39,734 nt of DNA from Spirochaetales bacterium (GTDB lineage: Bacteria; Spirochaetota; Spirochaetia; DSM-2461): positions 1 to 39,734 of the forward strand of contig JAQQAM010000114.1 of assembly GCA_028532905.1 (NCBI GenBank), written 5' to 3'. Both the position numbers and the translations under genes were made by a program. Shown here piece by piece: positions 1-39,734 of this stretch (position 1 is its first letter; every line of letters begins with the position of its first letter). The notes under the pieces were generated by a model. The model was not told the DNA's origin. It did no database searches and saw nothing but the letters and a program-made list of their open reading frames with translations.

Positions 1-1152
1 GATGATACGGGACGTCCCTATTTCACCGGATATGCCTATAAAACTCTTTATGACTGGGATCAGTATTTTGAGGCTATTATTCAGGCCTATATGGGCTGGT
101 CCTCTGAATATGTGGTGAATGCCATCACCATATTTCTTGATCACCAGCTGGAGAGCGGTCATATTGCCCGTTCCGTGCCCGGGGGAGAGTGGCATGATCC
201 GGAACATGTAAAACCTTTTCTCTGCCAGACTGCTGTTGTTGTAAAAAGATTTTACGATGATCTGTCCTGGCTCAATGAAGATTATATGGGCAAGCTTAAA
301 AAATATCTGGATTACTGGCTCAATGATATGGATTCCACAGGAAACGGTTTAAGCGAGTGGATGAGCGCTCCTCATACAGGAATGGATAATCAGCATGAGC
401 GGGCCGGATGGTGGCATGACAGAATGTCCAAAGGTGTGGATCTGAACTGTTATCTGGTTCGGGAATGTCAGGCTTATGCCTTATTGGCCGGTGCCAGGGG
501 GCTTGAGGATCAGCAGAAGCTTTACAATCAGATCGCAGAGGAACGGGCGGAAAAAATCAGAACAGAAATGTGGAATGAGGAAGACGGTTTTTTCTATGAC
601 ATCCATGTTAAAACCGGAAAGCAGATTCCTGTAAAGAATGCGGGAGCCTTCGGTGTCCTCTGGGCCAATGTGGCCTCCCGTGAGCAGGCGGAACGTCTAG
701 TTGTGGAAAATCTGGTGAATCCCCGTGAATTCTGGTCTGAATATCCGGTGGCTACTCTGGCAAAAAGTGAGTTCGGTTATAAACCCAGACTTCAGACCCG
801 CGGCGAAAATATAGATATGTTCGACGGAAAAGTAAAGGAAGGCAAGCCTGAGAATGTCTGGAATGATCTGGGTTGCAACTGGAGAGCCAATACCTGGATG
901 CCCACCAACTATATGATTTGTCACGGACTTAAAGATTATGGGTATGACATTCTGGCCAAAGCTATGGTTTATCAGACCGGTAAGCTGATGGAAAAGTCGG
1001 GGAACAGAGAATATTACCTCTCAGACACGGGAGAGGGCTGCGGTCTGGATCCCTTCTGGGGATGGAGTCTTCTGGGGCACTTCTTCTCATATGAAGAAAG
1101 CTGCGGATATGATATTACCAAGCTTAATCTGGATTCTATCGAGGCAAAATGA
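1..1152 (+). CDS. GH63-like glycoside hydrolase (5' partial)
   Basis: The reading frame is open from base 1, so the N-terminus lies outside the window; the first in-window ATG (91) is internal. The visible 383 codons look like the (alpha/alpha)6 catalytic domain of the GH63/GH37 clan, including mannosylglycerate hydrolase-like proteins. Near the left edge are GRPYFTGYAYKTLYDWDQYF and, around ATG-numbered residue 98, the HTGMDNQ stretch that probably holds the general acid Asp. An NWRANTWMPTNYMICHGL segment matches the GH63 NWRGPxWxPxNYL signature. A C-terminal YLSDTGEGCGLDPFWGW probably supplies the base. No signal peptide can be judged. The stop overlaps the next start (ATGA, 1149-1152), so the two are translationally coupled. 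Substrate is unknown; a short alpha-glucoside or alpha-mannoside is typical of the family. Confidence 0.8.
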   Translation, partial: DDTGRPYFTGYAYKTLYDWDQYFEAIIQAYMGWSSEYVVNAITIFLDHQLESGHIARSVPGGEWHDPEHVKPFLCQTAVVVKRFYDDLSWLNEDYMGKLKKYLDYWLNDMDSTGNGLSEWMSAPHTGMDNQHERAGWWHDRMSKGVDLNCYLVRECQAYALLAGARGLEDQQKLYNQIAEERAEKIRTEMWNEEDGFFYDIHVKTGKQIPVKNAGAFGVLWANVASREQAERLVVENLVNPREFWSEYPVATLAKSEFGYKPRLQTRGENIDMFDGKVKEGKPENVWNDLGCNWRANTWMPTNYMICHGLKDYGYDILAKAMVYQTGKLMEKSGNREYYLSDTGEGCGLDPFWGWSLLGHFFSYEESCGYDITKLNLDSIEAK

Positions 1153-4100
1153 TGACGCATGATGCATTTGTGGAGCTTTTCGGGAACCCCGGCCCCGAGT
1201 GGAGAGGGAAACCTTTCTGGTCCTGGAACGGGAAGCTGGAAAAAGAAGAGCTCCTTCGTCAGATAGACGTAATGAAAGAGATGGGACTGGGAGGATATTT
1301 TATGCACTCCCGGACCGGTCTCAAGACAGAGTATCTCAGTGACGAGTGGTTTGATCTGATCAATGCCTGTGCCGAAAAAGGTCTTGAAACAGGCATGGAG
1401 AGCTGGATCTATGATGAGGACCGCTGGCCCAGCGGAACCTGCGGCGGACTGGTATCGGAAAAACCGGAAAACCGGGCCCGGTTTCTGAGGCTGGACTGCC
1501 TGGAAGCAGAACAGTTCGATTCAGAAAAGTCATGGCTGGCTCTCTTTACAGCAGAACTCAATGGATTTACCTGTACAGATGTAAAAAGATGTACAACATC
1601 CGCTGAAGCTCTGAGGGATGTTAAAAACAACCCAAAGCGGCAGATTCTGGCCTTCTCTGTAGAACTGGAATCCTGTAACGATTTTTACAACGGGTATACC
1701 TGGATCGACACACTGAATCCCCGGGTGACTGAGGAGTACCTTGAATCCACCCATGAAAAATACAGGGAGCATTCTTCACAGTACTTCGGAGGGGGAATCA
1801 AGGGGAACTTTACCGATGAACCGAACCGGGGAACTGTATTTGATAAATTCAACCTGAAAAACAGGGCTCCCGAATGGCTATGCCCCTGGACCGACCAGTT
1901 CTCTGAGATTTTTGAAAAACGTTTCGGCTATGATCTGCTGGACAGACTGCCGGAAATCTATCTTCATAAGGACGGAATAAAGACCTCCCAGGTTAAATGG
2001 CACTATATGGAACTGCTTCAGCAGCTCTTTCTGGAAAACTACGCCCATCCCATTCATGAGTGGCATCAGAAAAACAATCTGATCCTCACCGGACATATTC
2101 TGCATGAGGATTCCCTGTCCGCTCAGACTGCAGTTGCCGGCTCTGTAATGCGGTATTACGAGCATATGGATTATCCGGGTATAGATATTCTCGGTGAGTA
2201 CAACAGGAACTATCATGTTGTCAAACAGCTCCGTTCCAGCGCACGCCAGTTCGGCAGGGAATCCCTGTTGTCCGAGCTCTACGGCTGCAGCGGCTGGCAG
2301 GTCAGTTTTGAAGGACATAAATGGGTGGGAGACTGGCAGGCTCTGTTCGGAATCAACCTGCGCTGTCATCATCTGTCCTGGTACACAATGGAAGGTGAGG
2401 CGAAACGGGACTTACCGGCGAGCATTCTTCATCAGTCCGCCTGGTACAGGGATTATGAGGCTGTGGAGAGCTATTTTGCCCGTTTTCATACCTTTATGGC
2501 ACAGGGCGAGCCTGTCTGTGACCTTCTGGTTTTGAATCCTGTTGAGAGCCTCTGGTGCCGGATTTATCCGGGAGCCTCTGCCGTTCTTTCTGCAGTGGAT
2601 GAGGATTTTAAGAGGCTGGAAAAGCGGTACACTCAGCTTTTTCAATGGCTGGCCGGCAGCAGAATGGATTTTGATTATGGAGATGAGGAAATCACCGGCC
2701 GTCTGGGTTCGGTTGAGAAGGATGAGCAGGGACCTGTTCTGAAAATAGGGAAGGTCTCATACCGCTCGGTTCTTGTTTCCGGGATGGACACAATCAGAAG
2801 CAGCACTCTGCAACTTCTGGAGGAATTCCGTGATGCAGGGGGGACGGTTATTTTTGCCGGAGATTCTCCTGCACTTGTTGATGCACTGCCCAGTTCAGAT
2901 GCAAAAGATCTGGCTGACTCATGTGTTTCACTGCATTTTGAAAAAGAGGGACTGATCCGTACATTAAAAGCCGCCGGATGTCGTTCTCTTGATATCAGAT
3001 TAAAGGATCAGCCGGCACCCGAGTCTGTCTTCGCTTCCTGGCAACAGGATGGAGATGTTTCCTATATCGTGATGATCAATACGGACCGGGCCAACAGTAC
3101 CGGTTCTCTGGAAATAGATGTACCCGGTACTGTTGCGGAAGAGTGGGATTTTCTGACAGGAGAACGTTATAGTCATAAGGTAACTGAATCCGGCAGGGGA
3201 ATGGTTATTTCTACAGAAATCCCGGAAGCCGGCACCCGTGCTTTTGTTGTCAGAAATAAGGCTGTTGATGAACTGCCTGTTCGGGCTGTCTATACAGACC
3301 AGATGAATCTTCCTGTCGTACAGAGTTACAGTTATGAACTGGATGAAGATAATGTCTGTGAGCTGGACCGTATCCGCTACCGTTTTGGCAATGGGGAGTG
3401 GATTTGTTCCGGGGTGCTGGAGGCCGATGCCGCCATCCGTAAAAGTCTGGGAATCAAAGTGCGGGAAGGTTCTATGGTTCAGCCCTGGTTCAGGGAGCTG
3501 AAGGAACCCGGAGCCCGCTCTGTTCCTCACGGTCAGCTGGAAATGGAATATCCTTTCAGTGCCGAATATATTCCGGCAGAGGGAATTACTCTTTGTATGG
3601 AACGCCCGGATATGTTTCAGGTAGAACTGAACGGGAATAAAATCACGGCTGATGATTTTGAAGGCTGGTGGATTGATACGGCCTACCATAAATGTCAGAT
3701 TCCGTCTGACTTGCTGCAGGCTGGTGAGAATACCCTGACTCTGAAAACAGAATTTACTGAAGGCCACGACCTGGAGGCTGTGTATCTGACCGGTTCTTTC
3801 GGTGTCAAACCGGGTGAGTCTCCTGTGATGACACGCCTCCCTGAAACTCTGAAGCCCGGTTGTATCACCACACAGGGATTTCCCTATTATGGCGGCAGAG
3901 TCCGTTACCGTTTTCCCCTGCCCGAGAAAGACAGAGGTTCAATCCTTGTCCGGATTCCGGACTTTGAAGGAGCTCTGGTGAATATTCTCAGCCTGGAGGG
4001 AAACCGGAAGACCGTGCTTCCATGGAAACCTTTTGAAGCAGATGTTTCGGGTTGGGGAGATGAAATTTTTCTTGAAGTTGTTCTGACCAGAATCAATACT

Positions 4101-4199
4101 TTCGGTGCCCTTCGCGGAGAAAAGGGAGAAGGTCCCTATTTTCATAAAGCAGGCCTCCTGAGTCCTCCGGAACTGGTACGGACAAATCGGGAAGATTAA
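1149..4199 (+). CDS. Large GH106-like glycosyl hydrolase, cytoplasmic
   Basis: 1016 residues, no signal peptide. The N-terminal segment (residues 10-60, FGNPGPEWRGKPFWSWNG then LRQIDVMKEMGLGGYFMHSR) matches the start of GH106-type and related unclassified glycosyl hydrolases, whose barrel begins with R-PF-W-WNG and an I-x-x-MK-x-G-GG helix. The barrel appears to run to about residue 480. After it come a Rossmann-like segment (about 540-640, with VLVSGMDTIR and AGGTVIFAGD) and beta-sandwich, jelly-roll domains to the C-terminus. GH106 members include alpha-L-rhamnosidases, but this protein is distant enough that the sugar should not be assumed. It starts inside the stop of the upstream GH63-like gene, so both probably act on the same imported oligosaccharide. 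A second ATG at 1152 is an equally possible start. Confidence 0.75.
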   Translation: MMTHDAFVELFGNPGPEWRGKPFWSWNGKLEKEELLRQIDVMKEMGLGGYFMHSRTGLKTEYLSDEWFDLINACAEKGLETGMESWIYDEDRWPSGTCGGLVSEKPENRARFLRLDCLEAEQFDSEKSWLALFTAELNGFTCTDVKRCTTSAEALRDVKNNPKRQILAFSVELESCNDFYNGYTWIDTLNPRVTEEYLESTHEKYREHSSQYFGGGIKGNFTDEPNRGTVFDKFNLKNRAPEWLCPWTDQFSEIFEKRFGYDLLDRLPEIYLHKDGIKTSQVKWHYMELLQQLFLENYAHPIHEWHQKNNLILTGHILHEDSLSAQTAVAGSVMRYYEHMDYPGIDILGEYNRNYHVVKQLRSSARQFGRESLLSELYGCSGWQVSFEGHKWVGDWQALFGINLRCHHLSWYTMEGEAKRDLPASILHQSAWYRDYEAVESYFARFHTFMAQGEPVCDLLVLNPVESLWCRIYPGASAVLSAVDEDFKRLEKRYTQLFQWLAGSRMDFDYGDEEITGRLGSVEKDEQGPVLKIGKVSYRSVLVSGMDTIRSSTLQLLEEFRDAGGTVIFAGDSPALVDALPSSDAKDLADSCVSLHFEKEGLIRTLKAAGCRSLDIRLKDQPAPESVFASWQQDGDVSYIVMINTDRANSTGSLEIDVPGTVAEEWDFLTGERYSHKVTESGRGMVISTEIPEAGTRAFVVRNKAVDELPVRAVYTDQMNLPVVQSYSYELDEDNVCELDRIRYRFGNGEWICSGVLEADAAIRKSLGIKVREGSMVQPWFRELKEPGARSVPHGQLEMEYPFSAEYIPAEGITLCMERPDMFQVELNGNKITADDFEGWWIDTAYHKCQIPSDLLQAGENTLTLKTEFTEGHDLEAVYLTGSFGVKPGESPVMTRLPETLKPGCITTQGFPYYGGRVRYRFPLPEKDRGSILVRIPDFEGALVNILSLEGNRKTVLPWKPFEADVSGWGDEIFLEVVLTRINTFGALRGEKGEGPYFHKAGLLSPPELVRTNRED

Positions 4200-4211
4200 G
4201 ATTATAATTGA

Positions 4212-4248
4212 TTGACAGATAGCAGGAAACGTACAATAATAACGTTTA
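4212..4248 (+). promoter_or_regulatory. Sigma-70 promoter with LacI-like operator for the 4285 lipoprotein gene
   Basis: TTGACA at 4212-4217, a 17-base spacer, then AATAAT at 4235-4240. The operator-like ATAACGTTTA is at 4239-4248, touching the -10 box, where a bound repressor would block polymerase. It matches the TAAACGTTTA consensus at 8 of 10 positions. The promoter begins only 13 bases after the stop of the upstream GH106-like gene, so the lipoprotein has its own transcript. Confidence 0.65.
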
Positions 4249-4284
4249 AATAAAGGAAAAATCCTAGTTTTAAGGAGAAAATAG

Positions 4285-5601
4285 ATGAAGAAAATATTGT
4301 GGGCCCTATTGACTGCAGCCCTGGTTCTTTTTGTTTCGGGCTGTGCCGATCCGGTGAACTTGTCACAGTTTGATCCTGAGTATTCCCTGTCTGACAGGGA
4401 TGCGGATGGTAATGAATTGATTCTCACTGATCCGGTCAGTCTGGAGAAATATGTTATCGGGGGCGAGTCCACCTTTACAGTGGAAATTGTCAACGATGAG
4501 AATGGTAATCCCACAACGGTTACCAATGAAATTAATCTGCAGTGGTATCTTTATGATGAAGATGGAGACTATCTGGTCCCCGGAGGTTCACGGGACAGCA
4601 GCTTTACACCTCCCGCTTTTCCCGATATAGAACTGGATGCCAATCTGCTGGTGTTCCCTTCTGATGGTTATATCCGGTCAGAGCCCAAATCTCCAGCCAG
4701 CTCTTTCTCAATACTTCCCTCTGCCCAACCGACACTTGGTATTTCCGGTGGGGAGGATTTTATTCTGCCGGGAGAGGCCGCAGGAACTTTTACAGGACGT
4801 TTTTTCCTTTTCGGAAGCAATCCTTCTACCAGTCTCAGCTGGACTTTGAGAAACAGTTCAGGTTCAATTATTCGGGAAAATACTGGAAGCACCTTTACCC
4901 CCGGAGTTATTGAAGATGAAGGGACATACACAGTCGGTGTTTCGGTGATGGAAAACGGCAGTCTTGTTTCTGCATCCAAAACATTTACAGTAACATCGGC
5001 TCCGGGATTTATTTATACCGGATTCTCCACACTGGGCAATTCTACTTATAGAGCCATTGATATGGGTACTTTTAATATGCCCTACATCCGCTTTAATGGA
5101 GGAGCTGAGTTCGGAAATGGTCTGGTCTCTACAAGAAAAGCCCGTCTGGACCGTTTCAGGGACTTTTCCTTTACCATGAAGGTTGAAGAAGATACTGTAA
5201 TGGATGTTTTTTTTCTGCCCGATTCCAATGATTATGAAGCGACTCCCGGAAATCTTATGATCCGAATTTTCGGACCCAGTAATGTTATTCAGCTTTTTAC
5301 TGATGTCGGAGGAAACGGGAACTATCAGCCCAGCAATCTCAGCGGTGCTGTAACCTTTGATGTTAAAACGGATATGACCTTTACTGTAGGTTATGACAAC
5401 AGTCTGCAGCAGTGGACACTCAATGTTGCAGGTACTGATATTGATGGTAATCCTGCAAATGATAGCGCAGGGTTCTATAAGTACCATACCGGAGAACTGT
5501 TTGAAGATGACGGCATGAGCCTCTTCTTTGCCGGTATGACTCCCAATGCTCCTTTCGAACTGCTGAAGATCAACGGAAAACCTGCTAAACTGAAACAGTA
5601 A
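4285..5601 (+). CDS. Secreted lipoprotein with Ig-like and lectin-like beta domains
   Basis: 438 residues. The signal peptide MKKILWALLTAALVLFVSGC has lipobox VSGC with Cys20 as the lipidation site. A good AAGGAG lies 8 bases before the ATG. The mature protein is beta-rich. An early segment (about 40-130) contains an expansion TTVTNEINLQWYLYDEDGDY. An Ig-like fold (about 150-238) has LSWTLRNSSGS and DEGTYTVGVSVMENG, as in PKD/Ig domains. The last ~190 residues resemble a concanavalin/LamG-type sandwich (FTMKVEEDTVMDVFF, QWTLNVAGTDIDG). No catalytic residues are recognised. It is preceded by an operator shared with the transport and glycosidase genes, so a surface or periplasmic glycan-binding role is inferred. 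Its exact family is not recognised. Confidence 0.8.
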   Translation: MKKILWALLTAALVLFVSGCADPVNLSQFDPEYSLSDRDADGNELILTDPVSLEKYVIGGESTFTVEIVNDENGNPTTVTNEINLQWYLYDEDGDYLVPGGSRDSSFTPPAFPDIELDANLLVFPSDGYIRSEPKSPASSFSILPSAQPTLGISGGEDFILPGEAAGTFTGRFFLFGSNPSTSLSWTLRNSSGSIIRENTGSTFTPGVIEDEGTYTVGVSVMENGSLVSASKTFTVTSAPGFIYTGFSTLGNSTYRAIDMGTFNMPYIRFNGGAEFGNGLVSTRKARLDRFRDFSFTMKVEEDTVMDVFFLPDSNDYEATPGNLMIRIFGPSNVIQLFTDVGGNGNYQPSNLSGAVTFDVKTDMTFTVGYDNSLQQWTLNVAGTDIDGNPANDSAGFYKYHTGELFEDDGMSLFFAGMTPNAPFELLKINGKPAKLKQ

Positions 5602-5631
5602 TAGTAACTGAATTTCAATGACATAAGTTTA

Positions 5632-5662
5632 CCCTGTTCCCATAGCGGAGCAGGGTTTTTTT
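5632..5662 (+). terminator. Rho-independent terminator of the 4285 lipoprotein gene
   Basis: CCCTGTTCC (5632-5640) pairs with GGAGCAGGG (5647-5655) with one G-U pair across a 6-base loop, followed by seven T residues (5656-5662). Confidence 0.9.
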
Positions 5663-5686
5663 GGGGTGTACGGTCCTGAAGGGAAC

Positions 5687-5720
5687 AAAAAAATACCCTG
5701 CCGGTTCAAGGTCGGCAGGG
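5687..5720 (-). terminator. Rho-independent terminator of the 5756-6805 gene (minus strand)
   Basis: On the minus strand CCCTGCCG pairs with CGGCAGGG (plus positions 5713-5720 and 5696-5703) across a 9-base loop. Near it on the minus strand are seven T residues (plus 5687-5693). It closes the leftward transcription unit and faces the terminator at 5632-5662. Confidence 0.88.
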
Positions 5721-5755
5721 CAGTAGTCTTTGAATAAATGAGTTCAGGTCAGGGA

Positions 5756-6805
5756 TCAGACGTCTGCTGCCGCCTGATAAAGGGCAATGATATTCTCAAC
5801 GGGTGTATTGGGCTGCAGGTTGTGACAGGGGGCTACAATGTAACCTCCGCCCTCTCCAAGGATCTTTTTGCAGTCATTTACTTCCTGTTTCACATCCTCC
5901 GCAGTACCGAAGGGAAGCACATTCTGGTTCTCAACAGCTCCGTGGAAAATGACCCTGTCTCCCAGTTTCTCCTTGAGAACATCTCTTTCCATACCGGGGC
6001 AGATATACTGGATAGGATTGATCACATCCACACCCAGGTTGACCAGTTTCTCGACAATTTCAAAAGCGGAACCGTCACTGTGGTAAAATACTTTCTTGCC
6101 GAAACTGTGTACGGTTTCAATGACTCTGGCAGCGTGGGGTTCAATAAACTCGGACCAGACCTCGGTGGGGATAATCTGTCTGTCCTGCATCCCCATATCA
6201 TCGGAGTAGTAGACCAGATCGATTCCCGGAGCCGCTGTGAGGGAACGTTTGATGTACTCGATCTGGATGTCCGCCAGCTTCTTCAGGGCGGCTCTCAGGA
6301 AGTCCTGATTGATATAGAGGTCCATCAGAGCTTCATCGAAGGATCTCAGGCTGGTATAGGTTTCAAAGAGGGAGACAAAGCTGAGCATGGTGGCCTCATC
6401 CTTGTGGTTTAACCAGGAAGAAGCCAGGGCCTGGAAATCGAACTTGTCCGGGTCGGGCCAGTTGTAGTTTTCCACTTCCTCAACCGTCTCCATTGCCTTC
6501 AGGGGGTAGTAGGAGTTTTCAAGGTATTCTCCGTCCTCATAGGCTTTAGGTTTGTAACAGGCCCCCCATTCGTTGAATATTTCATCTTCGTCGGGATTCT
6601 CTTTGCTCGGTTTGATCTCAGTGTAGGGGGCGCTGAGCCAGTAAATCTTGTCTACCCCCAGTTTTCTGTAGATCTCCTTCTCTTCCGCAGTACCGAAGTG
6701 GTCAGCCAGTTTGTTGAATACCTCTCCGGTCATCCATATATCTGCCGGTGCTCTGTCTACGGGTTTTCTCTCCAGTGTATTCAGAATTCGTTCTTTGGAT
6801 GTCAT
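5756..6805 (-). CDS. URO-D superfamily protein (corrinoid methyltransferase-like)
   Basis: 349 residues, cytoplasmic. It has the uroporphyrinogen decarboxylase/MtaA-MtbA fold: N-terminal MTSKERILNTLERKPVDRAP, central YYSDDMGMQDRQ (199-210), and GGGYIVAPCHNLQPNTPVENI at the end. Catabolic members of the superfamily move methyl groups between corrinoid proteins and acceptors using a zinc site of H-x-C plus a later Cys. Here the H-x-C position reads H242-S-D244, while Cys269 and Cys327 (APCHN) are present, so any metal site differs from those of the two paralogues at 34452 and 37562. True HemE is unlikely given this catabolic context. The gene follows the AraC gene by 50 bases, with GGGAG about 9 bases before the ATG, and is probably co-transcribed with it. 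The substrate is unknown. Confidence 0.8.
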   Translation of the reverse strand: MTSKERILNTLERKPVDRAPADIWMTGEVFNKLADHFGTAEEKEIYRKLGVDKIYWLSAPYTEIKPSKENPDEDEIFNEWGACYKPKAYEDGEYLENSYYPLKAMETVEEVENYNWPDPDKFDFQALASSWLNHKDEATMLSFVSLFETYTSLRSFDEALMDLYINQDFLRAALKKLADIQIEYIKRSLTAAPGIDLVYYSDDMGMQDRQIIPTEVWSEFIEPHAARVIETVHSFGKKVFYHSDGSAFEIVEKLVNLGVDVINPIQYICPGMERDVLKEKLGDRVIFHGAVENQNVLPFGTAEDVKQEVNDCKKILGEGGGYIVAPCHNLQPNTPVENIIALYQAAADV

Positions 6806-6855
6806 CTTAAAAATCTCCCATTCAATTTAATGTGTTTATGATATATCTGAACGAT

Positions 6856-7788
6856 TTATGCGTCGATTTTCAGCTGCGAACTATGTGTGGCCATTTCCGA
6901 ACTCTTTCGCAGATCACCGGGAAGGCAGCCGTAGGTTCTTTTGAATATCCGGTAAAAGAAACCGGTATCCAGATATCCAATGGACAGAGCAATGTTTCTG
7001 ATGCTTCTGTCGGTTTCAAGGATAAGCTTTCTGGCTTTTTCCATGCGGATCTTCTGAAGAGAGTGGAGCGGTGTACACTGTTCTTCCTGACGGAAAATCT
7101 TCTCCAGATATCTGTCACTGACGGAGCACCAGGCTGCAATATCGGATATTTTCAGGCCTGAACGGTCCGCATTGATCTGCATAAACTCATAAGCTTTGCG
7201 GAATACTGCCGCCCTGTGGTCCTCCCGGCGGCTTCTGCTGTTTCTGTACTGGCGAAGGATCAGCAGGAGGAGAGACTGGAAGTAGGCAGACAGGACGAGG
7301 TTGTGCCCCGGCATTTTCCGCTCGTACTCCCTGAGCATAAACCGGATCAGGTTTCCTGCTGTCATATCCGAATTACCCTTAAGGCGTTCATCTTCCAGGC
7401 GGTTGTAGTTGTGGGTAAGGAGCCTGTCTTCCAGTTCCTTTGTGAGGAGTCCCTCGTCTGCAGTCGCTTCCGGAGCATGCTGCATTGTTTTAAGACAGCG
7501 GCACAGATAGTCTTCCGCTATAATGCAGTTAATTACTATCAGGGGATGTTCCGTGTCCGTGTTGACAAGTCCGTGGGTCGTCTTCATGTTGATGATGCAG
7601 AGGTCTCCGGCTCGAACGGGATATTTGTAACCGGATATGAGGTGAAGCCCCTGGCCGGATTCTATGTAGGCTATTTCAATAAAGTCGTGGCGGTGGGGTG
7701 AGAGTTTTTCATCTTCCAGAGTATGGCGGCTTATAACCAGTCCGTCCCCCGGTGAGGCAATCTGATGAAAGCGAATTTCCTGTTCCAT
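6856..7788 (-). CDS. AraC-family transcriptional regulator (cupin sensor)
   Basis: 310 residues. An N-terminal cupin-like sugar-sensing domain covers about residues 10-110 (LSPHRHDFIEIAYIESG, then YPVRAGDLCIIN). The C-terminal ~100 residues form the two helix-turn-helix units of the AraC family: ISDIAAWCSVSDRYLEKIFR, and IRNIALSIGYLDTGFFYRIF ending in the TYGCLPGDLR signature. It lies in a leftward series after an orphan sugar-binding protein and a glycosidase-like lipoprotein and before a URO-D-family gene, so it probably activates this cluster in response to a sugar. The ribosome-binding GGGAG sits in a short perfect hairpin (7792-7807) directly before the ATG, which may limit its translation. 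Confidence 0.9.
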   Translation of the reverse strand: MEQEIRFHQIASPGDGLVISRHTLEDEKLSPHRHDFIEIAYIESGQGLHLISGYKYPVRAGDLCIINMKTTHGLVNTDTEHPLIVINCIIAEDYLCRCLKTMQHAPEATADEGLLTKELEDRLLTHNYNRLEDERLKGNSDMTAGNLIRFMLREYERKMPGHNLVLSAYFQSLLLLILRQYRNSRSRREDHRAAVFRKAYEFMQINADRSGLKISDIAAWCSVSDRYLEKIFRQEEQCTPLHSLQKIRMEKARKLILETDRSIRNIALSIGYLDTGFFYRIFKRTYGCLPGDLRKSSEMATHSSQLKIDA

Positions 7789-7791
7789 GGT

Positions 7792-7832
7792 CTGTCTCCC
7801 GAGACAGCCGGCTGAAGGATATCAGCCGGCTG
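7792..7832 (-). promoter_or_regulatory. Two adjoining hairpins between the 7841 gene stop and the AraC start
   Basis: CTGTCTC (7792-7798) and GAGACAG (7801-7807) form a 7-bp stem with a 2-base gap. On the minus strand this stem holds the Shine-Dalgarno GGGAG of the AraC gene. Overlapping it by three bases, CAGCCGGCTGA (7805-7815) and TCAGCCGGCTG (7822-7832) form a perfect 11-bp stem with a 6-base loop. There is no T-run, so it is not a standard terminator. It could protect upstream mRNA or compete with the smaller hairpin. Confidence 0.6.
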
Positions 7833-7840
7833 CGGGTGTA

Positions 7841-10800
7841 TTACTCCTTCAGAATGCGAATATCATCGATCCTTACAGGAGCCGCCTCTTCGTTGTAGAG
7901 ACTCAGTGAAATTCCGGTGATAAAACCCTCCCAGTCCGGGTTGTCGGAGAGAGGTATCCTTATTTCCTGCCATTCTCTGTTAGCCGGGTCAAGGGGTACA
8001 GAAGCGTAACCTGTGGCAAACTCATGAGTGCCCTCCAGCTCATTTCTGAGCTCGGTTTTCCACCCCAGATCCAGTGAGTCGGCACCAGCCTCATTCTGGA
8101 GCCTTATTTTTACAACCTGGTTCTTTTCAGCCCAGATAGCCGGTGCGCCCGGCATACAGACCAGATTGGGGTAGGGGTTGGAAACTTCCAGATAACCGTT
8201 CTCAATACGGATTGTATTGATCTGGTTGTGCTGGAAGAATCTGTCTCCGGGACCGTCAAAGCTCCAGTGATACAGAGTCTCCTCTTCCGTAAGGGCTATC
8301 CGGCCGAGGTTCACAACTCCTGCGCTCATTACACTGTCCACAGGTTTCAGAAGAATCCTGTCGATTGTTCCGCTCCATTCAGGATGTTCTCCAATATTGT
8401 AGCGGTAGTCCCTTTGTGTGGGATCGTTGGGGATAACGGGTATCAGCAGAGAGCGTTCGGCGGAAAAATCCTCACCCCTGCGGGCCCAGAAGACTCTGGA
8501 AAGAGAACTTCCGGTTTCATTGGCCATGGTGAACTCCAGATACTGGTTCTTTCCGGCAACAAGATCCAGGCCAGCGGGGGAAGCAATCTCAACAGAGTCG
8601 CCGCTTATGATAAAACCCTCACCGTATGCTTTCAGACCCTCGATGCACCAGTCTTTTGTCCGGTTCTGATTCCACTCGGCCAGGACCCGTCCCGATCTTC
8701 TTGTAACGGCCGGTCTGGGCTCACTCAGACGAAGCAGTCTGCGTGGGGTGACTGAAGCCGCTGGCATACCAGTCAGGCGGTATACTCCAGGAGTCTGGGG
8801 TTCATAACGGACCAGAAGATCTCCGTCTTCCAGAAGATCTGCATAGGGAGAACTGTCGGCTACAGTCCAGCTGCCGTCGGCCAGCTGTTTTTCCAGAGCA
8901 AACCCTTCACCGGGGACAGAGCCTTTCAGCTTCAGAGAGCCTGAAGGATAAAGGAGATCAAAACCTGTACTAATTCCGCTTCCGGTATTCTCAGTATTTT
9001 CCCTGTAGTGGAGCAGAGTCCAGGACGGCTTGCCGTTGTCTCCCAGGTACCATCCGTTTTCACCTTTGATGTTTTCCATTTCCACACGGAAGTGGTCTCC
9101 TGCTCCGGCGACAGGAAGAAGAATATGATCCCCGTCTGTACCGAAGGCATATTCTTTGGTGCAGACCAGATGTTCCTGGCTTCCGTTCAGGCTATAGACC
9201 TTCAGAAGTACCGCATTGCCGGACATCGTCAGTTTTTCCGTCCAGTAGGGGATGCTGATATAGGCCGGAGAGACTCCCCCCGGGAAGAACACTTCCGTTT
9301 CTGCTCTATCCTCTATCTTGAGCACTTCGCCGGCAGGGGCATTTTCGGAGCTTATTCCGGTTTTCCAGTCTGGAGCCGGTACATAGTCTATTTCCAGAAA
9401 ACGGACAGTTTCTGTTCCGTCTCGCAGGTCATCTATTGTGAGAATGACATGGTCATCCTCCCCTGAGTTCCGGGGACTGGCCAGTTCCCGGCTGACATAG
9501 GCCGACCAGGTTTTCCATTCTCCTGAGTCAGTTTTTCTAATGTTTTCAAGAGTTTTTATATTTCCGCCGGGTTCCATTATTTTTATTGCCAGACTGTCCC
9601 GTCCTCTGTCCAGGTAACTGATATGAACTGTGGCACCGTACATACCGGAATATCTGAGACGGGCATCAATATCATACTCAAGCAACCCGCTGGTACCGCC
9701 CTCTGTAGTACTGATGGATTTTTCTCCATTGATGACCGGATAGGCCACTTCATATTTATCGTGATTGCCGGGACTGTGTTTGTACTTGGTATGGTATATT
9801 CCCATCCAGATGTCTTTATAGGAGATGGGTGCGGCAGGTTCCAGCTCCTGAATCATATTGTAAAGGCCGTGGCGGATGTACATCTTTGTATAAAGATCCC
9901 GTCCGATCTGTTCGGTCAGATAGGGAAAGTACTTTTTGACATTACGGCTGAGAATATCGGGGCCGTAAAGATAGAGAACATCCATGCCGTCAATAAGGCA
10001 GCGATTCAGTACGGATAAAGGATGCCCTGTGGGAATCCCTTCTGCACCGGTGATGTCCCTGTAAATCTGACCGGCTGTTTCAAAGACGACACCCACATCA
10101 GGATCATGGCGGTAGCGGTGGGCTCCGTAGGAGAACATGTTCTGTTTCCATATTCCGAACCCTTCCTGCATACCGTTTATCTTCATTTCCAGACCGTAAC
10201 GTCCGCAAAGATGGATGGCTCTCCAGTAAAGGAAATCCTGGTTGGTCATGGAACTGATGGAAAAACCTCCGGCAACCATACGCAGGGGCTTGTCGGGAAA
10301 CTGTTCCTTGTAAAGCTGAATGGCCCATTCCACATGGTCCATGTAAGTATCTTCATTCCAACCGGTCCAGAGCCACTGATTGTCTCTGCGACCCGGGATT
10401 TCTCCTTCCAGATTCAGCTCTCCCCAGCGTCCGAAACCCGTAACAACCACTGTATCAACAGAAGGATGGTCGTTGTAGCGCTCTCCCATAGCTGTAATCA
10501 GTCTGGTCCACTTTTCCTTGAATACCGGATTGTAATAATCGGGGAAACCGACATTTCCGCGGTGGTCCTCGGTTATTTCATGGATAGCCATGTTATCAAT
10601 GAGGATCTCTCCTCCCTTATTGATCAGTACGATCCTGTAGTCCGCATAGGGAGCCAGGTCTACAGTCCAGGATTCCAGACCTGAATCTCCGGCTTTTCCG
10701 GTCCATTCATATCGTCTGAGTGCTTCCTTGCCTCCATCGTCTGAACGGGCTTCTATGGCATAAGTCCCGCTTTTGGGGAGAGAGTAGTCAAACTGAATAC

Positions 10801-11425
10801 CATATTTTTTTCCGGGCTTCAGGAGACCGGCATCTGTTTTGAGAATATCTCCTTTTTTTACACTGTAAAGACTTCTCAGGCCGCTGAGAGTCAGATTGCG
10901 GTCTTTTGTTCTTTCTCCGGCAGAACCCAGGGTGTAGGGACCTTTTTTTTCAAAATCCAGTTCAGTTCCGGCGGCTATCCGTCTGACCTTGTAACGGTCA
11001 AACAGCCAGGCCGGAGTGATATGGGTATTCTGATTCGCTGAAACCATTCGGATATCGATGGTTTTTCCATAGGGTGCCCACAGAGCAATGGCATCATCGA
11101 TATTACTCCAGTCGTATACACCTTCAACCGATTCCACCATGTTCCATTCAATCAGGATCTCAACACCTTTTACGTCAGGGTCATGGATTCCTGCCGCCAC
11201 TTCCCATAGGGAGTTTTCCCCGGAAAAGGTTATGATCCCCCCTCTGTCGTAAAATCCTTCCGGAACTCCTGTCTGAACAGTCTGTTCCGGGCGGGGTGCT
11301 TCTGATGATACGGGACTTCCCGTTATTATGTTTTTTTCAGTAGTAACTGTTTCCATCATATCTCCCGGTGTGGTACATCCCGCCGTCAGAATGAGGAGCA
11401 GTAGGGAATAGAATATTTTTCTCAT
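7841..11425 (-). CDS. Large glycosidase-like lipoprotein (GH42-like barrel), paralogue of the 19105 gene
   Basis: 1194 residues. The signal peptide MRKIFYSLLLLILTAGC has lipobox TAGC (Cys17). Residues 75-150 start a (beta/alpha)8 barrel of the GH42/beta-galactosidase-like type (DPDVKGVEILIEW, VYDWSNIDDAIALWAPYGK). A beta-sandwich appears inserted at about 165-285. The barrel resumes at about 295-500, with GRWGELNLEGE (Glu336) and VVFETAGQIY (Glu449) as likely acid/base and nucleophile. The remaining ~690 residues are repeated beta-sandwich, CBM-like modules. The paralogue has the same two Glu residues with the same 113-residue spacing. It lies 65 bases after a sugar-binding protein gene, behind a strong terminator hairpin. 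The role is probably initial attack on an oligosaccharide at the cell surface or in the periplasm; the sugar is unknown and activity is inferred. Confidence 0.75.
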   Translation of the reverse strand: MRKIFYSLLLLILTAGCTTPGDMMETVTTEKNIITGSPVSSEAPRPEQTVQTGVPEGFYDRGGIITFSGENSLWEVAAGIHDPDVKGVEILIEWNMVESVEGVYDWSNIDDAIALWAPYGKTIDIRMVSANQNTHITPAWLFDRYKVRRIAAGTELDFEKKGPYTLGSAGERTKDRNLTLSGLRSLYSVKKGDILKTDAGLLKPGKKYGIQFDYSLPKSGTYAIEARSDDGGKEALRRYEWTGKAGDSGLESWTVDLAPYADYRIVLINKGGEILIDNMAIHEITEDHRGNVGFPDYYNPVFKEKWTRLITAMGERYNDHPSVDTVVVTGFGRWGELNLEGEIPGRRDNQWLWTGWNEDTYMDHVEWAIQLYKEQFPDKPLRMVAGGFSISSMTNQDFLYWRAIHLCGRYGLEMKINGMQEGFGIWKQNMFSYGAHRYRHDPDVGVVFETAGQIYRDITGAEGIPTGHPLSVLNRCLIDGMDVLYLYGPDILSRNVKKYFPYLTEQIGRDLYTKMYIRHGLYNMIQELEPAAPISYKDIWMGIYHTKYKHSPGNHDKYEVAYPVINGEKSISTTEGGTSGLLEYDIDARLRYSGMYGATVHISYLDRGRDSLAIKIMEPGGNIKTLENIRKTDSGEWKTWSAYVSRELASPRNSGEDDHVILTIDDLRDGTETVRFLEIDYVPAPDWKTGISSENAPAGEVLKIEDRAETEVFFPGGVSPAYISIPYWTEKLTMSGNAVLLKVYSLNGSQEHLVCTKEYAFGTDGDHILLPVAGAGDHFRVEMENIKGENGWYLGDNGKPSWTLLHYRENTENTGSGISTGFDLLYPSGSLKLKGSVPGEGFALEKQLADGSWTVADSSPYADLLEDGDLLVRYEPQTPGVYRLTGMPAASVTPRRLLRLSEPRPAVTRRSGRVLAEWNQNRTKDWCIEGLKAYGEGFIISGDSVEIASPAGLDLVAGKNQYLEFTMANETGSSLSRVFWARRGEDFSAERSLLIPVIPNDPTQRDYRYNIGEHPEWSGTIDRILLKPVDSVMSAGVVNLGRIALTEEETLYHWSFDGPGDRFFQHNQINTIRIENGYLEVSNPYPNLVCMPGAPAIWAEKNQVVKIRLQNEAGADSLDLGWKTELRNELEGTHEFATGYASVPLDPANREWQEIRIPLSDNPDWEGFITGISLSLYNEEAAPVRIDDIRILKE

Positions 11426-11440
11426 ACATGGCCTCTTTTG

Positions 11441-11471
11441 AAAAAAAAAGCAGCCGCCAAAGGACGGCTGC
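11441..11471 (-). terminator. Intercistronic terminator between the binding-protein and glycosidase genes
   Basis: On the minus strand GCAGCCG pairs with CGGCTGC (plus 11465-11471 and 11450-11456), immediately followed by nine T residues (plus 11441-11449). It sits 20 bases after the stop of the binding protein gene and directly before the ribosome-binding site (AGAGG) of the large glycosidase gene. It would cap most transcripts after the binding protein and allow lower read-through expression of the genes beyond. Confidence 0.88.
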
Positions 11472-11490
11472 CGTTCCGGATTAAAGTCTG

Positions 11491-12849
11491 TTATTCAACC
11501 CAGTCTGCAATTTCAGCATTGATAATGGTTTCAGCCTGTTTGATGGCTACATCAAGACTGACATTGTTGTAAAAGTGCTCTCTCAGCTGATCCTGGATGG
11601 TTGTTTCCACAAAGGAGGAGGACACATATCCGCTCATAGGGAAGGGGACAGTGTATTTTTCAGCTTCCTCCAGGAAGAAGTTGTTCCATTCGATCATCTG
11701 GGGATCGCTTTCCCTTTTATACATCTCTTCGGCGACAGTTTTATTACCGGGGATGTTAAAACCGATTTCTGCCAGGTTGGCCTGACCTTCAGTCATAAGA
11801 AATTCCAGAAATTTCCATGTGGCATCAGGATGCTTTGTTGTAGAGGACATAACCCAGCTGAGGCCGCCGGCAATGGTGGAAACTCTTTTTCCTCCGGCGG
11901 GAACGGGAGGAGGTGCCAGACCGAAATCAAGATCCGCATCAGCGAACATCTGAGGAATGGCCCAGCGGCCGAAGAAAGTAATTCCTGATTTTCCGGCTTT
12001 GAACAGATCGCCGGAAGTCATGGGAACGGGAGCTTCATAAAAGGGAACAACTGCATTGGGGCCATTCATCAGGCTAACCCAGTACTCAATCGCTTCCCTG
12101 GTTTTGGGTTCTGAAAGAGTCGCCTTTGTTCCATCTTCATTAAAAACACGGCCGCCGTTGGTCAGGATCATCTGATAAAGCTGCTGAATGGGTACAAAAT
12201 CAAAGGTTGCAGCATACTGGGTAAATTCTCCGGCTGAGTTTTTCACCGACAGTTTGGAGAGCATATCTCTGTACTGATCCCAGTTCATGGGTTTTTTGGC
12301 ATCGGGGTAGGCTACTCCGGCTCTATTAAACAGAGACTTGTTGTAGAACATCATAAAGTCAGGGGTCCAGTCTTTGATCAGGGCATACAGTTCTCCTTCT
12401 CCGAAGGTTTCGCCATCATACCTGTAGGCCTTATGGTTTACCGGCCATAGATCATCATTTCCCAGGACATCACTGGCAGCCAGATACCCGTCCAGAGGCA
12501 TAAGAGCTCCCGATCTCACATAGGGAAGAATATTGGAGGGAGTCATAGTATGGATGTCAGGTGCGGTTCCGGACGCATGCATAACAATAAGTTTTGAGTC
12601 AAAACTGCCGGAAATGGCTTCTTCCTGAATTTTCAGGTTGGGGTAGAGGGATTCAAACTCCTGTACCATTACATTGACGATTTCATTCCATTTCTGGTCT
12701 GCCGAGATGAAGGTTTTTATGGTGACATCCCCCATCTTGGATGCATCCTTTTCAATGTCAACTGGTGTAACTTCCATGCCCTGTTGTCCGGCTGCAAACA
12801 GAAGCCCCTGAGTCAGGATGAGAATACATATAAAGAGATATTTTTTCAT
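11491..12849 (-). CDS. Sugar ABC transporter substrate-binding protein (family 1), orphan
   Basis: 452 residues, exported: MKKYLFICILILTQGLLFAAGQQ has a standard spirochaete signal peptide. The protein has the MalE-like extracellular solute-binding family 1 pattern: FESLYPNLKIQEEAI, then SFDSKLIVMHASGTAPDIHTM, GALMPLDGYL, FMMFYNKSLFNRAGV, and ATWKFLEFLMTEGQANLAE near the C-terminus. AAGGAG lies 6 bases before the ATG. The family delivers oligosaccharides to MalF/MalG-type permeases, but no such permease or MsmX-type ATPase gene occurs in the window. It is transcribed divergently from a paralogue at 13066, with similar C-terminal tails (DQLREHFYNN versus DNLREVYFGN), and has its own LacI-like operator. 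It heads the leftward unit glycosidase, araC, URO-D. Confidence 0.9.
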   Translation of the reverse strand: MKKYLFICILILTQGLLFAAGQQGMEVTPVDIEKDASKMGDVTIKTFISADQKWNEIVNVMVQEFESLYPNLKIQEEAISGSFDSKLIVMHASGTAPDIHTMTPSNILPYVRSGALMPLDGYLAASDVLGNDDLWPVNHKAYRYDGETFGEGELYALIKDWTPDFMMFYNKSLFNRAGVAYPDAKKPMNWDQYRDMLSKLSVKNSAGEFTQYAATFDFVPIQQLYQMILTNGGRVFNEDGTKATLSEPKTREAIEYWVSLMNGPNAVVPFYEAPVPMTSGDLFKAGKSGITFFGRWAIPQMFADADLDFGLAPPPVPAGGKRVSTIAGGLSWVMSSTTKHPDATWKFLEFLMTEGQANLAEIGFNIPGNKTVAEEMYKRESDPQMIEWNNFFLEEAEKYTVPFPMSGYVSSSFVETTIQDQLREHFYNNVSLDVAIKQAETIINAEIADWVE

Positions 12850-12865
12850 ATTGAACTCCTTTATT

Positions 12866-12908
12866 AAAACGTTTGAACTATTTTATGCTGATTCCCTTCA
12901 GACGTCAA
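12866..12908 (-). promoter_or_regulatory. Promoter plus LacI-like operator for the leftward binding-protein operon
   Basis: On the minus strand, TTGACG (plus 12908-12903), a 17-base spacer and TAAAAT (plus 12885-12880) are followed at once by the operator, read on plus as AAAACGTTTG (12866-12875). The 8-base core AAACGTTT is perfect. The operator covers the expected transcription start. Confidence 0.7.
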
Positions 12909-12990
12909 CAAAAAACTTCTTCATTAGTCTGCCTGATCCTCCGGTTTTCAAGGGTTTCCTTATTAAATACTGGAAAATCGACTATTCTAT

Positions 12991-13048
12991 TTGACGGATA
13001 CGAGAGGGAATGATACAATTTTGACACTATAAATGATATAAACGTTTA
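12991..13048 (+). promoter_or_regulatory. Promoter plus perfect LacI-like operator for the 13066 binding-protein gene
   Basis: TTGACG (12991-12996), a 17-base spacer and TACAAT (13014-13019), then the perfect palindrome TAAACGTTTA at 13039-13048, about 15-20 bases after the likely start point. The 216-base region 12850-13065 therefore carries two divergent promoters, each with its own operator; the operator centres are 173 bases apart. Confidence 0.7.
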
Positions 13049-13065
13049 AATAACAGGAGTTTGTC

Positions 13066-14436
13066 ATGCTAAGAAAATTACTTGTGGTTCTGTTGTCCCT
13101 GACAGCACTGTCCGGGATATATGCCAATGGCAGTCAGGACAGCGGACACAGTAACAATATGGTAAAAGGAGAAAAAATCGATCTGACTGTTGAGTCGGGG
13201 CAGATTGAGCTGGATGTGTTTCTTCCTTTCGGTTCTGACTTTCATAACGGCCGTCTGACTGATTTTAAGGCTGCCAATCCGAATATTTCTATCCGGGAAG
13301 TGGAAATCGCCGGTAATTTTGATACAAAACTTATAACCATGGCAGCTGCAGGGAATGCCCCGGATGTCTTTGTCATGGGCCCTCAGAATATTCTTACCTT
13401 TATAAGACACGGTGTGCTTCTGCCCCTGGATGACTATTTTGAAAGCAGTGAAGTGGTTAAAAGGACGGATCTTCTTCCGATTAATGAAGAGGTGTTCGGC
13501 TGGAGTGAAGATGGTTTTGGAGAAGGGAGTATCTACGGTTTTGCCTCAGGATGGTCTCCTGATCTTTTCATGTACTACAATAGAGATCTGTTTGACAAGG
13601 CGGGAGTGGAATATCCTTCAAGTGATAAACCAATGACCTGGAGTCAGTTCAGAGCTATGCTTCAGAAACTGGGAGAGAAGGACTCTTCCGGAAACTGGCT
13701 GACCTATCCCACTGTCTTCGATTTTGTTCCCATTCAGCATCTGTACTCTTATATCCTCTCCAACGGCGGTTCGGTATACACAAAGGATGGGGGAACATGT
13801 GTTGTCGCAGATGATTCCAGAACCCGGGAAGCCATACAGGCCTGGATGGATATGCAGATTGGACCTGATGCGGTAATTCCCTATTTTGAAGATCCTATTC
13901 CCCAGCAGAGTTCTCAGATGTTTCAGAGCGGCAGAATGGCTGTGGCCTTCGGCGGTTCCTGGGCAGTTAAACAGTACTGGGATAAGGCTCCCGGTCTGAA
14001 CTGGGGCTATGCACCTACTCCTGTTGCTGATAACGGCGGAGAGAATGTCGCCATGGTAGCGGGAATGATCGGACAGGTTATCTCTGCCCGTACCAGATAT
14101 CCCAATGCCGCCTGGAAACTGTTCGAGTATCTTCTGACCGAGGATCAGCAGTGGGTTGCCGAGAGCGGTATGGCCATGCCTATCCGTCGGAACTATCTCT
14201 CTGAAATGGGCAGTGATCCCACTTTGAATGATCATATGAAATCCTTTGTGAAGTTCCTGGGAAGAGAGGCCGAGACAGCCCGTCTGTTTCCCCGGTCTCC
14301 CTATATTCCCGATACAGCTGTAGATACCATTTTCCGGGATAACCTGAGAGAAGTGTATTTCGGTAATATGAACCTGGATGCAGCCCTGCAGAAGATTCAG
14401 ACTGAAGTAAATACTGAAATCGGCGACTGGAAATAA
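13066..14436 (+). CDS. Sugar ABC transporter substrate-binding protein (family 1), orphan paralogue
   Basis: 456 residues with signal peptide MLRKLLVVLLSLTALSGIYA, cleavage expected before NGSQD. It has the same MalE-like layout as the divergent gene at 11491: NFDTKLITMAAAGNAPDVFVM, GVLLPLDDYF, LFMYYNRDLFDKAGVEYP, AAWKLFEYLLTEDQQWV, and a matching C-terminal tail. AGGAG lies 7 bases before the ATG. A strong terminator follows directly, so it is expressed alone and probably highly. No permease genes are near, so it must share a permease encoded elsewhere. Two similar binding proteins under similar operators suggest capture of two related oligosaccharides, or a recent duplication with specialisation. 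Confidence 0.9.
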   Translation: MLRKLLVVLLSLTALSGIYANGSQDSGHSNNMVKGEKIDLTVESGQIELDVFLPFGSDFHNGRLTDFKAANPNISIREVEIAGNFDTKLITMAAAGNAPDVFVMGPQNILTFIRHGVLLPLDDYFESSEVVKRTDLLPINEEVFGWSEDGFGEGSIYGFASGWSPDLFMYYNRDLFDKAGVEYPSSDKPMTWSQFRAMLQKLGEKDSSGNWLTYPTVFDFVPIQHLYSYILSNGGSVYTKDGGTCVVADDSRTREAIQAWMDMQIGPDAVIPYFEDPIPQQSSQMFQSGRMAVAFGGSWAVKQYWDKAPGLNWGYAPTPVADNGGENVAMVAGMIGQVISARTRYPNAAWKLFEYLLTEDQQWVAESGMAMPIRRNYLSEMGSDPTLNDHMKSFVKFLGREAETARLFPRSPYIPDTAVDTIFRDNLREVYFGNMNLDAALQKIQTEVNTEIGDWK

Positions 14437-14457
14437 TTAAACATTATGGATCAAATC

Positions 14458-14486
14458 GGTGTCCCGGTTCGGGATGCCGGTTTTTT
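14458..14486 (+). terminator. Rho-independent terminator of the 13066 gene
   Basis: GGTGTCCCG (14458-14466) pairs with CGGGATGCC (14470-14478), a 9-bp stem including two G-U pairs with a 3-base loop. After GG come six T residues (14481-14486). It overlaps the stop codon of the convergent gene by two bases. Confidence 0.88.
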
Positions 14487-15810
14487 ATGTCCTGTCAGTT
14501 TCTTCTGATGACAGGAGCCTGTTCCCGGTGATTTCAAAGCCATCCCATTCAAAGGGGACCCCCGCCCTGGCAGTTCCGGCAGAGAACGGGAGGCAGCTGT
14601 TCCGGCTGATGATTGTATTCCCCTTTATTCTCCCTTTGTTTTTTCCGAATATTTCTTTTTCATTTCTGTCGGTCCAGTTCAGAAGACCGCAGGCATAATC
14701 TCTGTCATGGGGAGAGGCTCCGTTCCCGGAGATATGATTGTCCGTGATTTCAATTTCTTCGTTCACTCCATCGGTACAGCAGAAAAGTATTCCCGGGCCG
14801 TGATTGTTCTGCACTCTGTTGTTCCGAAACAGCACCTGTCTGTTGTTTCCTTCAAAATCCATCCCGGCACCGTCATGACAGTCTATGGCCCGGGTTCCTT
14901 CGAAAAGACAGTTTTCGATCACTACGTTCCGGCATGACTGCAGAAAGGCTCCTGTTGTACCGAAGTCGGATTTGCCTCCGGAGTTCCGGATCTCGAAATT
15001 CCGTATGGACAGATCTGAAGTATCAGTGAAGGCGAATCCTCCGCCGTAGCAGTTTTCCGCAATGTTGTTCTCCAGTACCACATTTGTAAGAATGTTAAAG
15101 CGGGGCTGATCAGGCCAGTACCAGTTATGAATGATGCCTATGCCCGCATTCACAAACCTGTTACTCCGGATAGTCAGGTTTTTCAGTACTGTGATTTTTT
15201 TTTCCGGCAGGATTCCTCCGATAAATATTCCACTGCTCCATGCGAATTCCTGGTTATGGAAGTTGGCATCTGCGGATCTGTCGGGCATATCCTGAAAAAG
15301 ACAGTCTGAAATGTTTATGTTCGAATGTCCTCTAAAGTCGGTATATCTGAGATAGAGGCCGATTTTGGCCTGTTTCAGTTCCAGGCTGCTGATTTTCCAG
15401 TCTGAAACATTATTAAGTGTAAGGCAGATTCCCTTTCGGGTATCCTCTGCAGCAATGACAGGACGCGGTCCTTCACCGTAGGTGCTGAGCTCAATTGGTT
15501 TTTCAGCAGTACCGCTACCTGAGAGTACAAATGGGTCTGTCCACCGGCAGCCCCTTTTCAGGAGTATTCTGTCGCCGGGGCCGTAATGCCTGTCTCCGGC
15601 TTTTTTTAGGGTTTTCCAGGGAGCCTCGGAAGAGGTGCCCGGATTGCTGTCATTTCCGCCGTCCCCATCAATAAAGTATGTACAGGAGACGGCGTGGTTG
15701 CGTTTTTTCAGATTTTCCTGTTTTCCCATAATCATATTATCAGTATAAAAGGGAAAACAGGAAAGCAGTAAGAGACTTCTACAGCTTATAAAAATCCTTG
15801 GGATTGTCAT
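14485..15810 (-). CDS. Right-handed parallel beta-helix protein
   Basis: Up to 441 residues. The body is a PbH1-repeat parallel beta-helix of the polysaccharide-lyase/epimerase type: TYFIDGDGGNDSNPGTS, PGDRILLKRGCRW, then many turns such as NISDCLFQDMP, NVVLENNIAENC and VVIENCLFEG. A DGAGMDFEGNNRQVLFRNN motif recurs in the paralogue at 26131. The start is uncertain. ATG 15810 lies inside the preceding gene and has no clear ribosome site; it would give a hydrophobic N-terminus with a poor lipobox (LLSC at 15-18). ATGs at 15735 and 15729 avoid the overlap and would give a cytoplasmic protein. It is probably co-transcribed with the amidohydrolase upstream. A lyase or glycan-binding role is inferred from the fold only. 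Confidence 0.75.
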   Translation of the reverse strand: MTIPRIFISCRSLLLLSCFPFYTDNMIMGKQENLKKRNHAVSCTYFIDGDGGNDSNPGTSSEAPWKTLKKAGDRHYGPGDRILLKRGCRWTDPFVLSGSGTAEKPIELSTYGEGPRPVIAAEDTRKGICLTLNNVSDWKISSLELKQAKIGLYLRYTDFRGHSNINISDCLFQDMPDRSADANFHNQEFAWSSGIFIGGILPEKKITVLKNLTIRSNRFVNAGIGIIHNWYWPDQPRFNILTNVVLENNIAENCYGGGFAFTDTSDLSIRNFEIRNSGGKSDFGTTGAFLQSCRNVVIENCLFEGTRAIDCHDGAGMDFEGNNRQVLFRNNRVQNNHGPGILFCCTDGVNEEIEITDNHISGNGASPHDRDYACGLLNWTDRNEKEIFGKNKGRIKGNTIISRNSCLPFSAGTARAGVPFEWDGFEITGNRLLSSEETDRT

Positions 15811-17020
15811 AAAACCACTGTTTCATGATGGCTTTAGCTGTATCCAGATCCAGAAGATTACGGTCTACCCTGTCTCCCAGTACTATGGAAATGTTCTCTC
15901 TTGCAATAAACAGATGACCATAGATCTTCTGAATGAACAGGGAATAATCTGCTCCAAAAGCGAAAATCTTGTTAAGAGGAATCATATCGAAGCCTTCTTT
16001 CATGGCATTCACAGTCATATCGGAAGCAACAATATGGGACCAGCACATATTCAGCCAGGCATTTTCGAAGTTCTTGGCTATCTGCAGAGATTCCCTGATT
16101 TTGGGGATACCCATATGATAGACATCAAAGCGGGTATCGGGGTTTCTGTCTATAAACCCGACAATATCGTTGATATCCGAGTTTTTGTAGTTGTTCCAGA
16201 CACCTGTATGAAGGGCCATGGGGACATCCAGTTCGGCAGCTGTACGGGCTGAAACTTCCCGAATCCATGATTCCAGATGACCTGCTTCCAGTTCACTGAG
16301 AGATTCTCCGCCCATTATCCGTTTGAAAATCTGAGCAGCCTTGTCTCTGTCCGGGTTTTCCACTCTCATGGCCCGGCTTTTGAAACAGATCGCACCTTTT
16401 TCCTTCTGCACTGTCATCCAGGCTCTGGCGCTCTCTTCAAAATCCTCCAGAGATTTGGGAATCTCAGTGCCGGCTTCAGCTGCCAGCTGCTTCATCTGGT
16501 CGGCGGACATACAGAACATGGCGGGAGAACTGATATTTCCTTTCAGGAGGGGATCGTCAATGTCGGGAAGAGCTCCGGCACAGGGGATGCTCCATTCGAT
16601 GTTACAGTCCTGACGGAGAATCCTGTCATAGACTCCCGGCTTCAGACTGTCATTGATCTTCTGAACAATCTCCTTGTGATTTTCTCTGGTCAGATCATCC
16701 TCTCCGAAGTATTTCTGCAGTGTGATTCGGAAAGCCCGGGCATAGCTGGTAAATTTTGCCTGGTTCCAGTAGGGTTCAAAGGCGTCCCAGTCATCATCCA
16801 CGACAACAAGAGCCGCCCAGGTATCCCGGGGAAAGGGCATACCCGCAGACTTCAGATCGTTGGAAATATAGGGGTTGAACATCTGGCCAAACTGAATCGG
16901 GGCATTGATATAGTATTCCTCTTTTACCGGAATATGTTCATGGGTGTCTATGATCGGCATAGTTTCGGAATATTCGAACAGAGCTTCGGCGGCTCCGGTC
17001 AGATTCTGCTTGAATTTCAT
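15779..17020 (-). CDS. Amidohydrolase-family metalloenzyme, paralogue of the 22770 gene
   Basis: 413 residues from the preferred ATG at 17020, which has AAGGAG 10 bases before it; an ATG at 17044 lies upstream of that ribosome site. The amidohydrolase metal motifs are all visible: IIDTHEHIP near the N-terminus (HxH), MALHTGVWNN and FDVYHMGIP for the two later His, and FGADYS for the Asp. No carbamylated Lys motif is evident, so a mononuclear site like that of uronate isomerase or Amidohydro_2 decarboxylases is likely. The same arrangement is found in the 22770 gene. In a sugar locus it may be a sugar-acid lactonase, isomerase or related enzyme; the reaction is not determined. It has its own promoter and LacI-like operator. 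Confidence 0.82.
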   Translation of the reverse strand: MKFKQNLTGAAEALFEYSETMPIIDTHEHIPVKEEYYINAPIQFGQMFNPYISNDLKSAGMPFPRDTWAALVVVDDDWDAFEPYWNQAKFTSYARAFRITLQKYFGEDDLTRENHKEIVQKINDSLKPGVYDRILRQDCNIEWSIPCAGALPDIDDPLLKGNISSPAMFCMSADQMKQLAAEAGTEIPKSLEDFEESARAWMTVQKEKGAICFKSRAMRVENPDRDKAAQIFKRIMGGESLSELEAGHLESWIREVSARTAAELDVPMALHTGVWNNYKNSDINDIVGFIDRNPDTRFDVYHMGIPKIRESLQIAKNFENAWLNMCWSHIVASDMTVNAMKEGFDMIPLNKIFAFGADYSLFIQKIYGHLFIARENISIVLGDRVDRNLLDLDTAKAIMKQWFYDNPKDFYKL

Positions 17021-17069
17021 TGTTTTATTTCTCCTTGGATTCATTTTATATAAATGAAATCATCCTATA

Positions 17070-17121
17070 TAAACGTTTTAATTATGTCTTTTACTCTATT
17101 CAGAGATCAGGTAATTGTCAA
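17070..17121 (-). promoter_or_regulatory. Promoter plus LacI-like operator for the amidohydrolase and beta-helix genes
   Basis: On the minus strand, TTGACA (plus 17121-17116), a 17-base spacer and TAGAGT (plus 17098-17093), then the operator, read on plus as TAAACGTTTT (17070-17079), matching 9 of 10 consensus positions. The -35 box begins four bases after the GH36 stop, so the amidohydrolase has a separate start from the GH36 gene upstream. Confidence 0.65.
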
Positions 17122-17124
17122 ATG

Positions 17125-18963
17125 TTATTTACACTTTTCCAGTGTAATCTCTCTGAAACTGTGAGCAGGCAAGGGGTCGAAATGAAGCCGGCCGTCTTTT
17201 TCCGTAATTCCCTCTTTTACTCTGAATCCCTGAAGTTTTGAGGCAGGAAGCCGGATGTTCCTCTTTTCATCAGCGAAGTTGAACAGAGCCAGCCGGGGTG
17301 AGTCTGATTCTGTCAGGTATATGTGACAGGACCGCTCTTCATACCAGTCTATCTGTCTGAGCCGGCCGTCAGGGGATTGGAAGGCTTTCCGGAGTATTTC
17401 ACAGCGGGGCTCATCCAGCTCCTCCATATTTTCACTGATAATGGGCATGACCCCGAGGGTTCGGATCAGCTCGACCCAGCATCGGGCTTCTTCTTCACTC
17501 AGACCATAGGGAGTTGTGTCTTTAAATTGAGTCAGAACTTTTTCAAACAGCCCGGCTTCTGCTTCAGAAGCATAGTCTCTTGTCAGAAGACAGTCCGGAT
17601 CATTGGCCCACCAGTTCCTGTGCATCCACTGATGCCGGACGGTCTGCCAGGCAGCAACACCTACGCTTATGTAGGGACCTTCCGGTTCCTCGGGATCGGG
17701 GCCGAGGCTCCAGCGGCAGGAGACATCATGGCCGGTTCTCATTCCGTCCACCAGTCCCACCAGAGGAGCAAAAGGAGCCCCGCAACCCAGTATAAAACGC
17801 TCGTCTCCCGCTTCCTCCCGGATAATCTCCATGGATGTACGGATCAGTTCGGCGGTAGTTCTTTCCGGATTATATCGTTCACCCGGCTCTATGGCAAAGT
17901 GTAGAAAATCCAGTTTGACATAGTTGAATCCCCATTCTCTGAATACCCTTCGGAAAGTCTTTCGCAAAAAGCCGGGGACCTCCGGATGTGAGAGGTCCAG
18001 AGCGTGGATTCCGTATATGACTGCCGGTTTTCCGTTTTTCTGTATACACCAGTCCGGGTGTTCCCGGAACAGACGGCTTGCCGGAGCTACTGCAAAGGGT
18101 GCCAGCCACAGACCGGGGGTAAATCCTTCCTCTTCAATGGATCGGGCGGCCTGTTCCATCCCTTCCGGAAATAAGGCTCCTGATCTGTCCCAGTCTCCCC
18201 ATACTTTTTCCGCTCCTTTTTCTGGAAGATTCCAGCCGTCATCTATCTGGATCACATCAACATCTTTCTGAAAACCTCGGTTTTTCAGAGCCTTCATATT
18301 ACTGCGGATGTCCTCTGCTTTAAGAGTATCGAGGTAATAGTACCAGCTGCACCAGCCGGAAGGTACCCGGCTGCCACGATTCCCCATAAGTGCGGCAGTT
18401 TTACGGGCATACTCAGTCATGAGAGAACTCAGTTTCTCACCAGCGGAAAATAACAGATCAGGCAGTTGAAGACACTCTCCCGGTTGTAGAGTCATGGTCT
18501 CCAGGTCTGCCCAGCAGTCCATGGACAGGGACTGTTCGTCAGATGGCCTTATATCAAACCCGGTAAACATACGGCTCAGATCTTCCCAGCCGGCAAGAAA
18601 AGCCCTGTCTCCTGATTCATCAGTCCAGGCACTCAGCATATGGCTGGTCACATTTTCGTCTATCCGGCGGAAACGGCTTATTTCGGCCATATTTTTTTTC
18701 TGACAGTGCTGAAGAGGCAGGGGACGGGAGAATGTGACCTTCAGATTCTTCAGGGGGAATATTCGACCGGGTGCGGCTGCTTCAGAACTCCGGTTTGTGA
18801 GTTTTGTGCTGAAGCGGTACCATCCGGATTCTTCTTCTGAGAAGTTCGACTCAAGCTGCCATCTTTCACTGCCGGTCATGTTGTCTCCGGTTTCAGGTTT
18901 ATAATTAAAAAAAACCTGAAAATCTCCGCTTTTATGTTCTAATATCCATGTTCCATCAGCCAT
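17125..18963 (-). CDS. GH36-type alpha-galactosidase-like enzyme, cytoplasmic
   Basis: 612 residues, no signal peptide, AAGGAG 5 bases before the ATG. An N-terminal beta-sandwich (1-195) precedes the barrel opening PSGWCSWYYYLDTLKAEDI (201-219). GH36/GH31 clan-D motifs follow: VIQIDDGWN (238-245), GLWLAPF (284-290), and FNYVKLDFLHF with nucleophile Asp352. MRTGHDVSCRW carries the acid/base Asp413. A short C-terminal beta domain ends the protein. The family hydrolyses terminal alpha-galactosides, but also raffinose-type transfer and alpha-N-acetylgalactosaminides, so only alpha-galactosidase-like is claimed. It is divergent from the large glycosidase lipoprotein at 19105 across a shared operator, which supports surface or periplasmic trimming followed by intracellular debranching of one glycan. 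Confidence 0.88.
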   Translation of the reverse strand: MADGTWILEHKSGDFQVFFNYKPETGDNMTGSERWQLESNFSEEESGWYRFSTKLTNRSSEAAAPGRIFPLKNLKVTFSRPLPLQHCQKKNMAEISRFRRIDENVTSHMLSAWTDESGDRAFLAGWEDLSRMFTGFDIRPSDEQSLSMDCWADLETMTLQPGECLQLPDLLFSAGEKLSSLMTEYARKTAALMGNRGSRVPSGWCSWYYYLDTLKAEDIRSNMKALKNRGFQKDVDVIQIDDGWNLPEKGAEKVWGDWDRSGALFPEGMEQAARSIEEEGFTPGLWLAPFAVAPASRLFREHPDWCIQKNGKPAVIYGIHALDLSHPEVPGFLRKTFRRVFREWGFNYVKLDFLHFAIEPGERYNPERTTAELIRTSMEIIREEAGDERFILGCGAPFAPLVGLVDGMRTGHDVSCRWSLGPDPEEPEGPYISVGVAAWQTVRHQWMHRNWWANDPDCLLTRDYASEAEAGLFEKVLTQFKDTTPYGLSEEEARCWVELIRTLGVMPIISENMEELDEPRCEILRKAFQSPDGRLRQIDWYEERSCHIYLTESDSPRLALFNFADEKRNIRLPASKLQGFRVKEGITEKDGRLHFDPLPAHSFREITLEKCK

Positions 18964-19026
18964 GGGAACTCCTTTTTTCTATAAAAAGTTTGATCTGCTC
19001 TGAAAATTATGATAGTTTAACACAGA

Positions 19027-19055
19027 ATATAAACGTTTGAATAATAAATAATCAA
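19027..19055. promoter_or_regulatory. LacI-like operator between divergent GH36 and large-glycosidase genes
   Basis: TAAACGTTTG at 19030-19039 matches 9 of 10 consensus positions. On the minus strand TTGATT (plus 19055-19050), 17 bases and TTATAT (plus 19032-19027) make a promoter for GH36 with the operator in the spacer and -10. A single bound repressor could therefore cover both divergent genes. The plus-strand promoter is less clear (TTGATC at 18990, 17 bases, TAGTTT). Confidence 0.6.
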
Positions 19056-19061
19056 GAGTTA

Positions 19062-19088
19062 TTTCCCACTGGTTCTGCCGACTGGGAA
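19062..19088 (+). promoter_or_regulatory. Leader hairpin just before the ribosome site of the 19105 gene
   Basis: TTTCCCA and TGGGAAA form a 7-bp stem around a 13-base loop in the leader, ending a few bases before AAGGAG. No T-run follows. It could shield or stabilise the mRNA 5' end; the function is unproven. Confidence 0.35.
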
Positions 19089-19104
19089 AAAAAGGAGACA
19101 TTAT

Positions 19105-22100
19105 ATGATCCGGAGATTTCCGATCCTGCTGCTGACAGCTGTTCTGCTGGGCGGCTGTCTGACAGTATCCACAGTGCCTGAGTTTAATGACTACATACCT
19201 CCGTCGGGAAAATACCTGACAGATGCAGAAAGGGAAAATCTTCTTTCCTGGCAAGCTCCTGAAATAGAGATTCTACAGAAACCGGAAATTCCGGAAGGAT
19301 ATTGGAAGAGCGGATTTACCAACTTCTCCGGTCAGGATGATGTGGAAGAGAATATTGCCGGTCTCCTTGATCCTCATGTCTATGAGGCTGAGATCTATCT
19401 GGACTGGCGGACTGTAGAGCCGGAGGAGGGTGTTTTTAACTGGAAGCCCATCGATGATCAGATTGCCCTCTGGGCAGCCTACGGTAAAAAGGTGGCCATC
19501 CGTGTTGTTACCGCCAGCCACAATACTCTGGAGACACCCCGTTGGCTTCATGAAGTTTATCATGTGAGGAAAATAACCAAAGGGATCTGGACCGATTTTG
19601 AATCAACTGAAAAATCCTTTTCCCCTCTGGGGAAAACTGTTGTGACCAAAAAACGGGATGATTCCATTTCCGGTATCCGTTCTGCCTACAGTGAATATAA
19701 AGGGGATATGCTGGAGCTTCGGGAGGGCAAAGTTTCAGGGAACCGCTTTTATGCGGTTCAGTTTGATTATGCCTCACCTTCAGGAGGCCGTTATTATGCA
19801 GCTGCCGTCAGCCGGGAAGGGGGGCCTGAAGCGACTCGTTTTATGACCTGGGATGCCGCTGCAGGGGAATCGGGAAGCCGCTTCTGGTCGGTAATCACAG
19901 GCCCCTGGCAGGATTATAGAATTGTCTGGGGTATTGAAGAAGGGGATTCTCTCTTACTGGATAATCTTCTTGTTTATGAGCAGGCCTATGGAATAGGACG
20001 AACCGTGGGCTATCCGGATTATTTTAATCCTGTTTATCACGAAAAATGGGGCAATTTTGTAGAGGCGCTGGGTGAGCGCTACGCCCATAATCCCCATGTG
20101 GAAACCGTTTGTGTATCCGGGCATGGCCGGTACGGTGAACTGGGTATCGAGGGCGATCGGGCAGGCCATCATGATCCCCAGTGGATGGCCATCGGCTTTA
20201 CCCAGGAAAAATACATGGATATTGTGGAAGGGAATATTAAGCTTTTTAAAAAACACTTCCCCGACAAGATCCTGCGGATGGTGGCGGGAGGTACGGTTCT
20301 TCCCGGATGGACCGATGAGAATTATATCTACTACAGAGGTATAAATACCTGTGCCGAATATGGAGTGCAGTTCAAAATCAACGGCATGCAGGAGGCCTTC
20401 GGTGTCTGGGGTACTAATGCATTCTCCTACGGTGCCAACAGGTATAAGCATAACAGTGACACCAGCATCTCCATAGAAACTGCCGGTCAGATCTACCGGA
20501 ATGATACAGGAAAGCCCACAGTTCCTACTGGCCATGCTATCTCTACTCTGAACAGAGTTCTTATAGACGGTATGGATAATATGTACCTCTATTCCCATGA
20601 TGCTATGGCCGATTCTGTTCGGAAGTATCTTCCCTATATGGCCGGGCAGATGGGTAGTGAGCAGCTGACAAGGTTCTACTGCCGTCCGGGTATGTACAGG
20701 GAATCCAATTCTGTAGCCGAGGTGCTTCAGGAATATAAGGATGTCTGGCTGGGAATATTCCGTAAACAGTATCCTGATGATGCCGGACTGCCTCTGCAAT
20801 ACGGAGAGCTTCTGACTCATAATGGGGAACATGCAGTCCGCAGCGGAAACAGCGTTCTTGATTTTGAACTGGATGCCCGGCAGCGGTATAACGGACTTTA
20901 CGGAACAACTATCACAGTGGTTTATCTAGATGAAGGCACCGATTCCTTTACAGTACAGGTCAATGATTCTGTGGATGAACTGAAACTGAGAACTCTCGAA
21001 ACTATTACAAAAACAGGCACAGGAGAGTGGAAGACTCTCAGTCTCTATGATTCAGCCTGGTCTGCCTCCTACCGCAACTTTGGAAAAGATATGGGAACCA
21101 ATATCGTCATTGATGATAACGGTGACGGTCCGGAAACTCTGCGCCTGATCGAAGTGGCTGCTGTTCCTGCCCTTGAGTGGAACCGGAGTCCTGTGGCGGA
21201 AAATCCTGTTCTGCCGGAAGATATACTTCTGCTGGAAGGTGGAGAACGCTGGGATATCACTGTTCCAGTTGATATTCCTGCAACCATGCTGACCCTCCCA
21301 ATTTATCAGGACAACAGCCATAAGAAGAACTTTATCAGGTTCAAACTGTTCCGGAATACAGAAAGGGGAGAGGAACTGATTGCCGACAGGGAACTGTATT
21401 ATGCAAGAGACGGTCTGGATCTTCACCTCCCTCTGGACGGTACAGTCCTTTCAGGAACATACATACTGGAAGTTGCAGAAACAGAAGGTGTTATCGGAGT
21501 ATACGGGGGAGAAGACGGAACACCTGCCTGGACTGCCTGGCGTTATGAAACCCTCCCCGGTGCCGAACAGACTCCTGTTCCCGGAAAGGCCGGTACTGAA
21601 GAGGCGCTTGTCTTTGATGCCGACAGTCCTTTCTATATGATTCAGCTTCAGGGGGCAGTGTCCGGAAACTCTTACCGTATTGAAAAACGCATGGCAGGCA
21701 GCGGGCAGTGGACTCCTGTCAGCTCTGCTGTTCAGGCTGTTTCTCTTGATGGTAAGACTGTATTGCCTTTTGAGCCTCAGACTGCCGGAGAGTACAGAAT
21801 CCTGGGAGAAAGCGGTGCAATACGGAACATCAGGAGCCTGTCTCCGGGAAATCTGATCCGGCTGACGGAAGCCAAGGGAGTGGTTTATCAGCCAGTGGGA
21901 GAGAGTCTGATTCTCTGGAATGCTGATGAAATTAGCAGATCATGGTCACTCAGTTCTCTGGAGAAGGGCGGAGCCGGCAGGAATGCACTGGAACTGAAGG
22001 TCCGCGGAACCGAACCTGCTGTAACATCCCCTCGTCTTGATCTGAAAGCCAGGAGAAACCAGTTTATCTCCTTTTCTCTGATCAATGGAACCGACAGTTC

Positions 22101-22767
22101 CATGGCCAGAGTTTTCTGGAAAGGTCCGGGACAGGATTTTCATGCCGAACGTTCTATGTTGCTGCCGGTTATTCCCAACGACCCCCGGTTGAGGAGCTAT
22201 GACTATCCTCTGGGAGATCATCCTCTTTGGACCGGGGATATCTCTGAAATCAAAGTAATGTTTGCCGACGGCGGAACAAACAGAGGTCAACTGTCACTGA
22301 AGTCTGTAGAAATAAGGGAAAGAACGACCCTCTACAATGCCCGTTTTGACGGTCCTGCAGACCGGATGTTCCATATTGCCACAAGAAAACCGGCAGAGAT
22401 CCGTGACGGGAAGCTCTATATAACCGAACCCTTTGCCTCCCTCAGTACTGTTATGACCATGCCGGATTTCCAGGCTGAGCCGGGACAGGTGATAGAGGTC
22501 AGAGTCAAAAACTCATCTGACGCTGGTTATCTTGATATAGGATGGGCAGCTGCAGACTGGATGGAAGGTCTCTATAGCTATGACAGCTATTACCTCAGTG
22601 CTGAAATGGACGCCTACGATTCGGAGTACCGGGTATTTCGTTTTTCTCCCGAAGCTGATGACGGCTGGAAGGGAAGGATCAACCGGATCTTCCTGAAGTT
22701 TGACAATATGGATACAGACAAACCAGTCCTGGTGGACAGTATCAGAATCTACAGAGAGAAGGAATAA
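19105..22767 (+). CDS. Large glycosidase-like lipoprotein (GH42-like barrel), paralogue of the 7841 gene
   Basis: 1220 residues. Signal peptide MIRRFPILLLTAVLLGGC with lipobox LGGC (Cys18); AAGGAG 8 bases before the ATG. The domain plan repeats that of the 7841 protein: barrel start at about 85-155 (DPHVYEAEIYLDW, VFNWKPIDDQIALWAAYGKK), inserted beta-sandwich at about 180-295, and barrel end at about 300-510. GRYGELGIEGD (Glu345) and SIETAGQIY (Glu458) are the probable catalytic pair. The C-terminal half is CBM-like sandwiches ending in VLVDSIRIYREKE. The conserved segments FPDK-LRMVAGG and KINGMQE-FG-W show clear paralogy. The next gene starts 2 bases after its stop, so it heads an operon with an amidohydrolase and a metallo-beta-lactamase-fold protein. 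The substrate is unknown. Confidence 0.78.
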   Translation: MIRRFPILLLTAVLLGGCLTVSTVPEFNDYIPPSGKYLTDAERENLLSWQAPEIEILQKPEIPEGYWKSGFTNFSGQDDVEENIAGLLDPHVYEAEIYLDWRTVEPEEGVFNWKPIDDQIALWAAYGKKVAIRVVTASHNTLETPRWLHEVYHVRKITKGIWTDFESTEKSFSPLGKTVVTKKRDDSISGIRSAYSEYKGDMLELREGKVSGNRFYAVQFDYASPSGGRYYAAAVSREGGPEATRFMTWDAAAGESGSRFWSVITGPWQDYRIVWGIEEGDSLLLDNLLVYEQAYGIGRTVGYPDYFNPVYHEKWGNFVEALGERYAHNPHVETVCVSGHGRYGELGIEGDRAGHHDPQWMAIGFTQEKYMDIVEGNIKLFKKHFPDKILRMVAGGTVLPGWTDENYIYYRGINTCAEYGVQFKINGMQEAFGVWGTNAFSYGANRYKHNSDTSISIETAGQIYRNDTGKPTVPTGHAISTLNRVLIDGMDNMYLYSHDAMADSVRKYLPYMAGQMGSEQLTRFYCRPGMYRESNSVAEVLQEYKDVWLGIFRKQYPDDAGLPLQYGELLTHNGEHAVRSGNSVLDFELDARQRYNGLYGTTITVVYLDEGTDSFTVQVNDSVDELKLRTLETITKTGTGEWKTLSLYDSAWSASYRNFGKDMGTNIVIDDNGDGPETLRLIEVAAVPALEWNRSPVAENPVLPEDILLLEGGERWDITVPVDIPATMLTLPIYQDNSHKKNFIRFKLFRNTERGEELIADRELYYARDGLDLHLPLDGTVLSGTYILEVAETEGVIGVYGGEDGTPAWTAWRYETLPGAEQTPVPGKAGTEEALVFDADSPFYMIQLQGAVSGNSYRIEKRMAGSGQWTPVSSAVQAVSLDGKTVLPFEPQTAGEYRILGESGAIRNIRSLSPGNLIRLTEAKGVVYQPVGESLILWNADEISRSWSLSSLEKGGAGRNALELKVRGTEPAVTSPRLDLKARRNQFISFSLINGTDSSMARVFWKGPGQDFHAERSMLLPVIPNDPRLRSYDYPLGDHPLWTGDISEIKVMFADGGTNRGQLSLKSVEIRERTTLYNARFDGPADRMFHIATRKPAEIRDGKLYITEPFASLSTVMTMPDFQAEPGQVIEVRVKNSSDAGYLDIGWAAADWMEGLYSYDSYYLSAEMDAYDSEYRVFRFSPEADDGWKGRINRIFLKFDNMDTDKPVLVDSIRIYREKE

Positions 22768-22769
22768 AA

Positions 22770-24044
22770 GTGACACAGGAACAGCTTTTAGAAGATATTC
22801 AGAAAATAAAAATTATAGATACCCATGAGCACCTCCCTGCCCGGGAGAGTAAACGGCCCCAGGATACAGATGTACTCCATGAATATCTGATCCACTATAT
22901 GAACAGCGACATCCTCTCTTCGGGAATGCCCCGGGGTGAAATGTTCCGGCTCTTTGATCCCAATCTTTCAGTGGGAGACAAATGGAATATCGTGGAGCCC
23001 TGGTGGGAAAACTGCCGTCTCACAGGTTACGGACGGTCTCTGGATCTTTCCGTCCGGGAGCTTTATGATCTTCCCGGAATTCATAAGGATACGGTTGAAG
23101 AGCTGGACAGGAAATTTAAAGAAGCCCGCCGCAAAGGGGGACATTACGAGTATGTGCTCCGGGAAAAGAGCGGTATAGCCCTGAGTGTGGTGGATTCGGA
23201 TACGGACTGTGATTCATCCCTCTTCCGGAGTACTGTCAACATGGACTCTTTTATTATTCCCGGTTCCCGGGCACAGCTGCAGCATGTGGAGTTCTCCACG
23301 GGCATTCGCCTGCGGACTTTTGAAGACTGGCTGGAAGCCTGCCGGAAAACTCTGAATAAAGCCCTTGATGAAGGCGCTGTTGTGCTGAAAAGCACTCTGG
23401 CCTATAAACGGTCTCTGGATTACAGGCAGGCCACCCGAAGCGCAGCGGAAACGGGATTTCTGGATTTTTTCAGAGATCTTCATTTCCCCGGCTGGGAAAA
23501 TCCCGGAATCCTCCCCACAAAGGAATTTCAGGATTATATGATGAATTTCATTCTCTCTATGGCGGAGGAGAAAGGACTGCCAGTTCAGATTCACACCGGT
23601 ATTCTGGAAGGGAACGGAAACAGACTGGGAAACAGCGATCCTCTGCTGCTGAATGATCTGTTTCTCCGTTTTCCGGATCTGCAGTTTTCGATTTTTCATA
23701 TGGGCTTCCCCTTTCAGAATGTGGTGAGCGCCCTTGTGAAAAACTTTCCCAATGTGAGTGTGGATATGTGCTGGGCTCATATCATTTCTCCCTCGTCCAG
23801 CCGGGAAGCTCTCTATCAGTGGCTTGATACAATCCCTGTGAACAAAATCTTCGGCTTTGGCGGAGATTACGGCTTTATCGACGGTGTCTGCGGTCATCAG
23901 CAGATGGCCCGGGAAAACATTGCTGCTGCACTGGGCCGCCTGATTAAAGAGGGCTGGCTGGATGGAGAGGCGGCTCTTCATATTGCCTGTAAAATCCTTT
24001 TTGATAATCCGAAGCGTTTTCTGAAACTGGATCTGGATTTATGA
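22770..24044 (+). CDS. Amidohydrolase-family metalloenzyme, paralogue of the 15779 gene
   Basis: 424 residues. Translation starts at a GTG (22770), 6 bases after an AAGGA inside the end of the previous gene. The amidohydrolase set is complete: IIDTHEHLP (HxH at 19-21), LPVQIHTGIL, FSIFHMGFPF and FGFGGDYGF. The middle region differs from the 15779 paralogue but the order and spacing of motifs agree (for example NxxVDMCWAHII versus ENAWLNMCWSHIV). Its position between a surface glycosidase and an MBL-fold hydrolase suggests action on a sugar acid, lactone or ester derived from the glycan. The reaction is not determined. Its stop overlaps the next ATG by four bases. Confidence 0.82.
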   Translation: MTQEQLLEDIQKIKIIDTHEHLPARESKRPQDTDVLHEYLIHYMNSDILSSGMPRGEMFRLFDPNLSVGDKWNIVEPWWENCRLTGYGRSLDLSVRELYDLPGIHKDTVEELDRKFKEARRKGGHYEYVLREKSGIALSVVDSDTDCDSSLFRSTVNMDSFIIPGSRAQLQHVEFSTGIRLRTFEDWLEACRKTLNKALDEGAVVLKSTLAYKRSLDYRQATRSAAETGFLDFFRDLHFPGWENPGILPTKEFQDYMMNFILSMAEEKGLPVQIHTGILEGNGNRLGNSDPLLLNDLFLRFPDLQFSIFHMGFPFQNVVSALVKNFPNVSVDMCWAHIISPSSSREALYQWLDTIPVNKIFGFGGDYGFIDGVCGHQQMARENIAAALGRLIKEGWLDGEAALHIACKILFDNPKRFLKLDLDL

Positions 24045-26038
24045 ATAGAATAAAGGAAACTGAAATAACCGGGCTTTTCCGGCTCAGTGAAAGCCTCTAT
24101 TTATTTAAAAGCAGCTGTCATGTCTGGATTGTCCGCAGGGGCAGTACTGCCCTCCTTATCGACAGCGGCACTGATGTTCCGGATGCGGTTTTCCGTTACC
24201 TGGGGATCAGCCGGATTGATCTGATTTTGCATACACGTCTGGACAGATCCGTTTGCGCCGCTACGGCCCGGCTCCAGAAGGACTGGGGCGGCAGGGCAGC
24301 AGTCCCTGCCTCCTGCGGTGATTTTGCTGTGAATCCCGATTTTCACTGGGAAAACCAGGATATCTACCACAGCTACTGTTTTAAACCGGGTTATGGAATT
24401 CCTGTTGAACCTTTTGATGTGAAGCATCATCTTCAGCCGGATGAAGAAATCCTGTGGGAAGATCTCCGTTTCAAAGTCATCAATACAGAATCGGGTGATG
24501 AATCTCTGATCTACCGGGTCCGGATTGACGGCTCTGATTGTGTTTTTACAGGAAACCTCCTGGCCGGGAAGGGGAGTGTCTGGAACTTTTATGATATGGA
24601 ACGCTGGTACAATGAGCTGTGCATGGGAGGGGAGTCCCTTTTGGACAGAGCCATTGCCCGGTTGCAGGCTCTGGAATCAGCGGGAGCAGATCTTCTGCTG
24701 ACTGCCCATGGCGATCCGGTTCTGTATGGTCTGGAGGCTGCGGCGGCAACCCGTGAGGCTCTGCAGAACACAAGAAATCAGCTGTATCAGAATACCATCC
24801 CCTCGGGCAGCAGGGATGAGGAGCTTCCTGGGGATTTTGTTCCTGTTGAAGGATCGGTCAGCGGTCCCTGGAACATAGAAACATCCTGGTTTTTTATCTC
24901 CGAATCGGGGAAAGTCCTGATCTGGGATTTCGGCTGGCCTATAATGCCTGGTGATTCCCGGGATATTCTGACCAGACTCTCCGGAATAAGCGGGCGTAAT
25001 GATCTTGTTCCTGATGTCATTCTATTCAGCCACTACCATGATGATCATATAAGCGGAGTTCCCTCTCTGAAGGAGTTCTACCCGGAACTCTCTGTCTGGA
25101 GCATGGATACTATGGCAGATATTCTGGAGAATCCCTTCCATTATAACCTGCCTTGTCTGGGCTCTGCAGGATATCCTTACGAAGGGATCTCTGTGGATAA
25201 AGTCCTGAAGGACAGGGAGACCTTCAACTGGGAAGGACAGGAGTTTCAGATTCATCATTTTCCGGGCCAGACTGAATATCATGCGGCTCTGGTTACCGAA
25301 ATGGATGGCCGGACCATTCTTTTTGCCGGTGACTCTGTCTATAAACCCCTTGATGGATATATTCTGAGAGGGGAGTCTTCAAATGGATGGAACATCTGTC
25401 TTCTGGGGGAAGGAAAAGGATACTCCCGCTGTGCCCGGGTTCTCAAAGAGGTGCAGCCCGATTATCTGGCTTCTGCCCATCATAGTATGATTCCTGTAGA
25501 CAGCCGGAGGATAGAAGAGTACGGCAGCTGGGCACAGAATACGGCAGAGATGATGGAAAATCTGGTATACGGCAGGAATGCCAACTTTTCCTGTGATCCG
25601 GGCTGGGCTTCCTTCTACCCCTTCCGGAGTATTGTTGATCCCGGTGAGCGGTTCCAGACCTCTGTTAGAATCAGAAACCATGAAGACCGTACGGTCTCTG
25701 TGAATATCCGCCCCGTTCTGCCTGAAGGGTGGGGCTGTTCTCCCGCCGTCCGGGAGGGAGCCGTTCCGCCCGGGGAGACGGGGGAGTTCCTTTTTGAAAT
25801 TACTGCCGGGGCCGGCACCTTCCGTCGTACAGTGCTGACAGCCCATGTGGTTTGTGACGGCATCGACTATGGACAGCATCCGGTGCATATTGCGGATTCA
25901 AAAGAATATGAAAAAACACTACCCGCCCATCTGTTTGAGAAATACCGTCAGGAGAGGGAGGCAGCTGCAGAACAGGACCTCTGTTATCAGGGAGCCTGGA
26001 AAATCCGGTGGTCTCCTGAGTCTGGTTTGAAGTGCTGA
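24041..26038 (+). CDS. Tandem metallo-beta-lactamase-fold protein with C-terminal NEW3-like domain
   Basis: 665 residues, no signal peptide. Two MBL domains are fused. The first (about 10-240) keeps the fold landmarks (ALLIDSGTD, LLLTAHGDP) but its metal motif reads HTRLDRS (64-70) and VFTGNL, so it is probably not catalytic. The second (about 270-490) has an intact site: HYHDDH (331-336), TEYH (His414), LFAGDS (Asp431) and SAHH (His480). The C-terminal section (about 525-625) resembles the NEW3 beta-sandwich found in glycosidases (VDPGERFQTSVRIRNHE, VPPGETGEFLFEI). It overlaps the amidohydrolase by four bases and ends the operon. MBL hydrolases in sugar loci are often lactonases or esterases; that role is inferred. 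Confidence 0.8.
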   Translation: MNRIKETEITGLFRLSESLYLFKSSCHVWIVRRGSTALLIDSGTDVPDAVFRYLGISRIDLILHTRLDRSVCAATARLQKDWGGRAAVPASCGDFAVNPDFHWENQDIYHSYCFKPGYGIPVEPFDVKHHLQPDEEILWEDLRFKVINTESGDESLIYRVRIDGSDCVFTGNLLAGKGSVWNFYDMERWYNELCMGGESLLDRAIARLQALESAGADLLLTAHGDPVLYGLEAAAATREALQNTRNQLYQNTIPSGSRDEELPGDFVPVEGSVSGPWNIETSWFFISESGKVLIWDFGWPIMPGDSRDILTRLSGISGRNDLVPDVILFSHYHDDHISGVPSLKEFYPELSVWSMDTMADILENPFHYNLPCLGSAGYPYEGISVDKVLKDRETFNWEGQEFQIHHFPGQTEYHAALVTEMDGRTILFAGDSVYKPLDGYILRGESSNGWNICLLGEGKGYSRCARVLKEVQPDYLASAHHSMIPVDSRRIEEYGSWAQNTAEMMENLVYGRNANFSCDPGWASFYPFRSIVDPGERFQTSVRIRNHEDRTVSVNIRPVLPEGWGCSPAVREGAVPPGETGEFLFEITAGAGTFRRTVLTAHVVCDGIDYGQHPVHIADSKEYEKTLPAHLFEKYRQEREAAAEQDLCYQGAWKIRWSPESGLKC

Positions 26039-26057
26039 TCTCGTGAATACGAATAAT

Positions 26058-26088
26058 ATAAAGGCCGCATCTGATATGCGGCCTTTAT
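26058..26088. terminator. Bidirectional terminator between convergent genes
   Basis: ATAAAGGCCGCAT (26058-26070) and ATGCGGCCTTTAT (26076-26088) form a perfect 13-bp stem with a 5-base loop. Its T-rich right arm serves the rightward operon, and the symmetric A-rich left arm serves the leftward beta-helix gene. Confidence 0.88.
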
Positions 26089-26130
26089 TATGCGTCCCTC
26101 TATGAGCGCTGAAATGTATTTTTTATACTC

Positions 26131-27732
26131 TTACAAATTTCTGGGATCATTATAGGGAGAGCCTATGGTGTCTCCATCACTGTAAATCCCTTCCGTATTA
26201 CCGTTGATATCAAAGCCTGTCTTTGTAGCGGGGCTGAAATAGTCAGGCTGGATATCCGGGTAACCTGTGACAGAAAAACTGTTAGTATGCTTATAAAACT
26301 TGTTACCCGTTATAGACCCCCGGGCATTGGAAACACCGGGAGCGGCATAATCGATAAAGATTTCGAAACAGGAGTTCAGATAACCGATTCCGGAGTTCAC
26401 ACGGTCGGGTACATCAGTATCCGTGCTGTTGTTGTAGAACAGGTTGTCCCGGATGGTCACAGTGGAGGGATTACCGCTCTTGGAGTGGCAGATTATAAGT
26501 CCGGCTCCTTCATTATTTCTCAGCAGATTCCTCTCGAAAACCATGTTGAAACAGTCTCCTTCAAAATCGAACCCCGCACCGTCATAGGTATAAAGAGTTC
26601 CTCCCGATCCATCGGGAACATTCACTCTGGATGTTCCGGAAAACTCATTGTCCCTGATGACCAGATCTTCACAGAATTCCACAAAGGAACCGGCAATCCC
26701 GGATGAGTTGTAAGAAGTTGTATTAATTGAGGACGATCTTTTTATTGTTCCGCCGCTCACATAATTAATCTGAAGAAGACCCTGAGTTCCGTCAAAACAG
26801 TGAACTTCATCAATATTCAGGTTGTATACCTTATAATCGTAATTACTGGGATTCAACCAGTAGTAGCCGATGGCCACAGCCGTACCGCTGTCAGTGACAT
26901 CAACCCTTTCAACTGTTAAATCCCGCAGCACAGGCCCGGAAAAGTCCGACCAGCCACGTCCTCCAACTGCAATGGCGGAGGGATAGGCCATTTCATTACC
27001 CCGTTTCCAGCTCTCTTTCCATTCATCATACACATCTGAATCTTCCAGACGGATATTATGCATTTCACAATCGCGGATAGTGATGCTGCGGTGTTCATAA
27101 CTCCCTTCATAACGAAGGTAGATTCCGGCAAAGGCGTTTTCGATTCTTATGTTCTCTATTATAAAGTGGGAGGGATTGTTCAGGATTACAGCATAATCGT
27201 TGTCACCCACTTCGGCTCTGGTATCAAATAATTTTATTACTGGCTTAGGGTCTGAGGAGTTTCCATAACTGCCTATGGTTATGGGCTGATCACTGCGGCC
27301 GCGGGAGTTCAGAATCATGGGACCGTAGAACTCTTCCCCTCTTTTCAAAAGTATTGTATCTCCGGGTTTTACATTGGATATCCCCATATTGTCAGTATTA
27401 TTCACTTTCCTGAAAGAATCCTGAACTGAAACATTCCAGACATCAATAGAGCCGTCTCCGTCTGTATCCAGATTCAGGTTTTTGCCTGCATCTCCTTCGC
27501 TTCCAATAAGAAGTGCATCACTGGTACTGATATACCAGGTTCTGGGATCGGGATTGTAGTCAGGTTCTTCAAATTCTCCCGTTTCGGTTATATAAATGAC
27601 TTCCGGATCATCACTATTATTATTGGCGGGAGGATTGGATGATGCGGGGTTCTCACAGGATAACAGAAAAAGGCCCGGTACAAAGAGTAGGCTGGTCAGA
27701 ATAATCCTGAATCGTTCTGATTTAAAAGACAT
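26131..27732 (-). CDS. Right-handed parallel beta-helix lipoprotein
   Basis: 533 residues from the ATG at 27732, chosen because GGAG lies 6 bases upstream; an ATG at 27744 precedes that ribosome site. The signal peptide ends in FLLSC, so it is a lipoprotein, followed by a flexible N/P/S/D-rich linker. The body is a PbH1 parallel beta-helix: PGDTILLKRGEEFYGPMIL, then turns such as IENIRIENAFAGIYL, SITIRDCEMHNI and LVIRDNEFSGTS. The DGAGFDFEGDCFNMVFERN motif is shared with the 14485 protein. Polysaccharide lyases and mannuronan epimerases have this fold, but no catalytic triad is assigned here. It has its own promoter and a perfect LacI-like operator, and is placed on the exterior face of the inner or outer membrane by inference. 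Confidence 0.82.
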   Translation of the reverse strand: MSFKSERFRIILTSLLFVPGLFLLSCENPASSNPPANNNSDDPEVIYITETGEFEEPDYNPDPRTWYISTSDALLIGSEGDAGKNLNLDTDGDGSIDVWNVSVQDSFRKVNNTDNMGISNVKPGDTILLKRGEEFYGPMILNSRGRSDQPITIGSYGNSSDPKPVIKLFDTRAEVGDNDYAVILNNPSHFIIENIRIENAFAGIYLRYEGSYEHRSITIRDCEMHNIRLEDSDVYDEWKESWKRGNEMAYPSAIAVGGRGWSDFSGPVLRDLTVERVDVTDSGTAVAIGYYWLNPSNYDYKVYNLNIDEVHCFDGTQGLLQINYVSGGTIKRSSSINTTSYNSSGIAGSFVEFCEDLVIRDNEFSGTSRVNVPDGSGGTLYTYDGAGFDFEGDCFNMVFERNLLRNNEGAGLIICHSKSGNPSTVTIRDNLFYNNSTDTDVPDRVNSGIGYLNSCFEIFIDYAAPGVSNARGSITGNKFYKHTNSFSVTGYPDIQPDYFSPATKTGFDINGNTEGIYSDGDTIGSPYNDPRNL

Positions 27733-27759
27733 AGATATCTCCATTTTTATATTGATATA

Positions 27760-27801
27760 TAAACGTTTAAATAATCATAGCACAGTTTCCCTCTGCGTCA
27801 A
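27760..27801 (-). promoter_or_regulatory. Promoter plus perfect LacI-like operator for the beta-helix lipoprotein gene
   Basis: On the minus strand, TTGACG (plus 27801-27796), a 16-base spacer and TATGAT (plus 27779-27774), then the perfect palindrome TAAACGTTTA at 27760-27769 at the expected start point. Confidence 0.7.
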
Positions 27802-27806
27802 GAAAT

Positions 27807-28520
27807 TTAGAATCCAGCTCCCTTCAGAAGCTCCCCGGCCAGCTCAATGGATTCCTCCATCCATCCGGCTCCCAGCTCTTCTGTTGCATCACGGGGGTCG
27901 TCTATGCCGATTCCCTGAGGTTTCATATTCCGGTCCGAACCCAGAAGGGAGAGATCCACAAGATCAGGGCGGTAGTGCATGGTTAATGATGTTTCATTCA
28001 GCCCCCCGTGATCCATCTGGCTTCTCCAGCGGGAAAACAGGTCCTCTGTGATTCCGAGTATTTTGATACCGTATCTGCGGCTGTTTTCTTCCATACTCCG
28101 GCACCAGGCAATCCGGGACGGCCCGTGACCGTCTGCCAGTACAGCTTTAAATCCGGCTCTTTTGATGTTGAACAGTATCTGGTCGATCAGAGTCTGAAAA
28201 AAACCTTCCGATACCCAGTAAGCGCTGCCGTCCAGCTGTCTGTTGGGAGTGGTAAACTCCGAATTGTCCATTCCAATCAGGGCACTACCATTGTCCAAGG
28301 GGCGGTAGACATCCGGTCCCAGCCACAGAGAGGGCAGGACGATTCCTCCGAAACGCTCTGCACATTTTTTAAAGAGTTCGCGGCTCTGTATTCCATCTGC
28401 TCCCAGAGGCATATGTTCTCCATGCCACTCCAGTGTTCCCAGAGGAAGATAGGCTACGGGATATTCCTTAAGCCGTTTCCTGAACTCTGAAGGTTTAAGA
28501 TTTTCGTATTCAACTTGCAT
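27807..28520 (-). CDS. Creatininase-family metal-dependent amidohydrolase
   Basis: 237 residues, cytoplasmic. The N-terminal signature VAYLPLGTLEWHGEHMPLGADG (around residues 22-43) carries the Glu, His and Asp metal ligands of the creatininase family, and DHGGLNETS matches the family's later (D)HAG-x-NET motif with its metal-binding Glu. GHGPSR matches the usual NGHG segment. The family includes creatininase, the mycofactocin peptidase MftE and FAPy deformylase, so the fold does not fix the substrate. In sugar loci of spirochaetes and related bacteria such genes are generally annotated only by family. The start has a weak ribosome site (AAAAGG). It is divergent from the 28636 lipoprotein, with a minus-strand promoter overlapping the shared operator. 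Confidence 0.85.
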   Translation of the reverse strand: MQVEYENLKPSEFRKRLKEYPVAYLPLGTLEWHGEHMPLGADGIQSRELFKKCAERFGGIVLPSLWLGPDVYRPLDNGSALIGMDNSEFTTPNRQLDGSAYWVSEGFFQTLIDQILFNIKRAGFKAVLADGHGPSRIAWCRSMEENSRRYGIKILGITEDLFSRWRSQMDHGGLNETSLTMHYRPDLVDLSLLGSDRNMKPQGIGIDDPRDATEELGAGWMEESIELAGELLKGAGF

Positions 28521-28535
28521 TTTTTTACCTTTTTA

Positions 28536-28590
28536 TTGACAAGTATGTGATCTGAGATACAATATTAAAACGTTAAAATAGTATTTACAA
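28536..28590. promoter_or_regulatory. Divergent promoters over one LacI-like operator (28636 and 27807 genes)
   Basis: Plus strand: TTGACA (28536-28541), 16 bases, TACAAT (28558-28563). Minus strand: TTGTAA (plus 28590-28585), 17 bases, TAATAT (plus 28567-28562). The operator-like AAAACGTTAA at 28567-28576 (8 of 10 consensus positions) lies at the plus start point and inside the minus spacer. Confidence 0.6.
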
Positions 28591-28635
28591 GAGATTTTAA
28601 CGTATCCCTCATGAAATAACTAAAAGGAGTCTATA

Positions 28636-29349
28636 ATGAAAAAATTATTAATCATCATGGCCGCTGCACTGGTCATGACATCCTGTATGTCAACCGATAC
28701 CGGTAATGCCGGTACAATAGAGGCATCCCCTGCAGGAATGCAGTTCGATCAGGGAGAGTTGAAACCTTCCGGTCCCGAAAGCTGGGCCAATCTGGGCGCC
28801 GTACAGATCCGTCAGGGTGCCAGCGGTGTTGCTGTTTATGGAGAAAATACCCAGTGGGGTGTAGATATGATCTATCAGGGACGCGTACAGCCCGATCATC
28901 TTCAGCTTGAACTTAAACCTGTAACCATGAATGCAGTAGCGGGAGCCCAGTATCCGGCTCTGGATAATGACAGGATGGTATTTGCCATCGGTCAGAGAGG
29001 GGAAAGTCTTCCTGACGGTCAGGGATTTTTGATTCAGATGACTAAACTGGAAGAAGGTCTTGTAATCGAAGTTTATACAGCATTGGGAGAATTTGTCCCC
29101 TTTGGTGCCGGTCCCATGCCCATCGAGCCTGTTCTCAGTAAGAGCGGCACCTGGTACCTCGATATGTGGAGAGATGAAGCAAACTGGCACTTTCTCCTTT
29201 CCTCAGACAGTGATCCTGGAAGGGAATCACTTGTGGGAATCGAATTCCTGCCGGCGGAAACGTTTCGTAACGGGTCTGCGGGTCTGGGATTTGGAATGCA
29301 GTCATCCGGTGTAATGGAAGTGGAACTGGCTGTTCGCCAGAGAAACTAG
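28636..29349 (+). CDS. Small secreted lipoprotein, function unknown
   Basis: 237 residues. Signal peptide MKKLLIIMAAALVMTSC with lipobox MTSC (Cys17); AAGGAG 7 bases before the ATG. The mature region is beta-rich and resembles a LamG/concanavalin-type sandwich (DHLQLELKPVTMNAV, RMVFAIGQRGESL, GTWYLDMWRDEANWHFLL). No family is recognised with confidence. It stands alone between a strong operator-controlled promoter and a terminator, so high regulated expression as a monocistronic message is likely. With the lipoprotein at 4285 it may bind glycan at the cell surface, by context only. Confidence 0.8.
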   Translation: MKKLLIIMAAALVMTSCMSTDTGNAGTIEASPAGMQFDQGELKPSGPESWANLGAVQIRQGASGVAVYGENTQWGVDMIYQGRVQPDHLQLELKPVTMNAVAGAQYPALDNDRMVFAIGQRGESLPDGQGFLIQMTKLEEGLVIEVYTALGEFVPFGAGPMPIEPVLSKSGTWYLDMWRDEANWHFLLSSDSDPGRESLVGIEFLPAETFRNGSAGLGFGMQSSGVMEVELAVRQRN

Positions 29350-29369
29350 TTTAATCGTTTATTCTTGTC

Positions 29370-29403
29370 AGGGCCAGTCTGTTGAAGGACCGGCCCTTCT
29401 TTC
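29370..29403 (+). terminator. Terminator between the 28636 lipoprotein and sigma factor genes
   Basis: AGGGCC (29370-29375) pairs with GGCCCT (29392-29397). Inside it, after one mismatch, GTC pairs with GAC. The short T-rich tail TCTTTC follows. The genes on either side converge. Confidence 0.7.
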
Positions 29404-30991
29404 ATCCGATCAGCAGACTTGAGAGAGCTTCTTTCTGTTCGGGTTTCGGACTTTTCAGTCTGCCGGATTTCTCCAGCTCTCTCAGACAGTACATCAGTAG
29501 CAAACCGTTTGAGGAGTAGAGATGCTGCAATTCATAACGGCGTATTTTTCTTAGGTGGGGCGGTGTGGCTTTGAGAAGGAGAGACTTGAGTGTTCCGGCT
29601 TCCTCTGACAGGATATCCGGCATTTCCTGCTTCAGATTCGTTCCCAGTGAGACAAGCTCCTGTCTGAGAGAATCATTTTTTATATGCACATGGGCAATTT
29701 CGAGACCTGAAGAGCTTTGTCTGAGAAATCCCTGCTGTATAAGAAGCGCCTTTTCATACTCAGGCTGATCTGCCTCTGTCAAATAATCCTTCAGGCGGGA
29801 AAGGGCTGCCATGACCTGTCTGCTGTATGATTTTATTCCAGCTTTTTTTCTGCCGGTTCTGTGATTAACCTGCCAGAGAAGAAGACCATCTCTGCTGTTC
29901 CAGAGCGGTCCCTGCCAATGCTGAAACTCATCATACAGAGGATGATCCATATCTTCAGGACAGTCCAGGATCACATGGGAAATATACTCTCCGCCGTCTC
30001 TCCTGAGGGTAGCGGCCTCTCTGAATGCTATATTTTTCTCTTCCGGTGGAAGTGATTCGGCAATGATATAGGGGAAAAGGGACCACATCATAAAGTTCTG
30101 ATCCCCGTCAGGGATATGGAGATCCGGATGATCCTGATATGAGGCGTTTATGATTTTCTCATATAGTGGAATGGAAAGCAGCTCAGCAGACTTTTTATAG
30201 AAATTGTCGGTTGCCTCCTGAATCCGGGAATCCCAGCTGTCTATCAGAACATTGGCAGAATATCTGTTTCCCGGAAGCCGGTTCAGAAAATCATATTCAA
30301 GAAGAAAATCGACTTCACTTTCTATGTACACCGGGGACACCGAAAGACAGTCTCCCAGTTCATTTACTGTTTTCCCTTCTCTGTAGCAGGCAAATATAAT
30401 GTTTCTTGACAGGGCGGTTCTGAGTATATCCTCTGTACCTCCCATATCTCCTACGGCCCCTGTGGTTCCGTAAATACGGAAATCCACTGGATTGTAATCC
30501 AGCTCTTTGTCTCTGATTTTCACTCGTTCCTCCTTTAACTGATTCCTGGCTTCATACAGATGCCATTTAACTGTACCGGGGGGAATCCCGTTTGACTGGG
30601 CAATCCTGGGTATCGGCAGTTCATCAAAATAGTACTGGATGACAATCTTTCTCTGGAGTCCGGAAAGATAAGTAATCCTCTGTCTAATCTCCCTGATTCT
30701 CTCTTTCTGCTCATACTGTTCTTCAGGACCCGGGATGGTTCCGGGGAGTTCATCATTCCATTCATTTGATGAGATGCTGTTCACAAGTCGGGATTTTTTC
30801 CGGTAATAGTTGGAGAGACTGTTCCGTGCTGTCTGCCAGACATATCTTTCCCTGTTCCGGATGTCATCGCCGGAAACCTGCAGCAGTTTAAGAATGATTT
30901 CCTGAGTGAGGTCTTCTGCATCCTCAAGAGTCGCTGTATTTTTCAGCGCAAAGCTGAAAAGAGAGTTCAGGTATGCTGTACTGTCGATCAT
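29402..30991 (-). CDS. ECF sigma factor with long C-terminal extension
   Basis: 529 residues against about 160-200 for a usual ECF sigma factor. Region 2 (about 8-65) shows DAEDLTQEIILKLL and YVWQTARNSLSNYYRKKSR. Region 4 (about 105-155) shows YLSGLQRKIVIQYYFDELP and a helix-turn-helix IAQSNGIPPGTVKWHL. After this, about 370 residues contain a winged-helix-like segment (about 200-240, CYREGKTVNELGDCLSVSP) and an alpha-rich remainder without membrane segments. ECF groups with such C-terminal regulatory domains are known in Firmicutes and Bacteroidota, where the extension replaces a separate anti-sigma factor; none is encoded here. AAAGGA precedes the ATG. GGAATA/TATTCC inverted repeats at 31044-31063 lie in its upstream region. 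The target genes are unknown. Confidence 0.88.
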   Translation of the reverse strand: MIDSTAYLNSLFSFALKNTATLEDAEDLTQEIILKLLQVSGDDIRNRERYVWQTARNSLSNYYRKKSRLVNSISSNEWNDELPGTIPGPEEQYEQKERIREIRQRITYLSGLQRKIVIQYYFDELPIPRIAQSNGIPPGTVKWHLYEARNQLKEERVKIRDKELDYNPVDFRIYGTTGAVGDMGGTEDILRTALSRNIIFACYREGKTVNELGDCLSVSPVYIESEVDFLLEYDFLNRLPGNRYSANVLIDSWDSRIQEATDNFYKKSAELLSIPLYEKIINASYQDHPDLHIPDGDQNFMMWSLFPYIIAESLPPEEKNIAFREAATLRRDGGEYISHVILDCPEDMDHPLYDEFQHWQGPLWNSRDGLLLWQVNHRTGRKKAGIKSYSRQVMAALSRLKDYLTEADQPEYEKALLIQQGFLRQSSSGLEIAHVHIKNDSLRQELVSLGTNLKQEMPDILSEEAGTLKSLLLKATPPHLRKIRRYELQHLYSSNGLLLMYCLRELEKSGRLKSPKPEQKEALSSLLIG

Positions 30992-31043
30992 AGGTCCTTT
31001 CCCGGTATTTTATATATAAAGACACCGCCGGGCTACATCGGTT

Positions 31044-31063
31044 GGAATAAAATCTGATATTCC
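31044..31063. promoter_or_regulatory. Inverted repeat upstream of the sigma factor gene
   Basis: GGAATA (31044-31049) and TATTCC (31058-31063) are perfect arms with an 8-base gap, in the divergent region between the sigma factor and the PPOX-marR operon. It differs from the MarR-type repeats close by. A binding-site role is only suggested. Confidence 0.35.
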
Positions 31064-31094
31064 TACAGGTCCGGAAGATAACCTGTATTCTGTA

Positions 31095-31148
31095 TTGACA
31101 AAAGTTCGGGCACGAACTATAAAGGAATAAATGGTTCGGGACCGAACC
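31095..31148 (+). promoter_or_regulatory. Strong promoter with two MarR-type operators
   Basis: TTGACA (31095-31100), a 17-base spacer and TATAAA (31118-31123) form a near-consensus sigma-70 promoter. AGTTCGGGCACGAACT (31103-31118) is a perfect inverted repeat lying in the spacer, and GGTTCGGGACCGAACC (31133-31148) is a second perfect repeat just after the expected start. Centres are 30 bases apart, about three helical turns, so two dimers would sit on one face. A MarR gene is the second gene of the operon. Confidence 0.85.
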
Positions 31149-31163
31149 TGTTAAGGAGGCCAT

Positions 31164-31466
31164 ATGACAATCCAGGAAATTTATTCCTATGCAGATGCCG
31201 TAAGAGTCCTTCAGTTTACAACCGTATATAATAATGAAGTCCATTCCTCTTCGGCTCATTTCAACGGATATGATGAAGAGGGGATCTATTTCAGAACCAT
31301 GGACAGCAAACCTTATTTCCGTCAGCTGATGGCAACTGGAAAAGTGACGGTGAGCGGCTGTACAGACAGCAGGATTCTGGGGCATGAAGAGGACGGTACA
31401 CCGATTATTCCGCCCAGCTATGCATTCCGGCTGATGCAATTGAACCCTCACTGTTTTTTTAGGTAA
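31164..31466 (+). CDS. Truncated pyridoxamine-phosphate-oxidase-like (FMN split-barrel) protein
   Basis: 100 residues; AAGGAGG 4 bases before the ATG. The sequence follows the N-terminal half of a PPOX-like flavin-binding family (MTIQEIYSYADAV, VHSSSAHFNGYDEEGIYFRTM, PYFRQLMATGKVTVSG, DSRILGHEEDGTP). It breaks off after PPSYAFRLMQ with an unrelated-looking NPHCFFR tail. Family members I recall are clearly longer, so the C-terminal part of the barrel seems lost. All three frames have stops soon after position 31450, so a single frameshift does not explain it; a deletion down to the marR start is more likely. It may be a remnant kept for its promoter, or a small stable variant. First gene of the MarR operon. 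Confidence 0.6.
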   Translation: MTIQEIYSYADAVRVLQFTTVYNNEVHSSSAHFNGYDEEGIYFRTMDSKPYFRQLMATGKVTVSGCTDSRILGHEEDGTPIIPPSYAFRLMQLNPHCFFR

Positions 31467-31503
31467 ACTGTAGTGTATTACTCGACATCTGAAGGGGCAG
31501 TTA

Positions 31504-31953
31504 TTGGGTCAGTATAATCCACGGGCAATTATTGATAAACTTTCACTGCTGAGGGAACTGTCCAATATGGCTATTTCCGATGCACTGAAGGAGAGAGGCA
31601 TTGAAGGTATTGTTCCGGCTCACGGACAGATTTTCCAGTTTTTATTCAGAGAATCCCCGCTGCCCTTAAGCGATATTGTGAAGGGCAGCGGTAGAGCCAA
31701 GTCTACGGTGACCGGTATGGCGGATACCCTTGAAAAATACGGTTATCTGAAGCGGGAAAGCTCCCCTGATGATAAAAGATCAGTACTGGTTTCACTTACA
31801 GAAAAAGGGCAGTCCCTGAAGCCGGTCTTTCAGGAGATCTCGGAAGAGGTGATAGGTGATCTTTTCGGTATGATGCCGGAAGAGGAACAGATAAGACTGA
31901 TGAAGAGTCTTGCGGCTCTAGAATCGAATATAACGAACAGGAGAAAAGAATGA
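31504..31953 (+). CDS. MarR-family transcriptional regulator
   Basis: 149 residues. Start is TTG (31504), 6 bases after GAAGGGG. The winged helix-turn-helix is clear: PLPLSDIVKGSGRAKSTVTG (about 55-75) followed by the wing YLKRESSPDDKRSVLVSLTEKG with the family's D-x-R signature. Flanking helices form the dimer interface. It overlaps the next gene by four bases (ATGA) and probably represses its own operon through the two inverted repeats at 31103-31118 and 31133-31148. The inducing ligand is unknown; it may be the solute carried by the transporter encoded next. Confidence 0.92.
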   Translation: MGQYNPRAIIDKLSLLRELSNMAISDALKERGIEGIVPAHGQIFQFLFRESPLPLSDIVKGSGRAKSTVTGMADTLEKYGYLKRESSPDDKRSVLVSLTEKGQSLKPVFQEISEEVIGDLFGMMPEEEQIRLMKSLAALESNITNRRKE

Positions 31954-32783
31954 GAAGATTGATGAAAGGTTTCGTGATTCTTACAATACTGGCTGCAACC
32001 CTTGCATCCTGCAGCAAAAAAGAAAGTACTTCAGCAGCTGATAAAGGACAGGGAGACCCTCTTGTGGTTGCCATGGAACTCCAGTTTCCTCCCTTTGAGA
32101 TGGCTGATGCCGACGGGACTCCCACGGGGATCTCTGTCGATACGGCCTATGCTCTGGGAGAGTACCTGGGCAGACCGGTCATCATTGAAAATACCTCCTG
32201 GACCGGGCTTATTCCGTCCATCCAGTCTGGTAAGGCCGATCTGATCCTCTCATCCATGAGTATTACAGAGGAGCGTGACAAGGTTGTGGACTTTTCCATT
32301 CCCTATGCCGCCAGCGGTGTGACCCTCCTCCTGAATGCAGAATCCCGGGTGAAGAGCTACAGGGATCTGTCTGCAGCCGGAACGGTCACAGCAGTCAAGT
32401 CCGGTACTATCGGAGCCATCTGGGCACGGGATAATCTGCCCGAAGAAAATATCAGAATCTTTGATGAGGTGGCAGCCTGTGCACTGGAAGTTTCCCAGGG
32501 GAAGGCGGACGCCTTTATCTATGATGCCCTGACCACCTATGAGCTGCAGAAAAAGTTTCCCGATACCACGGTTGTGAATCTAGAGAATATTCCGGGAACT
32601 CTGGGCGGATGGGCTGTGGCCATGAAAGAGGGAAACAGTGAGCTGAAGGAACAGGTGGATGCCTTTATCCTTGAGTTCAGATCTTCCGGCGGTTTTGAGA
32701 AGCTGGAGAAAAAATATCTGGGAGAGATGAAGAGTGTCTTTGATGAGGCCGGTCTTCCCTCCTTTTTTGATATAGAGGATTAA
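31950..32783 (+). CDS. Polar amino-acid ABC transporter substrate-binding lipoprotein
   Basis: 277 residues. Signal peptide with lipobox LASC (Cys21). The family 3 solute-binding pattern is complete: PLVVAMELQFPPFEMADADG, GISVDTAYALGEYLGRPV, WTGLIPSIQSGKADLILSSM, SITEERDKVVDFSIPY, and AFIYDALTTYELQKKFPD. This family brings polar amino acids, cystine or similar small zwitterions to a HisM/GlnP-type permease, which is encoded directly downstream. Which solute cannot be read from the sequence. Fourth-base overlap with marR indicates coupled expression. Confidence 0.9.
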   Translation: MRRLMKGFVILTILAATLASCSKKESTSAADKGQGDPLVVAMELQFPPFEMADADGTPTGISVDTAYALGEYLGRPVIIENTSWTGLIPSIQSGKADLILSSMSITEERDKVVDFSIPYAASGVTLLLNAESRVKSYRDLSAAGTVTAVKSGTIGAIWARDNLPEENIRIFDEVAACALEVSQGKADAFIYDALTTYELQKKFPDTTVVNLENIPGTLGGWAVAMKEGNSELKEQVDAFILEFRSSGGFEKLEKKYLGEMKSVFDEAGLPSFFDIED

Positions 32784-32791
32784 TCAGGGTT

Positions 32792-33565
32792 GTGAACTAT
32801 TTTACAGAGAAAGAAGGCCGGAACAACCGGAGTGCCCACATTGTCAGCTGGCTTTTTGTCGCTCTTCTGCTGGCAGGGGTTTTCTGGTTCGGTTTCAGCC
32901 GTCTGGGGTACCGTTTTGCCTGGCAGACCATCTATGATTACAGGCTCAATTTCCTGAAGGGATATGGAATGACCCTTCTCCTTTCTCTCTGTTCCCTGGG
33001 ACTCAGTCTGCTTCTGGGGATCGTTTTCGGTCTGGGGCAGGGGAGCAGACTGCTCCCCTACCGCTATTTTTCACTCTTTTATGTGGAACTGGTCAGAGGT
33101 ACGCCTCTTCTGGTGCAGATGCTCATCTTCTTTTATGTCATAGCCAATGCAGCAGGTCTAAATAACCGCTTTGTTGTGGGTATCCTGATCATGTCCATCT
33201 TTTCCGGTGCCTATATTGCAGAGATTATCAGGGGAGGTGTGCAGAGCATTGGCGAAACACAGCGGGAAACCGCCCGGTCTTTAGGGTTTTCCCCTTACCA
33301 GACCTACCGTTATGTCATATTTCCCCAGGTCATCACAAGGATACTGCCTTCTCTGGCGGGGCAGCTGGCCTCCCTGATCAAGGATTCTTCACTGCTCTCT
33401 GTTATCGCCATCAAGGAGTTCACCATGGCCGCCCGTGAGATGAATGCCAACACATTCTCCACAATGGAGGCCTATATTCCTCTGGCCGTGGGATATCTGC
33501 TGCTGACTCTGCCGATTTCCCGGCTGACCCGGTATCTGGAAAGGAAATTCAGTTATGAAACTTGA
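32792..33565 (+). CDS. Polar amino-acid ABC transporter permease
   Basis: 257 residues, GTG start 8 bases after the previous stop with only a weak AGGG. Membrane segments are visible at about 16-38, 55-80, 95-120, 130-150 and 225-245. The HisM/GlnP family signature is present: YGMTLLLSLCSLGLSLLLG, VELVRGTPLLVQMLIFFYV, and the cytoplasmic EAA loop ETARSLGFSPYQTYRYVIFPQ. As a single permease gene it presumably acts as a homodimer. It overlaps the ATPase gene by 11 bases. The tail SRLTRYLERKFSYE is typical of the family. Confidence 0.92.
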   Translation: MNYFTEKEGRNNRSAHIVSWLFVALLLAGVFWFGFSRLGYRFAWQTIYDYRLNFLKGYGMTLLLSLCSLGLSLLLGIVFGLGQGSRLLPYRYFSLFYVELVRGTPLLVQMLIFFYVIANAAGLNNRFVVGILIMSIFSGAYIAEIIRGGVQSIGETQRETARSLGFSPYQTYRYVIFPQVITRILPSLAGQLASLIKDSSLLSVIAIKEFTMAAREMNANTFSTMEAYIPLAVGYLLLTLPISRLTRYLERKFSYET

Positions 33566-34292
33566 ATTGAAAAATCTGAGCAAACACTACGGTGACCTGA
33601 AGGTTCTGGACAGGGTTTCCCTGACCCTGGAAGAGATCCGCTCTCTTGTTTTTATCGGTCCATCGGGGGGAGGAAAAACCACTCTTCTCAGGCTTCTGGC
33701 CGGTCTGGAAAGGCCTGAAGAGGGAGAGATCCTTGTCAATGATCATCCTGTGGATTTTCACAGTGAAGAGAGTCTTAGGGAGTACAGAAAGAGAATTGGT
33801 ATGGTGTTTCAGGCCTACAATCTTTTCCCCCATCTGACGGCACTGGACAATATCACTCTGCCTCTGGTCAAGGTTCATGGTTATGAACCGGTTCAGGCCA
33901 GAGAAGAAGCCCTTGTTCTTTTAGAGCGCTTTCACCTGGCTGATCAGGCTTTTAAAAAGCCCGCCCAGTTGTCCGGGGGCCAGAAACAGAGAATCGCCAT
34001 CTGCCGGGCTGTGGCCATCCGGCCTGAATTTCTTCTTCTGGATGAACCGACTTCCGCTCTGGATCCGGAATACACATCCGAGGTTCTGGATCTGATTGGA
34101 GAACTGAGGGAGGAGGGGATGCGTCTGATTCTGGTTACCCACGAAATGGGTTTTGCCCGGCAGGCGGCGGATTATATTCTTTTTGTGGGTGACGGCGGTC
34201 TGATTGCCCGGGGTACTCCTGAAAATCTGTTTACCGGCGATACGGACGAGCGGGTGAGCCGATTTTTCAACAAAGTTCTCAAGTACAATTAA
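33555..34292 (+). CDS. Polar amino-acid ABC transporter ATPase (GlnQ/HisP type)
   Basis: 245 residues. All ABC motifs are intact: Walker A GPSGGGKTTLLR (about 34-45), Q-loop MVFQAYNLFPH, signature LSGGQKQR, Walker B FLLLDEPTSALD, and the H-loop VTHEMGFARQAA. This spacing and the ALDNITLPLVKVHG segment place it in the polar amino-acid uptake group. It completes a full importer with the two preceding genes. AAGGAAA lies shortly before the ATG, inside the end of the permease gene. No clear terminator follows in the 159-base gap to the next gene. Confidence 0.94.
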   Translation: MKLELKNLSKHYGDLKVLDRVSLTLEEIRSLVFIGPSGGGKTTLLRLLAGLERPEEGEILVNDHPVDFHSEESLREYRKRIGMVFQAYNLFPHLTALDNITLPLVKVHGYEPVQAREEALVLLERFHLADQAFKKPAQLSGGQKQRIAICRAVAIRPEFLLLDEPTSALDPEYTSEVLDLIGELREEGMRLILVTHEMGFARQAADYILFVGDGGLIARGTPENLFTGDTDERVSRFFNKVLKYN

Positions 34293-34377
34293 CCTTGATG
34301 ATCCTGCCTGATCCGGCATGTCTCTGATGACAAATTATATAAAAGATCCTGTTTTCTCGTAATTAATCCATAATAAT

Positions 34378-34392
34378 CCGGAATAATTACAA
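34378..34392 (+). promoter_or_regulatory. AT-rich element upstream of the 34452 gene (candidate AraC site)
   Basis: CCGGAATAATTACAA, preceded by two similar 10-base units (AATTAATCCA, TAATAATCCG) in phase from 34361. It lies directly before the place of a -35 box, while only a -10-like TATCAT (34417-34422) is visible. This fits an activator-dependent promoter. A similar element occurs before the 37562 and 38862 genes. Confidence 0.45.
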
Positions 34393-34451
34393 TGGCTGGC
34401 TTCTGGTGAGGGGTGTTATCATTCTCTTAAATACGATTCGGAGAGAGACAT

Positions 34452-35705
34452 ATGACACCAAGAGAACGGGTTCTCGCTGCCATTAATCATAAAGAACCGG
34501 ACAGAGTCCCTGTTGATCTGGGGGCGACTCCCAGTTCCGGTATTTCCGCCATAGCTCATGCCAGACTGATGAAGCATCTGGGCTGGGATGATAAAACTCT
34601 CATCTATGATGTGGTTCAGCAGCTGGCTCAGCCCGGTGAACGGCTGATAGACAGGCTGGGCGTTGATGTTCTGGATATCGGACGGACCTTCAATGAAAAG
34701 GATTCCGACTGGTACGGCATCAGCCTTCCGGGACAGTATAAAGCCTTTAATCCGGCCTGGTTCAGACCGGTTCAGGATGATTCGGGCAGCTGGATCTCCT
34801 ATCATAAGGACGGGACTCCCATAGCCGCCATGCCCGAGGGGGCCACTTTTTATGATCAGACCATTTTCCCCTGGCTGGACGGATATCCCGACAGCCGGAA
34901 GGGGATGGAGGAAAGCCTGGATGAAGCCATGGATAAAATCCTGTGGGCGAATATGGTGCACAGTCCCTGGGATCATGCGGGGGAAGCCGATTTCTGGCAG
35001 ACCCTGAGACAGAAAACTCTGAAACTGAGAGAAGAGAGCGACAAGGCTCTTCTGGTGGTCTGCGGATCCAATCTTTTCGAGTGGGGAACCTTTCTCCGCC
35101 GGATGGATAACTTTCTGATGGATCTGTATATAGACCAGGACAATGTGGCCATACTCATGGAACTCCTTATGGAGCGTCATATGAAGACCCTGGAGAAGGT
35201 GTGTGATGCGGTTGGCGATGTTGTGGATGTTCTCCGCTTCGGCGATGACCTGGGGATGGATTCGGGTCCCTTTATGGGTATGGAGATCTATACAGAGCTG
35301 TTTCACGATCACCGAAAGAAACTTTGTTCCTATGTGCATGACAACAGCGGTATGAAAACATTCCTTCACAGCTGCGGTTCTATTTATCAGTATATTCCTT
35401 CTCTTATTGATGAGGGCATTGATATTATCAATCCTCTGCAAACCAATTGTCTGGATATGGAACCGGAGAAGGTTAAAGCCGAGTTCGGAAAGGATATGTG
35501 CTTCTGGGGAGGCGGAATGGATCCCCGGGTAATCCTGAATAACGGAACCCCCGCTATGGTCAGGGATGAAGTGAAAAGGCGTCTGGATATACTGAGTCCC
35601 GGGGGAGGATATGTTTTCAATAATATTCACAATATCATGCCCGATGTTCCGCCAGAGAATATACTGGCTCTCTTTGATGCGGTTCTGGAATATCGGATTT
35701 CCTGA
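34452..35705 (+). CDS. URO-D superfamily protein (corrinoid methyltransferase-like)
   Basis: 417 residues, longer than usual for the family because of an insertion at about 95-200. GGAGAGA lies 5 bases before the ATG. It has the family opening MTPRERVLAAINHKEPDRVP, FGDDLGMDSGP (263-272), FLHSCGSIYQYIPSLIDEG with H306-x-C308, TNCLDMEP (Cys333), and GGGYVFNNIHNIMPDVPPENI at the end. Unlike the 5756 paralogue it keeps the H-x-C but lacks the C-terminal Cys (NIHN instead of PCHN). Methyl transfer from or to a corrinoid protein is the best-known catabolic role in the superfamily, yet no corrinoid protein is encoded nearby. It is followed by the XylR-like regulator gene, probably in one transcript. 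Confidence 0.82.
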   Translation: MTPRERVLAAINHKEPDRVPVDLGATPSSGISAIAHARLMKHLGWDDKTLIYDVVQQLAQPGERLIDRLGVDVLDIGRTFNEKDSDWYGISLPGQYKAFNPAWFRPVQDDSGSWISYHKDGTPIAAMPEGATFYDQTIFPWLDGYPDSRKGMEESLDEAMDKILWANMVHSPWDHAGEADFWQTLRQKTLKLREESDKALLVVCGSNLFEWGTFLRRMDNFLMDLYIDQDNVAILMELLMERHMKTLEKVCDAVGDVVDVLRFGDDLGMDSGPFMGMEIYTELFHDHRKKLCSYVHDNSGMKTFLHSCGSIYQYIPSLIDEGIDIINPLQTNCLDMEPEKVKAEFGKDMCFWGGGMDPRVILNNGTPAMVRDEVKRRLDILSPGGGYVFNNIHNIMPDVPPENILALFDAVLEYRIS

Positions 35706-35757
35706 TCCCCTATAACAGAACCCTGTGTTACAATAGGAGGACATAATTTCACCGGGG

Positions 35758-37473
35758 TTGAAATTGAAAAATATATCTCCTCTGATTCTGATCGGCAACA
35801 AAATCGATACAACGTCCATGCCCCGTCCGGAGCATCAGGATACCTATCCGCTGGATGATGAAAGACACTGGTACGATCTGGAACATATGCACTGGCAGGT
35901 TAAGAAACTGCCCATGCCCGAAAGCGCGATGGACGGTCCGGAAGGGAAACGGGTTATATGCAATATTCCCATGAAACATCCCTATATGGACAAGTTCCGC
36001 TTCGGCCTGGAACAGGTGGCTGCGGTAAACGATATTGAGCTGGAAATCGTCTATACAGAGAGAGACTACAGCGCTCAGGTGAATTATGCCGATCTGGTTA
36101 TAGAGAAAAAGCCGGACCTGGCAATACATCTTATGCCTGAGTTCAATCACGTAAAGGGGTTGTATCAGAAGATCTATTCCGCAGGAATTCCCATAATATG
36201 CAGCAATCTGATGCCGGCTCAGGAAGACCTCCCCTATATTCTCTCCTGGACAGGCCCGCATGACTGGGAAATGTCCCGGGAGCTGGCCCGTCATTTTGCC
36301 GCCTATATGAATTATGAAGGGGGATATACCCTGATTCAGCATCTGGAGGGAACTTCCTGCAATGTGGCCAGAACCTGGGGCGTCATTTCAGAGCTTAAAA
36401 AAATAGCCCCCCGCATGCACTGCCTGGATTACTGTTCCACAGAAATGAACCAGTTGCTGTCGGAGAAAGCCGTTGAAAAATGGATTTCCCGGTTCGGCAG
36501 TGAACTGAAAGGAATCGTCTCTGCCGACAGCCTGATTGTACAGAAGGGGATAAACCGGGCTCTGGGCAGGATGAAAAGAGAGGATATCATCTGTGTTTCC
36601 CACTGGAGTCCTCCGGAAGCCCTGAATTTTATCAAACACGGTTCTTTAAAGGCAACAACATACCAGTCGGGAATTATTGACGGAACCCTGTCCATGCAGA
36701 CGGCAGTGGACTGGTTCAACGGGTTTGAAATTCCTCCCGTCTGTTTTATGCCGGTTCATATTATTACAGAGGATGATGTGGATCAGTTTCTGACCAAAAG
36801 GAATGAACTGCCTGTGATCGATTATGATCCTTTTACGGTGTCTCTCAAGCTGGGAGACAGCTCCGGTGTTCAGTCCTATTTTGGAGATCTTATCAGGAAA
36901 TTCCAGGAGTGCAGTCTGATCACAGCCGAGTACTGCAGCGGTGTGGCCATCGAAATCCTGTCCCGGTTTATCGCTGTCAGTGCGGAGCAGGGGATCAATA
37001 ACAGGAGCCTGACGGGCTGCAATAATCCTGCCATGCTGACCAAACAGATTCTTCATCAGAAAAGCTTTGACAAGACCCTGAACTGGCTGGAAAAAATATC
37101 GCTCCGGTACTGTGAACTGGTAAAGACAGAGCTCCCCTCCAAGGTCTCCATCGAGCAGATTGTGGAGTATGTGAAGCACAATTCCATGAAGCCCCTCTCC
37201 CTGAAAACCCTTTCGTATCAGTTTAATCTGTCCGCTGCCTATCTGGGGCAGCTGTACAAAAAGGAGACAGGTGAGAACTTCTCCAGCCACCTCAATATTA
37301 TCCGTGTGGAACAGGCTAAGATTCTGCTGGGGAATCCTCTGCTCAAGGAGTATGAAATAGCCAGAGAAGTGGGGTATTCCGACTCCAGCTACTTCTTCAG
37401 GATCTTCAAAAAGCAGACCGGAATGAATCCTTCAGAGTACAGAGATATGATACAATCCGGCCGGAATCCATAA
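35758..37473 (+). CDS. XylR-like regulator: periplasmic-binding-protein domain fused to AraC DNA-binding domain
   Basis: 571 residues from a TTG at 35758, but the strong AGGAGG (35735-35740) is too far for it. In-frame ATT at 35746 has ideal spacing and may be the true start, adding four residues. Residues 60-350 form a type I periplasmic-binding-protein domain (RVICNIPMKHPYMDKFRFG, IYSAGIPIICSNLMPAQ, WISRFGSELKGIVSAD), without any signal peptide. Residues 465-565 hold the AraC helix-turn-helix pair (LKTLSYQFNLSAAYLGQLYK, YEIAREVGYSDSSYFFRIFK, TGMNPSEYRD). E. coli XylR has the same plan and binds xylose. The sensor is visibly homologous to the binding protein at 38862, so both probably recognise related ligands. 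It is likely the local activator. Confidence 0.88.
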   Translation: MKLKNISPLILIGNKIDTTSMPRPEHQDTYPLDDERHWYDLEHMHWQVKKLPMPESAMDGPEGKRVICNIPMKHPYMDKFRFGLEQVAAVNDIELEIVYTERDYSAQVNYADLVIEKKPDLAIHLMPEFNHVKGLYQKIYSAGIPIICSNLMPAQEDLPYILSWTGPHDWEMSRELARHFAAYMNYEGGYTLIQHLEGTSCNVARTWGVISELKKIAPRMHCLDYCSTEMNQLLSEKAVEKWISRFGSELKGIVSADSLIVQKGINRALGRMKREDIICVSHWSPPEALNFIKHGSLKATTYQSGIIDGTLSMQTAVDWFNGFEIPPVCFMPVHIITEDDVDQFLTKRNELPVIDYDPFTVSLKLGDSSGVQSYFGDLIRKFQECSLITAEYCSGVAIEILSRFIAVSAEQGINNRSLTGCNNPAMLTKQILHQKSFDKTLNWLEKISLRYCELVKTELPSKVSIEQIVEYVKHNSMKPLSLKTLSYQFNLSAAYLGQLYKKETGENFSSHLNIIRVEQAKILLGNPLLKEYEIAREVGYSDSSYFFRIFKKQTGMNPSEYRDMIQSGRNP

Positions 37474-37480
37474 TTTTTCA

Positions 37481-37532
37481 ACAATAATTGCAAATAAATA
37501 CAATTTTGTCCTCCTTTTTCCGGTGCTATTCT
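37481..37532 (+). promoter_or_regulatory. Candidate activator-dependent promoter of the 37562 gene
   Basis: ACAATAATTGCAAA (37481-37494) then ATACAATTTTGTCC (37498-37511) and GGTGCTAT (37522-37529), with only a poor -10 (TATTCT, 37527-37532). The same order of elements occurs at 38624-38678 before the binding protein gene. Confidence 0.45.
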
Positions 37533-37561
37533 GATTTAAAAGAGAGAATCAGGAAGGAAAA

Positions 37562-38608
37562 ATGACATCCAGAGAACGAGTCCATGCCGTATTCAATAAT
37601 CAGCTTCCCGACAGGATGCCCCGCTGGCTGGGGATGTCGGATGAATTCAGTCTGAAAATCCAGAACTACCTGGATATGGACGAAGAAGGAGTCAGACGTT
37701 TTGTGAAGGATGACTTCCGGGTTGTCCGGGGCAGGTTTACCGGAAGTCAGGAGAATCTGGCAGAGGGGGCCACCTGGCGGAGCCCCTTTGGTGTGGAGCG
37801 TAAAGGAATCGGTTTCGGCATGCCCCTGTCCCATCCCCTCCAGGATGTCACAACACCCGAAGAGCTGGAGGCCTACAACTGGCCTTCTACAGATCTGATT
37901 GACTGCTCCCTCCTCAGAGACGATATTTCCCGGTATGAGGGGGAATACGCCATACTGGGAGGAGAGTGGTCCCCCTTCTGGCACGATGCCATTGATCTTG
38001 TGGGGCACGAAGAGCTCTATTTTCTGATGTTTGATTACCCGGAGACCGCCAGGCTCCTGTTTGAAAAGATCACTGATTACTATGTGGAGAACAGCAGACT
38101 TTTTTTTGAGGAAGCCGGTGATCTGACGGATATCTTTTTTATAGGCAACGACCTGGGCAGCCAGTCCGGCCCTTTAATGGGAATCAATCAGTTCCGGGAA
38201 TTCCTTCTGCCTTCCATTAAACGGCTGGTTGATCTGGGACATGAATACGGCCTGAAGGTGATGATGCACTGCTGCGGCGGATACCGTCCCCTGATCCCTT
38301 CTCTTATCGAAATCGGCATGGACGGACTCCATGCCCTGCAGCCGGACTGCCATGGTATGGAACCGGAGGGTATTAAAAGGGACTTCGGTTCCCATATTGT
38401 GCTGAACGGGGCCATAGACTCTCATCACATCCTGATTAATGGAAAATCTGCACAAGAGGTAAAACAGGGCTGCCGCAGAGTTTTGGACATAATGGGCCGG
38501 GGCGGAGCCTATATTGCCGGCGCCAGCCATGACACCATTCTGGAAGAAACTCCTGTGGAGAATGTTCTGGCCATGTTTGAGGCTGTAGATGAGTATGAAT
38601 ATCTTTAA
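37562..38608 (+). CDS. URO-D superfamily protein (corrinoid methyltransferase-like)
   Basis: 348 residues; AGGAAGG about 5 bases before the ATG. Family features: MTSRERVHAVFNNQLPDRMP, FFIGNDLGSQSGPLMG (192-207), VMMHCCGGYRPLIPSLIEIG with H236-C-C238, and PDCHGMEPEGI (Cys263). It ends with RGGAYIAGASHDTILEETPVENV, so the C-terminal Cys of classical methylcobamide methyltransferases is absent (ASHD). It shares H-x-C plus loop-Cys with the 34452 paralogue. The gene sits between the XylR-like regulator and an RbsB-like binding protein; with both it probably forms a small uptake and conversion module. The substrate is unknown. Confidence 0.82.
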   Translation: MTSRERVHAVFNNQLPDRMPRWLGMSDEFSLKIQNYLDMDEEGVRRFVKDDFRVVRGRFTGSQENLAEGATWRSPFGVERKGIGFGMPLSHPLQDVTTPEELEAYNWPSTDLIDCSLLRDDISRYEGEYAILGGEWSPFWHDAIDLVGHEELYFLMFDYPETARLLFEKITDYYVENSRLFFEEAGDLTDIFFIGNDLGSQSGPLMGINQFREFLLPSIKRLVDLGHEYGLKVMMHCCGGYRPLIPSLIEIGMDGLHALQPDCHGMEPEGIKRDFGSHIVLNGAIDSHHILINGKSAQEVKQGCRRVLDIMGRGGAYIAGASHDTILEETPVENVLAMFEAVDEYEYL

Positions 38609-38623
38609 ATACAATCGGGTTTT

Positions 38624-38841
38624 TTCGAAATTATTCCAGTTTTATACATAATTTGTCCGGTTGCGGGTGTTCTATAACGGATTTAATCTGAATGAAAGAT
38701 GGATGGAAAAAGACAATTTTTCATTTATTTTTACAATCTTCCGGTTCCCCTGAGAGGGTCAGGAGAACATGAGAAAACAGGGAACTGAAGGTCCGGCGGG
38801 CCTTTAGCTATATAATCACCGGAATTGGTACACGGTTCCGG
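38624..38841 (+). promoter_or_regulatory. Regulatory region of the 38862 binding-protein gene
   Basis: The 253 bases from 38609 to 38861 hold no gene. TTCGAAATTATTCCAG (38624-38639) is, on the minus strand, close to the element at 34378. It is followed by CATAATTTGTCC (38647-38658), GGTG (38666-38669) and TATAAC (38673-38678). An imperfect palindrome GTTCCCCTGA/TCAGGAGAAC spans 38744-38768. TATAAT at 38811-38816 has no -35 partner, and CCGGAA/TTCCGG (38819-38841) forms a leader stem before the ribosome site. Either -10 could serve; activator control is likely. Confidence 0.45.
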
Positions 38842-38861
38842 GAAATTAAGGAGTATGTGTT

Positions 38862-39734
38862 ATGAAGAGAATCTTTACACTGTTACTGATGACTGTACTG
38901 GTCGCAGGGTCCGTATTTGCTGCTGGTCAGCAGGAAGCTGCTGCAACTGACAGTCCCGATTCCTCAGCCAATCTGGCTGCGTCTAAAGCTATTGATATTT
39001 CCGATGTCCGTGGTAGTGACGGTCAGCTTCTGCTGATCTACGGTGATACAAGACCTGTTCCCCCCAAACCCACCGATCAGGAAGCTCTTGATATGTGGAA
39101 ACTGGAATATGCCGGTCGCCAGACTAAAAAAGTTGAAATGATTCCTTCCCCCGGCGATGGTATCATCGGCAAGAAAATTGTTATGATTCAGCAGTCTGAG
39201 CATCCTTACTGGACAGCTGTTAGTAACGGTTCAAGAATCGCCTGTGAAGCCTATCAAGCCGAATTTGAACTGTGGAACCCCAATGGTGACCTGAATCAGC
39301 AGAACCAGTATGTAGACCGTGCGATTGCTGAAAAAGCCGATATGGTTCTTCTGGCAACCCTCGATGCTAAAGCTGGTGTACAGCAGTTCAAAAAACTGTA
39401 TGATGCCGGAATCCCCGCCATTGCCTACAACATGATCCCCAATGATGATGCCATGAGATACGTTCTTGCCATTACGGCTCCCGATGATTTCGGACAGTTC
39501 AAAATGCTTGCTGAATACATGGCTCAGCAGGTCGGCGGTAAAGGCGGAGTCGGATATATTACCCATATTCCCGGAGGATCTCCCTATTTTGCCAGAACAA
39601 CAAATGTTGTTGAGTACTACAAGGAAAATCACCCCGGTATGAAGACTCTGGATATTCAGTCTCCCGGATTTGATGCCCCCAAAACCAAGCAGGTTGTGGC
39701 CGACTGGATTACCCGTTTTGGTGATGAACTGACT
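38862..39734 (+). CDS. RbsB-like sugar ABC transporter substrate-binding protein (3' partial)
   Basis: 291 codons, open to the window end. TAAGGAG lies 8 bases before the ATG. The signal peptide MKRIFTLLLMTVLVAGSVFA is followed by AGQQEAA, a common spirochaete mature start, and a long Ala/Ser/Asp-rich linker. From about residue 100 a type I periplasmic-binding-protein fold begins: GKKIVMIQQSEHPYWTAVSNG, QYVDRAIAEKADMVLLATLD, YDAGIPAIAYNMIPND, GGKGGVGYITHIPGG. It aligns by eye with the sensor domain of the regulator at 35758 (HPY, AGIP-I--N-MP, WI-RFG-EL). Permease and ATPase genes of the RbsC/RbsA type would be expected to the right, outside the window. Confidence 0.9.
   Translation, partial: MKRIFTLLLMTVLVAGSVFAAGQQEAAATDSPDSSANLAASKAIDISDVRGSDGQLLLIYGDTRPVPPKPTDQEALDMWKLEYAGRQTKKVEMIPSPGDGIIGKKIVMIQQSEHPYWTAVSNGSRIACEAYQAEFELWNPNGDLNQQNQYVDRAIAEKADMVLLATLDAKAGVQQFKKLYDAGIPAIAYNMIPNDDAMRYVLAITAPDDFGQFKMLAEYMAQQVGGKGGVGYITHIPGGSPYFARTTNVVEYYKENHPGMKTLDIQSPGFDAPKTKQVVADWITRFGDELT

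Follow-up and report, generated by a model that had tools for sequence, protein, structure and literature searches.

A regulator of AraC type with a sensor domain from the same family as the exported binding protein of its gene cluster in a Spirochaetales bacterium

The question raised by this locus is how an AraC-type regulator came to carry a sensor resembling the exported binding protein encoded nearby, and what the genes around the two would do. The window, which is the whole stretch of 39,734 nucleotides analysed here, closes with four genes on the forward strand, in the arrangement given by the original prediction. These are a URO-D superfamily gene (URO-D1, 34452-35705; PF01208, E 5e-21), the gene of a regulator of 571 residues that joins a periplasmic-binding-protein (PBP) domain to an AraC domain (Reg1, 35758-37473, with a TTG start at 35758 or 35764), a second URO-D superfamily gene (URO-D2, 37562-38608; PF01208, E 1.4e-24), and the gene of an exported CUT2-type binding protein, whose N-terminal 291 residues are encoded at 38862-39734 in a frame that is open at the contig end.

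Reg1 starts with an N-terminal extension (35779-35946, approximate limits), which is followed by the PBP sensor domain (35947-36795, about residues 64-346; PF13407), a helical linker (36796-37137, about residues 347-460) and an AraC-type double helix-turn-helix (37144-37455, about residues 463-566; PF12833 at E 1.2e-16, and PF00165), all on the forward strand. Pfam places Peripla_BP_4 at residues 71-318 and HTH_18 at residues 488-563, and Peripla_BP_4 is also detected in the exported binding protein; both PF12833 and PF00165 score over the cut-off in the regulators of the cluster. The N-terminus of Reg1 has neither a signal peptide nor a transmembrane segment, and the exported protein has a single hydrophobic N-terminal segment (residues 1-23). 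In the predicted structure of Reg1 (mean pLDDT 86.3) the linker of about 110 residues is all-helical, and the sensor model resembles ribose-binding proteins such as 2ioy_A (Z 32.6, rmsd 2.1, 273 residues aligned).

It is clear that the two proteins are homologous, as had been proposed from shared motifs. BLASTP aligns them with 74/236 identities (31% over 236 residues, E 4e-28), and the aligned region contains all three motifs, HPY, AGIP-I--N-MP and WI-RFG-EL. They also have in common the N-terminal extension of about 55 residues, of which no trace was detected in the 18 further binding proteins and regulators examined. Profiles (HMMs) of the extension built from one class of protein, be it exported, AraC or chemoreceptor, match both other classes, and found no match at E<=10 among the 18 outgroup proteins. 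When Reg1 was searched against the genome, the binding-protein-type matches at E<=1e-5 were the exported neighbour, its fragment on contig C156 and a second regulator on that same contig, while the genome's other CUT2-type binding proteins were absent from the matches at this threshold. Because the search misses these proteins, the likeness between Reg1 and its neighbour exceeds generic fold similarity. The exported neighbour, used as query, does find the genome's other CUT2-type binding proteins (E 1e-6 to 1e-10).

The tree places the Reg1 sensor and the exported protein in one family with support of 100/100, and leaves E. coli XylR, LacI-type regulators and ordinary sugar-binding proteins outside it. 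The original prediction would have failed had the sensor grouped with XylR or with distant regulators, and the alignment and the tree are in its favour. A clade joining the family regulators with XylR is disfavoured (AU p 0.010, for a single XylR with a long branch), and by sensor grouping the regulators do not belong with XylR. These results bear on the reading that the two proteins share only the general relatedness of the PBP fold, as in LacI/RbsB or XylR/XylF, and are neighbours by coincidence. E. coli XylR and XylF do adjoin each other and have the same fold; nonetheless, the extension and the fully supported clade exclude a generic match, and this reading is very improbable.

The 16 AraC-type sensors of the family form a single clade (support 96/87), in which Reg1 has a long branch of its own, at 0.8-0.9 changes per column. 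Reg1 as a recent copy of the adjoining binding-protein gene was also considered, and their exclusive pairing was rejected (AU p 0.004). Given that the regulators form one clade and that local pairing is rejected, the fusion must be old, with the domains diverging ever since. The predicted capture of a binding-protein gene by an AraC domain thus holds as regards the family of the exported protein, and does not hold for the adjoining gene itself. The sensor more likely derives from an old fusion of a family binding protein, extension included, with an AraC domain. Taken alone, the tree is compatible with fusion in this direction and in the reverse; that from binding protein to regulator is more likely, since the nearest outgroup is an exported protein.

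The exported protein continues on contig C156, with about 13 residues missing between it and the contig of the window (C114), and the gene order is intact across this break in relatives, which supports the join; G005 and UBA5339 both have the binding-protein gene in one piece. Extending the sequence beyond 39734 in this way, through C156 and the intact loci of relatives, gives a CUT2 transporter, a protein like L-rhamnose mutarotase (rhaM), a further pair of URO-D-type genes and another PBP-AraC regulator (Reg2). The locus thus contains the parts of a CUT2 ABC uptake system, namely an RbsB-type binding protein, a double-domain ATPase and BPD_transp_2 permeases, with the binding protein and the transporter on two contigs that are connected through the loci of relatives. 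The description of the circuit as self-contained was too narrow, given that a second regulator flanks the cluster on its opposite side and that relatives have chemoreceptor versions of the sensor.

Two repeats are candidate operators of the cluster, as judged from their sequence and position. The motif AATTAWTCC, which was picked post hoc, matches the window only at an inverted pair 5' of URO-D1, formed by AATTAATCC at 34361-34369 (+) and AATTATTCC at 34380-34388 (-), and at 38629, where the direct repeat AATTATTCC-N12-AATTTGTCC (38629-38658, +) lies 5' of the binding-protein gene. In the related genome G005 (locus L051) the motif occurs solely upstream of the same two genes. The direct repeat has a 21-bp period, exact in the window, and UBA5339 and G005 have the same repeat in the same place, making three genomes.

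The best explanation of the whole, to which we give an even chance of being correct, is that the cluster is a system for the uptake, sensing and conversion of a 6-deoxyhexose-type sugar. The exported protein would catch the sugar outside and the CUT2 ABC transporter encoded on C156 would import it. The two cytoplasmic PBP-AraC proteins would recognise this sugar after its import, or one derived from it, through a homologous pocket; their AraC-type domains would then act, presumably by activation rather than repression, on the promoters 5' of URO-D1 and of the gene for the binding protein. Interconversion of anomers would fall to the rhaM-like protein, and removal of an O-methyl group, ahead of a route of the FucI/RhaA type, to the URO-D proteins acting as corrinoid-type methyltransferases. 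Of all this, the sequences themselves establish the homology, the common extension, the order of the genes, the conservation of the repeats and the isomerase context, while the ligand, the demethylation and the assignment of each regulator to a promoter are predictions.

The original prediction held that outside capture and inside sensing use related pockets. This applies to several of the positions mapped by sequence alignment to E. coli RbsB rather than from a liganded structure: H13, Y/W15, N89, P103, R141, D190 and Q235 (RbsB numbering) are largely common to the exported protein and the regulators. It does not apply to mapped positions 214-215, which are HW in Reg1 (in all 3 genomes that possess it, with loss of the family glycine at 215) versus AG in the exported protein, nor to positions 164 and 16, where Reg1 also differs. 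Reg2 retains the AG of the exported protein. It may be that the two regulators sense different molecules, with Reg2 responding to the imported sugar and Reg1 to a downstream product, in a combination of feed-forward and product sensing. That the Reg2 pocket is the closest to that of the exported protein, and that Reg1 has its conserved HW and its long branch, speak for such a division, whereas the pocket is inferred from alignment and Reg2 may have shifted as well, given that at 164 and 16 the regulators do not match the exported protein. We consider this division appreciable in probability, though short of even.

For the proposed uptake and conversion system, a 6-deoxyhexose-type sugar is the probable ligand, because related cassettes adjoin L-fucose or L-rhamnose isomerase genes; perhaps it is also O-methylated. 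Cassettes on the Bacillota side have an L-fucose isomerase over the cut-off, a class II aldolase and a CoA-type aldehyde dehydrogenase, and an L-rhamnose isomerase is close to the cassette of genome G270. In G270, Pterin_bind and MTHFR genes are close to one family regulator, and in G005 and G018 a PFL-like glycyl radical enzyme is close to family regulators. The spirochaete loci adjoining the window's own cassette yielded neither a sugar isomerase nor an aldolase. The predicted undescribed pathway of uptake and conversion is plausible and is better specified by this gene context, its chemistry being a matter of inference.

Both URO-D1 and URO-D2 have, by alignment, an HxC motif and a downstream histidine at the mapped zinc positions. 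The mapping used the metal ligands of MtaA, which we take to be His-x-Cys and Cys. HxC is invariant across ten aligned URO-D proteins, and the mapped third position is histidine and not cysteine, so that these are probably not typical thiol methyltransferases. The best NCBIfam matches of URO-D1 are methylcobamide:CoM methyltransferases, all far under the cut-off. For the URO-D proteins, TIGR01463 gives 38.7 and 68.7 bits against a cut-off of 235.4, which is below the level of the MtaA/CmuA family. The only solved relative of URO-D2 found by sequence is the methylcobalamin:CoM methyltransferase 4ay7 (E 5e-5). The cluster itself encodes neither a corrinoid protein nor an activator; corrinoid-binding proteins do occur elsewhere in the genome, one of them adjoining a URO-D gene on contig C160.

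The missing corrinoid protein and the weak scores to known methyltransferases agree with an ordinary 6-deoxyhexose or related sugar as ligand, with the URO-D proteins doing something other than demethylation, for example co-regulated chemistry on another substrate. The genome has 32 URO-D matches, so that a general expansion could account for the proximity. Against this, URO-D1, URO-D3 and usually a 437-residue protein (with no Pfam or NCBIfam match and nothing meaningful in a PDB sequence search) are found repeatedly alongside this binding protein and transporter, in several families and also in another phylum, there with more distant URO-D proteins. On balance, this alternative to demethylation is somewhat doubtful, and deserves serious weight all the same.

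In relatives, the module is also the C-terminal domain of chemoreceptors with a canonical MCPsignal domain. In ordinary chemoreceptors the ligand domains work in the periplasm, as do the binding proteins that dock there; the module is instead predicted to be cytoplasmic because it lies C-terminal of the signalling domain. A single clade for the chemoreceptor copies was not rejected (p 0.40). One module thus appears, from the sequences compared, to have been put to use in uptake, in gene regulation and in navigation. Matches to the family at E<=1e-40 were found in 5 of the 393 genomes sampled from the phylum and in 3 of 398 drawn around the Clostridia genome G415, the third of these being weak, so that the family is rare but not bound to a lineage. 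With Reg2 as query, the contig collection returned a single close relative and a single match to the helix-turn-helix only. The open-access literature yielded no description of chemoreceptors with a C-terminal periplasmic-binding-protein domain, of PBP-AraC fusions in spirochaetes, or of anaerobic O-methyl sugar demethylation by URO-D proteins. The most extended version, with the extension-marked module serving uptake, transcription and chemotaxis, a capture-type pocket judging the inside, an O-methylated 6-deoxyhexose as ligand and anaerobic demethylation by the URO-D proteins, is speculative and on present evidence unlikely.

The cluster offers a natural and testable case of a binding protein turned intracellular sensor, in which the same recognisable module has three outputs, two of them within one gene cluster with a matching transporter. 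Comparison of the pockets would tell whether outside capture and inside sensing remain matched or drift. Should the ligand prove to be an O-methylated deoxy sugar, the system would also point to an anaerobic pathway for methylated sugars from plants or algae, and would give a function to several URO-D-type proteins now without one.

Among known systems, LacI/GalR sensors descend from periplasmic sugar-binding proteins, which a passage of PMC6079105 (citing Fukami-Kobayashi 2003) presents as established precedent; unlike in Reg1, their DNA-binding domain is of another kind and at the opposite end, and they fall outside the clade. Sensors have also been engineered by joining a binding protein to a transcription factor domain (PMC6079105); those chimeras are artificial, whereas Reg1 belongs to an evolved family with a matching transporter. 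MtaA, MtbA, CmuA and the type 1 mlp clusters (PMC10418091) share with this cluster the URO-D superfamily and the HxC metal-ligand motif, and the URO-D proteins of the cluster differ in their mapped third ligand, their low scores and the lack of an accompanying corrinoid protein or activase. The chemoreceptor copies have the MCPsignal domain of other MCPs, but with the PBP module at the C-terminal, predicted cytoplasmic side. The closest parallel is E. coli XylR with XylFGH, which likewise combines an N-terminal PBP sensor, a C-terminal AraC helix-turn-helix and an adjoining CUT2 sugar ABC transporter, and the solved XylR chains 4fe4/4fe7 match the helix-turn-helix part of Reg1. Unlike that system, whose sensor falls outside the family, the cluster has a family-specific extension on both sensor and exported protein, a helical linker some 110 residues long, and a regulator at either end. 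The PBP-AraC family with its matching exported protein represents a novel form of the arrangement seen in XylR/XylFGH.

The window spans the whole of contig C114 (39,734 bases), from a draft genome of 4.98 Mb in 296 contigs. Four genes lie on the forward strand at its right end: the URO-D superfamily gene URO-D1 (34452-35705); Reg1 (35758-37473), a regulator that combines Peripla_BP_4 with an AraC-type HTH; a second URO-D gene, URO-D2 (37562-38608); and the gene of an exported Peripla_BP_4 binding protein, of which the 291 N-terminal residues are encoded (38862-39734). Reg1 and the binding protein align with 31% identity across 236 residues (E 4e-28), and the alignment begins well upstream of the Pfam domain, within a stretch of about 55 residues (the extension) that is absent from ordinary RbsB-type proteins. 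The homology of sensor and exported protein put forward in the original prediction is thereby confirmed. In its own genome, the sensor region of Reg1 matches, at E<=1e-5, its neighbour, a second full-length regulator and a fragment on contig C156, and none of the other CUT2-type proteins. HMMs of the extension only, each built from one protein class (exported proteins, AraC-type sensors or chemoreceptor-borne domains), recognised the remaining classes but gave no hit at E<=10 in the 18 outgroup proteins. The extension is weak or truncated in a few members, such as Reg_L053 and, read from its first ATG, Reg1 of the relative G005. The start codons of Reg1 seem weak, being TTG in the window (35758-35766) and CTG at the corresponding position in G005 (L051, near 14840), where the codon is preceded by GGAGG and follows an in-frame stop.

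Contig C156 starts with a 92-residue open frame matching the C-terminal part that the binding protein lacks on C114. Next come genes for a CUT2 ATPase, two permeases, a rhaM-family protein, a 437-residue protein and a URO-D protein, and then, on the opposite strand, the gene for the PBP-AraC regulator Reg2. The gene order in relatives suggests that C114 continues into C156: G005 carries intact, on a single contig, URO-D1, Reg1, URO-D2, the binding protein, the ATPase, two permeases, rhaM, the 437-residue protein, URO-D3 and Reg2, and Spirochaeta sp. UBA5339 has the same order minus URO-D2. A search for sequence overlap at the junction found none, and the gap corresponds to about 13 residues of the binding protein. 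The 437-residue protein (L025, 4520-5833) is kept in nearly all cassettes of the window's order and has no match in Pfam or NCBIfam; in its last third it resembles a distant relative of URO-D. Elsewhere the window encodes two exported proteins, each about 1,200 residues long (7841-11425, reverse strand; 19105-22767, forward strand), which open alike and look like paralogues.

The history of the sensor was addressed with a tree of 48 PBP domains (IQ-TREE, LG+C20 PMSF), comprising 10 exported proteins, 16 AraC-type sensors and four chemoreceptor-borne domains of the family, with RbsB, XylF, MglB, AraF, YtfQ, AlsB, LsrB, LacI-type regulators, XylR and other binding proteins from this genome and its relatives as outgroups. 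The three classes form one clade (100/100) separate from all outgroups, so the original prediction was right in kind that outside capture and inside sensing have a common ancestry. Within it, the regulators (96/87) and the exported proteins (98/100) form their own clades, and a reduced tree, containing fewer of the long outgroup branches, gave the same overall grouping with weaker support (90/87 and 84/100). Capture of the neighbouring binding-protein gene, as had been proposed, is wrong in detail, given that grouping Reg1 with the local exported proteins was rejected (p 0.004). The separate clades and this rejection therefore indicate that the sensor-AraC fusion is old and that the local pair did not arise by recent copying. 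The fusion more likely ran from binding protein to regulator than the reverse. An exported binding protein from a genome around G415 (L087, 7911-8864), which is without the extension, is the nearest outgroup of the family (99/95) and useful to root its tree.

The chemoreceptor-borne members are MCPsignal-domain proteins of relatives that carry the module and its extension as a C-terminal domain ending in ..P-QW, as the exported proteins do. Two are found in G011, one in G005 and one in G398, of another family (L058, 2-2323; L059, 224-2602; L060, 6412-8646; L074, 5093-7933), and none of the four adjoins the transport cassette. Because two transmembrane segments and a HAMP domain precede the signalling domain in one copy, and another has no transmembrane segment, the module is predicted to be a cytoplasmic sensor. 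No description of this arrangement was found in the open-access literature searched.

Pocket positions were mapped to E. coli RbsB through the multiple alignment, using the sugar-contact positions of its published structure. His13, Tyr/Trp15, Asn89, Pro103, Arg141, Asp190, Gly215 and Gln235 occur in most members of all classes, and Asn89, Asp190 and Gly215 are unlike the commonest residues in other binding proteins. Reg2 retains nearly all of these residues, and Reg1 retains them except for Gly215, which is Trp with His immediately before it. At mapped positions 16 and 164 all regulators are unlike the exported proteins. The predicted structures of an exported member (pLDDT 89.5; match 4kq9, Z 31.8) and of Reg1 (pLDDT 86.3; match 2ioy, Z 32.6) both match ribose-binding-protein structures, which in these models confirms the fold and not the ligand.

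Related cassettes, again combining the same exported protein with a CUT2 transporter, rhaM and URO-D proteins, are present in G249 and G270, which belong to other families of the phylum, and in G627 and G786, two genomes sampled from the phylum of a Clostridia MAG. In the latter two, the cassette contains an L-fucose isomerase (far above the cut-off), a class II aldolase-family gene, a CoA-type aldehyde dehydrogenase and a regulator of LacI type, not PBP-AraC; G270 has an L-rhamnose isomerase in the vicinity of its cassette. A 6-deoxyhexose would be the ligand type that unites the transport cassettes, and the URO-D proteins further hint at an O-methylated ligand, which they may demethylate. 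In these proteins His-x-Cys is conserved and His occupies the third of the mapped metal positions; their scores fall far short of known methyltransferase families. The cluster encodes no corrinoid protein; the whole genome has eight B12-binding matches. The genome holds 32 URO-D family matches over many contigs, an unusually large number, including a third one in the window (5756-6805, reverse strand) that lies beside an AraC-type gene. PBP-AraC relatives adjoin PFL-like glycyl radical enzymes in G005 and G018, Pterin_bind and MTHFR genes in G270 and a sulfatase in G002; given these varied neighbours, the regulators of the family probably do not all share a single ligand.

The region upstream of the binding-protein gene contains a block with AATTATTCC-N12-AATTTGTCC, its half-sites spaced 21 bp, that is kept in the window and also in UBA5339 and G005. 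AraC-family half-sites commonly lie two helical turns apart, and the conserved repeats may function as operators. The motif AATTAWTCC, picked after inspection so that its counts are supportive and not a test, has three matches in the window, one at the binding-protein site and two paired ahead of URO-D1, and two in G005, upstream of the same two genes. It is absent from C156, and therefore nothing ties it to Reg2. Upstream of Reg2 (L025, about 8885-8935; same place in L026 and L051), a short repeat, CAGTATAMAGTATA, is kept in three genomes and is a possible autoregulatory site for this regulator.

The arrangement resembles that of XylR beside XylFGH in its way of working, with a PBP-AraC regulator next to a transporter. 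It differs in lineage: grouping the regulators with XylR was rejected (p 0.010), a result to be read with caution since XylR is a long branch, and the family sensor falls, as tested, outside the XylR lineage.
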